Under the pieces are notes generated by a model. It saw only the letters and a list, made by a program, of their open reading frames with translations. It ran no database searches and was not told the DNA's origin. Both the position numbers and the translations under genes were made by a program. Of a stretch of DNA of 64,000 nt, positions 1 to 64,000 are shown in pieces. Positions within the stretch are counted from its first letter, which is position 1. Each line of letters starts with the position of its first letter. This DNA comes from Streptococcus sp. X13SY08 (GTDB lineage Bacteria; Bacillota; Bacilli; Lactobacillales; Streptococcaceae): assembly GCF_001182825.2 (NCBI RefSeq), contig NZ_LFYO02000003.1:1-64000 (forward strand), given 5' to 3'.

Positions 1-12
1 TTGTATTATTTT

Positions 13-86
13 GGCGGTGTAGCTCAGCTGGCTAGAGCGTCCGGTTCATACCCGGGAGGTCGGGGGTTCGATCCCCTTCGCCGCTA
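13..86 (+). tRNA. tRNA-Met (anticodon CAU)
   Basis: A complete cloverleaf is visible. The 7-bp acceptor stem GGCGGTG pairs with CGCCGCT, the D-arm is AGCTCAGCTGGCTAGAGC, the anticodon loop TTCATAC gives CAU, and the T-arm is GGGGGTTCGATCCCC. No CCA is encoded. It resembles the Firmicute elongator tRNA-Met. It is the first tRNA of a cluster that continues upstream of the window. Confidence 0.93.
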
Positions 87-102
87 TTTATACCTTGTTG
101 CT

Positions 103-176
103 GGACCTTTAGCTCAGCTGGTTAGAGCTCTCGGCTCATAACCGAGTGGTCGTAGGTTCGAGTCCTACAAGGTCCA
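103..176 (+). tRNA. tRNA with CAU anticodon, probably tRNA-Ile2 (or a second Met)
   Basis: The acceptor GGACCTT pairs with AAGGTCC, the anticodon loop CTCATAA gives CAU, and the T-arm is GTAGGTTCGAGTCCTAC. The body resembles Firmicute tRNA-Ile(CAU), whose C34 is converted to lysidine by TilS so that it reads AUA codons. Sequence alone does not separate this from an elongator Met isoacceptor with certainty. Confidence 0.9.
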
Positions 177-186
177 TATAATTTTT

Positions 187-244
187 GGAGGATTACCCAA
201 GTCCGGCTGAAGGGAACGGTCTTGAAAACCGTCAGGCGTGTAAA
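187..244 (+). pseudogene. 5' part of tRNA-Ser(UGA), 3' part missing
   Basis: The acceptor 5' strand GGAGGAT, the D-arm and an anticodon arm ACGGT-CTTGAAA-ACCGT (anticodon UGA) are present, followed by the start of the long variable arm. The homology then stops. No T-arm and no pairing ATCCTCC occur before the next tRNA begins at 252. About 45 nt appear to be deleted. It cannot fold as a tRNA as written. Confidence 0.8.
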
Positions 245-251
245 TATGGAT

Positions 252-339
252 GGAGAATTACTCAAGAGGCTGAAGAGGACGGTTTGCTAAATCGTTAGGT
301 CGGGTAACTGGCGCAAGGGTTCGAATCCCTTATTCTCCG
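252..339 (+). tRNA. tRNA-Ser (anticodon GCU)
   Basis: This is a class II tRNA of 88 nt. The acceptor GGAGAAT pairs with ATTCTCC, the anticodon loop TTGCTAA gives GCU, there is a long variable arm, and the T-arm is AAGGGTTCGAATCCCTT. It is complete, in contrast to the truncated Ser(UGA) just before it. Confidence 0.93.
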
Positions 340-344
340 TAGTT

Positions 345-376
345 AACGAGATTATCTGAATAGATATCTCGTTTTA
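345..376 (+). terminator. Rho-independent terminator of the tRNA cluster
   Basis: AACGAGAT pairs with ATCTCGTT across a short loop and is followed by a T-rich tail. It lies directly after the last tRNA and before mreC. Confidence 0.7.
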
Positions 377-403
377 TTGTATTTTAATGTAAGGACTAAG
401 GGA

Positions 404-1237
404 ATGAATCAATATAAAAAATCTCGGTTGATTGTTACTAGCTCTGTGTTGCTTGTTGTATCACTTTCTTTTTTATACTTATCAACTCAGATAGGTTTTG
501 AAATTCCTGTGCTTTCTAATGTTGTGCGCTCTGGTGTTTCTTCTGTAAATGCTATTATTTCAAGACCAGTCCAACATATTTCATCTAAAGTAGATGAATT
601 GTCACACTTGATGAATGTTTATAATGAAAACATTGAGTTAAAACAGACATTTTCTGAACTTAAAAATACTAATAGCGAAAATGAGTCGCTGAAAAAAGAA
701 AATGAAAGTCTTCGAAAATCTATTGATTTTGAGACAACATTTCCTGAGAAACATTTGATGGACAGTCTTGTCGTAGTCAGATATCCTACAACTTGGAATG
801 AGCAGGTTGTGATTGATCAAGGTGCTGAGAATGGGATCGAAGAGGGAATGTTAGTTGTGGCGAATGGTGGTTTGGCTGGGATTGTGGATCAGGTCTCTAA
901 CCATTCTGCTGGTGTTCGATTGTTTTCTAATTCAGTGACGCCAACTAAAATTGCAATTAAAGTTTTAGTGGATAATACAATCATTTATGGGATTTTAAGT
1001 GGTTATCTACCAGATCAAAATGTTTTTGTTGTAACCCAATTGAATAGCAATGTACCTATTCCTGAGGGGAGCACGGTAGTAACATCTGATTTAGCGGGGC
1101 ATTTAGCATCCAATTTACCAGTTGGAACCGTCAAGTCTTCTAAGGTTAGCAGCAGTAATTTAAATAGTGAATTATATGTGCAGCCTGCAATAGATTTTTC
1201 ATCTATTTATTCGATGACAGTTGTGGGAGAACAATGA
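404..1237 (+). CDS. mreC: Rod-shape determining protein MreC
   Basis: MreC is a bitopic membrane protein that scaffolds the peripheral peptidoglycan synthesis machinery, with MreD and penicillin-binding proteins. The 277-residue product has one N-terminal transmembrane helix (about residues 10-30), a coiled coil rich in Glu, Lys and Asn (about 60-110), and the beta-rich periplasmic-type domain typical of the family. An upstream in-frame ATG exists at 377. The start at 404 is preferred because an AAGG-type ribosome site precedes it and the protein then begins like streptococcal MreC. The stop overlaps the mreD start by 4 bp, so the two are translationally coupled. Confidence 0.93.
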   Translation: MNQYKKSRLIVTSSVLLVVSLSFLYLSTQIGFEIPVLSNVVRSGVSSVNAIISRPVQHISSKVDELSHLMNVYNENIELKQTFSELKNTNSENESLKKENESLRKSIDFETTFPEKHLMDSLVVVRYPTTWNEQVVIDQGAENGIEEGMLVVANGGLAGIVDQVSNHSAGVRLFSNSVTPTKIAIKVLVDNTIIYGILSGYLPDQNVFVVTQLNSNVPIPEGSTVVTSDLAGHLASNLPVGTVKSSKVSSSNLNSELYVQPAIDFSSIYSMTVVGEQ

Positions 1238-1743
1238 TGACGAAGAAATTTTATTTTATTTCCCCTTTGGTATTATTTTGTGCTTTTTTGCTAGACGGTC
1301 AATTGGCTACTTTAGTCTCTAATTTATTGCCAGGTTCTTTTACAATAGGCGTATATTTGTTGATGATATTGGGAATCTATTTGAATTTTTACCTTCCCTT
1401 AGGATATTCTCTCTTTTTATTTGCTGTTGTAGGATTGGTTTATGATCTCTATTATTTCAATCTCATTGGTATCGCAATGACCTTATTTCCGTTAGCTATT
1501 TATTTTATTTATTTTTTCTATCAAAATTTGCGCTTTCGGATGGGAACAAATTTAGTGATTTTGCTAGTCATTGTCTTTTTTGTAGAATGTGCTAGTTTTG
1601 GCTTGGCTAGACTTTTTCATTTGACGAACCTTTCCCTTTTTTTGTTTGTTATTTATCATTTATTGCCCACCTTAATCTTTAATTTAATCTTATTATTGGG
1701 GCTACATCCTTTCCTTAATACTCTTTTTTATAAACATCAATAA
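1234..1743 (+). CDS. mreD: Rod-shape determining protein MreD
   Basis: This 169-residue, very hydrophobic protein has about five predicted transmembrane helices. It directly follows and overlaps mreC (ATGA), which is the standard arrangement. MreD is an integral membrane partner of MreC in lateral or peripheral wall synthesis. The sequence carries no recognisable catalytic motif; the call rests on size, hydrophobicity pattern and position. Confidence 0.9.
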   Translation: MMTKKFYFISPLVLFCAFLLDGQLATLVSNLLPGSFTIGVYLLMILGIYLNFYLPLGYSLFLFAVVGLVYDLYYFNLIGIAMTLFPLAIYFIYFFYQNLRFRMGTNLVILLVIVFFVECASFGLARLFHLTNLSLFLFVIYHLLPTLIFNLILLLGLHPFLNTLFYKHQ

Positions 1744-1753
1744 GACATGGAAT

Positions 1754-1797
1754 TGTAATAATTGCGTAACATAATTACGCGATTTTTTTGTTAGAAT
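1754..1797 (+). promoter_or_regulatory. pcsB promoter with WalR (VicR)-like box
   Basis: TGTAAT-aattg-CGTAAC at 1754-1770 matches the WalR/VicR direct-repeat pattern (TGTNAN, 5-nt spacer, TGTNAN) with one mismatch. An extended -10 TG-T-TAGAAT lies at 1789-1797. Streptococcal pcsB is a known essential WalR target. GCGTAA...TTACGC at 1764-1780 followed by a T run could also act as a weak terminator for mreD. Confidence 0.55.
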
Positions 1798-1833
1798 GAT
1801 ATAGTCAGAAAAAACAGAGGAGTATCTCATTTT

Positions 1834-3051
1834 ATGAAGAAAAAAATTGTAGCTATACTTTTATTGAGTGTTGTTGCTTTATCAAACTTGGGCAACGTAG
1901 CTTTAGTCAAAGCAGAGGATACAGATAGTAAAATTGCTGCTCAAGATTCAAAAATTAATTCAATTACAGCTCAACAAGCAGATGCACAAGCAAAAGTAAA
2001 TGAAATACAAGCAAAAGTAGATTCAGTGTTTTCAGAAAAAAGTTCTTTGGAAGCTGAAAATGCTATTTTGGAAGCTGAGTCTAAAAAGTTAAGTCAAGAA
2101 ATTGAAAAATTAGCGGCAGATATTGTATCTCGTTCTTCAGCATTGGAAGAGCAAGCTCGTAGCGCTCAAACAGATGCTTCAGCGACAAGCTACATTAATA
2201 CTATTCTTGATTCAAAATCAATTGTAGATGCTTTTACGCGTGTCAATGCGATGCGTGAAATTGTTGAAGCCAACAACCACATGTTGGAACAACAAAAAGA
2301 AGATAAAGAAGCAATTGCTAAAAAACAAGTTGCTAACCAAGAAGCTATCAACACAGTTGAAGCTAACTGGAAAAAGTTGGATGATGCACAGCAAGAGTTG
2401 AACACTCAACAAGCAGCTTTGAAAGCAGCTCAATTAAACTTGGCAGCTGAAAAAGCTACAGCTGAAGATGAAAAGAATCGTCTTCTTGAGGAAAAAGCAG
2501 TAGCGGAAGCAGCGGCTAGAGCAGCGGCTGAAGCACAAGCAGCTTATCAAGCACAACAAGCGGCAGTTGCTCAACAACAAGCAGCAGCAGTTGCTGCCGT
2601 ATCGGAGCAAACTCCGGTTGTAGCTCCAGCTCCGGCTGCACAAGTAGCATCTGTAGCCACTCCAACTCCAGCTCCAGCTCAAACACCGACTCCAACTCCA
2701 GCACCTCCAGCGGTATCTTATAATTCAGCTGGAAATACCTATCCTGTAGGCCAATGTACATGGGGCGCAAAAGTACGTGCTCCGTGGGTTGGGAATTACT
2801 GGGGTAATGCAAATCAATGGTTGTATTCTGCATCTGCAGCAGGATTCCGTACAGGTTCTACACCACAAGTTGGTGCGGTAGTGGTATGGACTGCGGGTTA
2901 TTATGGACACGTAGCAGTTGTTACAGCTGTAAATGGTTCACAAATTCAGGTAGAAGAGTCAAATTATGCTGGTCATCAGCATGTTGGAAACTTCCGTGGT
3001 TGGTTTAGTCCAGCAGCTGATGGTGTATCTGGTTACATTTATCCAAACTAA
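1834..3051 (+). CDS. pcsB: Secreted peptidoglycan hydrolase PcsB (coiled coil plus CHAP domain)
   Basis: PcsB is a cell-separation hydrolase that works with FtsEX at the septum in streptococci. The 405-residue product has a signal peptide ending near AEDT at residues 27-31, a long coiled coil (about 35-225), an Ala-rich segment, a Pro/Thr/Ala linker (about 265-298) and a C-terminal CHAP amidase domain (about 300-405). Putative catalytic Cys308 lies in VGQCTWG and His359 in YYGHVAVV. It has its own promoter with a WalR-like box and is followed by a strong terminator. The length is normal and the gene is intact. Confidence 0.95.
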
Positions 3052-3065
3052 GAAATAAACCAATG

Positions 3066-3105
3066 AAGAGGCTGGGACAATAGTCCCTCCTCTTGTTTTA
3101 TTTTT
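3066..3105 (+). terminator. Rho-independent terminator after pcsB
   Basis: AAGAGG-c-TGGGAC pairs with GTCCC-t-CCTCTT across a 4-nt loop, followed by GTTTTATTTTT. Confidence 0.85.
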
Positions 3106-3109
3106 AGGA

Positions 3110-3420
3110 AATAGGAATTTGTCGCAGTCGTTGAGTACTCAAATTTTTTCAAAAGTGTGATGTAGGGAATCCTGAGTTACAAAGCGAATTGCCTCTCTAA
3201 TACGCTGAAAATCAGCTTTTATAGTCCTAAACGAAAGTTATGAGTAAAGCTCTTTTCGTTTCTAATCTCAAAAGTTTTATCGTACTTTTGAGCAGTGTGG
3301 AGGGGGGGAGTAAAAAGATCCGGAGGAAAGTGGAGACGAGATCAGCTTTCTTTGAAATAACCGATTTTTGTCTCCACTCTCTTCTTTTTCGTTTAGCAAG
3401 GGTCAGCTTTTGAAAACTCC
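3110..3420. repeat. Gene-free intergenic region with a dispersed-repeat-like element
   Basis: No open frame or RNA gene is recognised. The stretch contains self-complementary segments: AGTGGAGACGAGATC near 3331 faces TTGTCTCCACT near 3367, and CAAAAGTTTTATCGTACTTTTG is a near-palindrome. Similar C-rich wording (CCCC.ACCTCC.CACAG...TCAA) recurs in opposite orientation at 38790-38815, which suggests a family of intergenic repeats. Confidence 0.4.
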
Positions 3421-3432
3421 TTGTGATTTTGT

Positions 3433-3461
3433 TTGAAAAATGCTGTAAAAAGCGTTAAAAT
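3433..3461 (+). promoter_or_regulatory. Promoter of prs
   Basis: TTGAAA at 3433-3438 and TAAAAT at 3456-3461 are separated by 17 bp. They lie 30 bp before the prs start codon, which has an AGGAGG site at 3480-3485. Confidence 0.6.
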
Positions 3462-3490
3462 AGTAAGGTAGCAAAAAATAGGAGGCTGTC

Positions 3491-4459
3491 ATGTCATTTT
3501 CTGACTTAAAATTGTTTGCACTTTCGTCCAACCAAGATCTTGCGGCTAAAGTTGCAAAAAAAATTGGATTAGCTTTAGGAAAATCCTCTGTTCGTCAATT
3601 TTCAGATGGTGAAATTCAAGTGAATATTGAAGAGTCAATTCGTGGAGCTCATGTTTACATTCTTCAATCAACGAGTTCACCGGTCAATGATCATTTAATG
3701 AAAATTTTGATTATGGTAGATGCTTTGAAACGGGCCTCTGCTGAGTCAGTGAATGTAGTTATCCCTTATTATGGATATGCACGTCAGGATCGTAAAGCAC
3801 GTGCTCGTGAGCCAATCACGTCAAAATTGGTAGCTAATATGTTAGAAACAGCTGGTGCAGATCGTGTATTGACAATTGATTTGCATGCGGCACAAATCCA
3901 AGGCTTCTTTGATATACCTGTTGATCATTTGATGGGTGCTCCCCTAATAGCGGATTACTTTGAACGTCGTGGTATGGTTGGCGAAGGGCATGTAGTTGTT
4001 TCACCAGACCATGGAGGTGTTACTCGTGCTCGTGAATTGGCGCGATTCTTGAAAACACCAATTGCCATTATTGATAAACGCCGTAGTGTTGATAAGATGA
4101 ATACATCAGAAGTGATGAATATTATTGGTAATATTGAAGGAAAAGTTTGTATCCTGATTGATGACATGATTGATACGGCGGGAACTATTGCACATGCAGC
4201 AGATGCTTTGGCAGAAGCAGGAGCGACAGCAGTGTATGCTTCATGTACACATCCTGTTTTATCAGGTCCTGCTATGGACAATATCGCCAATTCAGCGATT
4301 GAAAAATTAGTAGTTTTAGATACGATTGAAATTCCTGAGGATCGTTTGATTGATAAAATTGAAATGATTTCGACAGCTGATTTGTTAGCGGAAGCGATTA
4401 TCCGTATCCATGAAAAACGTCCTTTGTCCCCACTTTTTGAAACATCAAAAGCTAAATAA
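3491..4459 (+). CDS. prs: Ribose-phosphate pyrophosphokinase (PRPP synthetase)
   Basis: The enzyme makes 5-phosphoribosyl-1-pyrophosphate from ribose 5-phosphate and ATP in the cytosol. PRPP feeds the purine genes that follow. The 322-residue length is normal. Visible signatures are SDGEIQVNI near the N-terminus, [16 protein letters not shown], the metal-binding [11 protein letters not shown] segment, and the PRPP loop [12 protein letters not shown]. An AGGAGG ribosome site precedes the ATG. The gene is intact and has its own promoter. Confidence 0.96.
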
Positions 4460-4461
4460 GA

Positions 4462-4504
4462 AGAGAAGTCACTAGTTTATTTGCCGGTGGCTTTTCCTTT
4501 TAAA
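4462..4504 (+). terminator. Weak terminator after prs
   Basis: GAAGTCAC faces GTGGCTTTTC across a long loop, with a short T-rich tail. The pairing is imperfect. Confidence 0.35.
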
Positions 4505-4547
4505 AATATAGTATAATAGAGGGACTAGTGAAAGGTGAGGAAGGGAT

Positions 4548-5726
4548 TTGAAGTTACAGAATCGTTTTAATAAGTATTTGAATCGGATCGAGGTGTCGAT
4601 GATTCGCCAGTTTGACCAATCTATTTCGGAAATTCCAGAGATGTTGAAGCTGACTTTAGGAGAGCCTGATTTTTTGACGCCTGACCACGTGAAAGAGGCT
4701 GCTAAGCGAGCCATTGATGCGAATCAGAGTTACTATACAGGAATGGCAGGACTTTTAGAACTGCGTCAGGCTGCTTCAGAATTCATATCTGAAAAATACA
4801 ATGTAGAGTATATGGCTGATGGAGAAATTTTGGTAACAATTGGGGCAACAGAAGCCTTGTCTGCTCCTTTGATAGCAATTTTGGAGCCAGGAGACACGGT
4901 CTTACTACCAGCGCCCGCTTATCCAGGATATGAGTCTATTGTCAATATGGTGGGGCAGATATTGTCGAAATTGATACGACCGCTAATGATTTTATTTTGA
5001 CGCCTGAGATGTTAGAAGAGGCAATTATTGCTCAGGGCGATAAGTTGAAGGCAGTGATTCTCAATTATCCTGCTAATCCAACAGGGGTGACCTATTCACG
5101 TGAACAAATCAAGGCTTTTGCTGAGGTTTTGGAAAAATATCCTATCTTTGTTCTGTCGGATGAAGTCTATGCTGAATTAACATATACTAATCAGCTACAT
5201 GTATCAATTGCAGAGTATTTACCTGAGCAGACTATTTTGATTCAAAGTTTGTCTAAATCGCATGCTATGACCGGCTGGCGGATTGGTCTTATTCTGTCTC
5301 ATCAGGAGATTATTGCGCAAGTAATTAAGGAGTCATCAATATTTGGTGACGGCATCAGCTACGGCCATGCAGTACGGGGCCTTAGAGGCTTTAAAAAATG
5401 GTAAGGATGACGCACTTCCTATGCGTGAGGCTTATGTGGCACGTAGGGATTATATTATGGAGAAAATGCAGGATTTGGGTCTTAAGATTATTAGGCCTGA
5501 TGGGGCATTTTATATCTTTGCAAAGATACCGATAGGTTATAACCAAGATTCTTTTGCTTTCTTACAGGAATTTGCGCGTCAAAAATCTGTAGCCTTTATT
5601 CCTGATGCTGCTTTTGGAAAATATGGTGAGGGTTACATTCGAATCTCCTATGCGGCAAGTATGGAGGTAATCGAAGAAGCTATGAAACGGTTAAAGGAAT
5701 TTATGGAAGAAAATGGAGAGAATTGA
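4548..5726 (+). pseudogene. Class I/II PLP aminotransferase, double frameshift
   Basis: This encodes a fold-type I aminotransferase of the aspartate/aromatic group, normally about 390 residues. It starts at TTG 4548 behind GAGGAAGGGA. Frame one covers the N-terminus through LLPAPAYPGYESIV. A base is missing in a G run at 4952-4955, shifting the frame until about 5330, where an extra base restores it. The middle frame carries SDEVYAEL and the PLP-lysine segment SLSKSHAMTGWR. The last frame carries the C-terminal domain with RPDGAFYIFAKIP and IRISYA. All catalytic parts exist but not in one frame. recO overlaps its end, as in other streptococci. Confidence 0.85.
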
Positions 5727-6495
5727 GTCCAGAGGGCTAGTGCTCTACAATCGGAACTTTCGGGAAGATGATAAGTTGGTCAAGATATTTACAGAGAAGG
5801 CTGGCAAGCGCATGTTTTTTGTCAAGCACGCTAGTAAATCGAAATTGGTTTCCGGCATTCAACCGTTGACTTTGGCAACTTTTCATTTGAAAATCAATGA
5901 TGATGGGTTGAGTTACATAGAAGATTTTCAGCAGGTAATGCCTTTTAAGTGGATCAACGAGGACATTTTCTTGCTCAGCTATGCGACTTATATTGTGGCT
6001 TTGGCAGATGCTTGCTTGCAGGATAATCATGCTGATCCATCCTTGTTTGCATTTTTAGAGAAGGCCTTATCTTTGATGGAAGAGGGTTTGGATTATGAAA
6101 TTTTGACCAATATTTTTGAAATTCAGTTGTTGGGACGATTTGGAGTCTCGCTCAATTTTCACGAGTGCGTTTTTTGTCATCGAGTGGGATTGCCTTTTGA
6201 TTTTTCCTATGCCTACTCAGGCCTTTTGTGTCCAGAGCATTATGGAAAGGATGAGCGACGGAGTCATGTGGATCCCAATGTGCTTTATTTACTGGACCAG
6301 TTCCAATCCATTTCCTTTGAGGATTTGAAGACCATTTCAGTCAAGTCTGATATGAAGCGTAAATTCCGCCTCTTTATTGACCAGATTTATGAGGAATATG
6401 TAGGTATCCATTTAAAAAGTAAGAAATTTATTGATGATTTGGGGTCCTGGGGACAAATTATGCGTTCTGATAAGGGAGATGAAGAGGAAAATTAA
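5713..6495 (+). CDS. recO: DNA repair protein RecO
   Basis: RecO promotes RecF-pathway recombination by displacing SSB and loading RecA with RecR. The 260-residue product has the N-terminal OB-fold segment ([20 protein letters not shown]), a helical core, and a zinc-type cluster with CVFCH and LLCPEH at about residues 152-177. Its start overlaps the end of the aminotransferase gene by 14 bp, so the two are coupled. The length is normal and the gene is intact. Confidence 0.94.
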
Positions 6496-6510
6496 CCTCT
6501 TCTTTTTTAT
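6481..6510 (+). terminator. Terminator overlapping the recO stop
   Basis: GAAGAGG-aaaattaa-CCTCTTC is followed by a T run. The recO stop codon sits in the loop. Confidence 0.8.
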
Positions 6511-6594
6511 CCTTTGTCACACTTTGTGGGGTAGGAAGTTTTGCTATTTGACAGAAAAGTCCTGAAAATATGATATAATATGGCTATCAAATGA

Positions 6595-7487
6595 GTGGTA
6601 GAAGGCGTCAATCAAGCTGTAGCAGCTTTTGTGGATGTGGAGATTATTTTGTATGGTGACGAGAGCAAAATTAAAGAGTACTTGACAGCGACTGAGCGTG
6701 TGACAGTAGTGCATACGGATGAAAAGATCAATTCGGATGATGAGCCAGCTAAAGCGATTCGTCGCAAGAAAAATGCGTCAATGGTATTGGCGGCGCGTGC
6801 AGTCAAAAATGGAGAAGCACAAGCGGTCTTGTCTGCAGGGAATACTGGTGCTCTTTTAGCAGCTGGACTCTTTGTGGTAGGTCGTATCAAAGGGATTGAA
6901 CGTCCAGGGCTTCTGTCTACCTTGCCAACGACAGACGGTAAGGGCTTTGATATGTTGGATTTAGGCGCCAATGCGGAAAATACAGCCAAGCATTTGCATC
7001 AGTACGGTATTTTAGGATCTTTCTATGCGGAAAATGTTCGGGGGATTAAGAAGCCTCGTGTGGGTCTTTTGAATAATGGAACAGAGGATTTGTTGGAAAT
7101 GTAGAGGCGCGTGAATTGATGAATGGCGTTGCTGATGTTGTTGTGGCGGATGGTTTCACGGGAAACGCCGTGCTCAAATCCATTGAGGGTACGGCTTTGG
7201 GCATTATGAGTCAATTAAAATCTGCTATTGAAGGCGGAGGCTTGCAATCTAAAATCGGTTACCTCTTTATGAAAAATAGCTTGCGTACTTTGAAGAAATC
7301 CTTGGATTATTCAGATGCGGGTGGTGCTGTTTTATTTGGTCTCAATGCACCTGTGGTAAAGGCTCATGGTTCTAGTGATGCTAAGACAATTTTTGCGACG
7401 ATTCGTCAGATTCGGACTATGTTAGATTCAGATGTTGTGGCGAAATCAGTAGAAAAATTTTCTCAAATGGAGGTAAAACTTGACTAA
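6595..7487 (+). pseudogene. plsX: Phosphate acyltransferase PlsX, N-terminal and internal deletions
   Basis: PlsX makes acyl-phosphate from acyl-ACP for phospholipid synthesis and is normally about 330 residues. Two pieces are recognisable: [12 protein letters not shown] through VGLLNNGTE (6595-7085), and [20 protein letters not shown] to the end (about 7096-7487) in another frame. The first about 17 residues, which carry the conserved DAMGGD motif, are missing; a TGA stands where they should join. About 20 codons are missing near 7088, out of frame. A promoter-like TATAAT at about 6576-6581 remains. An essential-type gene in this state suggests a faulty consensus. Confidence 0.85.
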
Positions 7488-7719
7488 AGAAGCTATTTTT
7501 GAGAAGATCGTAGCTACTGTGAAAGAGCAAAAGGGGGCGGATTTCTCAGTAGATTTAGATACCTTACTGGAAAATTCTGTAGCGCAAGACTCTGTAGAAG
7601 TCATGGAATTTGTCCTGACTTTGGAAGATGAGTTTGGCTTAGATATTCCAGATGCCGCTATTGAAACATTTGTGACACTCTCTGATGTTGTAGACTATGT
7701 TTTTGAAAACAAAAACTAA
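7480..7719 (+). CDS. acpP: Acyl carrier protein
   Basis: A 79-residue acidic carrier protein for fatty-acid and phospholipid synthesis. The phosphopantetheine attachment Ser38 lies in [10 protein letters not shown], with a following acidic helix [10 protein letters not shown]. The start is TTG 7480 with GGAGG directly upstream inside plsX; it overlaps the plsX stop by 8 bp. The DSVE motif differs slightly from the common DSLD, which suits the second ACP that accompanies plsX in streptococci. The gene is intact. Confidence 0.9.
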
Positions 7720-7748
7720 TCGTTCGCCAATTGCGAACGATTTTTTGT
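7718..7748 (+). terminator. acpP terminator that also carries paired CGAAC (PurBox-like) cores
   Basis: AATCGTTCG-ccaatt-GCGAACGATT followed by TTTTTT is a strong terminator hairpin. Both stem arms contain the CGAAC core of streptococcal PurR boxes. The right arm is centred about 75 bp upstream of the predicted purC start site, the distance known for PurBox activation in Lactococcus. Confidence 0.75.
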
Positions 7749-7788
7749 TATATATAAATATAGTCTGCTTTTAATTTACCTTTCGTTT

Positions 7789-7803
7789 ATTATATGCTAT
7801 AAT
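7789..7803 (+). promoter_or_regulatory. purC promoter, extended -10
   Basis: TG-C-TATAAT lies at 7795-7803, with no good -35, as expected for an activator-dependent purine promoter. A further CGAAC core occurs in GGCGAACATTT at 7823-7833, just before the purC start. Confidence 0.5.
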
Positions 7804-7836
7804 CAAAACAACAAAAATTGAAAGGCGAACATTTAC

Positions 7837-8544
7837 ATGTCCAATGAGTTGGTTTATACGGGGAAGGCAAAAGACATCTATAGTACAGAAGACGAAAATG
7901 TGATTAAATCGGTTTACAAAGATCAAGCAACTATGCTGAATGGTGCTCGTAAGGAGACGATTGAAGGGAAGGGTAAGCTGAATAATCAGATTTCGTCTCT
8001 TATTTTTGAAAAATTGAATGGTACTGGTGTAAAGACTCACTTTATGATGCAGTTATCAGAAACCGAACAATTGAATAAAAGAGTGAATATTATTCCGCTG
8101 GAAGTTGTTTTGCGCAATGCGACAGCTGGTTCGTTTTCAAAACGCTTCGGTGTAGATGAGGGAATTGAATTATCAACGCCAATTGTGGAATTTTATTATA
8201 AAAATGATGACCTGGATGATCCTTTTGTCAATGATGAGCATGTTGAATTTTTGAAAATTGCTAACGCAGATGAAATTGCTTATTTGAAGGAAGAAACGAG
8301 TCGAATCAATGAGCTTTTGAAAGATTGGTTTAGTCAAATTGGGTTAAAGCTCATTGATTTCAAGTTGGAATTTGGAAAAGATGCGGATGGTCATATTATC
8401 TTGGCAGATGAATTGTCGCCAGATAATTGTCGCCTTTGGGACGCTGATGGCAATCGTATGGACAAGGATGTTTTTAGGCGTGATTTGGGCAGCTTAACAG
8501 ATGTGTATCAGATTGTTTTGGATAAGTTGAAAGAACTTAACTAG
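7837..8544 (+). CDS. purC: Phosphoribosylaminoimidazole-succinocarboxamide synthase
   Basis: PurC joins CAIR and aspartate with ATP to form SAICAR. The 235-residue length is normal. Signatures include the N-terminal [11 protein letters not shown], the central [17 protein letters not shown] and the C-terminal [15 protein letters not shown]. It is the first gene of the purine operon and is intact. The 141 bp between it and purL hold no gene that I can support. Confidence 0.96.
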
Positions 8545-8685
8545 AATTAGTTGGAACAGAAAGAAAACGAAAGGAATTGAACTCGTCCAGAAAACTCTAA
8601 GAAAAGAACGTCAGTTTCTGCAATCAGGCTATCAGACAGTCTCTTATTTTTTATCCGTTTTCTAATCGGACTTGGTAACTTATTT

Positions 8686-11600
8686 ATGGATAAACGTATT
8701 TTCGTTGAGAAAAAAGCTAATTTTGGTATTAAATCAGAGTCATTGGTTAAGGAGATGACGCATAATCTTCAACTATCAACATTGAAAGATTTGCGACTTA
8801 TACAGGTTTACGATGTTTTTGGTTTGGCAGAAGACTTGTTTGAGCGTGCGGAAAAACATGTTTTTTCTGAGCAGGTGACGGACAATATTTTAACTGAAGC
8901 GGATGTGTTGGCGGAACTTGACAACTACATTTTCTTTGCTGTTGAGAGCTTGCCTGGCCAATTTGATCAGCGTGCAGCATCTGCTCAAGAAGCTCTGCTA
9001 TTGCTTGGAAGTGCTAGTGATGTTGTCATCACTACAGCTCAACTTTATTTATTGAACAAGGATATTGCAACTACAGAACTTGAGACTGTGAAACACTATT
9101 TGCATCGGACAGGACGATTCCAAATTTAGATTTCTTTGCGACTTATACCGCTGAGGATTTTTCCAAGTATAAGGTAGAGCAGGGGTTGGCTATGGAGGTT
9201 GATGACCTTATTTTCATTCAAGCCTACTTCAAATCAACGGGGCGCGTGCCGACAGAAACTGAATTGAAAGTATTGGATACCTACTGGTCTGATCACTGTC
9301 GTCATACGACCTTTGAGACGGAAATGAGAACGATTGATTTTTCAGCATCGAAATTTCAAAAACAATTACAGACAACCTACGATAAATATCTTGCTATGCG
9401 TGAGGAATTGGGACGTTCTCACAAACCACAAACACTCATGGATATGGCGACGACTTTCGGTCGCTATGAGCGTGCCAATGGCCGCTTAGATGATATGGAA
9501 GCGTCTGATGAAATTAATGCTTGCTCCGTTGAAATTGAGGTAGATGTGAATGGTGTGAAAGAGCCATGGCTCCTCATGTTTAAAAATGAAACGCACAATC
9601 ATCCAACGGAAATCGAGCCATTTGGTGGGGCAGCGACCTCTATTGGTGGAGCTATTCGTGACCCATTGTCAGGGCGGTCCTATGTTTACCAAGCCATGCG
9701 TATTTCAGGCGCTGGCGACATTACAACACCAATCGCTGGTACTCGCGCTGGGAAACTCCCTCAACAAGTGATTTCAAAAACGGCGGCGCACGGCTATTCC
9801 TCATACGGAAATCAAATTGGTCTTGCGACAACCTATGTCAAGGAATATTTCCATCCAGGTTTCGTCGCAAAACGCATGGAGCTAGGTGCGGTAGTTGGTG
9901 CTGCTCCTAAGAAAAATGTGATTCGTGAGCAACCAGAAACTGGCGATGTAGTGATTCTTATTGGAGGTAAAACAGGGCGTGATGGTATTGGTGGTGCGAC
10001 AGGTTCTTCTAAAATTCAAACAGTGGAATCTGTAGAAACAGCTGGTGCTGAGGTTCAAAAAGGGAATGCTATTGAAGAGCGTAAGATTCAACGTCTTTTC
10101 CGTAATGGTGAAGTGACTCGTTTGATCAAGAAATCAAATGACTTTGGTGCAGGTGGTGTTTGTGTGGCTATTGGTGAATTGGCTGATGGTCTGGAGATTG
10201 ACTTGGACAAGGTGCCTCTTAAATATCAAGGGCTAAATGGAACAGAAATTGCTATTTCAGAATCACAAGAGCGGATGTCGGTTGTCGTTCGTCCTAAAGA
10301 TGTAGAGCAATTTATTGCAGAATGTACCAAAGAAAATATCAATGCTGTTGCTGTAGCAAGGGTTACTGAAAAACCAAATCTTGTCATGACTTGGAATGGA
10401 CAAACCATTGTTGATATTGAACGTCGTTTTCTGGATACCAATGGTGTTCGTGTAGTGGTAGATGCTAAGGTAGTTGACAAGTCTGTCAACTTACCCGAAA
10501 AACGAATAACATCAGGCTTCAAACCCTTTTTGATTCGTCTGTTGGTCGTTCAACGGTTAACCATCCAATCGGTGGTCGCTATCAGCTCACACCGACTGAG
10601 GCTTCTGTCCAAAAATTACCTGTACAAAATGGTGTGACTACAACCGCATCAGTCATAGCGCAAGGATATAATCCTTACATCGCTGAGTGGTCTCCATATC
10701 ACGGTGCAGTCTACGCCGTTATCGAGGCGACAGTCCGCTTGGTAGCATCCGGTGCCAATTGGTCCAAGGCTAGATTCTCTTACCAAGAATACTTCGAGCG
10801 GATGGACAAACAAGCAGAGCGTTTTGGACAGCCTGTAGCAGCTCTTCTTGGCTCTATTGAAGCACAAATTCAACTTGGTTTACCATCCATCGGGGGCAAA
10901 GACTCCATGTCTGGGACTTTTGAAGAATTAACGGTACCTCCGACGCTAGTTGCTTTTGGTGTAACGACAGTACATTCACAACAAGTACTGTCTCCAGAAT
11001 TTAAAGCGGCAGGCGAGAACATTTACTATATTCCTGGTCAAGCGATTTCTGAAGATGTTGATTTTGGTCTTATTAAGGCTAATTTTACCAAGTTTGAGGC
11101 CATTCAAGCAGTGCATAGTATCACATCTGCATCGGCTGTAAAATATGGTGGTATCATGGAATGTTTGGCGCTTGCTAGCTTTGGTAATCGTATTGGAGCT
11201 TCGATCGAATTGAAAGATCTTGACAGTAGCTTGACAGCTCAGTTGGGTGGCTTTATCTTTACATCGAGTGAAGAAATTGCGGATGCTATTAAGATTGGTC
11301 ACACGACTGAAGACTTTACACTTGTTGTCAATGATGTCAACTTATCTGGTGCTAGCTTATTAGAAGCCTACGAAGGAACGTTAGAAGGTGTTTATCCAAC
11401 TGTCTTTGAGCAACAAACGAAATTAAAAGAAGTTCCTGCTGTGGTTTCGGATGTGATTGTCAATGCTAAGGAAACTGTTGAAAGACCACTGGTTTATATA
11501 CCTGTTTTCCCGGGGACAAACTCAGAATATGATTCGGCGAAGGCTTTCGAGCAAGCTGGAGCAATAGTTAATTTGGTACCATTTTTAACTTTGGATGAAG

Positions 11601-12231
11601 GAGCCATTGAAGAATCCGTTGATACGATGGTTGACAACATTTGTAAAGCAAACATTATCTTTTTTGCGGGTGGCTTTTCAGCTGCTGACGAGCCAGATGG
11701 CTCTGCTAAATTCATCGTAAATATCTTACTTAATGGCAAGGTCCGCTCTGCTATTGACAGTTTTATAGAAAAAGGCGGACTGATTATAGGAATCTGTAAT
11801 GGTTTCCAGGCCCTTGTTAAGTCTGGACTTCTGCCTTATGGTAATTTTGAAGATAGTAATGACAATTCACCAACCCTCTTTTATAACGATGCTAACCAAC
11901 ACGTGGCTAAGATGGTGGAAACTCGCATCGCTAATACCAACTCTCCATGGCTTGCAGGCGTGGAAGTTGGGGATGTACATACTATTCCAGTCTCACATGG
12001 CGAAGGGAAATTTGTCGTAACGGCTGAGGAATTCGCAGAACTCCGTGACCATGGTCAAATCTTTAGTCAATATGTGAATTTTGATGGCGAGCCAAGCATG
12101 GAATCTAAATATAATCCAAACGGTTCTATCAATGCTATTGAAGGCATTACAAGCAGGAATAAAATATTCCAGGAAACAAAGATCAAAAACTCTTTGAATC
12201 AGCAGTTTGCTACTTTACAACAGGAAAATAA
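8686..12231 (+). pseudogene. purL: Phosphoribosylformylglycinamidine synthase PurL, three internal deletions
   Basis: This is the single-chain FGAM synthase (about 1240 residues in streptococci), converting FGAR and glutamine to FGAM. Three frames carry it: 8686-9116 (N-terminal domain), 9117-10514 (SDHCRHTTFET, FKNETHNHPTEIEPFGGAAT), and about 10516-12231 (GGKDSMSGTFEE, then the glutaminase domain with Cys in GICNGFQAL). About 25 codons are lost near 9115, about 21 codons plus one base near 10515, and about 18 codons near 12163. The last loss removes the MGHSER region, which supplies the glutaminase His and Glu. The true-frame end NIPGNKDQ ... TTGK stops at 12231. It cannot yield a full enzyme as written. 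Confidence 0.9.
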
Positions 12232-12233
12232 TC

Positions 12234-13501
12234 ATGTTTGAAAAAAAATCTCTCAATGAAGAATGTGGCGTCTTTGGTATCTGGGGTCATCCTCAGGCTG
12301 CTCAAGTTACTTATTTCGGACTTCACGCTCTACAGCATCGAGGTCAGGAAGGGGCAGGAATTGTTTCAAATGACAAAGGGGAGCTTCGTGGTCATCGAGC
12401 AACAGGCCTCTTATCTGAAGTCTTTAAGAATCAAGAAGATTTGGAACATTTAACTGGCAGCGCAGCTATTGGTCACGTCCGTTATGCAACAGCAGGCTCT
12501 GCTGACATCCGTAATATTCAGCCCTTCCTTTATAAATTTCACGATGGACAATTTGGGCTTTGTCACAATGGTAGCCAACATTTGAGTTTTATGGACAAGG
12601 TTAAAGAGGCATTGTCCACAGTCAAAGGTGGTTTTGCGTACTTGCTCATGACGGAGGACAAAATGATTGCAGCGCTTGATCCCAATGCTTTTCGTCCCTT
12701 GTCTATTGGTCAAATGCAAAATGGTGCTTGGGTTGTATCCTCGGAAACATGTGCTTTTGAAGTGATTGGTGCTAAATGGGTGCGTGATGTAGAACCTGGT
12801 GAGGTAATTGTCATTGATGATAAGGGCATCCATTATGATACCTATACTGATAAGACTCAATTGGCAATCTGTTCTATGGAATACGTCTACTTTGCTCGTC
12901 CTGACTCGATTATTCATGGTGTCAATGCTCATACAGCTCGTAAGAATATGGGGAAAAGGCTGGCACAAGAATTCGAGTACGCAGCAGATATCGTGGTTGG
13001 TGTTCCAACTTCTTCACTCAGTGCTGCTATGGGATTTGCCGAAGAATCAGGACTACCCAATGAGATGGGATTGGTCAAAAACCAATATACCCAAAGGACC
13101 TTCATCCAACCAACGCAAGAGTTGCGTGAGCAGGGTGTGCGTATGAAGTTATCAGCTGTTTCTGGTGTCGTAAAAGACAAGCGAGTGGTCATGGTTGACG
13201 ACTCTATCGTGCGGGGAACAACCTCACGCCGCATAGTGAGACTACTTCGCGAAGCTGGTGCCAAGGAAGTTCATGTGGCTATTGGAAGTCCAGAGCTATA
13301 ATCGGAGCTGACAGCCTAACTTATCTATCTTTGGACGGCATGATTGATTCTATCGGTCTTGAAACAGATGTACCGAATGGTGGCCTGTGTGTGGCTTATT
13401 TTGATGGTAACTATCCAACACCTCTTTATGATTACGAAGAAGAATATCTACTTAGTTTAGAAGAAAAAACAAGCTTCTATATCGAAAAGGTAATGAAATA
13501 G
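12234..13501 (+). pseudogene. purF: Amidophosphoribosyltransferase PurF, two internal deletions
   Basis: PurF commits PRPP to purine synthesis and is normally about 480 residues. Nucleophile Cys11 follows the short propeptide in [31 protein letters not shown], the PRPP loop [17 protein letters not shown] and the C-terminal GGLCVAYFD are all present. After LCHNG about 33 codons are missing in frame near 12572. After AIGSP about 30 codons are missing out of frame near 13295; the C-terminus [10 protein letters not shown] ... EEKTSFY continues in another frame to 13501. It starts 2 bp after the true purL stop. Confidence 0.9.
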
Positions 13502-13593
13502 CTCTGCTATTAGGAAGACAAAGTGCTTGTCACTAAGTTGACAACATGTTGACAAGATTGACAGGATTGTAATAGAAAAGAAAGGACTTATAA

Positions 13594-14619
13594 ATGTCTA
13601 AAAACAAAAATTCCTATGCAAAATCAGGAGTGGATGTTGAAGCCGGCTATGAAGTTGTCGAGCGCATCAAGAAACATGTGGCACGCACGGAACGAATTGG
13701 AGTGATGGGCGCTCTTGGGGGCTTCGGAGGGATATTCGACTTGACCCAGATGGGCGTCAAAGAGCCGGTCCTTATTTCTGGTACGGATGGTGTGGGGACA
13801 AAGCTCATGCTGGCTATCAATTATGACAAACATGATACCATTGGTCAGGACTGTGTAGCTATGTGTGTCAATGATATCATTGCTACGGGTGCAGAGCCCC
13901 TTTACTTTCTTGACTATATCGCAACTGGAAAAAATGTGCCTAGTAAGTTAGAGCAGGTAGTTGCAGGCGTAGCTGAAGGTTGTGTCCAAGCTGGGTGCGC
14001 TCTTATTGGTGGTGAAACGGCTGAAATGCCTGATATGTATGGCAAAGATGATTATGACTTAGCTGGTTTTGCGGTTGGTGTCGCCGAGAAATCTAACATT
14101 ATTGACGGTTCAAAAGTTGAGGAGGGAGATATTCTCTTAGGTCTTGCTTCAAGCGGAATTCATTCTAATGGCTACTCTCTTGTGCGTCGTGTGTTTGCGG
14201 ATTATACGGGTGAAGAGGAATTGCCAGAATTAGAAGGTAAAAAGCTGAAGGACGTTTTGCTTGAGCCGACTCGTATCTATGTTAAGACCATCCTTCCTTT
14301 GGTTAAGGAAAATTTGGTTAATGGTATTGCCCCTATCACTGGTGGTGGTTTTATTGAGAATATCCCACGAATGTTCTCGGATGAACTTGCTGCTAAAATT
14401 GATGAAAGTAAAGTACCCGTTTTGCCGATTTTCAAAGCTCTTGAAAAATATGGCAATATTCCGCACGAGGAAATGTTTGAAATTTTTAACATGGGGCTAG
14501 GTCTCGTGCTAGCAATCAGTCCTCGAAATATGGAACAGGTTAAAGCTTTAATTGATGAAGAGGTCTACGAAATTGGTCGTATCATCAAAAAATCTGATGC
14601 TAGTGTGGTGATCCAATGA
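13594..14619 (+). CDS. purM: Phosphoribosylformylglycinamidine cyclo-ligase (AIR synthase)
   Basis: PurM closes the imidazole ring of FGAM to give AIR, using ATP. The 341-residue length is normal. Signatures are [47 protein letters not shown] and [22 protein letters not shown] precedes the ATG. The stop overlaps the purN start by 4 bp. The gene is intact. Confidence 0.96.
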
Positions 14620-15164
14620 GGATAGCCGTATTTGCCTCAGGGAATGGTTCAAATTTCCAAACCATTGCAGAGCAGTTTTCTGTTGAATTGGTCTTTTCAG
14701 ATCATCGGGATGCTTATGTCCTTGAACGTGCTCAAAATCTTGGTATCCAGACGACGGCTTTTGAGCTCAAGGAATTTGATAGCAAAATAGATTATGAAAA
14801 AGCTATCGTGACTATGCTTGATGAGCGTCAGATTGATTTGGTGTGTCTAGCCGGCTACATGAAGATTGTTGGACTAACTTTACTAGCTACTTACGAAGGA
14901 CGGATTATCAATATTCATCCGGCCTATTTGCCAGAATTTCCAGGTGCCCACGGTATTAAAGAGGCTTGGGATGCTGGTGTGTCTGAGTCTGGTGTTACTA
15001 TTCATTGGGTTGACAGTGGTGTTGATACGGGGAAAATTATCAAGCAAGTCCGTGTGCCACGACTGGAAAACGATACCTTTGAAAGTTTTGAAGCTAGAAT
15101 CCATGAAGCAGAGTATCAACTCTATCCTCAAGTCTTGAAAAAGCTTGGAGTGTGGGAAAAATAG
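14616..15164 (+). CDS. purN: Phosphoribosylglycinamide formyltransferase (10-formyl-THF)
   Basis: PurN transfers a formyl group from 10-formyltetrahydrofolate to GAR. The 182-residue length is normal. The N-terminal loop [12 protein letters not shown] binds phosphate, [17 protein letters not shown] holds the catalytic Asn-His region, and [15 protein letters not shown] follows with the catalytic Asp. It overlaps purM by ATGA and is translationally coupled. Confidence 0.95.
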
Positions 15165-15212
15165 TCTATTTTTGATACAATAAATCAAAAACAGATACAT
15201 GGAGAAATGCTT

Positions 15213-15371
15213 ATGCTAAAGAAAATCATCACTTTTATTCTCACTTTTCTTTTGGTGACTCTACTCATCAATCATGTCATTTTGGCGACTCTGGACACTC
15301 CTGTGCGTTTGACCTTAGCTTACGGGATAGCCTTGATTATTTCAGGATTTAGTATGACAAGGCTAAAATAA
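15213..15371 (+). CDS. Small hydrophobic membrane protein, unknown
   Basis: The 52-residue product (MLKKIITFILTFLLV...) has two predicted transmembrane helices, about residues 4-22 and 31-48, and a short basic C-terminus. ATG 15213 is preferred over the in-frame ATG 15207 because GGAG lies 8-9 bp upstream. It sits inside the purine cluster between purN and a decayed acetyltransferase. I recognise no family. Confidence 0.5.
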   Translation: MLKKIITFILTFLLVTLLINHVILATLDTPVRLTLAYGIALIISGFSMTRLK

Positions 15372-15473
15372 AAGAGGGAATGATTGATCCGAAATTAGTG
15401 GAGAAGCAGATTTGAGTGCGTAATGGAGAGGGTTGATGGATTATTTGTCGCACTATTCGTCGCTTTTTGTTGA

Positions 15474-15632
15474 GGCTTGGCAAAAGCTGTTGCTGCAAAA
15501 TTAATACTGACCTGTCTATCTAAGAATCTCTATCCCAGCTGGGACACTCATACAAAGATTTCATTAGCTTTAGCTGAAAAGTTAGGATACCAATCTTCAC
15601 ATGACTATTTAGCCTTTGAAATCGCTTGGTAG
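15474..15632 (+). pseudogene. C-terminal remnant of a GNAT acetyltransferase
   Basis: Translation of this frame gives GLAKAVAAKLILTCL, then YPSWDTHTKISLALAEKLGY and SHDYLAFEI, ending at TAG 15630. This matches the C-terminal pattern of GNAT acetyltransferases of the W-D-x-x-N/T-x-x-S...LAEKLGY type. The frame is closed by a TGA immediately upstream, and no N-terminal acetyl-CoA domain is visible in 15372-15473. I infer a decayed or mostly deleted gene. Confidence 0.6.
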
Positions 15633-15686
15633 AATAGGATATCACAAGTAAATTTTCACAGATTATATGAAACATAAGGAGAAATC

Positions 15687-17237
15687 ATGACAAACAAACG
15701 CGCACTGATTAGCGTATCCGACAAAGCAGGCATTGTCACATTTGCCCAAGAACTGAAAAAACTTGGATGGGACATTATTTCGACTGGTGGAACTAGGGTT
15801 GCTCTTGATGAGGCAGGTGTTGAGACGATTGCTATTGATGATGTGACAGGTTTCCCTGAGATGATGGATGGTCGTGTCAAGACTCTCCATCCGAATATTC
15901 ATGGTGGGCTTTTAGCGCGTCGTGATATGGACAGCCACTTGCAGGCAGCTAGAGACAATAAGATTGACCTCATTGATCTTGTGGTAGTTAACCTGTATCC
16001 ATTTAAGGAGACCATTCTTCGTCCTGATGTGACGTACGATTTGGCAGTAGAAAATATCGATATCGGTGGGCCGTCCATGCTCCGTTCGGCTGCTAAAAAT
16101 CACGACAGCGTGACAGTGGTAGTTGATCCTGCGGATTATACAACTGTTTTAGAAGAATTAGCTAGCGCCGGTAAGACGACTTACGAGACACGCCAGCGTT
16201 TAGCAGCAAAAGTTTTCCGTCATACCGCGGCCTACGACGCTTTGATTGCGGAATACTTTACAGCGCAAGTTGGTGAAGAGAAACCAGAAAAACTTACCCT
16301 GACGTACGACCTCAAACAACCAATGCGCTATGGTGAAAATCCTCAACAAGATGCAGATTTCTACCAAAAAGCCATTCCGACAGATTATTCTATCGCCTCA
16401 GCTAAGCAACTCAATGGGAAGGAATTGTCCTTTAATAACATCCGTGATGCTGATGCGGCGATTCGTATCATTCGCGATTTTAAAGAACGTCCAACCGTTG
16501 TGGCACTGAAACATATGAACCCTTGTGGAATCGGTCAAGCCGACGACATTGAAACAGCTTGGGATTATTGTTATGAGGCGGACCCTATTTCTATTTTTGG
16601 TGGTATCGTGGTTCTCAATAGAGAAGTTGATGCCGCGACAGCTGAGAAGATGCATCCTATCTTCCTCGAAATTATTATTGCACCGTCTTACTCTGATGAA
16701 GCACTAGCTATTTTAACGAATAAGAAGAAAAACTTGCGCATTTTGGAATTGCCTTTTGATGCGCAAGATGCTAGTGAAGATGAATCCGAGTATACAGGTG
16801 TGGTTGGTGGAATTTTGGTGCAAAACCAAGATGTTATCAAAGAAAGTCCGATTGACTGGAAAGTGGTAACCGAGCGTCAGCCTTCTAGCAAAGAAGCGAC
16901 TGCTCTTGAGTTTGCGTGGAAAGCTATTAAATACGTGAAGTCAAATGGGATTTTGATTGCTAATGATCATATGACATTGGGGGTCGGACCTGGACAAACC
17001 AACCGTGTAGCTTCTGTACGCATCGCTGTTGAGCAGGCTAAAGATCGTCTTGATGGTGCAGTTCTTGCCTCAGATGCTTTCTTCCCATTTGCGGATAATA
17101 TTGAAGAAATTGCTGCTGCTGGTATCAAAGTCATTATCCAACCAGGTGGTTCCGTTCGTGACCAAGATTCCATTGACGCGGCCAATAAACATGGTATTGC
17201 GATGATATTTACGGGTGTAAGACATTTTAGACATTGA
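15687..17237 (+). CDS. purH: Bifunctional AICAR transformylase / IMP cyclohydrolase
   Basis: PurH carries out the last two steps to IMP. The 516-residue length is normal. The N-terminal MGS-like cyclohydrolase domain (about 1-195) shows [15 protein letters not shown] and [13 protein letters not shown]. The transformylase domain shows LRYGENPQQ-type text ([14 protein letters not shown]), [12 protein letters not shown], and ends GVRHFRH. AAGGAG precedes the ATG. The gene is intact and is followed by a terminator that closes the first purine block. Confidence 0.96.
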
Positions 17238-17310
17238 GGCTTTTATAGAGAATAGTAGACTCCATTTAGCAAGAGCTAAAGAACAGTACCATTTTTCATT
17301 ATAAGGTGAC

Positions 17311-17341
17311 AGAGGTTGGTCATTTTCCCAACCTCTTTTTT
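17311..17341 (+). terminator. purH terminator
   Basis: AGAGGTTGG pairs with CCAACCTCT, followed by TTTTTT. Confidence 0.88.
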
Positions 17342-17521
17342 GATAGAAATGAGAGAGATAATGTAGGTTTGAAAATTCCTATGCACTATGACAGTTGATC
17401 TGATGAGAGATTAAGGTTGGTGAAAGGAAAATTTAAGTCTGTTGTAAGTTAGATAGTCTATACTATCATCAATCTAGCAAGAGTTAGAGCAAAACTTTTT
17501 TCATAAATCTCCTAGAAAATT

Positions 17522-17546
17522 CCAGTTCACATGAGCTGGCTTTTTC
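17522..17546 (+). terminator. Second hairpin terminator
   Basis: CCAGTTCA-CA-TGAGCTGG is followed by CTTTTTCGTTT. The stretch 17342-17521 between the two terminators shows nothing I can name. Confidence 0.6.
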
Positions 17547-17550
17547 GTTT

Positions 17551-17583
17551 AAAAAAGCCCAACTCGCTCTATTTGGAGTTGGG
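17551..17583 (-). terminator. Terminator of the tetR gene
   Basis: CCCAACTC pairs with GAGTTGGG, and an A run on the plus strand at 17551-17556 gives the U tract on the minus strand. Confidence 0.8.
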
Positions 17584-17592
17584 AATGATTGT

Positions 17593-18126
17593 TTATGGGA
17601 GTAATTTAATGAGGAAATTAGTCATTTCCTGTGGGCTTTCTTTCTTGCCATTGCTAATCCACGCTTGGCAGATACCGACAATAGCGTGTGAGAAGTAAAT
17701 GCTGGTGTATTCTTTTTCATTGGGATTGAGATTTGGACGATTGACTGTTTCACCTAAGTCTTTGGATAGCAGAAGACGGACTTTATTGAGGATGAACCCT
17801 TGTAATTCCTGAGTTCCGTTATGACTGAGAAGAGCGGATAAGAGCTCTTCTTTAGCTAAAAGAGTAAACATATCCAAGAGTGCAGCGGCCTTGTCTCCTT
17901 CGCGAGATACAATAATATGCTCCAATTCTTTGAAAAAAGCTTTCTGGTAGTACTCAATCATCTCATATTTATCTTTATAATGAGTATAGAAGCTAGAGCG
18001 GCTAATTCCAGCTGTTTTGGCTAGTTCAATGGTGGTAATATCATTGAAGTTGTTTTTTTCCAAACAAGTAACCATGGCATGGAAGAGGGCTTTTCTTGTG
18101 TTTTCTTTTCGTTTGTCACGTGCCAT
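17593..18126 (-). CDS. TetR/AcrR-family regulator
   Basis: The 177-residue product has an N-terminal TetR helix-turn-helix (about residues 10-55, ITTIELAKTAGISRSSFYTHY) and a C-terminal ligand domain of the YhgE-associated type. It is divergent from the YhgE/Pip membrane gene, with about 130 bp between starts. By analogy it likely represses that gene; this is inference. The gene is intact. Confidence 0.88.
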   Translation of the reverse strand: MARDKRKENTRKALFHAMVTCLEKNNFNDITTIELAKTAGISRSSFYTHYKDKYEMIEYYQKAFFKELEHIIVSREGDKAAALLDMFTLLAKEELLSALLSHNGTQELQGFILNKVRLLLSKDLGETVNRPNLNPNEKEYTSIYFSHAIVGICQAWISNGKKESPQEMTNFLIKLLP

Positions 18127-18257
18127 GACAATCTCCTATTCTACGGTTTTACACACGATGTCCAAAAACAAATTTTTAAACTTGATTATTCTTTTGGAAC
18201 TTGTATAATATATTTTATCATAAAAATAGACATAGCGTCTAAATGGGAGAGAAAAAA

Positions 18258-20435
18258 TTGTTAGAACGAGCAGAAAAATTTAAACGAGCTAAATTGTGGA
18301 TTACACTGGTAGGAATTTCCCTTATACCAGCCCTTTATAATTTGATTTTCCTTTCATCGATGTGGGATCCATATGGGCGTTTGGACCACTTGCCAGTTGC
18401 AGTTGTCAATCAGGATCAGGCAGCTAAGCTAAATGATGAGACCTTGACCATCGGCAATGATATGGTGGAAAAAATGAAGGACAGCGATGAGCTAGAATTT
18501 CATATGGTTTCTCAAAAAGATACTGAAGTAGGTCTGGAAGCAGGCGACTATTACATGGTGGTGACCTTACCAAAGGATTTGTCACAAAAAGCCACGACCC
18601 TTATGACGGATGATCCTCAGAAATTGGAAATCGATTATCAGACATCCAAGGGGCATAGCTTCGTTGCAGCCAAAATGAGCGATACTGCTATGACTTCGCT
18701 AAAAGAGTCCGTCTCTGAAACCATCACCGAGACATATACTAGCGCAGTTTTTGACAATATGCGGAGCTTGCAAACAGGGACGAAAGATGCCAGTTCGGGC
18801 AGTCAGGAATTATTATCTGGCAGTCAACGCTTAGCTACTGGTAGTCAAGACTTGTCAAATGGCTTGTCTGCTTTGTCCAAGGGAACGACGGACTTGTCCG
18901 CCGGAGCTGGAAAATTAAATAGTGGTCTTTCTCAGTATACCAATGGTGTTGGACAATTGGCTCCTGGTGCGCAGCAGTTGTCTCAAGGTTTAACAGCCTA
19001 CACAGAAGGGACTTCAGCATTAGCCAGTGGGGCTCAAGAACTGAATCAAAAATCAGCTGTTCTCTTAAATGGTGTGCAGCAATTAGCCGCTGGTTCAACA
19101 GACATGCAGCCTTTAGTAGATGGTGCTAATCGTTTGTCAGCTGGCTTAACACAACTGACCACTGCAAGCGGCTTGCCACAAACAGACCGTGCTCAAATCA
19201 ATCAACTCATTGCAGGAGGGGCTGAACCAATTGGCGACAGGACTTTCTGCTATGAATGGTTCTGTCAATACGGAGGGAATTACAAGTTTATTGACGGACA
19301 TCGCGAGTCAGGCAAAGAATATCCTAGCCTCTGCCAAAGTTGATCGCGCAGCAAGTCTATCTGCGGTGCAGGCAACGGCAGCTTATCAAAGTATGACCGC
19401 GGACCAGCAAGTTGAAATCAGTTCTGCTATTTCCCAAAGCCCTTCAAATTGGGACAAATTTCTGGTCAAATGATCCAGCTGCAAGCTGGAGTGTCTCAGC
19501 TCAATAGTCAAGCTCAAGTCGCTCTGTCTGGCGCTACTAATGCTCTTGGAAAATTGATGGGAGGTTTGGATCAGATCCACGCTGCTTTGCAGGACCAAAT
19601 CACCCCTGCAGGGCAACAAATTGCAACTGGCGTCTCCACTCTTCAAGGCAAGATGGCTCAAGGAAGCAATCAATTGGTGGATGGTGTAGCGACCAAGTTA
19701 AGAGACGGAGCTAGTCAATTGATAGACGGAAGTAATACCTTGACGGAAGACATAAACACACTAGCCACTTCCCTGCAAGATGCCAGTGACCAGCTTTCTC
19801 TTGTCTCTGTTTCAGATGAGAATGCTCAAGCTGTTTCACAACCTGTCAAAACCAAGAAGACAGATAGAGACAAGGTTGCAACAAACGGTGTCGGTCTTGC
19901 TCCTTACATGATGGCGGTATCGCTCATGGTGGTGGCCATTTCAACCAATGTTATTTTTGCAAAATCATTAGATGGGAAAAACTTTGCTAATCGCTGGGAT
20001 TGGGCTAAGAGTAAGCTCCTAGTTAATGGTAGCATTGCAACGGCAGCAGCTATTTTACTCTATGGTGCAGTTCGGTTGATTGGTCTCGTTCCTGCTCATC
20101 CTGCAGCAACTTTTGGTTTTACCCTCTTAATTGCTTGGACATTGATGGCCTTGGTGACTGCTTTGATTGGTTGGAATAGTCGATATGGTTCTTTTGTTGC
20201 TATGATTTTGTTGTTGTTGCAATTAGGATCTAGTGCAGGAACCTATCCAATTCAGCTCAGTCCAGGATTCTTTGGAAACATTCAGCCATTCTTGCCCGTT
20301 AGCTATGCCGTTTCAGGATTACGCCAAACGATTTCTCTATCTGGCGCCATTGGTAGTCAGGTAGTAGCTTTACTTATTTTCTTCCTGTTATTCTGCGGTT
20401 TTGGACTACTTGTTTTCCGATCAGAAGCAGAATAA
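18258..20435 (+). pseudogene. YhgE/Pip-family membrane protein, two frameshifts
   Basis: This encodes a large membrane protein of the ABC-2-like YhgE/Pip family (phage infection protein, type VII-linked). It has an N-terminal helix (about residues 15-35), a long extracellular region with Gly-Ser-Gln repeats (SGSQELLSGSQRLATGS), and about five C-terminal helices. TTG 18258 is preferred as start because GGGAGAG lies 5 bp upstream; the ATG at 18243 has no ribosome site. An extra G in the run 19218-19221 shifts the frame, and a second lesion near 19446 restores it. The C-terminal half is open from about 19449. It is paired with the divergent TetR gene. Confidence 0.82.
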
Positions 20436-20510
20436 TTAGTCATTAGAAGCCCCAATAATAGCGAAAAAACTGAAAATTTGATGGTTATGCTTGTCAGATT
20501 TAAGCAAAAT

Positions 20511-20545
20511 ACCCTATCAATTCCTAATTGATGGGGTGTTTTTTG
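20511..20545 (+). terminator. Terminator after the YhgE gene
   Basis: ACCCTATCAAT-tccta-ATTGATGGGGT is followed by GTTTTTTG. Confidence 0.85.
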
Positions 20546-20583
20546 TGTTTATTCTGAAAGACTTGTCCTGTTACAGAGTCCCT

Positions 20584-20901
20584 TTAATTTGGATAAATAT
20601 AGGTTGTGACACCATCTGCGACAGGATTGAACCAGCCACGGAAATCACCAACATATTGCTTGCCAGCATAGTTGGATTCCTTGACGCGGATGCGCATTGC
20701 ACTCTCAACCTGAGTAGACCAAGTTGCTACATCAATAGACTGAATATCAAAACTAGCATTCGCCTTTTCCGTCTCTGGAAAAATAGCAGAGCTCTCAGCA
20801 GAAAAGGAATCAGAACTTGACTGCGCAAAAGCCACAGGTTGTTGAGCCAAACTAGCCAGCAAAACCGCTGACGACAATAATAGTGTTGAATATTTTTTCA
20901 T
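20584..20901 (-). pseudogene. Secreted CHAP-type protein with catalytic core deleted
   Basis: The 105-residue frame has an intact signal peptide (ending near AFAQSS, residue 27), about 40 residues of Ser/Glu-rich linker, and then only the last about 35 residues of a CHAP domain, [15 protein letters not shown] through GVTTYIYPN. These align with the very end of the PcsB CHAP domain at 2940-3051. The part holding the catalytic Cys and His is missing; the junction lies near 20690-20720, in frame. AGGAGG precedes the ATG. A short secreted tail is encoded but cannot be a hydrolase. Confidence 0.75.
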
Positions 20902-21033
20902 TCATTTCCTCCTACCTAACCAATTCGACAATTAACATGGAAAATTTGAAAAAATTTTGGAGGGGAGGTCTGCTGCTTAATGGGGAGGGGGAATTTTGAG
21001 GATAGCTTTGGATTTGTTTAAGCAAGTCAGACT

Positions 21034-21728
21034 GTGCTTGATCAGTACGAATTGTTTCAAACACATCATAAAATAAATCCAGAACCGCTGTTAATTAAAT
21101 CACAATCTACATTTTATCGGACGTTAAAGTCATTCTCTAAGCGGAAATTTATTACAATGGTGGAGAGTAATCAAAATCAGCAGTTGTGTAAGTTACTGTT
21201 TGCGGACCAAAGTCAACTTGCGCATATAAAAGGAACAGAGGAGACAACGTTTTTTAAAATAATTAAAACAGGGTCTTATTTTCTCAATTTGACGAGCATC
21301 AACTTGCTCAAATCAGAGATTTAGTTGATGAAGGAATTGTTTATATTGATGATGAAAAGAAAGTTCGTTTTTCGAATTTAGCAAAAATCTCTTTGTTACG
21401 TTTAGTGTGGTTGAATGGTTCGTATTGCCTATGTTATAGCAATCAAGATTTGAAGGTAATTGCAGACAATCTAGTACAAGAGGATTTGTTAAAATATGAA
21501 AGCACTCTGTTTTCAGAAATCGAGTCTAATTATATTTCATTTGTCTTGGATGATAAAAAATATGGGAACGGTCTAAAAATCAGGAATAGATACGCTCACG
21601 CACGGATGGCGAGAGCAAGTGAGGAAGAAAATTTTAAAAATTACCTCGAACTTATTCAAATTTTGATTTTCTATGTTATAAGAATAAATGATGAGTTGGA
21701 ATATTTTTGGAGAAACATCTTGAACTAA
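21034..21728 (+). pseudogene. HEPN-motif protein of unknown function, frameshifted
   Basis: Two frames join near 21271: an N-terminal part from about GTG 21034 (VLDQYELFQTHHKINPE...) and a C-terminal part from about 21274 (FSQFDEHQLAQIRDLVDEG ... to 21728). The C-terminal helical segment contains IRNRYAHARM, an R-x4-H arrangement typical of HEPN ribonuclease domains, followed by long helices. The 5' end is unclear; no convincing ribosome site is seen. It lies in the accessory insert between purH and purD. The family is not recognised, and a defence or toxin role is only inferred. Confidence 0.45.
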
Positions 21729-21775
21729 AATATCAGCGAAAAGTATACCTCCTAGAAAATATTTTGTCTATCTTC

Positions 21776-21804
21776 CGCACCCTCGTGGTGCGTTTTTCTT
21801 TTTC
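21776..21804 (+). terminator. Terminator before purD
   Basis: CGCACC-ctcgt-GGTGCG is followed by TTTTTCTTTTTC. Confidence 0.82.
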
Positions 21805-21842
21805 TCATAATCTTCATCACAGAATTTCATGTGCTTCGTGGC

Positions 21843-21886
21843 ATTTACGAACAAATGTGTTATAATGTAAAATATAATTCGTAAAA
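21843..21886 (+). promoter_or_regulatory. purD promoter with two PurBox-like sites
   Basis: ATTTACGAACAAAT at 21843-21856 fits the CGAAC-type PurBox with AT-rich flanks. TATAAT lies at 21861-21866. A second, inverted site (TTTTACGAATTATA on the minus strand) covers 21873-21886. No -35 is evident. A leader of about 130 nt follows with no recognised riboswitch. Confidence 0.5.
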
Positions 21887-22004
21887 AGAAAGGGTTGAAG
21901 CCGGGCAGAGAATTTGGAATTTAGATAAATCTCCTTGTGTGCAAGCATATGGTATTAATTTCCTAAAATTCAGTCGTTCTCTTCTCACTCTTGGTATCTT
22001 AGCT

Positions 22005-23270
22005 ATGAAACTTTTGGTTGTTGGTTCTGGCGGGCGTGAGCATGCCATCGCAAAGAAATTGTCGGAGTCTCCTCAGGTAGAAAAGGTTTTTGTGGCTCCT
22101 GGGAATGATGGGATGAGGCTGGATGGCTTGGTTTTGGTGGATATCGCTATTTCCGAACATTCAAAGTTAATTGAATTTGCGAAAGTGAACGATATTGCTT
22201 GGACCTTTGTCGGTCCTGATGATGCGCTAGCGGCTGGAATCGTCGATGATTTTAATCAGGCTGGACTCAAGGCTTTTGGTCCTACTCGTTTAGCAGCGGA
22301 GCTGGAGTGGTCAAAAGACTTTGCAAAAGAAATCATGGTCAAATACGACATTCCAACAGCAGCCTATGGCACATTTTCCAACTTCGAAGAAGCAAAAGCC
22401 TACATCGATAAACAAGGTGCTCCCATTGTGGTCAAGGCAGATGGCTTAGCACTAGGGAAAGGCGTGGTCGTGGCGGAAACCGTGGAAGAAGCAGTGTCAG
22501 CCACTCAGGACATGCTTCTGGATAATAAGTTCGGTGACTCGGGTGCGAGCGTGGTGATAGAGGAGTTCCTGGACGGGGAAGAGTTCTCTCTCTTTGCCTT
22601 CGTCAATGGTGAGAAGTTTTACATCATGCCGACAGCGCAGGACCACAAACGGGCTTATGATGGTGACAAGGGGCCGAACACGGGCGGTATGGGAGCTTAT
22701 GCACCAGTCCCCCATCTGTCTCAAAGTGTCATCGATCAGTCGGTAGAAACCATCACCAAACCTGTGCTTAAGGGTATGGTTAGCGAAGGACGTCCCTACC
22801 TTGGTGTGCTCTACGCTGGGCTGATTTTGACAGCTGAAGGTCCTAAGGTTATCGAATTCAACGCGCGTTTTGGTGACCCTGAGACCCAGATTATCCTTCC
22901 TCGCCTGACCTCCGATTTCGCGCAGAACATCACGGACATCCTAGATGGTAGGGAGCCAACCATCAGTTGGATGGAAGATGGAGTGACCCTTGGGGTCGTA
23001 GTTGCTTCAAATGGCTACCCGCTCGATTACAAGAAAGGTGTGGAACTGCCTGAAAAGACGGACGGCGACATCATCACCTACTATGCAGGCGCTCGTTTTT
23101 CTGAAAATAGCCGAGCACTGCTCTCAAACGGCGGAAGGGTCTATATGCTCGTCACCACAGCCGACACCGTCAAAGCTGCGCAAGAAAAAATCTACGAGAA
23201 ACTCGCGAAGCAAGATACCGATGGACTGTTTTATAGGACTGACATCGGTAGTAAAGCCATTAAAGATTAG
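22005..23270 (+). CDS. purD: Phosphoribosylamine-glycine ligase (GAR synthetase)
   Basis: PurD makes GAR from phosphoribosylamine, glycine and ATP. The 421-residue length is normal for the ATP-grasp enzyme. Signatures are the N-terminal LVVGSGGREHAIA, VVKADGLALGKGVVV, EEFLDGEEFSLFAFV and NARFGDPETQ. ATG 22005 matches the family start; an upstream in-frame codon at 21939 would add 22 unrelated residues. No good Shine-Dalgarno precedes it. The gene is intact. Confidence 0.95.
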   Translation: MKLLVVGSGGREHAIAKKLSESPQVEKVFVAPGNDGMRLDGLVLVDIAISEHSKLIEFAKVNDIAWTFVGPDDALAAGIVDDFNQAGLKAFGPTRLAAELEWSKDFAKEIMVKYDIPTAAYGTFSNFEEAKAYIDKQGAPIVVKADGLALGKGVVVAETVEEAVSATQDMLLDNKFGDSGASVVIEEFLDGEEFSLFAFVNGEKFYIMPTAQDHKRAYDGDKGPNTGGMGAYAPVPHLSQSVIDQSVETITKPVLKGMVSEGRPYLGVLYAGLILTAEGPKVIEFNARFGDPETQIILPRLTSDFAQNITDILDGREPTISWMEDGVTLGVVVASNGYPLDYKKGVELPEKTDGDIITYYAGARFSENSRALLSNGGRVYMLVTTADTVKAAQEKIYEKLAKQDTDGLFYRTDIGSKAIKD

Positions 23271-23294
23271 AGCGATATTTTGTATTTAACGATA

Positions 23295-23440
23295 GCAAAA
23301 GCGACCGAGGGTTGCTAAATCCGACGGTTTCCGCCGTAGTGAAAAGACGCTTAACCGAAGGTTAATCGTCGGGGGGAGCTTTCTAGACTATAGGCTCGAA
23401 AGCTAGCAATGGCACTCCGCAGGAGGTCGCTTGCGACCCC
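23295..23440 (+). other. Array of small perfect hairpins between purD and purE
   Basis: Four stem-loops sit in 140 nt: AGCGACC-gag-GGTTGCT (23300-23316), TTAACC-gaa-GGTTAA (23351-23365), AGCTTTC...GAAAGCT (about 23378-23404) and GGTCGC-tt-GCGACC (23425-23438). No open frame is present. It could be an intergenic repeat or a structured leader of purE. No T tract follows, so these are not simple terminators. Confidence 0.45.
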
Positions 23441-23478
23441 ACTACTTAAGGAAACTGTCAAAAAAAGGAAAAATTTTT

Positions 23479-23970
23479 ATGGAAAATCCAATCATTTCTA
23501 TCATCATGGGCTCCAGCTCTGACTGGGCAACCATGCAAAAAGCAGCTAATATTCTAGACGACTTCGGTATCCCTTATGAGAAAAAAGTTGTCTCAGCTCA
23601 TCGTACACCAGATCTCATGTTCAAATATGCTGAAGAAGCACGTGATCGTGGCATCAAAATCATCATCGCTGGTGCTGGCGGTGCAGCCCACTTACCTGGT
23701 ATGGTCGCAGCTAAAACGCCCCTGCCTGTCATTGGCGTACCCGTCAAATCGCGTGCTCTGTCTGGTCTGGACTCTCTCTACTCTATCGTTCAGATGCCAG
23801 CTGGCGTGCCTGTGGCAACCATGGCTATTGGGGAAGCAGGAGCAGCCAATGCAGCTCTGACTGCCCTTCGCATCCTCTCCATCGAGGACGAAAAAATCGT
23901 AGAGCAACTTAGCTATTTCCACCAAGAACAAGGAAAAATTGCAGAGGAGTCAACCAATGAGCTTTTCTAA
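23479..23970 (+). CDS. purE: N5-carboxyaminoimidazole ribonucleotide mutase
   Basis: PurE (class I) converts N5-CAIR to CAIR after PurK. The 163-residue length is normal. Signatures are [21 protein letters not shown] and [17 protein letters not shown] 23479 follows AAAAAAGGAAAAA. The gene overlaps purK by 14 bp and is intact. Confidence 0.96.
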
Positions 23971-25030
23971 AACAATTGGGATTATCGGTGGTGGGCAGCT
24001 GGGGCAGATGATGGCGATTTCTGCTATTTATATGGGACACAGGGTTATTGCTCTAGATCCGGCAGCCGACTGCCCTGCTTCGCGCGTGGCGGAGATCATC
24101 GTAGCACCCTACAACGATGTGGCTGCGCTTCAGGAATTGGCGGACCGCTGCGATATTTTGACTTACGAGTTTGAAAATGTCGATGCGGACGGTTTGGATG
24201 CTGTCGTTAAGAAAAATCAGCTGCCGCAGGGAACTGATTTGCTCAGAATCTCTCAAAACCGTACCACAGAAAAAGACTTCCTGTCTCAAAAAGCAGGCGT
24301 GAAAGTGGCACCTTACAAGGTTGTTAAAAATGCTAACGGCTTAGCTAATCTGGATTTCACTAAAAAATATGTCCTCAAAACCGCAACAGGTGGTTATGAT
24401 GGGCATGGACAAGTAGTCATCAAATCACAAGAGGACTTAGCTGCCGCTTGTGAATTAGCAGATTCAACTGACTGTGTCTTGGAAGAGTTTGTCAATTTTG
24501 ATCTGGAAATCTCTGTCATCGTGTCGGGGAATGGTAAGGATGTGGCGGTCTTCCCAGTTCAGGAAAATATCCACCGCAACAACATCCTTTCCAAAACAAT
24601 CGTCCCAGCTCGAATTTCAGAGAGTTTAGGGGAGAAAGCGCAAGCTATGGCTATGCAAATTGCTAAACAGCTAGACCTGTCAGGCATCCTCTGTGTGGAG
24701 ATGTTTGTGACGGCAGACGATGTTATCGTTAATGAAATTGCACCGCGTCCACACAACTCAGGGCATTATTCCATAGAAGCCTGCAATTTTTCACAGTTTG
24801 ATACCCATATCTTGGGTGTGCTAGGAGCTCCTCTTCCAGCTATCCATCTCCATGCACCAGCCGTCATGCTCAACATTTTGGGTCAACATATGGATGATGC
24901 GCAAGCTTTTGTCGCTAAAAACCCTAGCGCCCACCTCCACCTTTATGGTAAACTAGAAGCAAAGCACAACCGCAAGATGGGACATGTGACGGTGTTGGGG
25001 GATGAGGCGGAGAGTGTGGAGGAGTTTTAG
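23957..25030 (+). CDS. purK: N5-carboxyaminoimidazole ribonucleotide synthase
   Basis: PurK carboxylates AIR with bicarbonate and ATP. The 357-residue ATP-grasp protein starts at ATG 23957 with [20 protein letters not shown] lies upstream inside pur[25 protein letters not shown] and [18 protein letters not shown] are the family signatures. The gene is intact and coupled to purE. Confidence 0.96.
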
Positions 25031-25039
25031 GAGGGGAAT

Positions 25040-26290
25040 ATGGGACTATTTAATTTTGGAAAACCCAAAGATGAAGTTCTGGAGAGTAGGCTTTCAAATT
25101 TAAAATCAGAAATTGAAAAAGCAAAACTGAATGATCTTAAACGCCAATTAAAGTTAGGTGATGAATTAGTCGATATCGAAAATCAGATTAGCAAGAAAAA
25201 AATTGAACTAGAAGACATAAAAAAAGACATTGCTGTCTCTAACGACGTTTTAGATTTGCAAGAATTTGGTTTTTTTTGATCGAAAATATAACTTTACAGA
25301 CTCCACGCAATATAAAATAAACTTGATTCTTTAAGAATTCAGCAAAAGCAGTTAATAAAAGATGGTGAGGCTGGTTTAATAATAATACCGATGACCTTAG
25401 ACGGAAGTCAGGCGAAAGGGAAGACTATGCAAAAACAATTGATTAAGGCAATGATTAGAGGTTTTAATGGTGAAGTTGATGCTCAATTAGTAAAAGTTTC
25501 TGCCTCTAATCTTGAAAAGAAAATTGCTGCTGTAAGAAAAAGCTTTGAACAATTGAATAAAATGTACGAGCGGAATCAAATTAAACTATCCAATAATTAT
25601 TTAGCCTTAAAACTTGATGAATTAAGGGTTGCTACAGAATATGAGTTGCAAAAACAAGAAGAAAAAGAGATTCTGAGAGAGCAGAGAGAAAAAGAGAGAG
25701 AAGATAAGAAATTACAGGCAGAGATTGCTGCTAAACGTAAGCAAGTTGAAAAAGACAGAGAGCACTTCTCACAAATGGTTGATAAAGTAGAAAAATTATT
25801 GTCGACGGCTACGGATGAAGAAAAAATAAAATTAGATGCTCAATTGAAAGAATACAAAGAAATATTGGCTGAGATTGAAGAAATTGAAGAAGATATTGAT
25901 TATCGTGAAGGACATGCAGCAGCGGGTTATGTCTACGTTATTTCTAACCTGGGAGCGTTTGGCCAAGATATTTATAAAATTGGTGTAACTAGACGACTAG
26001 AACCGTTGGATAGGATTAGAGAACTAGGCAGTGCCTCTGTTCCTTTCCAATTCGATGTTCATGCTTTAATTTTTAGTGAGAATGCTTTTGCTCTTGAAAA
26101 AGAGATACACGAAAAATTTGATAAATATAAAATCAATAAAATGAATAGCCGTAAAGAATACTTTAAAGTACCTTTCTCAGAAATAAAAGCAACCTTGGAA
26201 AACCACAAAGAATTAACAATTGAATTAACCGAAGAGGCTGAAGCATTTGAATATAGGCAAGGATTGCTAAAAGGTGATATGAATGTTTAA
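25040..26290 (+). pseudogene. DUF4041 / GIY-YIG (T5orf172) domain protein, two frameshifts
   Basis: An N-terminal coiled coil (25040-25270), a DUF4041-like middle (DLQEFGFF ... DRKYNFTDSTQY ... LIIIPMTLDGSQAKGKTMQKQ), a long Glu/Lys coiled coil, and a C-terminal GIY-YIG nuclease-like domain (GYVYVISNLGAFGQDIYKIG, then FSENAFALEKEIHEKF) can be read. An extra T in the run at 25271-25277 and a missing base near 25318 break the frame; the part from 25391 on is open. Reconstructed length is about 415 residues. It lies in an accessory insert between purK and purB, with a small membrane gene overlapping its stop. Relatives occur in phages and mobile islands; function is unproven. Confidence 0.7.
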
Positions 26291-26495
26291 ATGGTTATGT
26301 TTAATTTTGTCAATAGGTTGTATTGCAAATGCTACTAACTTATTCAAGAAAGTTAATAAAGATGATATCGAAGATGGAGATAACTGTTTTCCCGAAATAA
26401 GGACAATAAAAAAAGAAATTCGGTGGAATAAAAAAGAGCAGCTATATTGGTTGATGGGGGCAATTACGAGTATAATTGTATTCTTTATCCTATAA
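26283..26495 (+). CDS. Small two-helix membrane protein, unknown
   Basis: The 70-residue product has one hydrophobic helix at each end (about residues 2-20 and 52-70), with a charged middle ([12 protein letters not shown]). Its ATG lies 8 bp inside the end of the DUF4041/GIY-YIG gene, so the two are translationally coupled and may act together. No family is recognised. Confidence 0.55.
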
Positions 26496-26554
26496 TCAGA
26501 TTTAACAACCTTAATATAGAATCAATAAAAGTATTAGTAGAAAGGCAATTAGTA

Positions 26555-27853
26555 ATGATCGAACGTTATTCACGCCCTGAGATGGCGAACATTTGGAGTG
26601 AAGAGAATAAGTACCGTGCTTGGCTGGAGGTGGAAATTCTGGCTGGTGAGGCATGGGCTGAGTTGGGGGAAATTCCTAAGGAAGATGTGGCGAAAATTCG
26701 TGAAAAGGCGGATTTTGATATTGACCGCATTCTTGAGATTGAAAAAGAAACGCGTCACGATGTGGTGGCTTTCACCCGTGCGGTGTCTGAGACGCTTGGG
26801 GAGGAACGCAAGTGGGTGCACTACGGCTTGACTTCTACCGACGTGGTGGATACAGCCTACGGCTATCTCTACAAGCAGGCCAACGACATCATCCGCAAAG
26901 ACCTTGCTAACTTCACGCAGATTGTGGCGGATAAGGCCAAAGAACACAAGATGACCATTATGATGGGGCGCACTCACGGGGTTCATGCGGAGCCAACAAC
27001 TTTTGGTCTCAAGTTGGCGACTTGGTACTCTGAAATGAAGCGCAATCAGGAGCGTTTTGAACATGCTGCCGCAGGTGTAGAAGCAGGAAAAATTTCAGGT
27101 GCGGTTGGTAACTTTGCCAATATTCCTCCTTTTGTGGAAGAATATGTATGTGACAAATTAGGCATCCGTCCGCAAGAAATTTCAACTCAAGTTCTTCCTC
27201 GTGACCTCCACGCAGAATACTTTGCGGTTTTAGCAAATATTGCAGCATCAATCGAGCGTATGGCAACAGAGATTCGTGGTCTGCAAAAATCAGAACAACG
27301 TGAAGTCGAAGAATTCTTTGCTAAAGGGCAAAAGGGTAGCTCTGCTATGCCCCACAAACGTAACCCAATCGGCTCTGAAAATATGACCGGTCTAGCGCGC
27401 GTGGTGCGTGGTCACATGGTGACAGCTTACGAAAACGTGGCTCTCTGGCATGAGCGTGACATTTCTCATTCATCTGCGGAGCGCATTATCACGCCTGATA
27501 CGACTATTCTCATAAACTACATGCTCAATCGTTTTGGTAATATTGTTAAGAATTTGACGGTCTTTCCGGACAATATGCTGCGCAATATGAATTCAACTTT
27601 TGGTCTTATTTACAGCCAACGGGTTATGCTTAAACTCATTGAAAAAGACATGACGCGTGAAGAAGCATATGATTTGGTCCAACCTAAAACTGCGCATTCA
27701 TGGGATAACCAAGTGGACTTCAAACCTCTCTTGGAAGCAGATCCAGAAGTGACAGCACGTCTTACCCAAGATGAAATCGACGATATTTTCAATCCAGTTT
27801 ACTACACCAAACGTGTGGACGACATTTTCGACCGCCTTGGATTGGGCGAGTGA
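26555..27853 (+). CDS. purB: Adenylosuccinate lyase
   Basis: PurB cleaves SAICAR to AICAR plus fumarate, and adenylosuccinate to AMP plus fumarate. The 432-residue length is normal. Signatures are [25 protein letters not shown] and the superfamily loop [17 protein letters not shown] with the catalytic Ser. ATG 26555 is chosen as family start. It ends the purine set in this window; the gene is intact. Confidence 0.96.
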
Positions 27854-27973
27854 GACAGAAATCAGCAGTTAAAAAAACTTGATGTTGTTATCAAAATTGG
27901 TTAGGATGGTCGAAATTACCTATATTATAGGTGCAGAGAACTACCGATTAACCACTATGCGGATCAGGGGCAT

Positions 27974-28006
27974 TAAGGAAAGGGTTTTACTGCCTTTTCT
28001 TTTTTC
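27974..28006 (+). terminator. purB terminator
   Basis: AAGGAAAGG-gttttactg-CCTTTTCTT is followed by a T run. The 120 bp before it hold nothing recognised. Confidence 0.7.
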
Positions 28007-28083
28007 CATATATTTTTAGACAAAATTTGTTTGAATGCTCACAAAGTATATGCTAAAATAGAGATGGGAAACGAGAATGAGTT

Positions 28084-28996
28084 ATGCCACAAAAATTTGG
28101 GATGAGAGTACGTACACTACGTGAAGAACAGGCGATTACACGAGAGGATTTTTGTGGTGATGAGTCGGAATTATCTGTAAGACAGCTCGCAAGAATTGAA
28201 AGCGGAAAGATTATACCTGGTTTGGAAAAAGTTTCTTATATTGCGAACCGCTTAGGAATGAAAATAGGAGAGCTAACAGACGGAGAGAGCTTTGCTATTC
28301 CACGAAGATATAAAGAAATTAAATATGCTATTTTGAGAAAGCCTCTTTAATATGGACCAAGATAGAATTAAAGAGCGAGAAGAGCATTTTGATGAAATTT
28401 TTTCGGAATATTATGATGAACTACCTGAGGAGGAACAGTTAGCTATCGATGCGCTTCAATCTAGTTTTGAGGTTTATCATACTGGGCAGGTGGATTTTGG
28501 AGTTGATTTGATTCCAGAATACTTTGAGCAATTGAAGAAAAAGAAAAGATACAGAATGAATGATCTTATTTTGATTGATTTGTATTTGACTGCTGCGGCA
28601 ATTTCTTATTTTGATTCTTCAATCTTTCAAAAATCTGACTTTTTGCATTTCTGTAGGAACTTACTGCAACAACGTAAATATTTGCTTTCCGAGGAATTAT
28701 TTTTTTTAAATCGTTTAATCTTAACAGCAGTAGCCATGAGAATATATTTGAAAGATGCTGATTTGGTGCTAGAACTTTTAAACGAGAGTAATGCTATTAT
28801 GGAGGTCACAGAAGACTTTCAAAAGAAATCGATTTATTGTTTATTGCAATGTGAGTATGCTATATTTTATAAAAAAGATAAAGAATTAGCTAAACATTAT
28901 TACGAAGAAGCTCTTTTGTTTGCAAAACTATTTAATGATAAAAAGTTACAAGAACAATTGCAAGTTGAGTGGCAAAAATTAAGTAAGGAGGTTTAG
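28084..28996 (+). pseudogene. comR: Competence regulator ComR (Rgg family), frameshifted between domains
   Basis: ComR binds the imported XIP peptide and activates comS and comX. The first frame (88 residues) has the XRE-type helix-turn-helix with LSVRQLARIESGKIIPGLEKVSYIANRLG collapsed here to its parts LSVRQLARIE and LEKVSYIANRLG. The second frame, from about 28352, gives the helical peptide-binding region beginning MDQDRIKEREEHFDEIF. An extra base in CTTTAATATGG near 28348 separates them; CTT-TAT-ATG would join them. The position between purB and ruvB and the downstream comS support the name. Confidence 0.82.
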
Positions 28997-29007
28997 CTAA
29001 GTTAATT

Positions 29008-29050
29008 GGACAAATTTGTCATGTTGTGTTTTGACTTTGTTTTATACAAT
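29008..29050 (+). promoter_or_regulatory. ComR box and promoter of comS
   Basis: GACAAATTTGTC at 29008-29019 is a perfect palindrome of the ComR-box type (GACA-N4-TGTC), followed by a T-rich spacer and a -10 TACAAT at 29045-29050. This layout is that of comS and comX promoters in ComRS streptococci. Confidence 0.75.
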
Positions 29051-29087
29051 TTATTTTGTAAAATATATAAAATTTTTAGGAGATACA

Positions 29088-29194
29088 ATGAAAAAATTTG
29101 TAAAATTACAGCACTATTTCTATTAGCCTTACCATTTATTAGTCAAACAATGCAAACATTATCAGAAGGAAAAGATTGGTGGTTTATTAATTAG
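29088..29194 (+). pseudogene. comS: Competence pheromone precursor ComS (WW-type XIP), one base missing
   Basis: ATG 29088 has a good AGGAG site. Read literally it stops after 12 codons. Adding one A to the run at 29091-29096 gives a 35-residue peptide, MKKICKITALFLLALP...: a basic start, a hydrophobic core and the C-terminus EGKDWWFIN. The last residues match the double-tryptophan XIP pattern. The length and position after comR and the ComR box support the call. The lesion is in a homopolymer, so it may be a sequencing error. A terminator follows at 29203. Confidence 0.75.
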
Positions 29195-29202
29195 AAGTGA
29201 TT

Positions 29203-29228
29203 GAAAGAGAATTGTTATTCTCTTTTTT
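29203..29228 (+). terminator. comS terminator
   Basis: GAAAGAGAAT-tgtt-ATTCTCTTTTTT. Confidence 0.85.
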
Positions 29229-29273
29229 GATAACCTCAAAACTTAGCAGATGACGATAATTAGTTATTTCTAT

Positions 29274-29281
29274 GTTATAAT
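29274..29281 (+). promoter_or_regulatory. Extended -10 placing ruvB on a leaderless transcript
   Basis: TG-T-TATAAT ends at 29281. Transcription starting 6-8 nt downstream would begin at or next to the ATG at 29288, leaving no room for a Shine-Dalgarno. Confidence 0.55.
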
Positions 29282-29287
29282 ATGTCC

Positions 29288-30286
29288 ATGACTAGAATTT
29301 TTGATACGGAACAGATGGGTGATGAAGAGTTCGTTGAGCGGACCTTGCGTCCTCAGAAATTAAATGAATATATCGGCCAGGATAAGGTCAAGAATCAGTT
29401 GAAGATTTTCATTGAGGCGGCTAAATTACGGGACGAGGCTTTGGATCATGCTCTGCTATTTGGTCCTCCGGGTCTGGGAAAAACGACTATGGCTTTTGTG
29501 ATTGCTAATGAGTTGGGTGTCAATATCAAACAGACATCGGGACCGGTCATTGAGAAGGCAGGTGATTTGGTGGCAATTCTCAACGATTTGGAGCCTGGAG
29601 ATGTCCTCCTTATCGATGAAATTCATCGCATGCCTATGGCAGTGGAGGAGATTCTCTACTCGGCAATGGAGGATTTTTACATTGATATCATGATTGGTAC
29701 AGGTGAAGCCAGTCGGGCGGTGCATTTGGATTTGCCTCCATTTACTCTGATTGGGGCGACGACTCGAGCGGGTATGCTATCCAATCCTTTACGCGCGCGC
29801 TTTGGGATTACAGGGCATATGGAATATTACGAGTTGGACGACTTGACGGAAATTGTGGAGCGGACGGCGGATATTTTTGAGATGGAAATTACCCACGAAG
29901 CAGCCATTGAGCTGGCTCGTCGGAGTCGAGGAACCCCTCGTATTGCTAATCGCCTGCTCAAACGAGTGCGGGATTTTGCCCAAATTATGGGAGATGGCTT
30001 GATCGATGATGTCATTACGGACAAGGCCTTGTCTATGCTAGATGTTGACCGTGAAGGTTTGGACTATGTGGACCAGAAAATTCTACGGACTATGATTGAT
30101 TTGTATAATGGAGGTCCAGTAGGCCTTGGAACCCTATCCGTCAATATTGCAGAAGAACGCGATACCGTGGAAGATATGTATGAGCCCTACCTTATTCAAA
30201 AAGGTTTTATCATGCGGACGCGGACTGGTCGCGTAGCAACCACAAAGGCTTATGAGCATCTTGGATACCCTTACGAAAAAAAATAA
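29288..30286 (+). CDS. ruvB: Holliday junction branch migration helicase RuvB
   Basis: RuvB is the AAA+ motor that drives branch migration with RuvA. The 332-residue length is normal. Walker A is [10 protein letters not shown], Walker B is LLIDEIHRM, sensor 1 is [18 protein letters not shown], and the C-terminal winged helix holds [14 protein letters not shown] 29288 gives MTRIFD, matching the usual MSRILD start; the ATG at 29282 adds two residues. No ribosome site is present and an extended -10 abuts the start, so a leaderless mRNA is likely. The gene is intact. Confidence 0.95.
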
Positions 30287-30399
30287 AAAAATTTTCCATT
30301 TTAAGGAAATTTTAAGGTTTCTCTTATATACTATATTTATTCTTTTTCATATTATCTCCAGAAAGGTCGGTTTCGCTTGAAGCTGACTTTTCTATTTGC

Positions 30400-30405
30400 T
30401 AAAAT
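30400..30405 (+). promoter_or_regulatory. Extended -10 upstream of the DUF925 gene
   Basis: TG-C-TAAAAT at 30397-30405 is followed 7 bp later by ATG 30412, which is closed by TAG after four codons. The hairpin GAAAGGTC...GACTTTTC lies just upstream at about 30361-30392. Its role is unclear. Confidence 0.35.
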
Positions 30406-30431
30406 AAATTTATGACCTATAAATAGATGAT

Positions 30432-30977
30432 TTGAAACAGGATTTGCTTGAAAATCCAGATATGCGGGCAATTTTAGAGATCATAGCAGAGCTGAATTTA
30501 CAAGATGGTTGGTTGTGTGCAGGTAGTATACGCAATTTTATATGGAATAAACGGAGTCAGCTACCAGCTTTTGACCAGAAAACAGATGTGGATGTTATCT
30601 TTTTTGATCCGCAGATTTCCTGTGAAGAGACTTGTCAGCTGGAAGAAAATTTGAAAAAGACCCATCCTCAGTATCGTTGGGAATTGAAAAATCAAGTTTA
30701 TATGCATAATCATAATCCCCAAACGCTAACATACCTCAGTGCGCGTGATGTCATGTTTAAATATCCTGAAACCTGCACTGCGATTGGAGTGCGTTTGACG
30801 AGTATCGGGCAAGTGGAAGTCTATTGTCCCTATGGCTTAGAGGCAATTTGCGAATTTATCGTGAGACCGACGCCTTATTTTCTAGACAATGCAGAACGGA
30901 TGTCCTTGTATGATAAGCGCATTGCCAAGAAAAATTGGGGACAAAAATGGCCACAATTGCAGTTTAGACTGGACTAA
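30432..30977 (+). CDS. Nucleotidyltransferase-fold family protein (DUF925)
   Basis: The 181-residue product matches the NTP_transf_6/DUF925 family: WLCAGSIRNFIWN near residue 27, then KTDVDVIFFD, which supplies the acidic pair of a nucleotidyltransferase fold. TTG 30432 is the start of the open frame but lacks a good ribosome site. The true start may be ATG 30412 if one base is wrong between them (MTYK...DDLKQ). Substrate is unknown. The rest is intact. Confidence 0.75.
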   Translation: MKQDLLENPDMRAILEIIAELNLQDGWLCAGSIRNFIWNKRSQLPAFDQKTDVDVIFFDPQISCEETCQLEENLKKTHPQYRWELKNQVYMHNHNPQTLTYLSARDVMFKYPETCTAIGVRLTSIGQVEVYCPYGLEAICEFIVRPTPYFLDNAERMSLYDKRIAKKNWGQKWPQLQFRLD

Positions 30978-31082
30978 TTAGTCCTATTTGACGTACAGCG
31001 AATTTTGGAATAAAATAAAGGTAGAGTGAGTTGACTTGCCAGCTCATCTTTTCTTTGTAGGAATGGCAATAGGAGGAAAGAT

Positions 31083-31790
31083 ATGAAAACAAAAGAGATG
31101 GGTGCTCGATCAGCTGTTTATTTACTTGGCGTTATCCTGCTGGGGGCAGGTATTTCCCTCAATACCGAGGCGGCACTAGGTGTTTCTCCCGTCATTTCGA
31201 TTGCCTACAATCTCTCGCAAATCCTACATATCTCCATTGGGACCATGAGTTTTCTCTATTACTGCTTCCTGATTGTATTACAGTTTCTTTTACTTGGGAA
31301 AAAGGCAGAGCTGCTGCTATTGATGCAAGTTTTGGCTGGTTTTTTTACTAGTATCTTTATTCAATTGTTTGATAACGTTTTGCGTGTACCTGAAGAAATG
31401 AGTATGCGGCTCATCTTTCTTCTTTTGGCTATTTTCCTAACAGGATTGGGAGCTTCCCTGACCATTGTCATGCGCCTGATTCCGAATCCCGCAGATGCTC
31501 TGGCAAAAACCATCGGAGATATTCTTCGAAAAGACTTTGGTTTCGGGAAAAATTTACTGGATGCAACTTGCTTAGTGATTGCGCTCATCATTAGTTTTTC
31601 CTTCGGAAAAGGTTTCTTGGGAATTGGGGTTGGGTCCATAGTTGCAGTGGTTTTGACGGGACGTGTTGTTGCGCTCTGCCATCCTTATTCTGAAGAAATT
31701 TATCAGCTTATAGAAAATAGAGGCAGAGAAAATTCTCCGCCTCTTTCTTCCATATTTAGCTATGGACTGAATGTAAAATATCATCAATAG
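31083..31790 (+). CDS. YczE/YyaS/YitT-family integral membrane protein
   Basis: The 235-residue product has about five transmembrane helices. GISLNTEAALGVSPVISIAYNL in pieces (LGVSPVISIAY) and NPADALAKTIGD are family features. AGGAGG precedes the ATG. The last about 25 residues are encoded across a terminator hairpin at 31719-31752, so the natural stop may have been lost and the C-terminus extended. Function is unknown. Confidence 0.8.
   Translation: MKTKEMGARSAVYLLGVILLGAGISLNTEAALGVSPVISIAYNLSQILHISIGTMSFLYYCFLIVLQFLLLGKKAELLLLMQVLAGFFTSIFIQLFDNVLRVPEEMSMRLIFLLLAIFLTGLGASLTIVMRLIPNPADALAKTIGDILRKDFGFGKNLLDATCLVIALIISFSFGKGFLGIGVGSIVAVVLTGRVVALCHPYSEEIYQLIENRGRENSPPLSSIFSYGLNVKYHQ
31719..31752. 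terminator. Hairpin terminator inside the 3' end of the YczE frame
   Basis: AGAGGC...GCCTCT is followed by TTTCTTCC. A convergent gene (nrdG) ends at 31797, so it may serve either strand. Confidence 0.55.
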
Positions 31791-31796
31791 GGATTT

Positions 31797-32405
31797 TTAG
31801 TCAGCATGATTGATTTGTTCGTAAGAATGTTGCCCATCATTGAGCTTGTCCCAGATGACTACCTGACCAGCTGCCAGAGATTTTTGGACATCGATGATGC
31901 GCTGGTTGGATGAACCACGAAATTGTAGCATGAGATTGCGCTTGGAACGGTCAAATCGTCCGTCCACCAAGATGTCAATCAGACCTAGCAGTTCCAGTTT
32001 ATCTTCAGTTTCTAGCATCATTTCTTCCCAAGTATAGCCAGTCCAGGACCAGATATCCTTTTCTGGTAATTCTTGACGAATGTGTTTGACTAGTGGCAGG
32101 AGAATTCCTATATTGAGGAAGGGGTCACCTCCCAAAAGAGTCAGGCCCTGCACATAGGGCTGTGCCAAATCTGCCATGATTCGCTCTTCCAACTCTGGTG
32201 TGTAAGGAATACCTGCACGAAAATTCCACGTTGCGACGTTGTAGCAGCCCTGGCAGTGAAACATGCAACCTGCTACATAGAGGGAATTGCGGACACCCTC
32301 ACCATCTACGAAGTTAAAAGCCTTGTAGTCAATAATATGCCCTTGGCTAAGTTCTGCAGATTTCCATTCGCCAGGCTTCGGCGTGTTCCAATTCTTTTCC
32401 CTCAC
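31797..32405 (-). CDS. nrdG: Anaerobic ribonucleotide reductase activating protein
   Basis: NrdG is the radical-SAM activase that puts the glycyl radical on NrdD. The cluster motif CMFHCQGC (C-x3-C-x2-C) is present, followed by LTLLGGDPF, the SAM-binding GGE-like motif. GTG 32405 is chosen: GAGG lies 5 bp upstream and the product (202 residues) then matches family length. An upstream in-frame codon at 32471 lies inside the acetyltransferase gene. The gene follows nrdD on the same strand with four small genes between. Confidence 0.93.
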   Translation of the reverse strand: MREKNWNTPKPGEWKSAELSQGHIIDYKAFNFVDGEGVRNSLYVAGCMFHCQGCYNVATWNFRAGIPYTPELEERIMADLAQPYVQGLTLLGGDPFLNIGILLPLVKHIRQELPEKDIWSWTGYTWEEMMLETEDKLELLGLIDILVDGRFDRSKRNLMLQFRGSSNQRIIDVQKSLAAGQVVIWDKLNDGQHSYEQINHAD

Positions 32406-32412
32406 ATTGTCC

Positions 32413-32919
32413 TCATTCTGGATTAATCCAATATCTTTCTGTATCATCACGTACATCCTCCAACACTCCACCGTTTTTAAGGATTACCGCGCGGTTGGCA
32501 GCATTGGTCTCGTCACAAGTGACAAGCACCTTTGAGATGTTTTTGGAAATAGCTACGCTGAGACCTTGACGGAGCATTTGGGTCGCGTAACTCTTTCCTT
32601 GCTGGCTAGGTCGTACCGAATAGCCGATATGACCACCATGATGCAGCAAAAAATCACTCAGTCGCAAACGTAAATTGAGAAATCCAACGGCTTTTCCATC
32701 AACAAATCCTACAAATTGCACCGCAGGTACCCAGCTATCGGGAATATTGAGCCCCATTTCCTCATCAGTATTTCCAGCAATCCACTCTTCGTAGTCAAAG
32801 TGTTCTGCATCCCAAAATCCGCCATCGTGGGCAGCTGTCGTTTCTTCAAATTCTCGCATAAGATCTAGTACAGCTTCCTTATCTTCCAAAGTTGGTCTTC
32901 GTAGGTCTAATTTGGTCAT
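32413..32919 (-). CDS. GNAT-family N-acetyltransferase
   Basis: The 168-residue product has GNAT features: the central VGFVDGKAVGFLNLRLRL strand region in part (VDGKAVGFLNL), the acetyl-CoA loop RPSQQGKSYATQML, and the C-terminal NAANRAVILKNGG. It sits between nrdD and nrdG as in pneumococcus. Its stop is 8 bp before the nrdG start. The substrate is unknown. The gene is intact. Confidence 0.88.
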   Translation of the reverse strand: MTKLDLRRPTLEDKEAVLDLMREFEETTAAHDGGFWDAEHFDYEEWIAGNTDEEMGLNIPDSWVPAVQFVGFVDGKAVGFLNLRLRLSDFLLHHGGHIGYSVRPSQQGKSYATQMLRQGLSVAISKNISKVLVTCDETNAANRAVILKNGGVLEDVRDDTERYWINPE

Positions 32920-32922
32920 TGA

Positions 32923-33858
32923 TTATCCTTTCGGTAAGTTCAGATCTAATGGTCCAGTATTTTCTATTGCAGTATTGATTTGTTGGCAAATCCAGTGACT
33001 AAGCAGGCTTGATTCTGGTGTGACAGGATTTATATTAGTCTTTATAGCATCGATAAATGCTAAAATAATGGACTCAAACCCTCGTTTGTAAAGGGTAGTG
33101 TCCCATGAACCAAAATGTTCAATTGTTTGTTTGGTTCCCTCAAAAATGGACAAGTTTTCCAAGTTCTCCAAATGGTAGGTAGCACGAGATATCTGTACTT
33201 CCATGATTTCCCGACGACTGCCTGATTGCAGGTTCATGCTGGCCAAGATAGTAGATTGAGCTGTTTCCAAGGTCACAGATACTTGGTACAGTTGCCCATC
33301 TTTTTTATGGAACTGATAGCGTCCGCTGAGCAATTCTTGATCTGTTAAAAAGAGGGCTGTGTCCAGTGGATGGACGAAGAAATCAAAGAGTTTGAACTGG
33401 AAATTGCCAGATTGATTAACATCATTCTTTTCCACATAAATGCGGGTCTTATCAACCTGCTCTGCCATTTTCAAAACTTTGGGCGCAAAGCGACGATTGA
33501 AGCCCGCCATGAGAAAGGTGCTATGCGCCTCCGCCAAATCATAGAGCTCTTTGGTCTGGGCATATCTTTCCGTGAGAGGTTTGTCCATGTAGACGGGAAT
33601 GCCCTTTTGGAGAAAAGCTTGTGTCGTTTCGAAGCGAGCAATGGTGGCTGTGTGGATAAAGACACCATCAAGTGGAGCAGCAGCCAGTGCTTGTAGGCTA
33701 CCGTAGGTAGTAACAGTACCAAAAAGCTCAGCAACCTCTGCCAAAACTTCTTGATTTCTGGTAAAAAGATGCCAATGAATATCAGGGAATTGGCGCATAA
33801 AAGGTAAATAAGCCTTCTGCGAAATCCCTCCTAAACCGACAATGCCAATGTGTAGCAT
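32923..33858 (-). CDS. Gfo/Idh/MocA-family oxidoreductase
   Basis: The 311-residue product has an N-terminal Rossmann fold (IGIVGLGGISQKAYLP), the YMDKPLTERYAQ segment with the conserved Lys-Pro, and a C-terminal substrate domain. ATG 33858 (MLHIGIVGL) is chosen over 33900 because the family starts there and GAAAGAAG lies upstream. It is NAD(P)-dependent by family; the substrate is unknown. It is inserted in the nrdD-nrdG block. Confidence 0.88.
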   Translation of the reverse strand: MLHIGIVGLGGISQKAYLPFMRQFPDIHWHLFTRNQEVLAEVAELFGTVTTYGSLQALAAAPLDGVFIHTATIARFETTQAFLQKGIPVYMDKPLTERYAQTKELYDLAEAHSTFLMAGFNRRFAPKVLKMAEQVDKTRIYVEKNDVNQSGNFQFKLFDFFVHPLDTALFLTDQELLSGRYQFHKKDGQLYQVSVTLETAQSTILASMNLQSGSRREIMEVQISRATYHLENLENLSIFEGTKQTIEHFGSWDTTLYKRGFESIILAFIDAIKTNINPVTPESSLLSHWICQQINTAIENTGPLDLNLPKG

Positions 33859-33910
33859 ATTTTTCTTCTTTCTTTTTGGTATCATACAATAAAAGAGCAC
33901 GAGGCTCTTT

Positions 33911-34045
33911 TTATTTTTTCTTACTTTGAGCTTTCTTCAAAAGCTCTTGTACACGTGATTTTTTATCACTTTTCACAACCGAATGCTTCTCGTGGAATTT
34001 CTCCACACGTTGCATTCCCTTATAATCTAATTGAAATTTTCCCAT
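33911..34045 (-). CDS. Conserved 44-residue basic protein of the nrd locus
   Basis: The small frame MGKFQLDYKGMQRVEKF... is Lys-rich at the C-terminus (QSKKK). A similar tiny gene lies between nrdD and the acetyltransferase gene in other streptococci. No domain is recognised. Its position supports a real gene despite its size. Confidence 0.7.
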   Translation of the reverse strand: MGKFQLDYKGMQRVEKFHEKHSVVKSDKKSRVQELLKKAQSKKK

Positions 34046-34293
34046 AACATAAGATACAAAGCCGTTAAGCGACACGCAACAAAATAGGAAGTATGACGAC
34101 GCTACTCGCAGCTAGGAATTACTTATCTTTTTGTAAAGTGTCGTAGGCGTGTTCGGTTCCTTTCTAAGCTATAGTGGATAATAAGAGTTTTAGCCCGAGT
34201 TCGAATACTTGAGCGCCCTATTATTCCTTTCTATGCTGAAAGTCAGTTTTTATGACTTTTCTCTTTATTCTACCATAATGGAACGAAGCTTGC
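34046..34293. other. Gene-free spacer between two small minus-strand genes
   Basis: No supported open frame is present. The spacer includes short inverted repeats (GAAAGTCAGTTTTTATGACTTTTC near 34239-34262 and CGACAC/GTGTCG pieces). No family is recognised. Confidence 0.3.
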
Positions 34294-34572
34294 TTAGATC
34301 GGGCGGTCCGTAGTACTAGCCTTATGTTTCAAATAATGGCGAACTAATTCTTCCACGATATCATCAGGTTGACAGTGGCGGATATGGTTGCGAGCATTTT
34401 TGTAGCGGGGAATATAAGCGGGGTCTCCGCTGAGAATATAGCTTACAATTTGATGGATGGGATTGTAGCCAATTTCAGCCAATGAGTCAGACACAGCCTT
34501 CAAATCGGCACCCATCTCTTCGCGGTCTTCTAAATCAAAGCGAACGGTTTCGCTTTTTAATATTTCTGCCAT
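34294..34572 (-). CDS. IreB-family (UPF0297) protein, second copy behind nrdD
   Basis: The 92-residue product carries the UPF0297/IreB core: [10 protein letters not shown], then [23 protein letters not shown] in parts ([21 protein letters not shown]), KNARNHIR and [11 protein letters not shown]. IreB in enterococci is a small regulator phosphorylated by the IreK kinase; Thr7 of the ETVRF motif is kept here while the upstream Thr4 is not. ATG 34572 is chosen because GGATGAGG overlaps the nrdD stop 8 bp upstream. It is cotranscribed with nrdD by spacing. The usual ireB at 41417-41572 is separate and lacks the core. Confidence 0.8.
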
Positions 34573-34579
34573 AAAAGCC

Positions 34580-36772
34580 TCATCCTTGTCCTGAAGATAG
34601 AATACTTGCCCCATTCATGTGTTTGACGCGTGCTGAAATTTCTTTATGGCGACCATGCACCATTGGGCGGGCCTGAGGATTGCCTAGATAGCCACAAGTG
34701 CGTTTGACCACGTCAACGGTTTTAGGGTCAGTATTGCCACAGTTTGGACACTTGAAGCCACGTTCAGTTGGTTCAAAGTCGCCTTCAAAGTCACAGAGAT
34801 AACACTTGTCAATCGGTGTATTGGTTCCTAAATATCCTACGCGGTCGTAGGCATAGTCCCAAACGGCTTCCAGAGCCTTAGGGTTTTGCTGGAGCACAGG
34901 ATATTCACAATAATGGATGAAGCCACCGCTAGCACCTGCTTCAGGATAAACCTTTTCAAAGTCTAATTTTTCAAATGGGGCCGAGTTTTTGCGGACATCA
35001 TAATGGAAGGAATTGGTGTAGTAATCTTTGTCTGTGATATTCTCGACTAGGCCAAATTTCTCCTTGTCTAGACGGCAGAAGCGGTCTGTCAAGCTCTCAG
35101 ATGGTGTCGAGTAAACAGAAAAATGATAGTCGTATTTATCCGACCAAGCTCCACAAAGTTCTTTCATCTGTTTCACGATAGAGACCGTAAAGTCTTTAGC
35201 TTGTGCATTGTTCTCCCAATTACCTCCGTAAAAGACGCTAGCGACTTCATAAAGACCTATATAACCTAGAGAAATGGTAGCTCTGCGGTGTTTAAAGAGT
35301 TGATCCACGTCATCAAATTTTTCAAGACGTTGGCCGAAAGCACCGTATTGATAGAGGATGGGCGCGTTAGCGGGCGTCGCTTCCTTGACGCGCTCCACAC
35401 GATAAACCAAGGCGTCGTGTGCAATCTGCATGCGTTCTTGGAACAAATCCCAGAATTTCTCCTTATCTCCTTTGGATTCCATGGCAATCCGTGGTAAATT
35501 GATGGTCACAACGCCCAAATTCATACGACCAGATGTCACATCCTGCCCATTTTGATCTTTCCAACCTTGCAAGAAAGAGCGGCACCCCATTGGAGCCTTA
35601 AATGAACCCGTCAAATCAATAATCTTGTCGTAGCTGAGCATATCAGGGTACATGCGTTTGGTAGCACATTCCAAGGCTAACTGTTTGATGTCGTAGTTGG
35701 GTGAAACAGGCTCCAAGTTGAGACCACGTTTGACGGTGAAAATCAATTTAGGGAAAATAGCGGTGCGGTGCTCACTACCGAGACCTGCAATACGGATGTT
35801 AAGGATGGCTTTTTGAATTTCGCGTTCAAACCAAGAAGTTCCCAAACCGAATCCGAGTGATGTAAATGGCGTTTGTCCATTAGAGGTAAAGAGTGTGTTA
35901 ATCTCATATTCTAAGGATTGCATGGCATCGTAGATATCTTTTTGTGTTTTTTCACGGGCGTAAGCCTCATGCTGATCAGGCAAGACCCATTTTTCCGCGT
36001 CAGCCATGTGTTTTTTGAAATTCAGTTCTGCGTATGGTGCCAAAAATTCATCAATTCGATCTGCGGTACAACCACCATATTGGCTAGAAGCCACATTAGC
36101 GATGATTTGAGAAATCTGGGCGGTTGCTGTTTGGATGGATTTTGGACTTTCCACCTCGGCATTGCCGATTTTAAAACCATTTGCCAACATACCTTTGAAA
36201 TCAATGAGGCAGCAGTTGGTCATGGGCGTGTAAGGGCTGTAATCCAAATCGTGGTAGTGGATATCCCCTTTTTGGTGGGCATTAGCCACGTGAGGTGGCA
36301 ACATTTTCAGTCCGATAGATTTTCCGACGATCCCTGCGGTTAAATCACGCTGGGTATTGAAAACATCACTATCTTTGTTGGCATTTTCATTGACTACCGT
36401 CTGATCCTTGTTAATCAGTTTGTCGATGGTGAAGTTGATATCAGTCGCCTGTGAGCGCGCGAAATCACGTTGTGTACGGTAGTGGATATACTCTTTAGCC
36501 AAGGGGTATTCGTTGGCCTCCAACAGTTCGTGTTCCACGATGTTTTGAATTTCGTAAATCTTGATATCTTTGGAAAAACGTTCGTAAATCTCAGTCTCCA
36601 CTCGGCGGCAAATCTCTGCTAATTTTACTTCCATGAAATCAGAATCCGGCGAAATTTTGCGGCTTGCCTTCAAGAGGGCTTCGTGGATTTTTTCCATATC
36701 AAAGCTCACTCGACGGCCGTCACGCTTAATGACCATCATATTTTGTATGGGGACGAGATCTACTTTTTCCAT
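34580..36772 (-). CDS. nrdD: Anaerobic ribonucleoside-triphosphate reductase
   Basis: NrdD reduces NTPs to dNTPs without oxygen, using a glycyl radical. The product has 730 residues. An N-terminal ATP-cone ([16 protein letters not shown]) is followed by the barrel domain, the zinc site CYLCDFEGD...CPNCG and the glycyl-radical segment [16 protein letters not shown] 36772 with AAGGAGTG upstream is chosen; an in-frame codon at 36865 lies in the promoter region. An NrdR-type box precedes it. The gene is intact. Confidence 0.95.
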
Positions 36773-36867
36773 GTTCTTCACTCCTTTATCTAACTGTCTT
36801 ATAGTGTAGCAGCATTTTTTACAAAAATCAATATCTAGTAGACGCATTTCAAAAAATGTTTTCAATT

Positions 36868-36883
36868 ATACTATATATAGTGT
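36868..36883 (-). promoter_or_regulatory. NrdR box upstream of nrdD
   Basis: On the minus strand ACACTATATATAGTAT is a near-perfect 16-bp palindrome matching the NrdR consensus acaCwAtATaTwGtgt. A partial second box (ACACTATAAG) lies at about 36799-36808. Confidence 0.75.
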
Positions 36884-36902
36884 GAAACTAAAGTGGCACA
36901 AA

Positions 36903-36935
36903 GAAAAAGAAAACGGTGTTTTCACAGCCGTTTTC
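36903..36935 (-). terminator. Terminator of the large membrane protein gene
   Basis: GAAAACGG pairs with CCGTTTTC; an A run on the plus strand at 36903-36908 gives the U tract. Confidence 0.82.
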
Positions 36936-38502
36936 AATTATTTTTTTGATATAAGGTCAAGTAGGATGTGTCTGTATCTACGATATTGTAATTTTTTTCA
37001 AGATTACTTTTGACATTTTTGAGGAGTGGAATGTCCTTATTGACTACCACATATTGCGCCTTATTTTTATTTAAATCGTAAGTGATGACTTGCTGATTAG
37101 TAGTCTTGTCCAAATGTGGTTTCACAGTAATAAAGGTTCCGGCAGACAGATGCTGACTTTCCAGATAGACTTGAGCATTATCGTCCCAAGCATAAATACT
37201 GGCGTCTGCTTCAGCATGTTCTTTGATGTAATGGGCAATGCTCGTGCGCTCCTGTGCTACCTGTCCTTCTAGTAGATAGAAGATGACCGGTTGGAGTGGA
37301 ATGTACATGCAGGCCAGAAGTGGCAAGAAGAGACTCGCTTTTAAGTAGCTAAATGAGGCTTGGGATTCTTCTTCGTATTCTTCATAGTCAGCGTGAGCAT
37401 CTATTTCTTTAGGGAGTTGCAACGCTACCATCAAAAATCCATAAGGTAAGATAGCAATCAATTGGTGCAAATCAAATGATTGGTTGCCCAAGATGAAGAT
37501 TAGTTGAGCTAGGAAAGTTAAGAGAGCAACGACTTTCATATAACGACGTCTTTCATCTCTTAATGAGCCCAGAGTCTTGAAGAAGGTTATTAAAAATCCA
37601 GAAATGACTAAGACAGCACCGATGATGAGAGCAGGAGTTGTCAAATGATCCAACTGAAAATTTAGGTCAAGATTGTAGAGGAAGGTTTGCGAAATAGCAA
37701 CACCTAAAATCTGCTTGATAAAGGTGTAGTAGCCTACAGAGTAGATTACTAGCAAAAAGCCAAACAAACCAGCCAATAATTGGTAAAAACCTCTCGCTTT
37801 GCGCTTATACTTAATGTTGTAACCAAGAAGAATTAGCGTTGCGACTGCCCAAAGCAGAACGCTTTTGGGGTCAATCATAAAGACGATGGCGGCATCCATT
37901 CCGTAGAAAATAAAGCCTTCATCTCGTACAGCATTGTCAAAATAACGGACCAAGAACCACAAGCTAGTCAAAATAAATGGCAGAGCGAGCAAGCTAGCAT
38001 AGAGACCCCCAAAATCCAGCGCTAAAATGAATAAATAAAACCAAACTGTCAATTGATTGGTGATTGGATGACTTTGGCTATAATAACCGACAATCTTGTC
38101 AAAGAAAATTCCCGCGACAAAAAGAGCGATGAACTGTAAAATAGCCAGTCCAATGGTCGTACCAAAAGAAGAGCCAAGCTGTGTCAACAAATAAAAGAGA
38201 ACTCCACTAGAACCGAAGAAATCCCCGTAAGGACTGCGACCTGCTTGCATGGCAAAACCAGCGTACAGATTTTGCGATTGGATGCTGTTGGCCATTTCAG
38301 TCAAAAAAGGATTGGCAACGCTTATAAGGCTGAGCAAAAGACTCCACAAGAGGGATTGCCAAATCGTCAAGGGTAAAATCTTATCTTTGAAATGTTCGTT
38401 AAAAGATGGTGCCTCTACTTGCATTCTTCTGCGTTTAGAAGCTTGACGACTTCTTCGTGTATAGCCTTCGTAGGCTTCGAGTTCTTGATCGCTTATTGTC
38501 AT
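36934..38502 (-). CDS. Polytopic membrane protein, GT-C glycosyltransferase-like
   Basis: The 522-residue product has a basic N-terminal tail (RRSRQASKRRR), about ten to eleven transmembrane helices, and a C-terminal soluble domain (about 430-522). The first loop AGRSPYGDFFGSSGVLFYLL ends in a pattern seen in dolichyl-phosphate-mannose-like (ArnT/PMT) transferases (G-x-PYxDFF). A role in decorating a surface polymer is inferred only. It is streptococcal and intact. Confidence 0.7.
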   Translation of the reverse strand: MTISDQELEAYEGYTRRSRQASKRRRMQVEAPSFNEHFKDKILPLTIWQSLLWSLLLSLISVANPFLTEMANSIQSQNLYAGFAMQAGRSPYGDFFGSSGVLFYLLTQLGSSFGTTIGLAILQFIALFVAGIFFDKIVGYYSQSHPITNQLTVWFYLFILALDFGGLYASLLALPFILTSLWFLVRYFDNAVRDEGFIFYGMDAAIVFMIDPKSVLLWAVATLILLGYNIKYKRKARGFYQLLAGLFGFLLVIYSVGYYTFIKQILGVAISQTFLYNLDLNFQLDHLTTPALIIGAVLVISGFLITFFKTLGSLRDERRRYMKVVALLTFLAQLIFILGNQSFDLHQLIAILPYGFLMVALQLPKEIDAHADYEEYEEESQASFSYLKASLFLPLLACMYIPLQPVIFYLLEGQVAQERTSIAHYIKEHAEADASIYAWDDNAQVYLESQHLSAGTFITVKPHLDKTTNQQVITYDLNKNKAQYVVVNKDIPLLKNVKSNLEKNYNIVDTDTSYLTLYQKNN

Positions 38503-38556
38503 GAGTCACTCCTTGGTATCAATTCTTTCACATTATACCAAAAAGAAAGCTTTCTG

Positions 38557-38670
38557 TCATTTACTCTTTTGGACTTGTTTAATTTGAGAAAAACGCTCTA
38601 ACTCACGAAAAGTATGATATTTTTTAGCTTGAAATAGTCTCAAAAAATGGTGTAGGTTGTCAGTTTTCAT
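38557..38670 (-). CDS. Possible 37-residue basic peptide gene
   Basis: The frame MKTDNLHHFLRLFQAKKYH... lies just upstream of the membrane protein gene on the same strand. The ribosome site is weak and no family is recognised. It could be a chance frame. Confidence 0.25.
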   Translation of the reverse strand: MKTDNLHHFLRLFQAKKYHTFRELERFSQIKQVQKSK

Positions 38671-38689
38671 ACTTATTTATTCGTAAAAA

Positions 38690-38895
38690 AAGAGAGTGGG
38701 ATAAAAATCGATCAATCGCCATGAAATGAGATGTCGATTTTTTAGTACTTTTTCATTTTTGGGTACTGAGCTAAAATAGTCTACTAGGCTGTTTTCCCCC
38801 TACCTCCGCACAGTTGAGTAGGGAGATCGCTATCTCTTGCAGCATAAGAAAGGAGGACTTCCAATCAAGCACTGCGTTGAACGTCCACTACCTAA
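38690..38895. repeat. Intergenic repeat-like segment
   Basis: No gene is seen. AGAGAGTGGGATAAAAATCGA and CCCCTACCTCCGCACAG resemble, in reverse orientation, text in the 3110-3420 spacer. This suggests two copies of a degenerate dispersed element. Confidence 0.4.
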
Positions 38896-38900
38896 AAAGT

Positions 38901-38934
38901 GAAAAGAGTTGGGGCTTTTGACCCCAGCTCTTTC
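38901..38934 (-). terminator. Terminator of the lipoprotein gene
   Basis: GAAAAGAGTTGGGGC faces a nearly complementary CCCCAGCTCTTTC. Confidence 0.72.
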
Positions 38935-38946
38935 ATTCTAGTTATA

Positions 38947-39333
38947 TTATTGTTTAGTGTAGACAGCGGTCTCACCGTCATCTTCTTTCAAGGTTAAAGT
39001 AGAGCCCTCTAGCATGTAGGTTTTACTATCATCACCGATGACAATGACCTTGTTGGCTCCATCAACGGTTACTTGTTCAGAGTCCTTTTCTCCATCTTTT
39101 TCCATGGTTTCCAAGGTCCCCATACCGTCAGTAATGGTTAAGGTTTTTGTTTCGCCCATTTCCTCTAAGACATAGGTGCCATCAATTTCATTTGTTGTTT
39201 CGATAGCAGCCGTTGATGATTGTTGTGTGGTTTGTTGTTGATTTTGAACCATATCATCGTTGTCACCCATGTCACAGGCGACAAGGAGGGCAGAAGTAGC
39301 AAGTAAAGTGGTCAATGTTAGAATTTTCTTCAT
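38947..39333 (-). CDS. Small lipoprotein
   Basis: The 128-residue product starts with MKKILTLTTLLATSALLVAC, a lipoprotein signal with lipobox LVAC (Cys20). A Gln/Thr/Ser-rich linker (about 30-48) and a small acidic beta-rich domain (DGTYVLEEMGETKTLTI) follow. A hypothetical lipoprotein occupies this place after folC in other streptococci. Function is unknown. The gene is intact. Confidence 0.82.
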   Translation of the reverse strand: MKKILTLTTLLATSALLVACDMGDNDDMVQNQQQTTQQSSTAAIETTNEIDGTYVLEEMGETKTLTITDGMGTLETMEKDGEKDSEQVTVDGANKVIVIGDDSKTYMLEGSTLTLKEDDGETAVYTKQ

Positions 39334-39391
39334 TTGAAATTCCTCTCTTTCATTGTTACAACTCTATTTTAACGATTGTGTTGTCACTTTG

Positions 39392-40587
39392 TCAATTTTG
39401 ATGCTCAACCAAAAATCGACGCACCTCTGATATGAAATACAAAGAACCTGTTATCACAAGTAGATCTTGCTGAGAGGCGCTAACTTGCCATTCCTCGAGG
39501 AAGGATTGATAATCAGGGATAAAAGAACGACCAGTAGAAGAGGAATCTGAAATGGCACCATCGTAAGCAAAACTTGTCACCAAGAGTTCAGCTTGTGGAA
39601 GTTCTTTTTCAAGTAAAGCTAGCATATCTCGAAAATCCTTGCGTGCTAGAGCTGAAAAGAGAATGGTGACTTTTTTGTCAGTCGCTTCTTTCAGAAATTC
39701 AATCAAGCGTTCAATTGCAGGGACATTGTGTGCACCATCTAAATAGATGAGCGGCTTTGCGGAAATTATTTCCAGTCTTCCTGCCCAGAGAGGAAAAATG
39801 TTTCTAGTGCAATGGCTGCATTTTCCTTTTGGTGAGCTCCCTCTAAGTTTAACTCTAGCTGGTCCAGAGTCACATCCGCATTGGTAAAGCGCTGACCTAT
39901 CCAGTGGAAATCCTGATTAGAAGCAAGAACTGGAGCAGATTTCTCAAATGCGATTTGGGTGATGATGTCTCGACTTTGCGCATCAAGTGGTCCGAGGACA
40001 ACTGGTATGCCCGCTTTGATAATACCTGCTTTCTGCTCTGCTATTTTCCCTAGACTCGGCCCCAGGATGTCCTGATGGTCCAGTCCGATAGAAGTAATGA
40101 CACTGATCAGAGGTTGGATGACATTGGTAACATCGTGGAGACCACCGATACCGACTTCAATCAAAGCAATATCAAGATTGGCACGACTGAAGTAGAGAAA
40201 CATGATGAGAGTCATCGTTTCAAAATAGGAAAGTGGCTCATAGGTTTGAGTAAGCGTCGATTCCAGATCTTTAACAGAGCGAGCGAGCTCTAAAAATACT
40301 TCCTGACGAATGGGGTGATCGTTAATGGTCATGCGATCGTGATAGCTGACCATGTGTGGGGAAACGAAGGCACCGACGCGTAAGCCATGCGCTTGATAAA
40401 GCTGTTGCAAAAAAGCGATAGTAGAACCTTTTCCGTTGGTCCCCGCGATGTGGATGGAAGGGAAACCCTGCTCGGGATGACCAGCCAAGTCCAAAGCCAG
40501 TTGAAATTTCTCCACCTTATAGCGGAATACCTTTCCTTGCTTGGCATTCAGCCAAGCTTCCACTTGTGTTAATTCTTGGTGTGACAT
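39392..40587 (-). pseudogene. folC: Folylpolyglutamate synthase, internal deletion
   Basis: FolC adds glutamates to folates. The N-terminal Mur-ligase-like part is clear (IHIAGTNGKGSTIAFLQ, then EVGIGGLHDVTNVI, LGPSLGKIAEQKAGI). It ends in a wrong frame just after ALETFFLS at 39766. The C-terminal part resumes in another frame with GRLEIISAKPLIYLDGAHN at about 39774 and runs to 39392. About 30 codons, including the motif before WAGR, are gone. ATG 40587 with GGAG upstream is the likely start. It is downstream of the DUF1292 gene on the same strand, with a terminator between. Confidence 0.85.
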
Positions 40588-40610
40588 ATCTGAAAAACTC
40601 CATTTTGCCA

Positions 40611-40639
40611 TAAAAAATAAGCAGGGCTGAGACCCTGCC
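40611..40639 (-). terminator. Terminator between the DUF1292 gene and folC
   Basis: On the minus strand GCAGGG-tctcag-CCCTGC is followed by TTATTTTTTA. Confidence 0.85.
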
Positions 40640-40670
40640 ACTTTTTCTTTTTTATCATTGTAAAAATTTT

Positions 40671-40988
40671 TTATTCTTCTTCGTCAAGGAAGCTATTGAA
40701 GACCTCTTCAATCATATCCCACTCAGCAGTTGCATCTTCAGGGATTGGTTGCAAGTCGCCTTCTGTACCATTTTCATTTTCTACAAATGAGTAGGCTTGG
40801 ATTTCAACTTGTCCATTTTCGTCTTCCTCAGCGCTTGCTGGAATTAAAAGAACATAGTTTTTACCAAATTCTTCTTGCCCATCAATTGTCAAAAGGATTT
40901 CAAACAAGGTTTCGTTACCTTGGTCATCTACCAAAGTAATTAATTCGCGTTCTTCATGATTGTGGTCATGGTTATGATCGTATGCCAT
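40671..40988 (-). CDS. DUF1292 (UPF0473) family protein
   Basis: The 105-residue acidic protein has a His-rich start ([13 protein letters not shown]) and the DUF1292 core ([19 protein letters not shown]). It is the third member of the conserved Firmicute trio ireB-ruvX-DUF1292. Function is unknown. It lies 9 bp after the ruvX stop. The gene is intact. Confidence 0.9.
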
Positions 40989-40997
40989 TTTTTCTCC

Positions 40998-41417
40998 TTA
41001 AAATGTTCTATCTAAATAATTTTGTAAAATAAGCTGAGCTGCCAGCTTATCAATGACTTTTTTGCGTTTACCACGGCTGATATCAGCTTGTTCAATCAGC
41101 ATGCGCTCGGCAGCGACAGTCGTCAAGCGCTCATCCTGATACTCCACCGGAAGTCCATAATGCTCAATGAGCAATTGTCCGTAAGCTTCGCTAGCTTCGA
41201 CGCGAGGACCACTAGTATTATTCATGTTTTTTGGAAGACCAACGACAAATTTATCAACCTTGTATTGCTCAACCAGTTGACTTAAGCGTTCCAGTCCAAA
41301 TTCTTTTTTTTCTTCATCGATTGGAATGATTTCCAAGCCTTGAGCGGTAAAACCGAGCGGATCAGAGATGGCAACGCCAACGGTTTTTGATCCGACATCT
41401 AATCCCATAATTCTCAT
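40998..41417 (-). CDS. ruvX: Holliday-junction resolvase-like / pre-16S rRNA nuclease RuvX (YqgF)
   Basis: The 139-residue RNase-H-fold protein matures the 16S 5' end. It has the N-terminal [16 protein letters not shown] with a catalytic Asp, [10 protein letters not shown], and [15 protein letters not shown] with a catalytic Glu. Its ATG overlaps the ireB stop by 1 bp (TAATG). The gene is intact. Confidence 0.93.
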
Positions 41418-41572
41418 TAGAGGTCAATCCCATTTTCTTTCAAGTAAAAACGAACCAACTCCTCCACAATTTTTTCTTCGAGAGAGCGATAAACATTGGT
41501 CAAGGTTTCGCTGATTTCTTTCTTATTGGAGTCATCCAACCGGAAGCGAACTGTCTCTTCTGTGAATCCCAT
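41417..41572 (-). CDS. ireB: IreB (UPF0297), in-frame deletion of the conserved core
   Basis: The open frame gives 51 residues: [19 protein letters not shown]..., then SLEEK joined directly to [11 protein letters not shown]. Streptococcal UPF0297 proteins are about 88 residues, with GYNPINQIVGY...SGDPAYVPRY...NNARNQIRK between these parts. The missing piece is 37 codons, exactly in frame. Thr4 and Thr7, the phospho-acceptor positions known in enterococcal IreB, are kept. The gene is the first of the ireB-ruvX-DUF1292 trio. A second IreB-family gene with an intact core lies at 34294-34572. Confidence 0.88.
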
Positions 41573-41693
41573 ACTTACACCTTCTTTCATAATTGTACTT
41601 ATGGTCTATTATAACACGTTTTTCCAAGACTTTCAATGAATGAAAGCGGGGTTCTGAGGTTTCTGAATAAAAAAGTGAATCGCTTTCAAGACC

Positions 41694-41720
41694 AGCAAAA
41701 ACAGCCTATTTCTAGGCTGT
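41694..41720 (-). terminator. spx terminator
   Basis: ACAGCCTA-gaaa-TAGGCTGT is followed on the minus strand by TTTTTGCTGG. Confidence 0.82.
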
Positions 41721-41732
41721 GTCTTTTTATTT

Positions 41733-42131
41733 TTACAAAGCTGCGCGCATACGAGCTTGAGCGTTTTCCACATTGCGGACAGCGCGTGGCAAGAAGGCAC
41801 GAATATCATCTTCTTTATAGCCAACTTGAAGACGTTTGTCATCAATCAAAATAGGGCTCTTCAAAATACGAGGATTAGCAGTGATGATGTCAATGACCTC
41901 ATTAACACTCAATTCCTCAATATCGCATTCCAAGCTTTTGGCATAGCGATTTTTAGAGGAAACAATACTGGCAATCCCATTTTCAGTTTTTGCTAAAATG
42001 TTAAGAATTTCTTCTTTTGTGATAGATTCTTTACCAAGGTTATGCTCATTGTAAGACAGTTGGTGTGCAGTCAACCAATTTTTTGCTTTTTTACAACTCG
42101 TGCAACTAGATACAGTATAAATTTTAATCAT
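41733..42131 (-). CDS. spxA: Transcriptional regulator Spx
   Basis: Spx binds the RNA polymerase alpha C-terminal domain and redirects transcription under thiol and oxidative stress. The 132-residue length is normal. The redox switch C10-T-S-C13 is intact, and RPRILKSPILID-type text (NPRILKSPILIDDKRLQVGY) marks the ArsC-like fold. The upstream region 42132-42350 is AT-rich and holds its promoter but no further gene. Confidence 0.93.
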   Translation of the reverse strand: MIKIYTVSSCTSCKKAKNWLTAHQLSYNEHNLGKESITKEEILNILAKTENGIASIVSSKNRYAKSLECDIEELSVNEVIDIITANPRILKSPILIDDKRLQVGYKEDDIRAFLPRAVRNVENAQARMRAAL

Positions 42132-42350
42132 GTAGTATCTCCTTTGCTACATTTACTAAACACATTATAAGTCATTATACCATAAAAATACTCGGTCTGA
42201 AGACCTATTTTAAAGAAATCTATCTTTTTTTAGGAAAAAATTGGGAAATTATACATTCTCTCTTTAAATTTCTAAAAAAATAGAAGGAAAAAACGGAATA
42301 TAATACCAAAAACATATTTCAATGTTCAGAAATAAGAAGAAACATATTTA

Positions 42351-42632
42351 TTGAATATTTTTTTGTTTATTATGGGTACCTGTTTGGCAGGCATTGGGAC
42401 GGGAAGGATATTGCACTATGATGTCTTAAAATTTCCAATAGAAAAGTATTGTCAATTATTAGAGGAAGCTACTGGTAAACCATTTTCTTATTTTCGATAT
42501 GGTGTCGACCTCATTTGTGTTAGTCTTTCTTTCATTCTATCCAAGGCGGCTGATTTGCCACTATTTGTGAGAGGAGGAACGCTGATGTGCCTAGTCCTGC
42601 TATCTTACGTCATTGGGAAAGCGAAAAAATAA
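42351..42632 (+). pseudogene. 3' fragment of a YczE-family membrane protein
   Basis: The frame from TTG 42351 gives 93 residues with two to three helices. The pattern G-x-G-TG...FPIEKYCQLLEEATG...D-LICVSLSFILS...GGTLMCLVLL mirrors the C-terminal half of the YczE protein at 31083-31790. The N-terminal helices are absent and the start has no ribosome site. It is probably a 5'-truncated paralogue. Confidence 0.5.
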
Positions 42633-42834
42633 ATATGTATTGATTTGAAAAAGATATTGAAAGTTTTTAGACAAATGATATAATTTTGTAAAAATAATAA
42701 AAGGGCTCTTAGGTGATAGAGTCAATAACAAAAAACATTTTTATACAGTGAATAGCACTGAAAAGAATTGTTGTTAAACTCTGGATGGAAAGACCAAGGT
42801 GTAGCTTTTAAGGCTAATTAGAAAGGAAGAAAAG

Positions 42835-43728
42835 ATGTTTCGTAAGTTCATGAAGAGTATAGCTCTTTTAACAATTTGTAGTGGACCAATGTTTCTGTCT
42901 GTAGAAGATTCTCTTCAAACAAGAATTGGTCAAACGGTTTATGCGATGGAGGGAGAAACTCCTCGATTCCATAGTAGTGGTGGTTCTGAATTTGAACCAG
43001 ATACTTTTAAAATGGAATTGCAAGTAGGAGAAAAAGGGCAAATTCGTCGACCTCAAAATTCCCCATTGAAAGATTTTATCTATTCTTTTGATATGCATGT
43101 GAATGATCCACCCATTATTTCATTTGATGAGTAGGGAAATTGGATTGCGTTAAAATCAGGAAAGATCCAAATTGTTCCAGGTTTTCCAAGTGGCGATAGC
43201 GAACAAGCGAAAAAATTTAATGAAGAGCTTCAGTTAAATCCAGTCGAGATACACGAAGCTGAAGTCGCAATTATTTGGGAGGTGACGGTGACAGCACCTG
43301 ATGCTCCAGTTGTGCCGATGTACCGTCTCTATAATCCTAATAACAAAGAACATTTCTATACTAGTAGTATAAATGAACGAGATACACTAGTTCGTATTGG
43401 ATGGGGAAAATATGAAGGTGTGGCATGGAGCGCCCCTAAAGAAGGGAAGAAAGTCTACCGTCTTTACAATCCGACCCTAAGAGATCACCATTATACAATG
43501 GATGAAAATGAGGCGACGGTTTTGACCACCAAGCATCATTGGCGAAACGAGGGAATTGCTTGGTATTCAGATGGTAACGCTCCAGTTTATCGTCTCTTCC
43601 ATAAAGGACTCACTTCGGGTTCTCATCATTATACAATGGATCAGAATGAGGTGAAGCTACTTCAGGAACGCGGTTGGCGTTATGAAGGGATTGCATGGTA
43701 TGGAGAATCTGCTCTTGGATTTGAATAA
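42835..43728 (+). pseudogene. Secreted protein with C-terminal DUF5648-type repeats, one internal stop
   Basis: A signal peptide at residues 1-38 (ending near VYAMEG) is followed by an unknown domain. An in-frame TAG at 43132-43134 interrupts it. The same frame continues GNWIALKSGKIQIVPG and then three tandem modules of the form YRLYNPNNKEHFYTS ... GIAWY (about 43321-43716), which match DUF5648 repeats of secreted Firmicute proteins. A CAG to TAG change (DEQGNW) would explain the stop. GAAAGGAAG precedes the ATG. Confidence 0.72.
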
Positions 43729-43763
43729 TCAACTACTGTACCGAATTTCTATTACCCAAAATG

Positions 43764-43798
43764 AGAGGAGGGGAGACTTTTGTCCTAGCCTCTTTTTG
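43764..43798 (+). terminator. Terminator after the secreted repeat gene
   Basis: GAGGGGAGAC-tttt-GTCCTAGCCTC is followed by TTTTTG. Confidence 0.6.
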
Positions 43799-43877
43799 AG
43801 TGGGTGAAATGGGAGCCAAGATATAAAATTCCACAAGAAAAAAGCCTTGAAACCAAGGCTTTTCTCATGTCAACTGA

Positions 43878-43950
43878 TACCCCCTACAGGGCTCGAACCT
43901 GTGCCCCATAGATTAAGAGTCTACTGCTCTACCAACTAAGCCAAGGAGGC
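43878..43950 (-). tRNA. tRNA-Lys (anticodon CUU)
   Basis: On the minus strand GCCTCCT pairs with AGGGGGT. The anticodon stem GTAGA/TCTAT encloses CTCTTAA, giving CUU. The T-arm is ACAGGTTCGAGCCCTGT. Length is 73 nt without CCA. It lies directly downstream of the probable 6S RNA. Confidence 0.93.
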
Positions 43951-43959
43951 ACAAAGAAA

Positions 43960-44159
43960 AATGCTGTATTGGTACCGGTAATCCACGATTTGTATTGATC
44001 CCGCACAAATATAAGCAGGTGGGTAACGCGTTTCTGACTTAGTTGCTTCCGTGTGAGACGGCCTGCATACTGTCAGAAAACTTTTGTTTCCCTAGTAATA
44101 CAAAAATAGTCGGTCAACACTTAGATGTGAATTCGTATACCACAGCAGTTCTTTTCTGT
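43960..44159 (-). ncRNA. ssrS: Probable 6S RNA
   Basis: A protein-free transcript of about 200 nt is predicted from a strong minus-strand promoter. The ends pair: GCTGT and GGTA near the 5' end with TACC and ACAGC near the 3' end. The interior forms a long imperfect rod with an apical GCAGG/CCTGC stem. Size, terminal pairing, strong promoter and the position just upstream of tRNA-Lys fit Firmicute 6S RNA, which binds sigma-A RNA polymerase. The assignment is by structure and context only. Confidence 0.55.
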
Positions 44160-44165
44160 ACCTTT

Positions 44166-44193
44166 ATCTTACCACTTTTTTAAAAATTTTCAA
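44166..44193 (-). promoter_or_regulatory. Promoter of the 6S-like RNA
   Basis: On the minus strand TTGAAA (44188-44193) and TAAGAT (44166-44171) are separated by 16 bp. Confidence 0.65.
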
Positions 44194-44231
44194 GAGGCAA
44201 ACCTCATTTTTTGGAAGCGGTATCATAGAAA

Positions 44232-45423
44232 TCATTTTGAAGCCTTGTCTGACAAGGCTTTCTGCTCTTTCAATTTTTTGATATTTTCTTGGGTAATGGC
44301 GAGAGCACGCTCATATTTTCCTGTTTCATTGGCGGTAAAATAGCTGGCGCCTTTTAGTTTGTCTGGTAGGTATTGCTGGTCAACCCATTTTTCTGGATAA
44401 GCGTGTGGGTATTTGTATTCCTGCGCATTGCCTAATTCCTTGCTACCAGCGTAATGTCCATCGCGTAAGTGACGAGGAATAGGAAGATGCCCTGATTTGC
44501 GCAAATCAGTGAGCGGCATCAAGAGCAGTAACGGTGTGAATCTGTGCTTCGGGATTGGCCAAACCAATGTCTTCATAGGCGATAACAGTTAGGCGACGCG
44601 CTAAGCTGGGTAAATCACCTGCTTCAATCAAGCGAGCAGCGTAGTGAAGACTGGCATTGACATCGGATCCACGAATGGATTTTTGCAGGGCAGAGAGCAC
44701 ATCGTAGTGTCCGTCTCCGTCCTTATCCATGGTAATGTAGCTGCGTTGCAGACTATTTTCGACGCTATCAAGGGTAAGCTGGCGCAGACCATTTTCATCT
44801 GGATGAGTAGACATGACTGCCAAACCCAGTGAGTTGAAAGCAGAGCGCAGGTCACCATTGGTCGCTGTTGCAATGAAATCAAGCGCATCATCATCCAGTT
44901 TAACTTGAAAATCAAAGCCACGTTCCTTATCTTCAACTGCGGTCTGAATGGCTTTTTTGATGTCTTCATTGGATAGAGGCTCTAACTCGAAAATTTGCAC
45001 ACGCGAGCGGATAGCAGGTGTAACAGAAAAAAATGGATTTTCTGTGGTTGCTCCGATCATAATGATATTGCCATTTTCCAGAAGTGGTAAGAGGAAGTCT
45101 TGTTTGGTCTTATCTAGGCGATGAATCTCGTCCAACATCAGAACTAAGCCACCAGAAAACTTAGCTTCTTCGGCGATTTCCTGCAGGCGCTTTTTGGTAT
45201 CAACGGTTGCGTTGAAGGTGCGAAAAGCAAATTTGGTTGTACCTGCGATAGCGCTAGCGATGGAGGTCTTCCCGATTCCGGGAGGACCGTAGAGAATCAT
45301 GGAAGAGAGCATATTGGCTTCCACCATGCGACGGATGATTTTTCCTTTACCCACAAGATGTTTTTGACCAATGACCTGATCAATGGTCTTGGGGCGCATT
45401 CGAAGTGCGAGATTATCTGGCAT
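44232..45423 (-). pseudogene. rarA: Replication-associated recombination protein RarA (MgsA), internal deletion
   Basis: RarA is a clamp-loader-like AAA+ ATPase that acts at stalled forks. The N-terminal ATPase is complete (ILYGPPGIGKTS, LMLDEIHR, GATTENPFFSV). After TVTALDAA at about 44515 the frame is lost. The C-terminal tetramerisation part resumes in another frame with DLRKSGHLPIPRHLRDG and runs to 44232. About 35-40 codons between are missing. Total family length is about 420 residues. Confidence 0.88.
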
Positions 45424-45435
45424 GATATTCCTTTC

Positions 45436-46308
45436 TTATTCCCAGCGAGTGCTGAGAATCATTCCTGTAAGAATGAGTGCGGCGCCGATAGCTCCAGTCA
45501 AGGTGATGATTTCAGAGAGAAGTAGAGCACCAGCCGCCATCGTCACTAAAGGGATGGCATAAATATAAATATTTGTTCGAAGAGTTCCGATTTGCTTGAT
45601 AGAAAGACTCCAAAGAATGTAGCAAAGCGCGCTACAGATAACACCGAGATAGGCTAGGCTTGAAAAACCAAAAGGAGTCAGGAGAACAGAGAAATTGGAG
45701 TTTTCAGAAAAAGCTAGGAAAGGCAAGGATAGCAGGCATCCGTAACCCATGATTTTACGCATGACAAAGAGGCTGCTGTGGTGGTTGGTTTGACATTTTA
45801 AGATTAAAAAACTATAGATTGTCCAAGATAAGGCAGAACCTAGAGAAAGCAAATCTCCTAAGGGATTTAATTTTAAACCAAGTACACCATTTAAAACAAC
45901 TAAAATGACGCCAATAAAGGAAATGGAATAAGCTAGCCATTGTCGCCAGTTGAGACCGTCTTCTTTTTTAGAAAACTGTAATATAAAAGCAGTCATGAGT
46001 GGACTGGTCGTGACGAGAATACTGACATTTGAGGTCTGAGTCATGGTGAGCGCGAGATTTTCTGTTAAAAAATAGAGGGTATTGCCAAAGAGTGCAGCAA
46101 GAAGGAACTGAATTTCCTCCTTCCAATTGATGTGCCAGACAGGATGAATGATCCACAGGCTGATGTAAGCGATAAAGCATCGAATGGGGATCAATGTGAT
46201 GGGAGAAATATGATCCATCAGGTATTTACTAATTAGAAAAGATGTTCCCCAAACAAACACACAAAAAATTGCAGCCATATGCCCCAAGAATGGGTATTGT
46301 TTTTGCAT
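45436..46308 (-). CDS. EamA-family (DMT) transporter
   Basis: The 290-residue product has ten predicted transmembrane helices in two EamA repeats (FVWGTSFLISKYL near the start; SALSWTIYSFLIL opening the second repeat). It is a drug/metabolite exporter by family; the substrate is unknown. It starts 67 bp from the divergent DUF3013 gene. The gene is intact. Confidence 0.88.
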   Translation of the reverse strand: MQKQYPFLGHMAAIFCVFVWGTSFLISKYLMDHISPITLIPIRCFIAYISLWIIHPVWHINWKEEIQFLLAALFGNTLYFLTENLALTMTQTSNVSILVTTSPLMTAFILQFSKKEDGLNWRQWLAYSISFIGVILVVLNGVLGLKLNPLGDLLSLGSALSWTIYSFLILKCQTNHHSSLFVMRKIMGYGCLLSLPFLAFSENSNFSVLLTPFGFSSLAYLGVICSALCYILWSLSIKQIGTLRTNIYIYAIPLVTMAAGALLLSEIITLTGAIGAALILTGMILSTRWE

Positions 46309-46375
46309 AGCTATCCCTCTTTTTACTTGAACATGATATAATTATTATACTACAAAATAGAAATTAGGTATTCAT

Positions 46376-46846
46376 ATGGCTAAATTTGGCTTTTTATCAG
46401 TGTTAGAGGAAGAATTAGACAAGCATTTGAACTACGATTTTACCATGGATTGGGACAAGAAAAACCACGCGGTTGAGGTCACTTTTGTCCTCGAGGCGCA
46501 AAACAAATCGGGCGTTGAAACGATTGATGAAGAAGGCCAAGTCAATAGGGAAGACATTATTTTTGAAGACTACGTTCTCTTTTACAATCCTGAAAAATCA
46601 CAGTTTGACGCAGATGATTATCTGGTAGCCATTCCTTACGAGCCTAAAAAAGGCTTGTCACGTGAGTTTTTGGAATATTTCGCTATGTTCTTGAACGATG
46701 TAGCAACCGAAGGCCTCAGCGACCTCATGGACTTCTTGGAAGACGAAAAAGCCGTTGATTTCGGCCTCGAATGGAACGCAGAGGTCTTTGAAGAAGGTAA
46801 ATCAGGCTTGGAAGAGAAAGAATGGTTTGGATATCCGAGGTATTAG
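46376..46846 (+). CDS. DUF3013 family protein
   Basis: The 156-residue acidic protein (MAKFGFLSVLEEELDKHL..., DYVLFYNPEKSQFDADDYLV) matches the streptococcal DUF3013 family normally found next to prmA. TATTAT and a nearby AGG site precede the ATG. Function is unknown. The gene is intact. Confidence 0.85.
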   Translation: MAKFGFLSVLEEELDKHLNYDFTMDWDKKNHAVEVTFVLEAQNKSGVETIDEEGQVNREDIIFEDYVLFYNPEKSQFDADDYLVAIPYEPKKGLSREFLEYFAMFLNDVATEGLSDLMDFLEDEKAVDFGLEWNAEVFEEGKSGLEEKEWFGYPRY

Positions 46847-46905
46847 GAGAAACTTGTATTTTGGAATTAAAGTTTAGCTGGCTGGGCTGGCTAGTAGGAG
46901 GAAAA

Positions 46906-47809
46906 GTGATTAGTACATATAATTTTATACAGATTTTAGATATTTAATAGGGAGTGGATAGTTGAAAATGGAATCGCCAATGAAAGTAGTGCAAAATCAT
47001 ATAAAAGCTATTTAAAGTCTTCGTTTCAAAATTTTTTTGAACCATATTTTCAAAATGGTCAATTTAATCCACTTAATTTTGAGAGAGGGGTATCAAAAAA
47101 TGAAAATGTATTAAACCCAATTGAGTTAATGGAATTGATTCTTGTAAATGAAAAATCAACTGCTAACCCTATTAGGAGTAAGAAAACAATAAATAATTAC
47201 CTATCTAGCCTTAGGCTTTTTCAGGAATTTTTATTTGACGAAGAATATCGTTTCAAAGACTCTATCTCGGATAAGGTGAAAGCCGATAAACAACGATTAT
47301 TTAAGATTACTCAATTACCAGACATTAAATACTCACGTGAAAAGCTTGTTGGAATTTTCTATAGTCGTATTTTGACACAAGATAGAAGCTATCAGAAATA
47401 TGTGTTTAATTTAAGGATCATAAATAAATTATTTAAGGAACGTGATAAAATTATTTGGGAAGAATTCAGAAGTATTATAAAAGAAAAATTAAAAGAAACA
47501 AAATTTGTCTTAGATAATACGGCAGGAAAAATAGCTACGCTAGACGATGTCTGCTATATCATTTTACCTGAAAATTTACCAGTTCAAATTGTGATAAATA
47601 AGGAAAAACATTTACTATATTCAATGCAAAATTTTGATTCAAAACAATATGGTGAATTTTATTCCACGGAGCTGAGAAATCTATCTTTGGATCATGATAG
47701 ACCTTTAGAAAAAATATTTAATAATAAAAATGTTCCTGAAAAATTTGAATATCTAAGTAAATTAAGCGAAGAGATAGTTGCCTATTGTGTAGAAAAAATA
47801 TTCCAATAG
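46906..47809 (+). pseudogene. Unknown accessory protein, frameshift near the start
   Basis: GTG 46906 has an AGGAGG site and starts MISTYNFIQILDI, then stops. A second frame, open from about 46936 to 47809, continues with WIVENGIANESSAKSYKSYL and, from ATG 47129, 226 further residues (MELILVNEKSTANPIRS..., ending CVEKIFQ). One base change near 46940 would give a single protein of about 300 residues. It is Lys- and Glu-rich and more AT-rich than its neighbours. I recognise no domain. It is inserted with a small partner gene between the DUF3013 gene and prmA. Confidence 0.55.
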
Positions 47810-47829
47810 CGAAAAGAAAAGGTTCAAAA

Positions 47830-47988
47830 ATGATGGATGAAATTTATCTTTCAAGGATTAAGACAGCAGTATTTCAAAGTGAGTACTATTTAGGATTATT
47901 GGACGATATTAAAAAGTTATTTTCAGAGGAAATAGGTTTAACTATTATGTCTAAATCTGTAAATTCTAGTAAAGGAAAAAAGCAATAA
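47830..47988 (+). CDS. Small accessory protein, unknown
   Basis: The 52-residue product (MMDEIYLSRIKTAVFQ...) follows the previous gene by 20 bp, with GAAAAGG-type sequence upstream of ATG 47830. It is mostly helical by composition with a basic Ser/Lys tail. No family is recognised. It appears to form a two-gene cassette with its neighbour. Confidence 0.45.
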   Translation: MMDEIYLSRIKTAVFQSEYYLGLLDDIKKLFSEEIGLTIMSKSVNSSKGKKQ

Positions 47989-48080
47989 AGAAAGGAATGT
48001 TCAGTAAATCCATCTAACTGAACACGGGACTATTTTTCTACGAAAATTTTCGCAAGCGAAGCGTCCCTTTGTATCTTATT

Positions 48081-49034
48081 ATGAACACTTGGCAAGAACT
48101 CACCGTCCACGTCCATCGGGACGCGGAGCAGGCGGTCTCTAATCTTTTGATTGAGGCGGGGAGCGCTGGAGCTGCGATTAGCGGCTCGGCGGATTACATT
48201 GGGCAGGAGGACCGTTTTGGCGAGCTCTATCCTGAAGTGGCGCAGTCGGACATGATTGCGATCACAGCTTATTTCCCAGACACCTTGGATATTTCGGCGG
48301 TCAAAGAGAAGCTGAAAGAGCGTTTGGCGGATTTCACCAGCTTTGGTCTAGAAACTGGAGACTTGACCCTTGAAAGTCAGGAATTGGTCGAGGAAGACTG
48401 GGCGGACAACTGGAAGAAATATTATGAGCCAGCTCGTATTACGCATGATTTGACCATCGTACCGTCTTGGACGGACTACGAGGCGATAGCAGGTGAAAAA
48501 GTCATCAAGTTGGACCCTGGAATGGCTTTTGGTACGGGGACTCACCCAACGACAAAAGTGAGCCTTTTTGCACTGGAACAAGTCTTGCGTGGTGGCGAAA
48601 CCGTCATCGACGTGGGGACAGGGTCCGGTGTGCTTTCTATTGCGAGCTCGCTCTTGGGGGCTAAGGAAATTTTCGCTTACGATTTGGATGATGTAGCGGT
48701 GCGCGTGGCTCAGGACAATATTGAGCTCAACCCAAATATGGAGAACATTCACGTAGCTGCTGGCGATCTTTTGAAAGGTGTCACGCAGGAGGCAGATGTG
48801 ATTGTAGCCAATATTTTGGCTGACATTCTCGTGCATTTGACAGCGGATGCTTACCGTCTCGTCAAAGACGAGGGGTATTTAATCATGTCTGGCATCATCT
48901 CTGAAAAATGGGACATGCTACGCGAAAGTGCTGAAAGCGCAGGCTTTTTCCTTGAAACCCACATGGTGCAGGGCGAGTGGAATGCTTGTATCTTCAAGAA
49001 GACAGACGATATTTCGGGAGTGATTGGCGGATAA
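48081..49034 (+). CDS. prmA: Ribosomal protein L11 methyltransferase
   Basis: PrmA trimethylates ribosomal protein L11 with SAM. The 317-residue product has the N-terminal substrate domain, then [18 protein letters not shown], the SAM loop [16 protein letters not shown], and [17 protein letters not shown] 48081 (MNTWQELTV) matches the family start. Its stop overlaps the rsmE start (TAATG). The gene is intact. Confidence 0.95.
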
Positions 49035-49777
49035 TGCAGCAGTATTTTGTAAGTGGCAAAGCGGAAAATCGGATGGAAATTCTAGACAAAGACACCATCA
49101 AGCACATGTTTAACGTCATGCGCTTGGCTGAGGGCGATGAAGTGGTCTTGGTTTTTGATGATGGCATCAAACGCTTGGCAAAAGTGGCAGATAGCGTAGC
49201 TCACACCTTTGACATCGTAGAAGAGCTAGCAGACAATGTCGAAATGCCCGTCCATGTCACCATCGCTTCGGGCTTTCCTAAGGGGGATAAGCTGGATTTG
49301 GTCACGCAAAAAGGGACAGAGCTTGGTGCAGCGGGCATTTGGGCTTTTCCAGCGGACTGGTCCGTGGTTAAGTGGGATGGCAAAAAACTCACTAAAAAAG
49401 AAGAGAAATTAGCCAAAATTGCTCTTGGTGCCGCAGAGCAATCTAAACGAAATCGTGTGCCTCAAGTAAGACTATTTGAAAAAAAATCGGATTTCTTAGC
49501 ACAGTTAGCAGATTTTGATAAGATTTTTATTGCCTATGAAGAAACAGCTAAGGCAGGGGAATTAACTGCCCTTGCGCATGAATTGCAAGAGGTTCAAGCT
49601 GGGCAAAAAATTCTCTTCATTTTCGGTCCAGAAGGTGGTATTTCGCCCAAAGAAATTGAGAATTTTGAGTCAGTAGGTGGCGTCAAAGTCGGTCTAGGTC
49701 CGCGCATTATGCGGACAGAGACAGCGCCGCTATATGCCTTGAGTACGGTGTCTTTTGCATTAGAAATGAAAAGATAA
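49034..49777 (+). CDS. rsmE: 16S rRNA (uracil1498-N3)-methyltransferase
   Basis: RsmE methylates U1498 of 16S rRNA. The 247-residue SPOUT-class protein starts [15 protein letters not shown] and has KGTELGAAGIWAF, AAEQSKRNRVPQV, and the knot FIFGPEGGISPKEIENF with GPRIMRTETAPLYAL. It is coupled to prmA by a 1-bp overlap. The gene is intact. Confidence 0.94.
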   Translation: MQQYFVSGKAENRMEILDKDTIKHMFNVMRLAEGDEVVLVFDDGIKRLAKVADSVAHTFDIVEELADNVEMPVHVTIASGFPKGDKLDLVTQKGTELGAAGIWAFPADWSVVKWDGKKLTKKEEKLAKIALGAAEQSKRNRVPQVRLFEKKSDFLAQLADFDKIFIAYEETAKAGELTALAHELQEVQAGQKILFIFGPEGGISPKEIENFESVGGVKVGLGPRIMRTETAPLYALSTVSFALEMKR

Positions 49778-49789
49778 AAGAGGGAGAGG

Positions 49790-50771
49790 ATGGCGACTAT
49801 CAAAGATGTAGCGAGGCTGGCAGGCGTTTCAACATCAACAGCCTCTCGTGCTATGCATGATAATCATATGATTAGCGAGGCGACGAAGGAGCGCGTACGT
49901 CAAGCCATGATTGAACTAGACTATTCGCCGAATTTCTCTGCTCAAAATCTGGCTAATCGAAAAAACAATACCATCGGCATTATTTTGCCTGTCCGAGAAA
50001 GCCAAGATTCTCTAGGGAATAATCCTTTTTTCATGCAAATGATTCAAGGGATTTCAAGCATTTGTACGGATTATCGTTACATAGTGAGTCTGGCAACAGG
50101 TCGGACAGAAGAAGAATTGCTGGTAAATGTTCAGAATCTGATTCGTAGCAATCGGGTAGAAAAATTCATCTTTTTATGCTCTAAAACAGATGATGTTGTA
50201 TTTGATTTTGTGAAGCAAGAGAAGGTAGACTGTGTCGTAGTTGGACAAAGTTATGTGGAAGATACAGGCTCAACCTATTTTGTAGATAATGATAATCGTA
50301 AAGCCGGACAAGATGTGACCAAGTTTTTACTGGAAAAGGGCTATCAACGGATCACATATGCCTATACAAACATGGATGAATTAGCGCAAGCTGAACGCTA
50401 CATGGGGTATGCTTCTGAAAGTAAGGCGCATCATCAGAGGGCTCAGACGCACCATTTATCCCGTGTGGATGAAGAAAAAAATGGTCACCTCTTAAAAAAT
50501 TTTTTAGAGAAGCAGCAGACTCAGGCATTTATTGCCTGTGATGATATTATGGCGGTACGATTACAGCGCCTATTCAAGAAGATTGGTGTTGAATCAGATT
50601 GTTGCGCCATTATTGCCTTCAACAATTCCATGATTGCAGAGATTGCGACCCCAGCTTTAACATCTGTTGAAGTTTTTCCTTATGAACTGGGAGAAAAAGC
50701 GGCAGAAGTTATTCCTTATTCCTCATCAAATTATTGAGAGAGCTTCAACCCCAATTTATCAAAAAAAATAG
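49790..50771 (+). pseudogene. LacI-family sugar regulator, small deletion near the C-terminus
   Basis: The N-terminal helix-turn-helix is typical (MATIKDVARLAGVSTSTASRAM), followed by a periplasmic-binding-protein-like domain ending ALTSVEVFPYELGEKAAE. At about 50709 some 10-15 codons are lost out of frame. The last residues LIPHQIIERASTPIYQKK are read in another frame to TAG 50769. As written it ends with a wrong tail at 50737. It lies upstream of the PTS gene and likely binds the operator at 50898-50921. Confidence 0.82.
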
Positions 50772-50773
50772 AA

Positions 50774-50815
50774 CAGCTGAAAAGCCAATTTCATCAGCTT
50801 TTCAGCTGTTTTTGT
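50774..50815 (+). terminator. Terminator of the LacI-family gene
   Basis: CAGCTGAAAAGC pairs with GCTTTTCAGCTG, followed by TTTTTGTTTG. Confidence 0.9.
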
Positions 50816-50855
50816 TTGTCTAAACAGCCAGAATGATAAAAAACTTAAAAAAGTC

Positions 50856-50921
50856 TTTACAAAATTTTAGGACATGATATAATGAATCCACAACAATGCA
50901 ACCGATTGCGTAAAACGGTTA
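50856..50921 (+). promoter_or_regulatory. PTS promoter with tandem LacI-family operators
   Basis: TTTACA (50856-50861) and extended TG-A-TATAAT (50878-50883) are spaced 16 bp. Downstream lie GCAACCGATTGC (50898-50909), a GCAAnCGnTTGC palindrome, and GTAAAACGGTTAC (50909-50921), a weaker palindrome on the same axis. Binding there would block elongation. Confidence 0.65.
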
Positions 50922-50940
50922 CAAAAAAGGAGAATTAGGA

Positions 50941-51403
50941 TGAAAACATCATTCAAACAGTTTTTTAGCTTCGAATTTTGGCAAAAGTTCGGTAAATGCT
51001 TGATGGTGGTGATTGCCGTTATGCCTGCGGCTGGTTTGATGGCTTTGCGGTTGAGCCAGATAATGGCAATATTTATTCACCGGTTTCAGGTGTGGTAACC
51101 AGTGTTTTCCCAACCAAGCACGCTTTCGGTCTATTGACAGATAGTGGGTTGGAAGTATTGGTACATGTGGGATTAGACACTGTTGCACTGAACGGTGTTC
51201 CATTCTCGGTCAAAGTCATGGAAGGTCAACGTGTCCAAAAAGGTGATCTTTTAGTAGTAGCTGACTTGGCAGCGATTCGCTCAGCAGATCGTGAAACAAC
51301 GGTTGTCGTAGCCTTTACCAATACAGCAGAAGTCAAATCTGTCCATTTACTTCAAACTGGTCTGCAAGCTGCAAGCACAACTGTGGCCAGTGTAGAACTG
51401 TAA
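50941..51403 (+). pseudogene. PTS glucose/maltose-type EIICBA collapsed by a large deletion
   Basis: ATG 50941 with AGGAG starts a typical EIIC N-terminus (FEFWQKFGKCLMVVIAVMP). At about 51037 the sequence jumps to the C-terminal EIIA domain (DGFAVEPDNGNIYSPVSG, with the phospho-His region VLVHVGLDTVALNG) in another frame, ending at 51403. Nearly all of EIIC and all of EIIB, by family length about 1.5 kb, are missing. The text GATGGCTTTGCGG at the junction could come from a short shared GATG. No transport is possible as written. Confidence 0.85.
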
Positions 51404-51408
51404 AAATA

Positions 51409-51443
51409 AGAAAAGCTGAGAGAGGCTCCCAGCTTTTCTTTAT
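51409..51443 (+). terminator. Terminator after the PTS gene
   Basis: AGAAAAGCTG...CAGCTTTTCT is followed by TTATTA. Confidence 0.82.
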
Positions 51444-51458
51444 TAGAAAGGATGCAAA

Positions 51459-52057
51459 ATGAAGTGCCTCACACTAAACACACATAGTTGGTTGGAAGAA
51501 GATCCCCTAGGAAAAATGCAGCAGCTGGTGAAAAAAATCATAGCGGCTATAATCGCTACCATGAGGGAGTGGCCATTCTCTCTAAGACCCCTTTTACAGC
51601 GCGGGAGATTTTGGTGTCTGATGTGGATGATGAGACAGACTACCACACGCGCCGTGTATTGGTAGCAGAAACGTGCTATCAAGGGCAAGATGTGATGATT
51701 GTTGAGGGATTCCAAGGGGAGTGGCAGCGCTTGGAAGAAGCACTCAAGGGCGTACAGATGCCGCTGGTTTTGATGGGGGATTTCAATAATCCAACAGGGC
51801 AAGAAGGTTATCGAACCATTCTAGCCAGCGACTTACATCTAAAAGATAGCCATGCTTGTGCAGAGATTGTCAAGGGAGAGGCGACGATTTTGGCGGATAT
51901 TGACGGATGGGAAGGTAATAGCAGAGCTCTAAAAGTTGACCATGTCTTTGTCAGTCAGGGAGTCAAAATCGCACGATCGTGTGTGGTGCTCGATGGTAAA
52001 GAAGAAGCTATTATTGGTGATCATTACGGTTTAGAAGTTGAAATAGAATGGACGTGA
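51459..52057 (+). pseudogene. Endonuclease/exonuclease/phosphatase-family protein, deletions
   Basis: The start MKCLTLNTHSWLEEDPLG is the EEP N-terminus with the metal-site Asn. At about 51528 the frame is lost with some 60 codons missing, including the catalytic Glu (LQEV-type) segment. It resumes as YNRYHEGVAILSKTPF in another frame, then GDFNNPTGQEGYR and VDHVFVSQG, the metal and catalytic Asp motifs, and GDHYGLEVEIEW at the end. A further loss near 51703 (after GQDVMIV) removes the SCH-W region. The gene sits in the sugar locus between the PTS gene and galM. Confidence 0.78.
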
Positions 52058-52060
52058 AAA

Positions 52061-53068
52061 ATGGCAGCAATAATGGGACGTGTTGATGGGCGAGATATTT
52101 ACAGCTATATACTGAAAAATAGCCTTGGAAGTCGGGTCACCGTCCTTAGTTTAGGTGGCATTATCCATGAATTTTCTCTTCTTCATGGCGACAAACGAGT
52201 GAATCATGTTCTCTCATTTGATTCAATTGAAGAGTATGTGGAAAATCCTTTTCAGGTGAATAAGCAAATTGGTCGTGTGGCGGGCCGGATTCGCCAGGCT
52301 CAGTTTAATCTAGCTGGTAAGGAATATCAGCTAGAACCAAATGCGGGAGCGCATCTCTTACATGGTGGTAGAGATGGTTTATCTACCTGCCATTTTGATT
52401 TGGTGGATCAAACTGAAGATTATCTTTTGTTGCATACCTTGCTAACTGAGGAAAGTGATGGTTTTCCAGGAACAATTGATTTGTTGATTTGCTATCACTT
52501 ATCAGAAGAAAGTGAATTGACTGTTCGCTACAAAGCGAGAACGATTGACGGTCCCACGGTTTTCGACCCTACTCTCCACACCTATTGGAAGCTTAGTGAG
52601 CAATTAGCCGCAGCTGAGATTTATGTGGATAGTCAAGCTTGTTTGGAGTTGGATGCGGAGCAGGTACCCACAGGCAATCTAGTGACTCTTCAAGCGGGCG
52701 TAGATGATTTATCTCAATGGACAATTGCTCAGTCCTTGACCTTGGACCACGCTTATCTGGTGGATGGGGATATGACAAAACCTTGTGTCGTGGTGCGCGA
52801 CCAAGAAAAACAAATAGAATTGATGGTTTCAAGTGACCGCAATGGTCTGGTACTTTTTACGGCTAATCCATGTCATCAAGAGGCCCAAGATGCAGGACAA
52901 TTTAACTGTCTCGCAACAGAGCCACAAACCCTTCCAGATAGCCTTCACCATCCTGAATTTGGGGATATCCGTCTGCAAAAAGGAGAGACCAAAGTGATGA
53001 CTATGGTCTTTCAGTTAACTGCTTTATCCTCCCAAAACGAAAAGAACCCTTTCTCTTGGATTGAATAA
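52061..53068 (+). CDS. Aldose 1-epimerase family protein
   Basis: The 335-residue product is a galactose-mutarotase-fold protein. Catalytic residues are seen: His in LLHGGRDGL, His in PTLHTYWKL and Glu in NCLATEPQTLPDS. It starts 4 bp after the endonuclease-like gene and is likely cotranscribed with the sugar PTS. It probably interconverts anomers of the imported sugar; the exact sugar is unknown. The gene is intact. Confidence 0.85.
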   Translation: MAAIMGRVDGRDIYSYILKNSLGSRVTVLSLGGIIHEFSLLHGDKRVNHVLSFDSIEEYVENPFQVNKQIGRVAGRIRQAQFNLAGKEYQLEPNAGAHLLHGGRDGLSTCHFDLVDQTEDYLLLHTLLTEESDGFPGTIDLLICYHLSEESELTVRYKARTIDGPTVFDPTLHTYWKLSEQLAAAEIYVDSQACLELDAEQVPTGNLVTLQAGVDDLSQWTIAQSLTLDHAYLVDGDMTKPCVVVRDQEKQIELMVSSDRNGLVLFTANPCHQEAQDAGQFNCLATEPQTLPDSLHHPEFGDIRLQKGETKVMTMVFQLTALSSQNEKNPFSWIE

Positions 53069-53270
53069 TATGGTCAATACCTCATATCTAGCATCAAGGA
53101 CCTTAGAAGATCTCATCTGGTAGCTAAAGAAATAACAGACATCTTCCCTACTTGACTTAGGGATGCCTGTGGTGCTATCACGTGGAATTAGCGTGAAATT
53201 AATAAAGACATAGAAAAAGACAAACTAATTAGAGAGGTTTGGCTTTAGTCTGTCAATAATGTGTCTCTTT
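53069..53270. other. Spacer with a possible degraded frame
   Basis: The plus strand reads as short blocks separated by stops (KDLRRSHLVAKEITDIF, REINKDIEKDKLIREVW). They faintly recall IS3-family transposase text but are too short to call. No other feature is seen. Confidence 0.25.
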
Positions 53271-54089
53271 TCACTCAAAAAGGTTGACCCAAAAGGTCAA
53301 CCTTTTTATATGCGAATAAGAGTCAATCTCTTTTCCGTTGAAAATAAAGCGAATATGCAAGTAGTCGTGCTTGAGGTCTTTATCGTTCATAAATTCTTTG
53401 GCGTCTTTTTTCACTTGTATCAAATCAATTCCTTGAGCTTGTGCTCCAAAGACACAGCCACAGTAGCATTGGCGGTAAAGATCGTACTCTTCACACATTT
53501 CTACAGATCGCTGATAGCCTTTATTTTTTTTGAAATTACTTGGCAAATATTGGGTATCGTAAATCTTTTGGACTTCAATTCCGACAGCATTGATGGTTTG
53601 AGAATTTTTATGCGGGCTAATGGTCAAGGGACTGCCGAAATAATCAAATCCGAGCTCGACCGTTTTTTGTGCTGTTTTGTCAAGACGGTAATCATAACAG
53701 ACACGACAACGATCGCCGCCTTCTGGTTCTTTTTCAAGACCGTGCACGGTTTTGAAAAATTCATTAGGCGTGTAAGGCGCTTCCAAAAATTGAACCGATT
53801 GTCCTGTATTTTTATTAAAATCATGGACGAATTTCTGTGTGACATAGCTTCTACGTTCGTATTCGTCTTTTGGGTGGATGTTAGAATTGGCAAAATAAAT
53901 GGTCACATCACAAAATTGGGTAATATATTCCAAAGTGTAAGTGCTACAAGGAGCGCAACAAACATGCATCAAAACGGTGGGACGTATATCATCTGCCTGC
54001 CATTTTTTGACCATGTTTTGCATGACGCGATCATAGTTTACTTTTTGATTCGGATTCATCTGCGTTAAAATATCTTCTACATCAATCAT
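53271..54089 (-). CDS. queH: Epoxyqueuosine reductase QueH
   Basis: QueH (formerly DUF208) performs the last step of queuosine tRNA modification. The 272-residue product has the paired-Cys motif HVCCAPCSTY, a second pair GGDRCRVCY, and the C-terminal YRQCYCGCVFG, together binding an iron-sulfur cluster. The last about ten residues are encoded across the terminator hairpin, so the end may be shifted. Otherwise it is intact. Confidence 0.93.
   Translation of the reverse strand: MIDVEDILTQMNPNQKVNYDRVMQNMVKKWQADDIRPTVLMHVCCAPCSTYTLEYITQFCDVTIYFANSNIHPKDEYERRSYVTQKFVHDFNKNTGQSVQFLEAPYTPNEFFKTVHGLEKEPEGGDRCRVCYDYRLDKTAQKTVELGFDYFGSPLTISPHKNSQTINAVGIEVQKIYDTQYLPSNFKKNKGYQRSVEMCEEYDLYRQCYCGCVFGAQAQGIDLIQVKKDAKEFMNDKDLKHDYLHIRFIFNGKEIDSYSHIKRLTFWVNLFE
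53277..53307. terminator. Bidirectional terminator
   Basis: AAAAAGGTTGACC-caaaa-GGTCAACCTTTTT. It lies inside the last codons of the queH frame, so the natural queH stop may be a little upstream. Confidence 0.85.
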
Positions 54090-54236
54090 GTGCTTTCCTC
54101 GTTTTCTACTAGTTTTAGTTTACCATAAGGAATAGATAAAAGCACGAAGTAGTTGAAATGGGAATTTCTTCCCTTTTTCTTTTGGTCTGAAAGTGGTAAA
54201 ATAGTACAAATAATAGATCTAGAAAGAGGAGTCGGG

Positions 54237-56444
54237 ATGAAAGAAGTCAATTTAACGGGGGAGGAAGTGGTTGCTCTAACTGCTGAATATATGCCAGAGG
54301 ATGATGTTATTTTTGTCCATAAGGCTCTGGATTATGCGGTTGAAGCACATAAGGAGCAGTTTCGTAAGTCGGGCGAGCCCTATATCGTACACCCTATTCA
54401 GGTAGCAGGGATTTTAGCAGGTCTGCAATTGGATGCGACGACGGTTGCCTGCGGATTTTTGCATGATGTCGTCGAAGACACGGATGTCACTTTAGAGGAT
54501 ATTGAGACAGAATTTAGTCCTGATGTCCGTATGATTGTGGATGGCGTGACCAAGTTAGGGAAGGTCGAATACAAGAGTCACGAAGAGCAACTAGCAGAAA
54601 ATCACCGAAAAATGCTGATTGCTATGTCTAAAGACATGCGCGTAATCTTGGTCAAACTAGCCGACCGCCTGCACAATATGCGCACTTTGAAGCATTTGCG
54701 CAAGGATAAGCAGGAGCGTATTTCAAGAGAAACAATGGAAATCTATGCTCCTTTGGCCCACCGCTTGGGGATATCTTCTATTAAGTGGGAGCTGGAGGAT
54801 ATGGCTTTCCGCTATCTTAACGAGACAGAATTTTATAAGATTACCCACCTCATGCGCGAAAAGCGCCGTGAGCGCGAAGAGTTGGTTGCAGAAGTTGTTG
54901 AAAAAATTCAAGCCTACGCACAAGAACGCCATCTCAATGGTCAAGTCAGCGGTCGTCCTAAGCACATTTATTCCATCTATCGGAAGATGCATGACAAGAA
55001 AAAGCGTTTCGACCAGCTTTATGATTTGATTGCTATTCGCTGTATTATGGAAACACCAAGCGACGTTTATGCCATGCTGGGTTACATTCATGAGCTCTGG
55101 CGTCCAATGCCAGGTCGATTCAAGGATTATATTGCCAATCCCAAAGCCAATGGTTACCAATCCATCCATACGACCGTTTTTGGCCCAAAAGGACCCATTG
55201 AATTCCAAATTCGTACGTGGGAAATGCACCAAGTGGCGGAGTATGGGGTGGCAGCTCACTGGGCTTACAAGCGCGGCGGTGATGCGCGGGCTAAGGAAAG
55301 TGAGTTGCGCTGGGTCAATAATATGATGGAGCTTCAGCAAGATGCCGCTGGGGACGCCAAGACATTTGTTGATTCGGTCAAAGATGATATTTTCACGGAA
55401 CGCATTTATGTCTTTACGCCAGATGGTTCCGTGCGAGAGTTACCTAAAGACTCTGTGCCAATTGATTTTGCCTATGAAATCCATACCAAGGTTGGTGAGC
55501 GGGCAACGGGAGCGAAAGTCAACGGCCGTATGGTTCCTTTGACGACCAAGTTGAAGACGGGCGACCAAGTGGAAATTGTGACCAATGCTAATTCATTTGG
55601 TCCAAGTCGTGACTGGATTAATCTGGTCAAAACTCATAAGGCACGCAATAAAATTCGTCAATTTTTCAAGAATCAGGATAAGGAATTTTCTGTGTCCAAG
55701 GGACGTGAACTGATTCAAAATCTTTTGCAGGAAAATGGCTATGTTGCTAACCAATATTTTGATCGCAAACATATGGATGAAGTTCTGCAAAAAACGAGCT
55801 ACAAAACCGAGGAAGCCCTCTTTGCAGCGGTAGGTTTTGGCGAAATTTCTGCTCAGTCAGTCTTCAATCGTTTGACGGAAAAAGAGCGCCGCGAAGCCGA
55901 GCGGGCGCGTGCCAAAGCAGAAGCGGATGAATTAGTCAACGGTGGCGAAGTTAAGCAAGCCAATAATAAAGACTCGCTCAAAATCCGCCACGAAGGCGGA
56001 GTTGTCATCGAAGGAGCCTCTGGCTTGCTCATTCGGATTGCCAAATGCTGTAATCCAGTTCCTGGTGATCAGATTGTGGGTTATATTACTAAAGGACGAG
56101 GCGTCGCAGTTCACCGCGTAGATTGTATGAATCTTAAGAGTCAGGAAAACGTCGAAGCGCGTCTGATTGATGTCGATTGGGAAGATGATAATTCAACCAA
56201 GGAATACATGGCAAATATCGACGTCTACGGTCTCAACCGCCCTGGTCTCCTCAATGACGCCCTTAAAGTATTGACCAATTCTGGCAAGAATATCTCATCG
56301 GTCAATGCCCAGCCAACCAAGGATATGAAGTTTGCAACCATTCACGTTTCCTTTGGTATTTCAAACCTGGCTAGCCTAAATAGCCTAGTGGACAAAATCA
56401 AATCTGTCCCAGAAGTCTATTCAGTCAAAAGAACGAATGGTTGA
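54237..56444 (+). CDS. relA: Bifunctional (p)ppGpp synthetase/hydrolase
   Basis: This long RSH protein controls the stringent response. The 735-residue product has the HD hydrolase domain (about 45-150, CGFLHDVVEDT, LVKLADRLHNM), the synthetase domain (about 230-350, GRPKHIYSIYRKM, NGYQSIHTTV), TGS (RIYVFTPDGSVRELP), a zinc-finger-type helix region (KCCNPVPGDQIVG) and ACT (about 660-735). ATG 54237 with GAGGAG upstream is the start. The gene is intact and lies upstream of dtd, as usual. Confidence 0.96.
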   Translation: MKEVNLTGEEVVALTAEYMPEDDVIFVHKALDYAVEAHKEQFRKSGEPYIVHPIQVAGILAGLQLDATTVACGFLHDVVEDTDVTLEDIETEFSPDVRMIVDGVTKLGKVEYKSHEEQLAENHRKMLIAMSKDMRVILVKLADRLHNMRTLKHLRKDKQERISRETMEIYAPLAHRLGISSIKWELEDMAFRYLNETEFYKITHLMREKRREREELVAEVVEKIQAYAQERHLNGQVSGRPKHIYSIYRKMHDKKKRFDQLYDLIAIRCIMETPSDVYAMLGYIHELWRPMPGRFKDYIANPKANGYQSIHTTVFGPKGPIEFQIRTWEMHQVAEYGVAAHWAYKRGGDARAKESELRWVNNMMELQQDAAGDAKTFVDSVKDDIFTERIYVFTPDGSVRELPKDSVPIDFAYEIHTKVGERATGAKVNGRMVPLTTKLKTGDQVEIVTNANSFGPSRDWINLVKTHKARNKIRQFFKNQDKEFSVSKGRELIQNLLQENGYVANQYFDRKHMDEVLQKTSYKTEEALFAAVGFGEISAQSVFNRLTEKERREAERARAKAEADELVNGGEVKQANNKDSLKIRHEGGVVIEGASGLLIRIAKCCNPVPGDQIVGYITKGRGVAVHRVDCMNLKSQENVEARLIDVDWEDDNSTKEYMANIDVYGLNRPGLLNDALKVLTNSGKNISSVNAQPTKDMKFATIHVSFGISNLASLNSLVDKIKSVPEVYSVKRTNG

Positions 56445-56528
56445 AACAATCCGGGGGATTGTTTCAAGTTGGCAATAGGGGCTTGACAAAGTCAAGAGCC
56501 CACAAGTTGGCAATAGGCGAAACTAGTC
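56441..56528 (+). repeat. Hairpin, then direct repeat flanking a second hairpin
   Basis: GAAACAATCC...GGATTGTTTC (about 56441-56466) overlaps the relA end. CAAGTTGGCAATAGG occurs twice (about 56465-56479 and 56502-56516). Between them GGGCTTGAC-aaa-GTCAAGAGCCC forms a further hairpin. No T tract is present. Confidence 0.6.
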
Positions 56529-56564
56529 TTTCTATTGTTAGTATTTTTCAAGAAAGGAAACCTT

Positions 56565-57008
56565 GTGAAAGTTGTTATTCAGCGTGTCACGGAAGCTTCA
56601 GTATCCATTGATGGAGCCGTCCATGGTCAGATTGACCATGGGCTCTTGCTCTTAGTTGGTGTTGGTCCAGAAGATTCTCAGGAAGATGTCGACTATGCGG
56701 TGCGAAAAATCAGTCAGATGCGGATTTTTTCGGATGCGGATGATAAGATGAATTTATCAGTGCAAGATATAGGCGGAAAAATCCTATCTATTTCCCAATT
56801 TACGCTTTTTGCGGAGACTAAAAAAGGAAACCGACCGGCTTTTACTGGCGCGGCTAGTCCGCTACTAGCTAGTCAGCTTTATGATCAATTCAATGACCAG
56901 CTGGCGCAACTTGTTCCCGTCGAGCGAGGGATTTTCGGTGCAGATATGCAAGTCAGCCTCATAAATGACGGACCTGTTACCATTTTGTTAGATACAAAAA
57001 ATCGATGA
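56565..57008 (+). CDS. dtd: D-aminoacyl-tRNA deacylase
   Basis: Dtd removes D-amino acids and glycine mischarged on tRNAs. GTG 56565 with AAAGGA upstream gives [17 protein letters not shown] and a product of 147 residues, the standard length. The [17 protein letters not shown] loop (SQF motif) and the cross-subunit GP motif in [11 protein letters not shown] are present. The gene is intact. Confidence 0.95.
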
Positions 57009-57032
57009 ACTAATAAGAGAAGAGAAAAGAAA

Positions 57033-57341
57033 ATAAAAATCGTTGTAGTCCTTATTTTAGCCCTCTATCTTGCCTTGGTAGCATATAGTGCCATTATAGG
57101 CAATCGTGTAGCCAAGATTATCACCACTCGTAATATGGCTCTGACTGTTTTTGCAGTGGTTGTTACCATCGCTTTTACCTATATTTATCTAATGCAAGGT
57201 CAAATAGCTGGGCTTTTTGCAATTTCAGGGATTGCCCTCAGTAATGGCATCCACATGCGCCAACGTCCCAACCTCCAGCATCATCTGATCCGAATGGGAT
57301 GGAATATCTTTCTTCTTGTCCTCCTCTATCTCGTATTTTAA
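57033..57341 (+). CDS. Small membrane protein, start codon unclear (ATA)
   Basis: The frame reads IKIVVVLILALYLALVAYSAI from 57033, where the codon ATA stands in the place expected for ATG. The first canonical start is TTG 57075, which would cut the first helix in half. Three to four helices are predicted across about 102 residues, ending LLVLLYLVF. It follows dtd and precedes a terminator. An ATG to ATA substitution or base error is likely. No family is recognised. Confidence 0.55.
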   Translation: MKIVVVLILALYLALVAYSAIIGNRVAKIITTRNMALTVFAVVVTIAFTYIYLMQGQIAGLFAISGIALSNGIHMRQRPNLQHHLIRMGWNIFLLVLLYLVF

Positions 57342-57347
57342 ACAGAC

Positions 57348-57374
57348 AAAAAGCATCTCGATGGATGCTTTTTT
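57348..57374 (+). terminator. Terminator after the small membrane gene
   Basis: AAAAAGCATC-tcgatg-GATGCTTTTTT. Confidence 0.88.
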
Positions 57375-57569
57375 ACTTGCTTTTGATATGGATATATTAA
57401 AACACAATCACAAATTTAAAAAATTATAGAAATAGTTTCTTTTTTATTTTAACTTTTTTAAAACTTTGCGAATAGATAATATAGAGAGATATCAACATTT
57501 TCTTAAAACTAACCAATAGGTAAAAGTCCGAGTATCTCTGTTTGCTAGCACACTATAGGAGAATAAAAA

Positions 57570-58758
57570 ATGGGATTATTTTTGAAAAACAAATTATATA
57601 GAATTTTAACCACATCTCGGATTTTAAATTCGTTCAGTGCCTATATTTATAATATGGTTTTTGTTATCTATGCGGCTAGTCAATACCAATCAAATTTAGC
57701 CGTTGCAGCAGCCAACATTATCATGGTTCTTCCGACGCTATTTAGCCTCTGGGTGGGAATTAAGGCAGACCACACCAAGAGAAAGGCTAGCTGCTTGATT
57801 TGGACAGCCTTGGTTCAAGCTATCCTCTTCGTTATCATGGCTCTCATTATCAATCAAGGCACCTTAGTTGTTTTCTCCATCGTTTGTTTATTTAATGTTG
57901 TATCAGATGTATTGAATGATTATTCTGGGGGGGGCTTCGCCTGCCGATTATGCAGAAAAATGTTGACGAAAAAGACATGATGGAAGCTTATTCTTTCTTA
58001 CAATTTGTCTCGTTTATTTGTATTTTAGCTGGTCAGGCAACCGGCTTATGGCTACTAGAGATTAGTCAGCAGAATTTTGCCCTCGTTGCTTTGATAAATG
58101 GAGCTTGCTTCCTGGTCTCAGGACTCGTTTTGTTTTTCTATAAAAATGAGTTGACTCATGAAACAGTTGCGGATGCTCCCGACCAAACTTTTCTTGAACA
58201 GATGAAAGATGCCATTGACAGTATGAGAGTCATCTTTCAGTCAGAAAGTTCTGCTAGCTTTGGCGCAGTACTGGCTTCTGTTCTCCTTTTAAATAGTCTA
58301 GGTGGTGCTATTGGTGCAATTTTTAGTATCTATTTCTTGGAGCTATGATCCTTGGAAGCCTTTTTTCGAAAGATTACTTTTCCAAATTGTCTATCCATAC
58401 AATGATGGTGCTAACTGCACTTGTATTTGCAGGGATGAGCTTCAGTTATATCCTTGGACTCCCAGCTATCGTAGGCGTATTGATTTTGGTTTTCGCTGCT
58501 TACTTGACTGGAAAGGTTAATCCTAAAATTGACTCCCCTCTTCTAGCCAATACTGCTCCAGAAATGCTTGCTCGGACCAACAATCTTCTAACTCTTTTGT
58601 TTACACTAGCCGTTCCGATTGGGACAGTCTTCTTCTCTAGTCTGGCGACAATTAATATGCTTCTTTGCTGGACCATTTTCTTCTTTTTGAGCCTACTTTC
58701 AGTTGTTTTGGCTTTGAAAACCAAGGCTCCAATAGAAAAAGAGGTAGCAACATTGTAA
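57570..58758 (+). pseudogene. MFS-type transporter, frameshift and internal deletion
   Basis: The hydrophobic N-terminal half (SRILNSFSAYIYNMVFVIYA, then IKADHTKRKAS, the A-like loop between helices 2 and 3) ends at a G8 run (57927-57934). One G too many shifts the frame; LRLPIMQKNVDEKDMMEAYSF continues. At about 58343 (IFSIYFLE) some tens of codons are missing and the last helices resume as ILGSLFSKDYFSKLSIHTMM. The family is major facilitator superfamily (drug-efflux-like); the substrate is unknown. Confidence 0.72.
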
Positions 58759-58772
58759 CCATTTAAGCATAT

Positions 58773-58798
58773 AAAAAGCATCCGTCAGGATGCTTTTT
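58773..58798. terminator. Bidirectional terminator between the MFS gene and the metal regulator
   Basis: AAAAAGCATCC-gtca-GGATGCTTTTT. Confidence 0.9.
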
Positions 58799-59444
58799 AC
58801 TTGTCTTCGACATATAGTTGACTGGCGATGGAAAATGGCAGAGCGAGCTCTTTACCTTTGAACTGCAACGTTAAGGTTTTAGAGAAATCATCACGTGCTA
58901 CCACAGAAAAGCTATCCCCCATCTCTAAGTGGTGTTGGTCCAGATATTGTAAGAGTTGATAAAAATCATGGACTCGCATCAATCGATAATCGCGCAATTC
59001 TGTGACATCTGATAATCGCCTCGAATAGCGTTCCACAAGTGGTTCTCCTGCTTTTGGAATGGTACCGCCATGTGGACAGGTAGTAGGAAAACCTAAGAGC
59101 TGGTCAAGCCGGTCAATGAAGTGTGTTGATACAGCATGTTCTAAAATCTCTGCTTCCTCATGGACCTCTTCTGGAGAATATTTCAATTCCTTTACCAAAG
59201 AAACTTCAATTAGACGATGTTTGCGGTAAAGATCGGCTACCATTTTAAGTGCTTCTTGGCTTAATCCATAACCGACATTCGTGTCTTTAAAAACTAAGCC
59301 TTCCGCCAATAATTTTTTCATCATTTCAGAAACAGCAGGTGCAGAAAATTGCATTTTTTCAGCAATCTGTTTGTTGGTCATGCGCACTTGAGACTGGCCT
59401 AATTCATAAATACATTTCAGATAATCTTCTTTATTTGGTGTCAT
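58797..59444 (-). CDS. DtxR-family manganese regulator (TroR/ScaR/MntR type)
   Basis: The 215-residue product has an N-terminal winged helix (MTPNKEDYLKCIYEL, NKQIAEKMQFSAPAVSEMMKKL), a metal-binding dimerisation domain (EEAEILEHAVSTHFIDRLD, CPHGGTIP), and a C-terminal FeoA-like domain. It is divergent from troA, with a palindromic operator between. It likely represses troABCD when manganese is sufficient. The gene is intact. Confidence 0.9.
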   Translation of the reverse strand: MTPNKEDYLKCIYELGQSQVRMTNKQIAEKMQFSAPAVSEMMKKLLAEGLVFKDTNVGYGLSQEALKMVADLYRKHRLIEVSLVKELKYSPEEVHEEAEILEHAVSTHFIDRLDQLLGFPTTCPHGGTIPKAGEPLVERYSRRLSDVTELRDYRLMRVHDFYQLLQYLDQHHLEMGDSFSVVARDDFSKTLTLQFKGKELALPFSIASQLYVEDK

Positions 59445-59493
59445 GTTGACTCACTTTCTATAAAAATATTATATCAAAAAATGCTTAAAAAGG

Positions 59494-59546
59494 TTGACAA
59501 GATAATTTTTTTAATATATATTAAATGCAAAGTTAGGTATACCTAA
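59494..59546 (+). promoter_or_regulatory. troA promoter and DtxR-family operator
   Basis: TTGACA (59494-59499) and TATATT (59517-59522) have a 17-bp spacer. The perfect palindrome TTAGGTATACCTAA (59533-59546) lies just downstream of the predicted start site and fits a DtxR/ScaR-type operator. Confidence 0.82.
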
Positions 59547-59581
59547 TAAATAAAATAACAAAGGTTAATTCAGGAGGATTT

Positions 59582-60466
59582 ATGTTTAAAAAAGTAATAG
59601 CCGGTTTTATAGCGGCATTATCCATCTTGTTTTTGGTAGCTTGCGGAGCTAATAAAAACACCAATCATCCATCAGAAAAGCCAGTCGTAACGGTTACAAC
59701 TTCATTCTTGTATGATATGGTTGATCAGTTGGCGGGCGACTATGTCAAGCGCGAATTGATTATTCCAGCAGGGGAAGATCCACATTTGTACGTTGCTAAA
59801 GCGGGCGATTTGAAGAAATTACAAGAAGCCGATCTCGTGCTTTATCATGGACTTCATTTTGAAGGGAAAATGGTTGATGCTCTGGAACAAGGTGGAGTAG
59901 CCGTATCCAAGGACTTCAAAAAATCAGATATCGGAACCATGGATGAAGATGGCGAAAGTGTTGTGGATCCCCATTTCTGGTTTGATATTACTCCCTACAA
60001 ATCAGCAGTGCAAGTTGCCTCAGAAGAATTGCAAAAACTCATCCCAGATAAACAATCAGCTATTTCTAAAAATACGAAAGATTACCTAGCTGAATTGGAT
60101 AGGTTGGACGCTTGGAACAAAGAGCAGTTGGCAGCTGTACCCCAAAATAGCCGTTATTTAGTTACCCCGCATGATGCCTTTAATTATTTTGCGCGTGCTT
60201 ATGGTTTCACGCTCTATGCTCCACAAGGAGTTAGCACGGATTCCGAAGTTGCCAATAGCGACATGATTGAAACTGTTAACTTGATTATTGAGCATAACAT
60301 TAAGGCAATCTTTACCGAGTCAACTACAAATCCAGAGCGCATGGAAAAACTTCAAGAAGCGGTTGCGGCTAAAGGCAGTCAAGTTGAAGTTGTAACAGGT
60401 GAAGGTAAGGAATTATTCTCTGACTCGTTAGCGGACACTTCGGCTTTCTCTATTTTCCACATATAA
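59582..60466 (+). CDS. troA: Manganese/zinc ABC transporter substrate-binding lipoprotein, altered C-terminus
   Basis: The 294-residue cluster A-I binding protein has the lipobox LVAC (Cys21). Metal ligands are visible: His in EDPHLYV, His in VDPHFWFD, His in TPHDAFNYF region, and Asp in ELFSDSLA. After DSLA the sequence reads DTSAFSIFHI and stops, about 15-20 residues short of the usual C-terminal helix, so a lesion near 60440 is likely. CAGGAGG precedes the ATG. It is the first gene of troABCD. Confidence 0.85.
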   Translation: MFKKVIAGFIAALSILFLVACGANKNTNHPSEKPVVTVTTSFLYDMVDQLAGDYVKRELIIPAGEDPHLYVAKAGDLKKLQEADLVLYHGLHFEGKMVDALEQGGVAVSKDFKKSDIGTMDEDGESVVDPHFWFDITPYKSAVQVASEELQKLIPDKQSAISKNTKDYLAELDRLDAWNKEQLAAVPQNSRYLVTPHDAFNYFARAYGFTLYAPQGVSTDSEVANSDMIETVNLIIEHNIKAIFTESTTNPERMEKLQEAVAAKGSQVEVVTGEGKELFSDSLADTSAFSIFHI

Positions 60467-60501
60467 GTGAGGGGTTAGCGACTTCTCTAGAAAGAACAAT
60501 A

Positions 60502-61146
60502 ATGAAATCAGCTCTTGAATTGACAAATGTAAGTGTCAACTATGGCACCGTTTCGGCTTTGGAGGGGGTCAATCTCACCATCCCCAAAGGGAGTCGCACA
60601 GCAATCGTGGGACCAACCTATATTCCGCAAAGCAATCAGGTCAATTGGCAATTTCCGGCTACTGTTTTTGAGATTGTTTTAATGGGACGCTTCGCTCATA
60701 TCGAGGGCTGGCTCAAGCAGCCAAGTAAGCTGGATCGGGAAATGGCACATGCTGCTCTTGAAAAAATGAATTTACAGGATTTAGCTCACCGGCAGATTGA
60801 CCAGTTGTCTGGCGGCCAGCGTCAGCGAGTTTTTATTGCACGGGCATTGGCTCAGGAGGCAGAATTGTACTTAATGGATGAGCCTTTAGCGGGAATTGAT
60901 CGTTTGACAGAAACCATTATTATGGATACTTTAAAAAATTTTCAAAAAGAAGGAAAAACATCCATCGTAGTTCATCACGATTTGACGAGTTTGAATACCT
61001 ATTTTGATTATTTGGTTTGGGTCAATCGTCGAGTCATTGCTAGCGGAGATATGACAACTACGCTTACGACAGAGCATTATCAGGAGGCCTATGGTGTGGT
61101 GGATCGAATTTTTTTAACCAACGAGGGAGGACATGACGGTGTTTGA
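60502..61146 (+). pseudogene. troB: Metal ABC transporter ATPase without Walker A
   Basis: The 214-residue open frame begins as an ABC ATPase (LELTNVSVNYGTVSALEGVNL). At AIVGP, where NGAGKST should follow, it jumps to TYIPQSNQVNWQFPATVFE. About 35 codons with Walker A are missing, in frame, near 60615. LSGGQRQRV, Walker B LYLMDEPLAGID and the H-loop VVHHDL remain. It cannot bind ATP normally as written. It overlaps the permease gene by 14 bp. Confidence 0.88.
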
Positions 61147-61815
61147 GCTTTTGCAGGATTATTCCTTCTGGACAGTTGCCTTAGGAACCTGTTTTCTAGC
61201 GCTTTCTGCCAGTATGATAGGAACGATTAGCGTTTTAACCAAGCAGAGTTTGATAGGGGATAGCTTGGGTCATGCAGCCTATCCAGGAGTGATTTTCTCC
61301 TTTATCGTCTTTCAGTCGCGAAATCCATTTCTTCTCATGTTAGGAGCGGTGGTATCGGGTTATCTTTCTTATGGACTGGTCCAGTTGGTCAAGCGACATA
61401 GCCAACATAGCTTGATCAATATTCTGGCCTTAAGCTGCTTTCATTCAATTAGACGATGTTTGGTTAATTTGTCTGGTAGCAGCTCTATGCCTCCTAATTT
61501 TTTTCCTCAACTATCAATCATTTAAAATCTATCTTTTTGACGAGAAATTTGCTCAGTTAGGTGGTAGGGGCGGTGCTTATGAGTAGCTTTTTGATTGCGC
61601 CAGCGATTTTGGGGCTCTTGTTAGGCCCTGTTTATCGTCGCGTCCTGCAATTATCGGCTATCAGCGCTTGCCTATCTGCTTTTATCGGAACTTGGGTGAG
61701 CTCTGCCATTTCCGGGCTCTCTACTGGACCAAGTATTATCGTTTGTATGACAGTGACGACTTTGCTTGCTTTTTCTTATGTAACCTATGTGCGAAAGGAG
61801 AATGGACATGCTTGA
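61133..61815 (+). pseudogene. troC: Metal ABC transporter permease, two internal deletions
   Basis: The ABC-3 family permease starts MTVFELLQDYSFWTVALG, with DSLGHAAYPG intact. After SLINILAL (about 61433) the frame is lost; a middle piece AAFIQLDDVWLICLVAALCL ... FDEKFAQL reads in another frame to about 61558. A third piece VGAVLMSSFLIAPAILGLLLG continues to 61815. Two segments are missing. The next gene, troD, starts 8 bp inside its end. Confidence 0.82.
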
Positions 61816-62641
61816 AGTTTGGTGTATTATGGTGATGGTTGCCATGTCTTGTAGCATGATTGGATCACTTCTGGTCTTGCGGAATCAATCCATGCTGGCG
61901 GATGCCATGTCACACTCGGTCTTACTAGGGATTGTCCTTGGTTTTTTCATCAGTAATAGCTTAGAATCGCCTCTGTTGGTATTGGGTGCGACGTTTTTTG
62001 GAGTGCTAGCTGTTTTGGCAATTGATTTATTGCACAGTCAGAAAGTCAATCATGATGCGGCCACAGGTCTCGTCTTTTCTTTCTTTTTTGCTTTGGCAGT
62101 CATTTTGATCTCTCTTTTTGCGCGCAATGTGCATTTGGATGTGGACATGGTACTGATGGGAGAAGTCTTATTTGCTCCCTTGCATCGGATGGATATTTTT
62201 GGAATCAGTCTATCAGTATCCATGATAAAAACGGGTGTGACATTGCTCCTCAATAGCTTTTTCTTCGCGTTCTTTTATCGGCCTTTATCGCTCTTTCTCT
62301 TGGACAAAACGCAGGCTCGCCTGACGGGTCTACCTGTTAAAAAATTGCAGTTTCTGATTTTGCTTTTGGTGGCCTTGACAACGGTTTTATCCTTTGACGC
62401 TATTGGTTCTATGACGGTTATTGTCTTTTTAGTTGCACCAGCTATGACAGCATTGTCTTGGGTTGGCTCATTTCAGCAACTCTTACTTGGAGGACTTGCT
62501 GTCGCTTTGGTGAATGCGAGCACAGGATTTTTCATTGGCTATCAGTTGGACTTGACCATGTCAGGATCTTGTGCAGTAGTCAGTCTAGTCGTTTTCTGTT
62601 CCAGCGTTGTATTGCAAAAATTACGCACAAGCTGTGGATAA
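61808..62641 (+). CDS. troD: Metal ABC transporter permease
   Basis: The 277-residue ABC-3 family permease has about eight helices. LADAMSHSVLLGIVLGF carries the conserved DAMSHS motif and VAPAMTALSW lies near the end. ATG 61808 is preferred to 61802 because GGAG lies 7 bp upstream of it. It overlaps troC. The gene looks intact. Confidence 0.87.
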   Translation: MLEVWCIMVMVAMSCSMIGSLLVLRNQSMLADAMSHSVLLGIVLGFFISNSLESPLLVLGATFFGVLAVLAIDLLHSQKVNHDAATGLVFSFFFALAVILISLFARNVHLDVDMVLMGEVLFAPLHRMDIFGISLSVSMIKTGVTLLLNSFFFAFFYRPLSLFLLDKTQARLTGLPVKKLQFLILLLVALTTVLSFDAIGSMTVIVFLVAPAMTALSWVGSFQQLLLGGLAVALVNASTGFFIGYQLDLTMSGSCAVVSLVVFCSSVVLQKLRTSCG

Positions 62642-62647
62642 GTGCTT

Positions 62648-63546
62648 TTATATTACGTGAAATTTTTCAAGAATTTTGTTGAAAATATATTCTTCGATAG
62701 TGGAATGGTTATCTTTCTTGAGACGGCTGCCCATGACTTTCCAAGGAATAGGATTTTCCATTGGAATAGCAACAATATCTTGTAAGACATAGTTATCAAC
62801 CGTTGGTTTGGGAATAATGGTCATCAGTTGTGGATTGATACGAGTCGAATTCACTAGAAAATCCCATGAGGCAGACTCCAAAACGATTTGAAGATTGATA
62901 TCCGTGTATTTGCATTTTTCCTTTATTAAATGGTGAATCATGAAAGTCTTATCAAATATAGCCAATTTTTCATTGTGGAGCTCTGCCCAAGTCAGGCTTT
63001 TTTATTGGCTAAATGGTGTTCCTTGGAGACGAATGCGCAGAGTTCTGATTCTTGGATTTGGAAAGAATCAATAGTGTTTGCGGCAATTCGTTCAGGATGG
63101 AGAAGAACAGCGATGTCGACATTCTCTAAAATTAGGTCTTGACGCAGTCGATTGGCCCCATATTCCTTGATATTGAAGTGAATGTTAGGATTTTCCAGAA
63201 TGATTTCAGGCATGATTTTCGAAGATACAACCGATAAAATCAATGGAGGAATACCGATGGTGATATTGCCCTCAATCTTTTGATCTGTAGCGAAAAGATT
63301 TTGATGCATTTTATCATACTTTCGAATGACTTCTAGAGACTCTTCGTAAAATTGTTTCCCTGTCATGGTCAAGCCTAGAATCTTATTGTATTTTTTATTG
63401 AAGAGCTTGATACCCTGTTTCTCCTCAAAATCGTTGATCATGATACTGAGAGCAGGTTGTGAAATATAAAGTTGTTGAGCAGTACGGCTCAGATTGAAAT
63501 TATTTTCCACAATGGCAATAAAGAAACGCAAGTGTTTGATATCCAT
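62648..63546 (-). pseudogene. LysR-family regulator, one-base frameshift
   Basis: The N-terminal winged helix (MDIKHLRFFIAIVENNFNLS, QLYISQPALSIMI) and the first half of the effector domain read from 63546 to about 63000. One base is missing in AAAAAAGCCTGACTTGG; the rest (LTWAELHNEKLAIFDKTF ... ) runs in another frame to 62648. The full length would be about 299 residues. It is divergent from the thiolase gene and may control it. Confidence 0.85.
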
Positions 63547-63648
63547 AATTTTTATCAGTCTCTCTACCTATTAATATTACGGACAATTTTTGTAGCCGTC
63601 AATCAAAATGATAAAAATTTTTTATAATCATAATAAAAAAACGAATTT

Positions 63649-63702
63649 CACAAACGCTTTCATCCGCGATAAAATAAAACCAGGAACAAGAAAACGCTTT
63701 CT
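63649..63702 (+). promoter_or_regulatory. Two cre-like (CcpA) sites upstream of the thiolase
   Basis: The reverse of 63649-63662 reads TGAAAGCGTTTGTG, and 63689-63702 reads AGAAAACGCTTTCT. Both resemble the cre consensus TGWAANCGNTNWCA with one or two mismatches. A TATAAT lies at 63623-63628. Carbon catabolite control of the thiolase is inferred. Confidence 0.55.
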
Positions 63703-63731
63703 GGTAAAACTTAAGATTGGAGAATCACACA

Positions 63732-64000
63732 TTGGTTAAAGAAGTCGTTATCACAACAGCCGTGCGAACCCCCATTGGTTCATTTGGCGGAGCCTTCAAG
63801 TCAGTCTCAGCTGTTCAATTGGGAAAAGTGGTTGTAGAGGCCTTACTAGAAAAATCAGGTTTAGAACCTAAGCAAATCGACGAAGTTATCTTCGGAAACG
63901 TCCTTCATGCAGGACTGGGTCAAAATGTTGCCAGACAAGTAGCGGTAACGGCGGGGATTCCTAATGATAAGCCTGCCTTCACTGTGGATATGGTGTGTGG
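63732..64000 (+). CDS. Acetyl-CoA acetyltransferase (thiolase), cut by the window end
   Basis: The frame from TTG 63732 (GGAG about 10 bp upstream) gives MVKEVVITTAVRTPIGSFGG ..., then EVIFGNVLHAGLGQNVARQ and DMVCG, where the active-site Cys stands, at the window edge. The family condenses two acetyl-CoA to acetoacetyl-CoA, for example at the start of the mevalonate pathway. The divergent LysR gene and two cre-like sites precede it. Confidence 0.88.
   Translation, partial: MVKEVVITTAVRTPIGSFGGAFKSVSAVQLGKVVVEALLEKSGLEPKQIDEVIFGNVLHAGLGQNVARQVAVTAGIPNDKPAFTVDMVC

Follow-up and report, generated by a model that had tools for sequence, protein, structure and literature searches.

IreB, ReoM and CcpS pass signals from PASTA kinases to peptidoglycan and capsule synthesis. 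The window analysed here, a stretch of 64,000 nucleotides from Streptococcus sp. X13SY08, holds the ireB that belongs to the ruvX cluster and, 6.8 kb away from it, a second predicted gene of the same family placed directly behind nrdD, which encodes the anaerobic ribonucleoside-triphosphate reductase. This raises the question of what an IreB-type protein does in that position: whether it connects Ser/Thr kinase signaling with dNTP supply in the absence of oxygen or replaces an ireB that appears damaged in this genome, as the original prediction proposed, or whether another explanation is to be preferred. The features on which the analysis is based are collected in Table 1.

Table 1. Features of the nrdD and ruvX loci in the window, all on the minus strand.
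Feature	Position	Strand	Basis or remark
nrdG, activating enzyme	31797..32471	-	TIGR02491, 197.3 bits; coordinates from the first start, the true one being probably more internal
GNAT acetyltransferase	32413..32919	-	PF13302, PF00583
Gfo/Idh/MocA-type oxidoreductase	32923..33900	-	PF01408
Small conserved ORF (MGKFQLDYKG...)	33911..34045	-	No Pfam or NCBIfam match
nrdD-linked IreB-family paralogue, 92 aa	34294..34572	-	PF06135, NF003997, fold match, same site in four further genomes
Pro69 codon, common to nrdD-linked copies, at the ReoM Arg70 position	34366..34368	-	Alignment
Thr9 codon, counterpart of the kinase-target Thr7 of IreB, ReoM and CcpS	34546..34548	-	Alignment
nrdD, anaerobic ribonucleoside-triphosphate reductase, intact	34580..36772	-	NF006732, 1202 bits; no internal loss against two references
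Pair of putative NrdR boxes preceding nrdD, of the long-spacer class	36826..36883	-	Consensus and regular expression
105-aa gene after ruvX, which we take to be DUF1292-like	40671..40988	-	
ruvX, next in the canonical ireB cluster, intact	40998..41417	-	Comparison with references
Canonical ireB, minus 37 codons of its core, probably through an assembly fault	41417..41572	-	Comparison with references

The paralogue starts with ATG and has 92 open codons, and it lacks the adjacency to ruvX, the ruvX-linked ireB being a separate gene. Its product matches the PF06135 IreB profile with 93.9 bits (cut-off 25), residues 8-82 corresponding to positions 2-78 of the 78 in the profile, and NF003997 with 98.1 bits (cut-off 91). 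An AlphaFold model made from 29 sequences has a mean pLDDT of 80.7, with low confidence in residues 1-9, and its predicted helices (15-33, 38-48, 60-65 and 69-87) reproduce the four-helix fold of IreB, ReoM and CcpS. All seven Foldseek matches of this model with E below 0.001 are CcpS, ReoM or IreB chains, with TM-scores by query of 0.66-0.74 (CcpS 7y8z, ReoM 6tif, IreB 5us5) and rmsd values of 1.0-11.9, some of the whole-chain values being large. Both the profile search and the structure prediction place the protein in UPF0297, as had been proposed from its core, and by these two lines it is a genuine IreB/ReoM/CcpS-family gene, in an operon context that is new for this family. No description of an nrdD-linked IreB paralogue was found in the open-access PMC text that was searched. 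The predicted arrangement with nrdD was also borne out: the gap between the two genes spans 7 bp (34573-34579, the last base of nrdD being 34580), and the stretch GGATGAGG, the putative ribosome pairing site of the paralogue, overlaps the nrdD stop. An in-frame ATG further upstream, within nrdD, would give an ORF of 106 codons.

Relatives were surveyed in 284 genomes of the genus Streptococcus, namely the genome of the window and 283 others, and in a sample of 395 genomes of the order, of which 324 are from outside the genus. Although an IreB match is present in all 284 genomes of the genus, the nrdD-linked paralogue was found in only five: the window genome and four others (G035, G079, G266 and G200, which is S. 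sobrinus DSM 20742, locus L072). The question of whether the gene occurs beside nrdD in relatives is thus answered positively for 4 of the 283 other genomes. In the neighborhoods examined in these four, as in the window, the extra ireB is flanked by nrdD on one side and the small ORF on the other, and the five copies share both this site and a Pro at the position of ReoM Arg70. A second copy went undetected in the remaining 279 genomes of the genus, and two copies were seen in none of the 395 genomes of the order sample (one had no copy at all), nor in any of the 324 from outside the genus, although very diverged second copies could escape these counts. One further genome, G199, was dropped as a two-copy genome, its second match (20.5 bits) being under the cut-off. 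When named genomes were scanned, the window protein as query gave no further nrdD-linked copy, and the S. sobrinus copy as query returned at least 565 relatives, S. sobrinus being the only one among the 80 retained with nrdD in the stretch examined.

The 30 loci with the closest nrdD DNA, which include the window and G035, were also compared. In the 28 non-carriers among them the small conserved ORF comes directly next after nrdD, at a distance of 5-11 bp in 17 loci and of 68-316 bp in 11, and no ireB match follows nrdD. Remnants of the paralogue were absent from the two longest of these 11 gaps, which were the ones searched (L170, 316 bp; L174, 264 bp). The survey left two side observations. 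The sole IreB match of each of two genomes (G069 and G092, loci L066 and L067) is cut by a stop or a frame change, and the IreB of a record named Streptococcus sp. 263_SSPC (L074) groups with Granulicatella, the record being possibly mislabelled.

According to the alignment, and in agreement with the original prediction, the Thr of ETVRF is kept as Thr9, the counterpart of Thr7, and the position of Thr4 is occupied by Lys6. The corresponding Thr in the S. sobrinus copy is Thr11. Thr7 is nearly invariant among canonical IreB rows (Thr in 144 of 146, a gap in two), and the ReoM Arg70 position is Arg in 146 of 146 such rows, many of them closely related, versus Pro in the paralogues of all five carriers. 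The window copy also retains the counterparts of Asp50, Arg57, Arg62, Arg66 and Tyr80, its Val73 and Tyr80 aligning with the dimer residues Ile73 and Tyr80 of CcpS. In Listeria ReoM, T7A, R57A and R62A are lethal and R66A and R70A are not, growth being unaffected by R70A (PMC7286690), while D50A in Enterococcus faecalis IreB impairs binding and inhibition of MurAB (PMC12077105). In S. suis, Stk1 phosphorylates both Thr4 and Thr7 of CcpS (PMC10148854). Since these key residues are kept in the window copy, the protein can, as far as its sequence indicates, still act like IreB. The same genome has a PASTA-domain gene, which the assembly shows as split. In the G079 copy, His occupies the Arg57 site and the Pro after Asp50 is missing.

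Among characterized proteins, the paralogue resembles S. suis CcpS in fold (7y8z/7y86, Foldseek E of about 1e-6 to 5e-6, with 57-61% of the aligned residues identical), in the low-confidence N-terminus that bears the target Thr and in the dimer-face Tyr80, and differs from it in its linkage to nrdD, in the change of Thr4 to Lys and in the Pro at the Arg70 position. With E. faecalis IreB (5us5) it shares the Asp50 loop, which binds MurAB in that species, the Thr7 counterpart and the fold (the helices match, with a whole-chain rmsd of 11.9), but identity is 51% over the aligned part. We know of no nrdD linkage for the E. faecalis gene. The counterparts of Thr7, Arg57, Arg62 and Arg66 are common to the paralogue and Listeria monocytogenes ReoM (6tif), whereas Arg70 is replaced by Pro. 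The closest parallels are the nrdD-linked copies of S. sobrinus DSM 20742, G035 and G266, which share the site, the Pro and a well-supported clade with the window copy (99/97). These copies, 57-60% identical to it, differ in having Thr or Ser at the Thr4 position, where the window copy has Lys, and in coming from genomes that also hold an intact canonical ireB.

The gene order after nrdD is paralogue, small conserved ORF, oxidoreductase, GNAT enzyme and nrdG, and nrdR is located elsewhere in the same genome. The paralogue follows nrdD closely in the window (7 bp), G079 (21 bp) and G266 (25 bp) and at a greater distance in S. sobrinus (165 bp). In G035 the two genes are separated by 981 bp, which hold an ORF that looks transposase-like by eye (L061, 2080-2646). 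Within the 7-bp gap of the window no terminator-like site was found on the minus strand, and a promoter scan performed at chance level (5 promoter-like sites versus 5.7 expected), so that the paralogue may have a private promoter. Behind the paralogue, 218 bp (34076-34293) without clear coding content precede the small ORF, and the 211 bp tested from this stretch (34080-34290) are single-copy in the genome.

Upstream of nrdD, a putative NrdR box at 36868-36883 has one mismatch to an NrdR box consensus, which gave a mean of 0.04 matches in shuffles of the window. The regular expression for box pairs of PMC12051234 finds a putative pair at 36829-36880 with a spacer of 32, of the long class. This expression is loose: when the 500 nt upstream were shuffled by mononucleotide, 65 of 2000 shuffles contained a pair of the short or long class, and elsewhere in the window it matches 11 places at the allowed spacings; the pair is therefore moderate evidence, and the near-perfect single box is stronger. 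Pairs were found before nrdD in all five other genomes examined. Those of the two carriers (G035 and G200) belong to the short-spacer class, and those of the three non-carriers to the short (G013) or long class (G043, G052). Since all three non-carriers have them, NrdR control is no peculiarity of the carriers.

The copies of the window, G035, G200 and G266 group together with support of 99/97 in a phylogeny of 40 chosen IreB rows, and this clade falls inside Streptococcaceae (99/98). Having diverged to 36% identity, the G079 copy sits on a very long branch outside this clade, although a single clade of all five is not rejected (p-AU 0.378). By plain identity the window copy is no nearer to the other paralogues (57-60%) than to canonical IreBs (up to 65%, or 61% when only the columns of the tree are counted), so it is the model-based tree, together with the shared Pro, that supports the clade. 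Duplication within Streptococcaceae is the best explanation that these sequences suggest. The carriers are scattered on an NrdD tree of 33 rows, where they are not one clade (p-AU 0.0065); hence the gene would be either old and mostly lost, or moved without nrdD, and transfer of an nrdD-ireB block as a unit was discarded. A mobile origin was likewise set aside, given that all eight plasmid records and 17 of the 18 phage records are less than 60% identical, the remaining phage record reaching 63% across 59% of the protein. In MissG2, the top phage record, Spx, a regulator, IreB and RuvX follow one another in canonical order, and this region is probably host sequence. The paralogues of G035, S. 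sobrinus and G266 are under purifying selection, with dN/dS of 0.031-0.056 in the three pairs, values that are rough owing to dS of 0.90-1.33. The corresponding values for canonical ireB are 0 to 0.009 in three pairs.

The damage attributed to the canonical ireB is there in the assembly: compared with four reference genomes, 37 codons (111 nt) are missing in frame from the ruvX-linked gene, and the genome has only one full-length IreB. Its reading as a biological event is probably wrong. A comparison of 27 genes of the window with their orthologues, taken from one, two or three relatives, revealed 11 internal losses, each of 55-120 nt, in seven of these genes, at 7088, 9103, 10514, 12159, 12570, 13297, 41471, 44511, 60616, 61431 and 61558. 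They affect plsX (64 nt), purL (64, 64 and 55 nt), purF (102 and 85 nt), ireB (111 nt), rarA (107 nt), adcC (120 nt) and adcB (110 and 74 nt), the last two genes judged against one relative only, and three of the losses measure exactly 64 nt. The junctions have no obvious shared sequence, and nrdD, nrdG and ruvX show no internal loss against relatives. Smaller differences, left uncounted, occur in aat (1 nt), in two genes (3 nt), close to the plsX start (5 nt) and at the adcA end (12 and 33 nt). Outside the 27-gene comparison, purN, purE, a 132-aa gene at 41733 and the 105-aa gene at 40671 are in one piece. The PASTA kinase gene, in another part of the genome, is likewise broken up, into three ORFs (L223, 407-2416; G000:C2, around 318.7-320.7 kb). 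Two other irregularities were seen in the window: an aminotransferase gene (4548-5726) is broken by two single-base shifts with respect to relatives, and a fragment on the minus strand (20587-20715) resembles the end of the protein that the gene at 1834-3042 encodes. Because the ireB loss is one of several losses of similar size that affect housekeeping genes and look like a systematic fault, it most likely stems, on this comparison, from the assembly and not from evolution, which makes the 'broken ireB' of this assembly unfit as evidence of gene replacement.

We favor, with a probability of roughly 0.45, the reading that the paralogue is an extra phospho-tunable IreB adaptor, made together with the anaerobic ribonucleotide reductase. 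It would be produced when NrdR releases the nrdD promoter, at low dNTP and with little oxygen, would be phosphorylated at Thr9 by the PASTA kinase and would dimerize with itself or with IreB. In its unphosphorylated form it would use the SGDPAYIPR loop to bind MurA-type enzymes and CpsB, the customary partners of IreB. Envelope synthesis would then come under an additional restraint that the kinase can tune and that keeps pace with anaerobic dNTP production.

Other explanations have to be weighed against this one. That the ruvX-linked ireB lost its core and the paralogue took over its function would fit the single full-length IreB of the window genome and a loss that is in frame and leaves ruvX intact, but this idea was dropped as the leading reading and we consider it improbable, since the other four carriers all keep an intact ruvX-linked ireB about 5-6.5 kb from the paralogue and the damage points to faulty assembly, being one of the 11 losses described above in a genome whose kinase gene is likewise split. 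The same faults could raise the suspicion that a chimera or contamination set an unrelated ireB beside nrdD. This is very hard to reconcile with the identical gene order and the same Pro in four other genomes, with nrdD and the paralogue being intact across the junction and with the grouping of the window protein with the other nrdD-linked copies. A near-neutral spare copy, that is, a duplicate that landed in an expressed place, does little beyond the role of ireB and is kept for a while before being lost in most lineages, is unlikely but deserves more attention. Its presence in only five of 284 genomes, scattered on the NrdD tree, would agree with this, as would the altered key residues of the 36%-identical G079 copy, the transposase-like ORF upstream of the paralogue in G035 and a dN/dS several times that of canonical ireB. 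Still, dN/dS is only 0.03-0.06 in three species, the Pro and the clade shared across two lineages suggest long retention, and the window copy is intact.

The paralogue could instead control ribonucleotide reductase itself, binding NrdR (or NrdD or NrdG) and carrying PASTA-kinase signals into dNTP supply, with a feedback loop arising from the NrdR-controlled operon. We regard this, too, as unlikely, although its site behind nrdD speaks in its favor and several published observations are in line with it. A genomic expression library of S. suis with CcpS (IreB) as bait yielded nrdR, which was set aside there as unrelated to capsule (PMC10148854); pneumococcal mutants in stkP and phpP contain lower amounts of NrdD, NrdE and NrdF (PMC7011611); the candidate substrates of PrkC in Clostridioides difficile include both NrdD and IreB (PMC9674922); and a study of streptococcal NrdR names two possibilities, one of them being that its binding to long-spaced boxes is promoted in vivo by other factors (PMC12051234). 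The first two of these lend indirect support to a link from the kinase to dNTP supply, which is plausible. On the other hand, the S. suis match was a screen recovery obtained with the canonical protein (PMC10148854), the nrdD promoters of G035 and G200 are of the short-spacer class, which calls for no extra factor, and the MurAB-binding loop that is kept needs no reductase target. Furthermore, no second copy was detected in 279 of the 284 genomes, so control of the reductase needs no paralogue. A bolder version, in which IreB-family proteins at large are NrdR partners and some streptococci specialized an nrdD-operon paralogue for NrdR, with phospho-Thr9 setting NrdR activity, seems quite doubtful to us. 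If true, it would bring cell-wall state and dNTP supply under one kinase through one adaptor, with feedback, and the paralogue could be an in vivo factor of the kind offered for the weak NrdR binding to long-spaced streptococcal boxes (PMC12051234).

A selected copy of an IreB-type gene behind nrdD would represent a natural and testable link of cell-envelope signaling with DNA precursor supply in these streptococci. The paralogue may also offer a way to ask why pneumococcal stkP mutants contain less NrdD, NrdE and NrdF, and why nrdR surfaced with an IreB bait.
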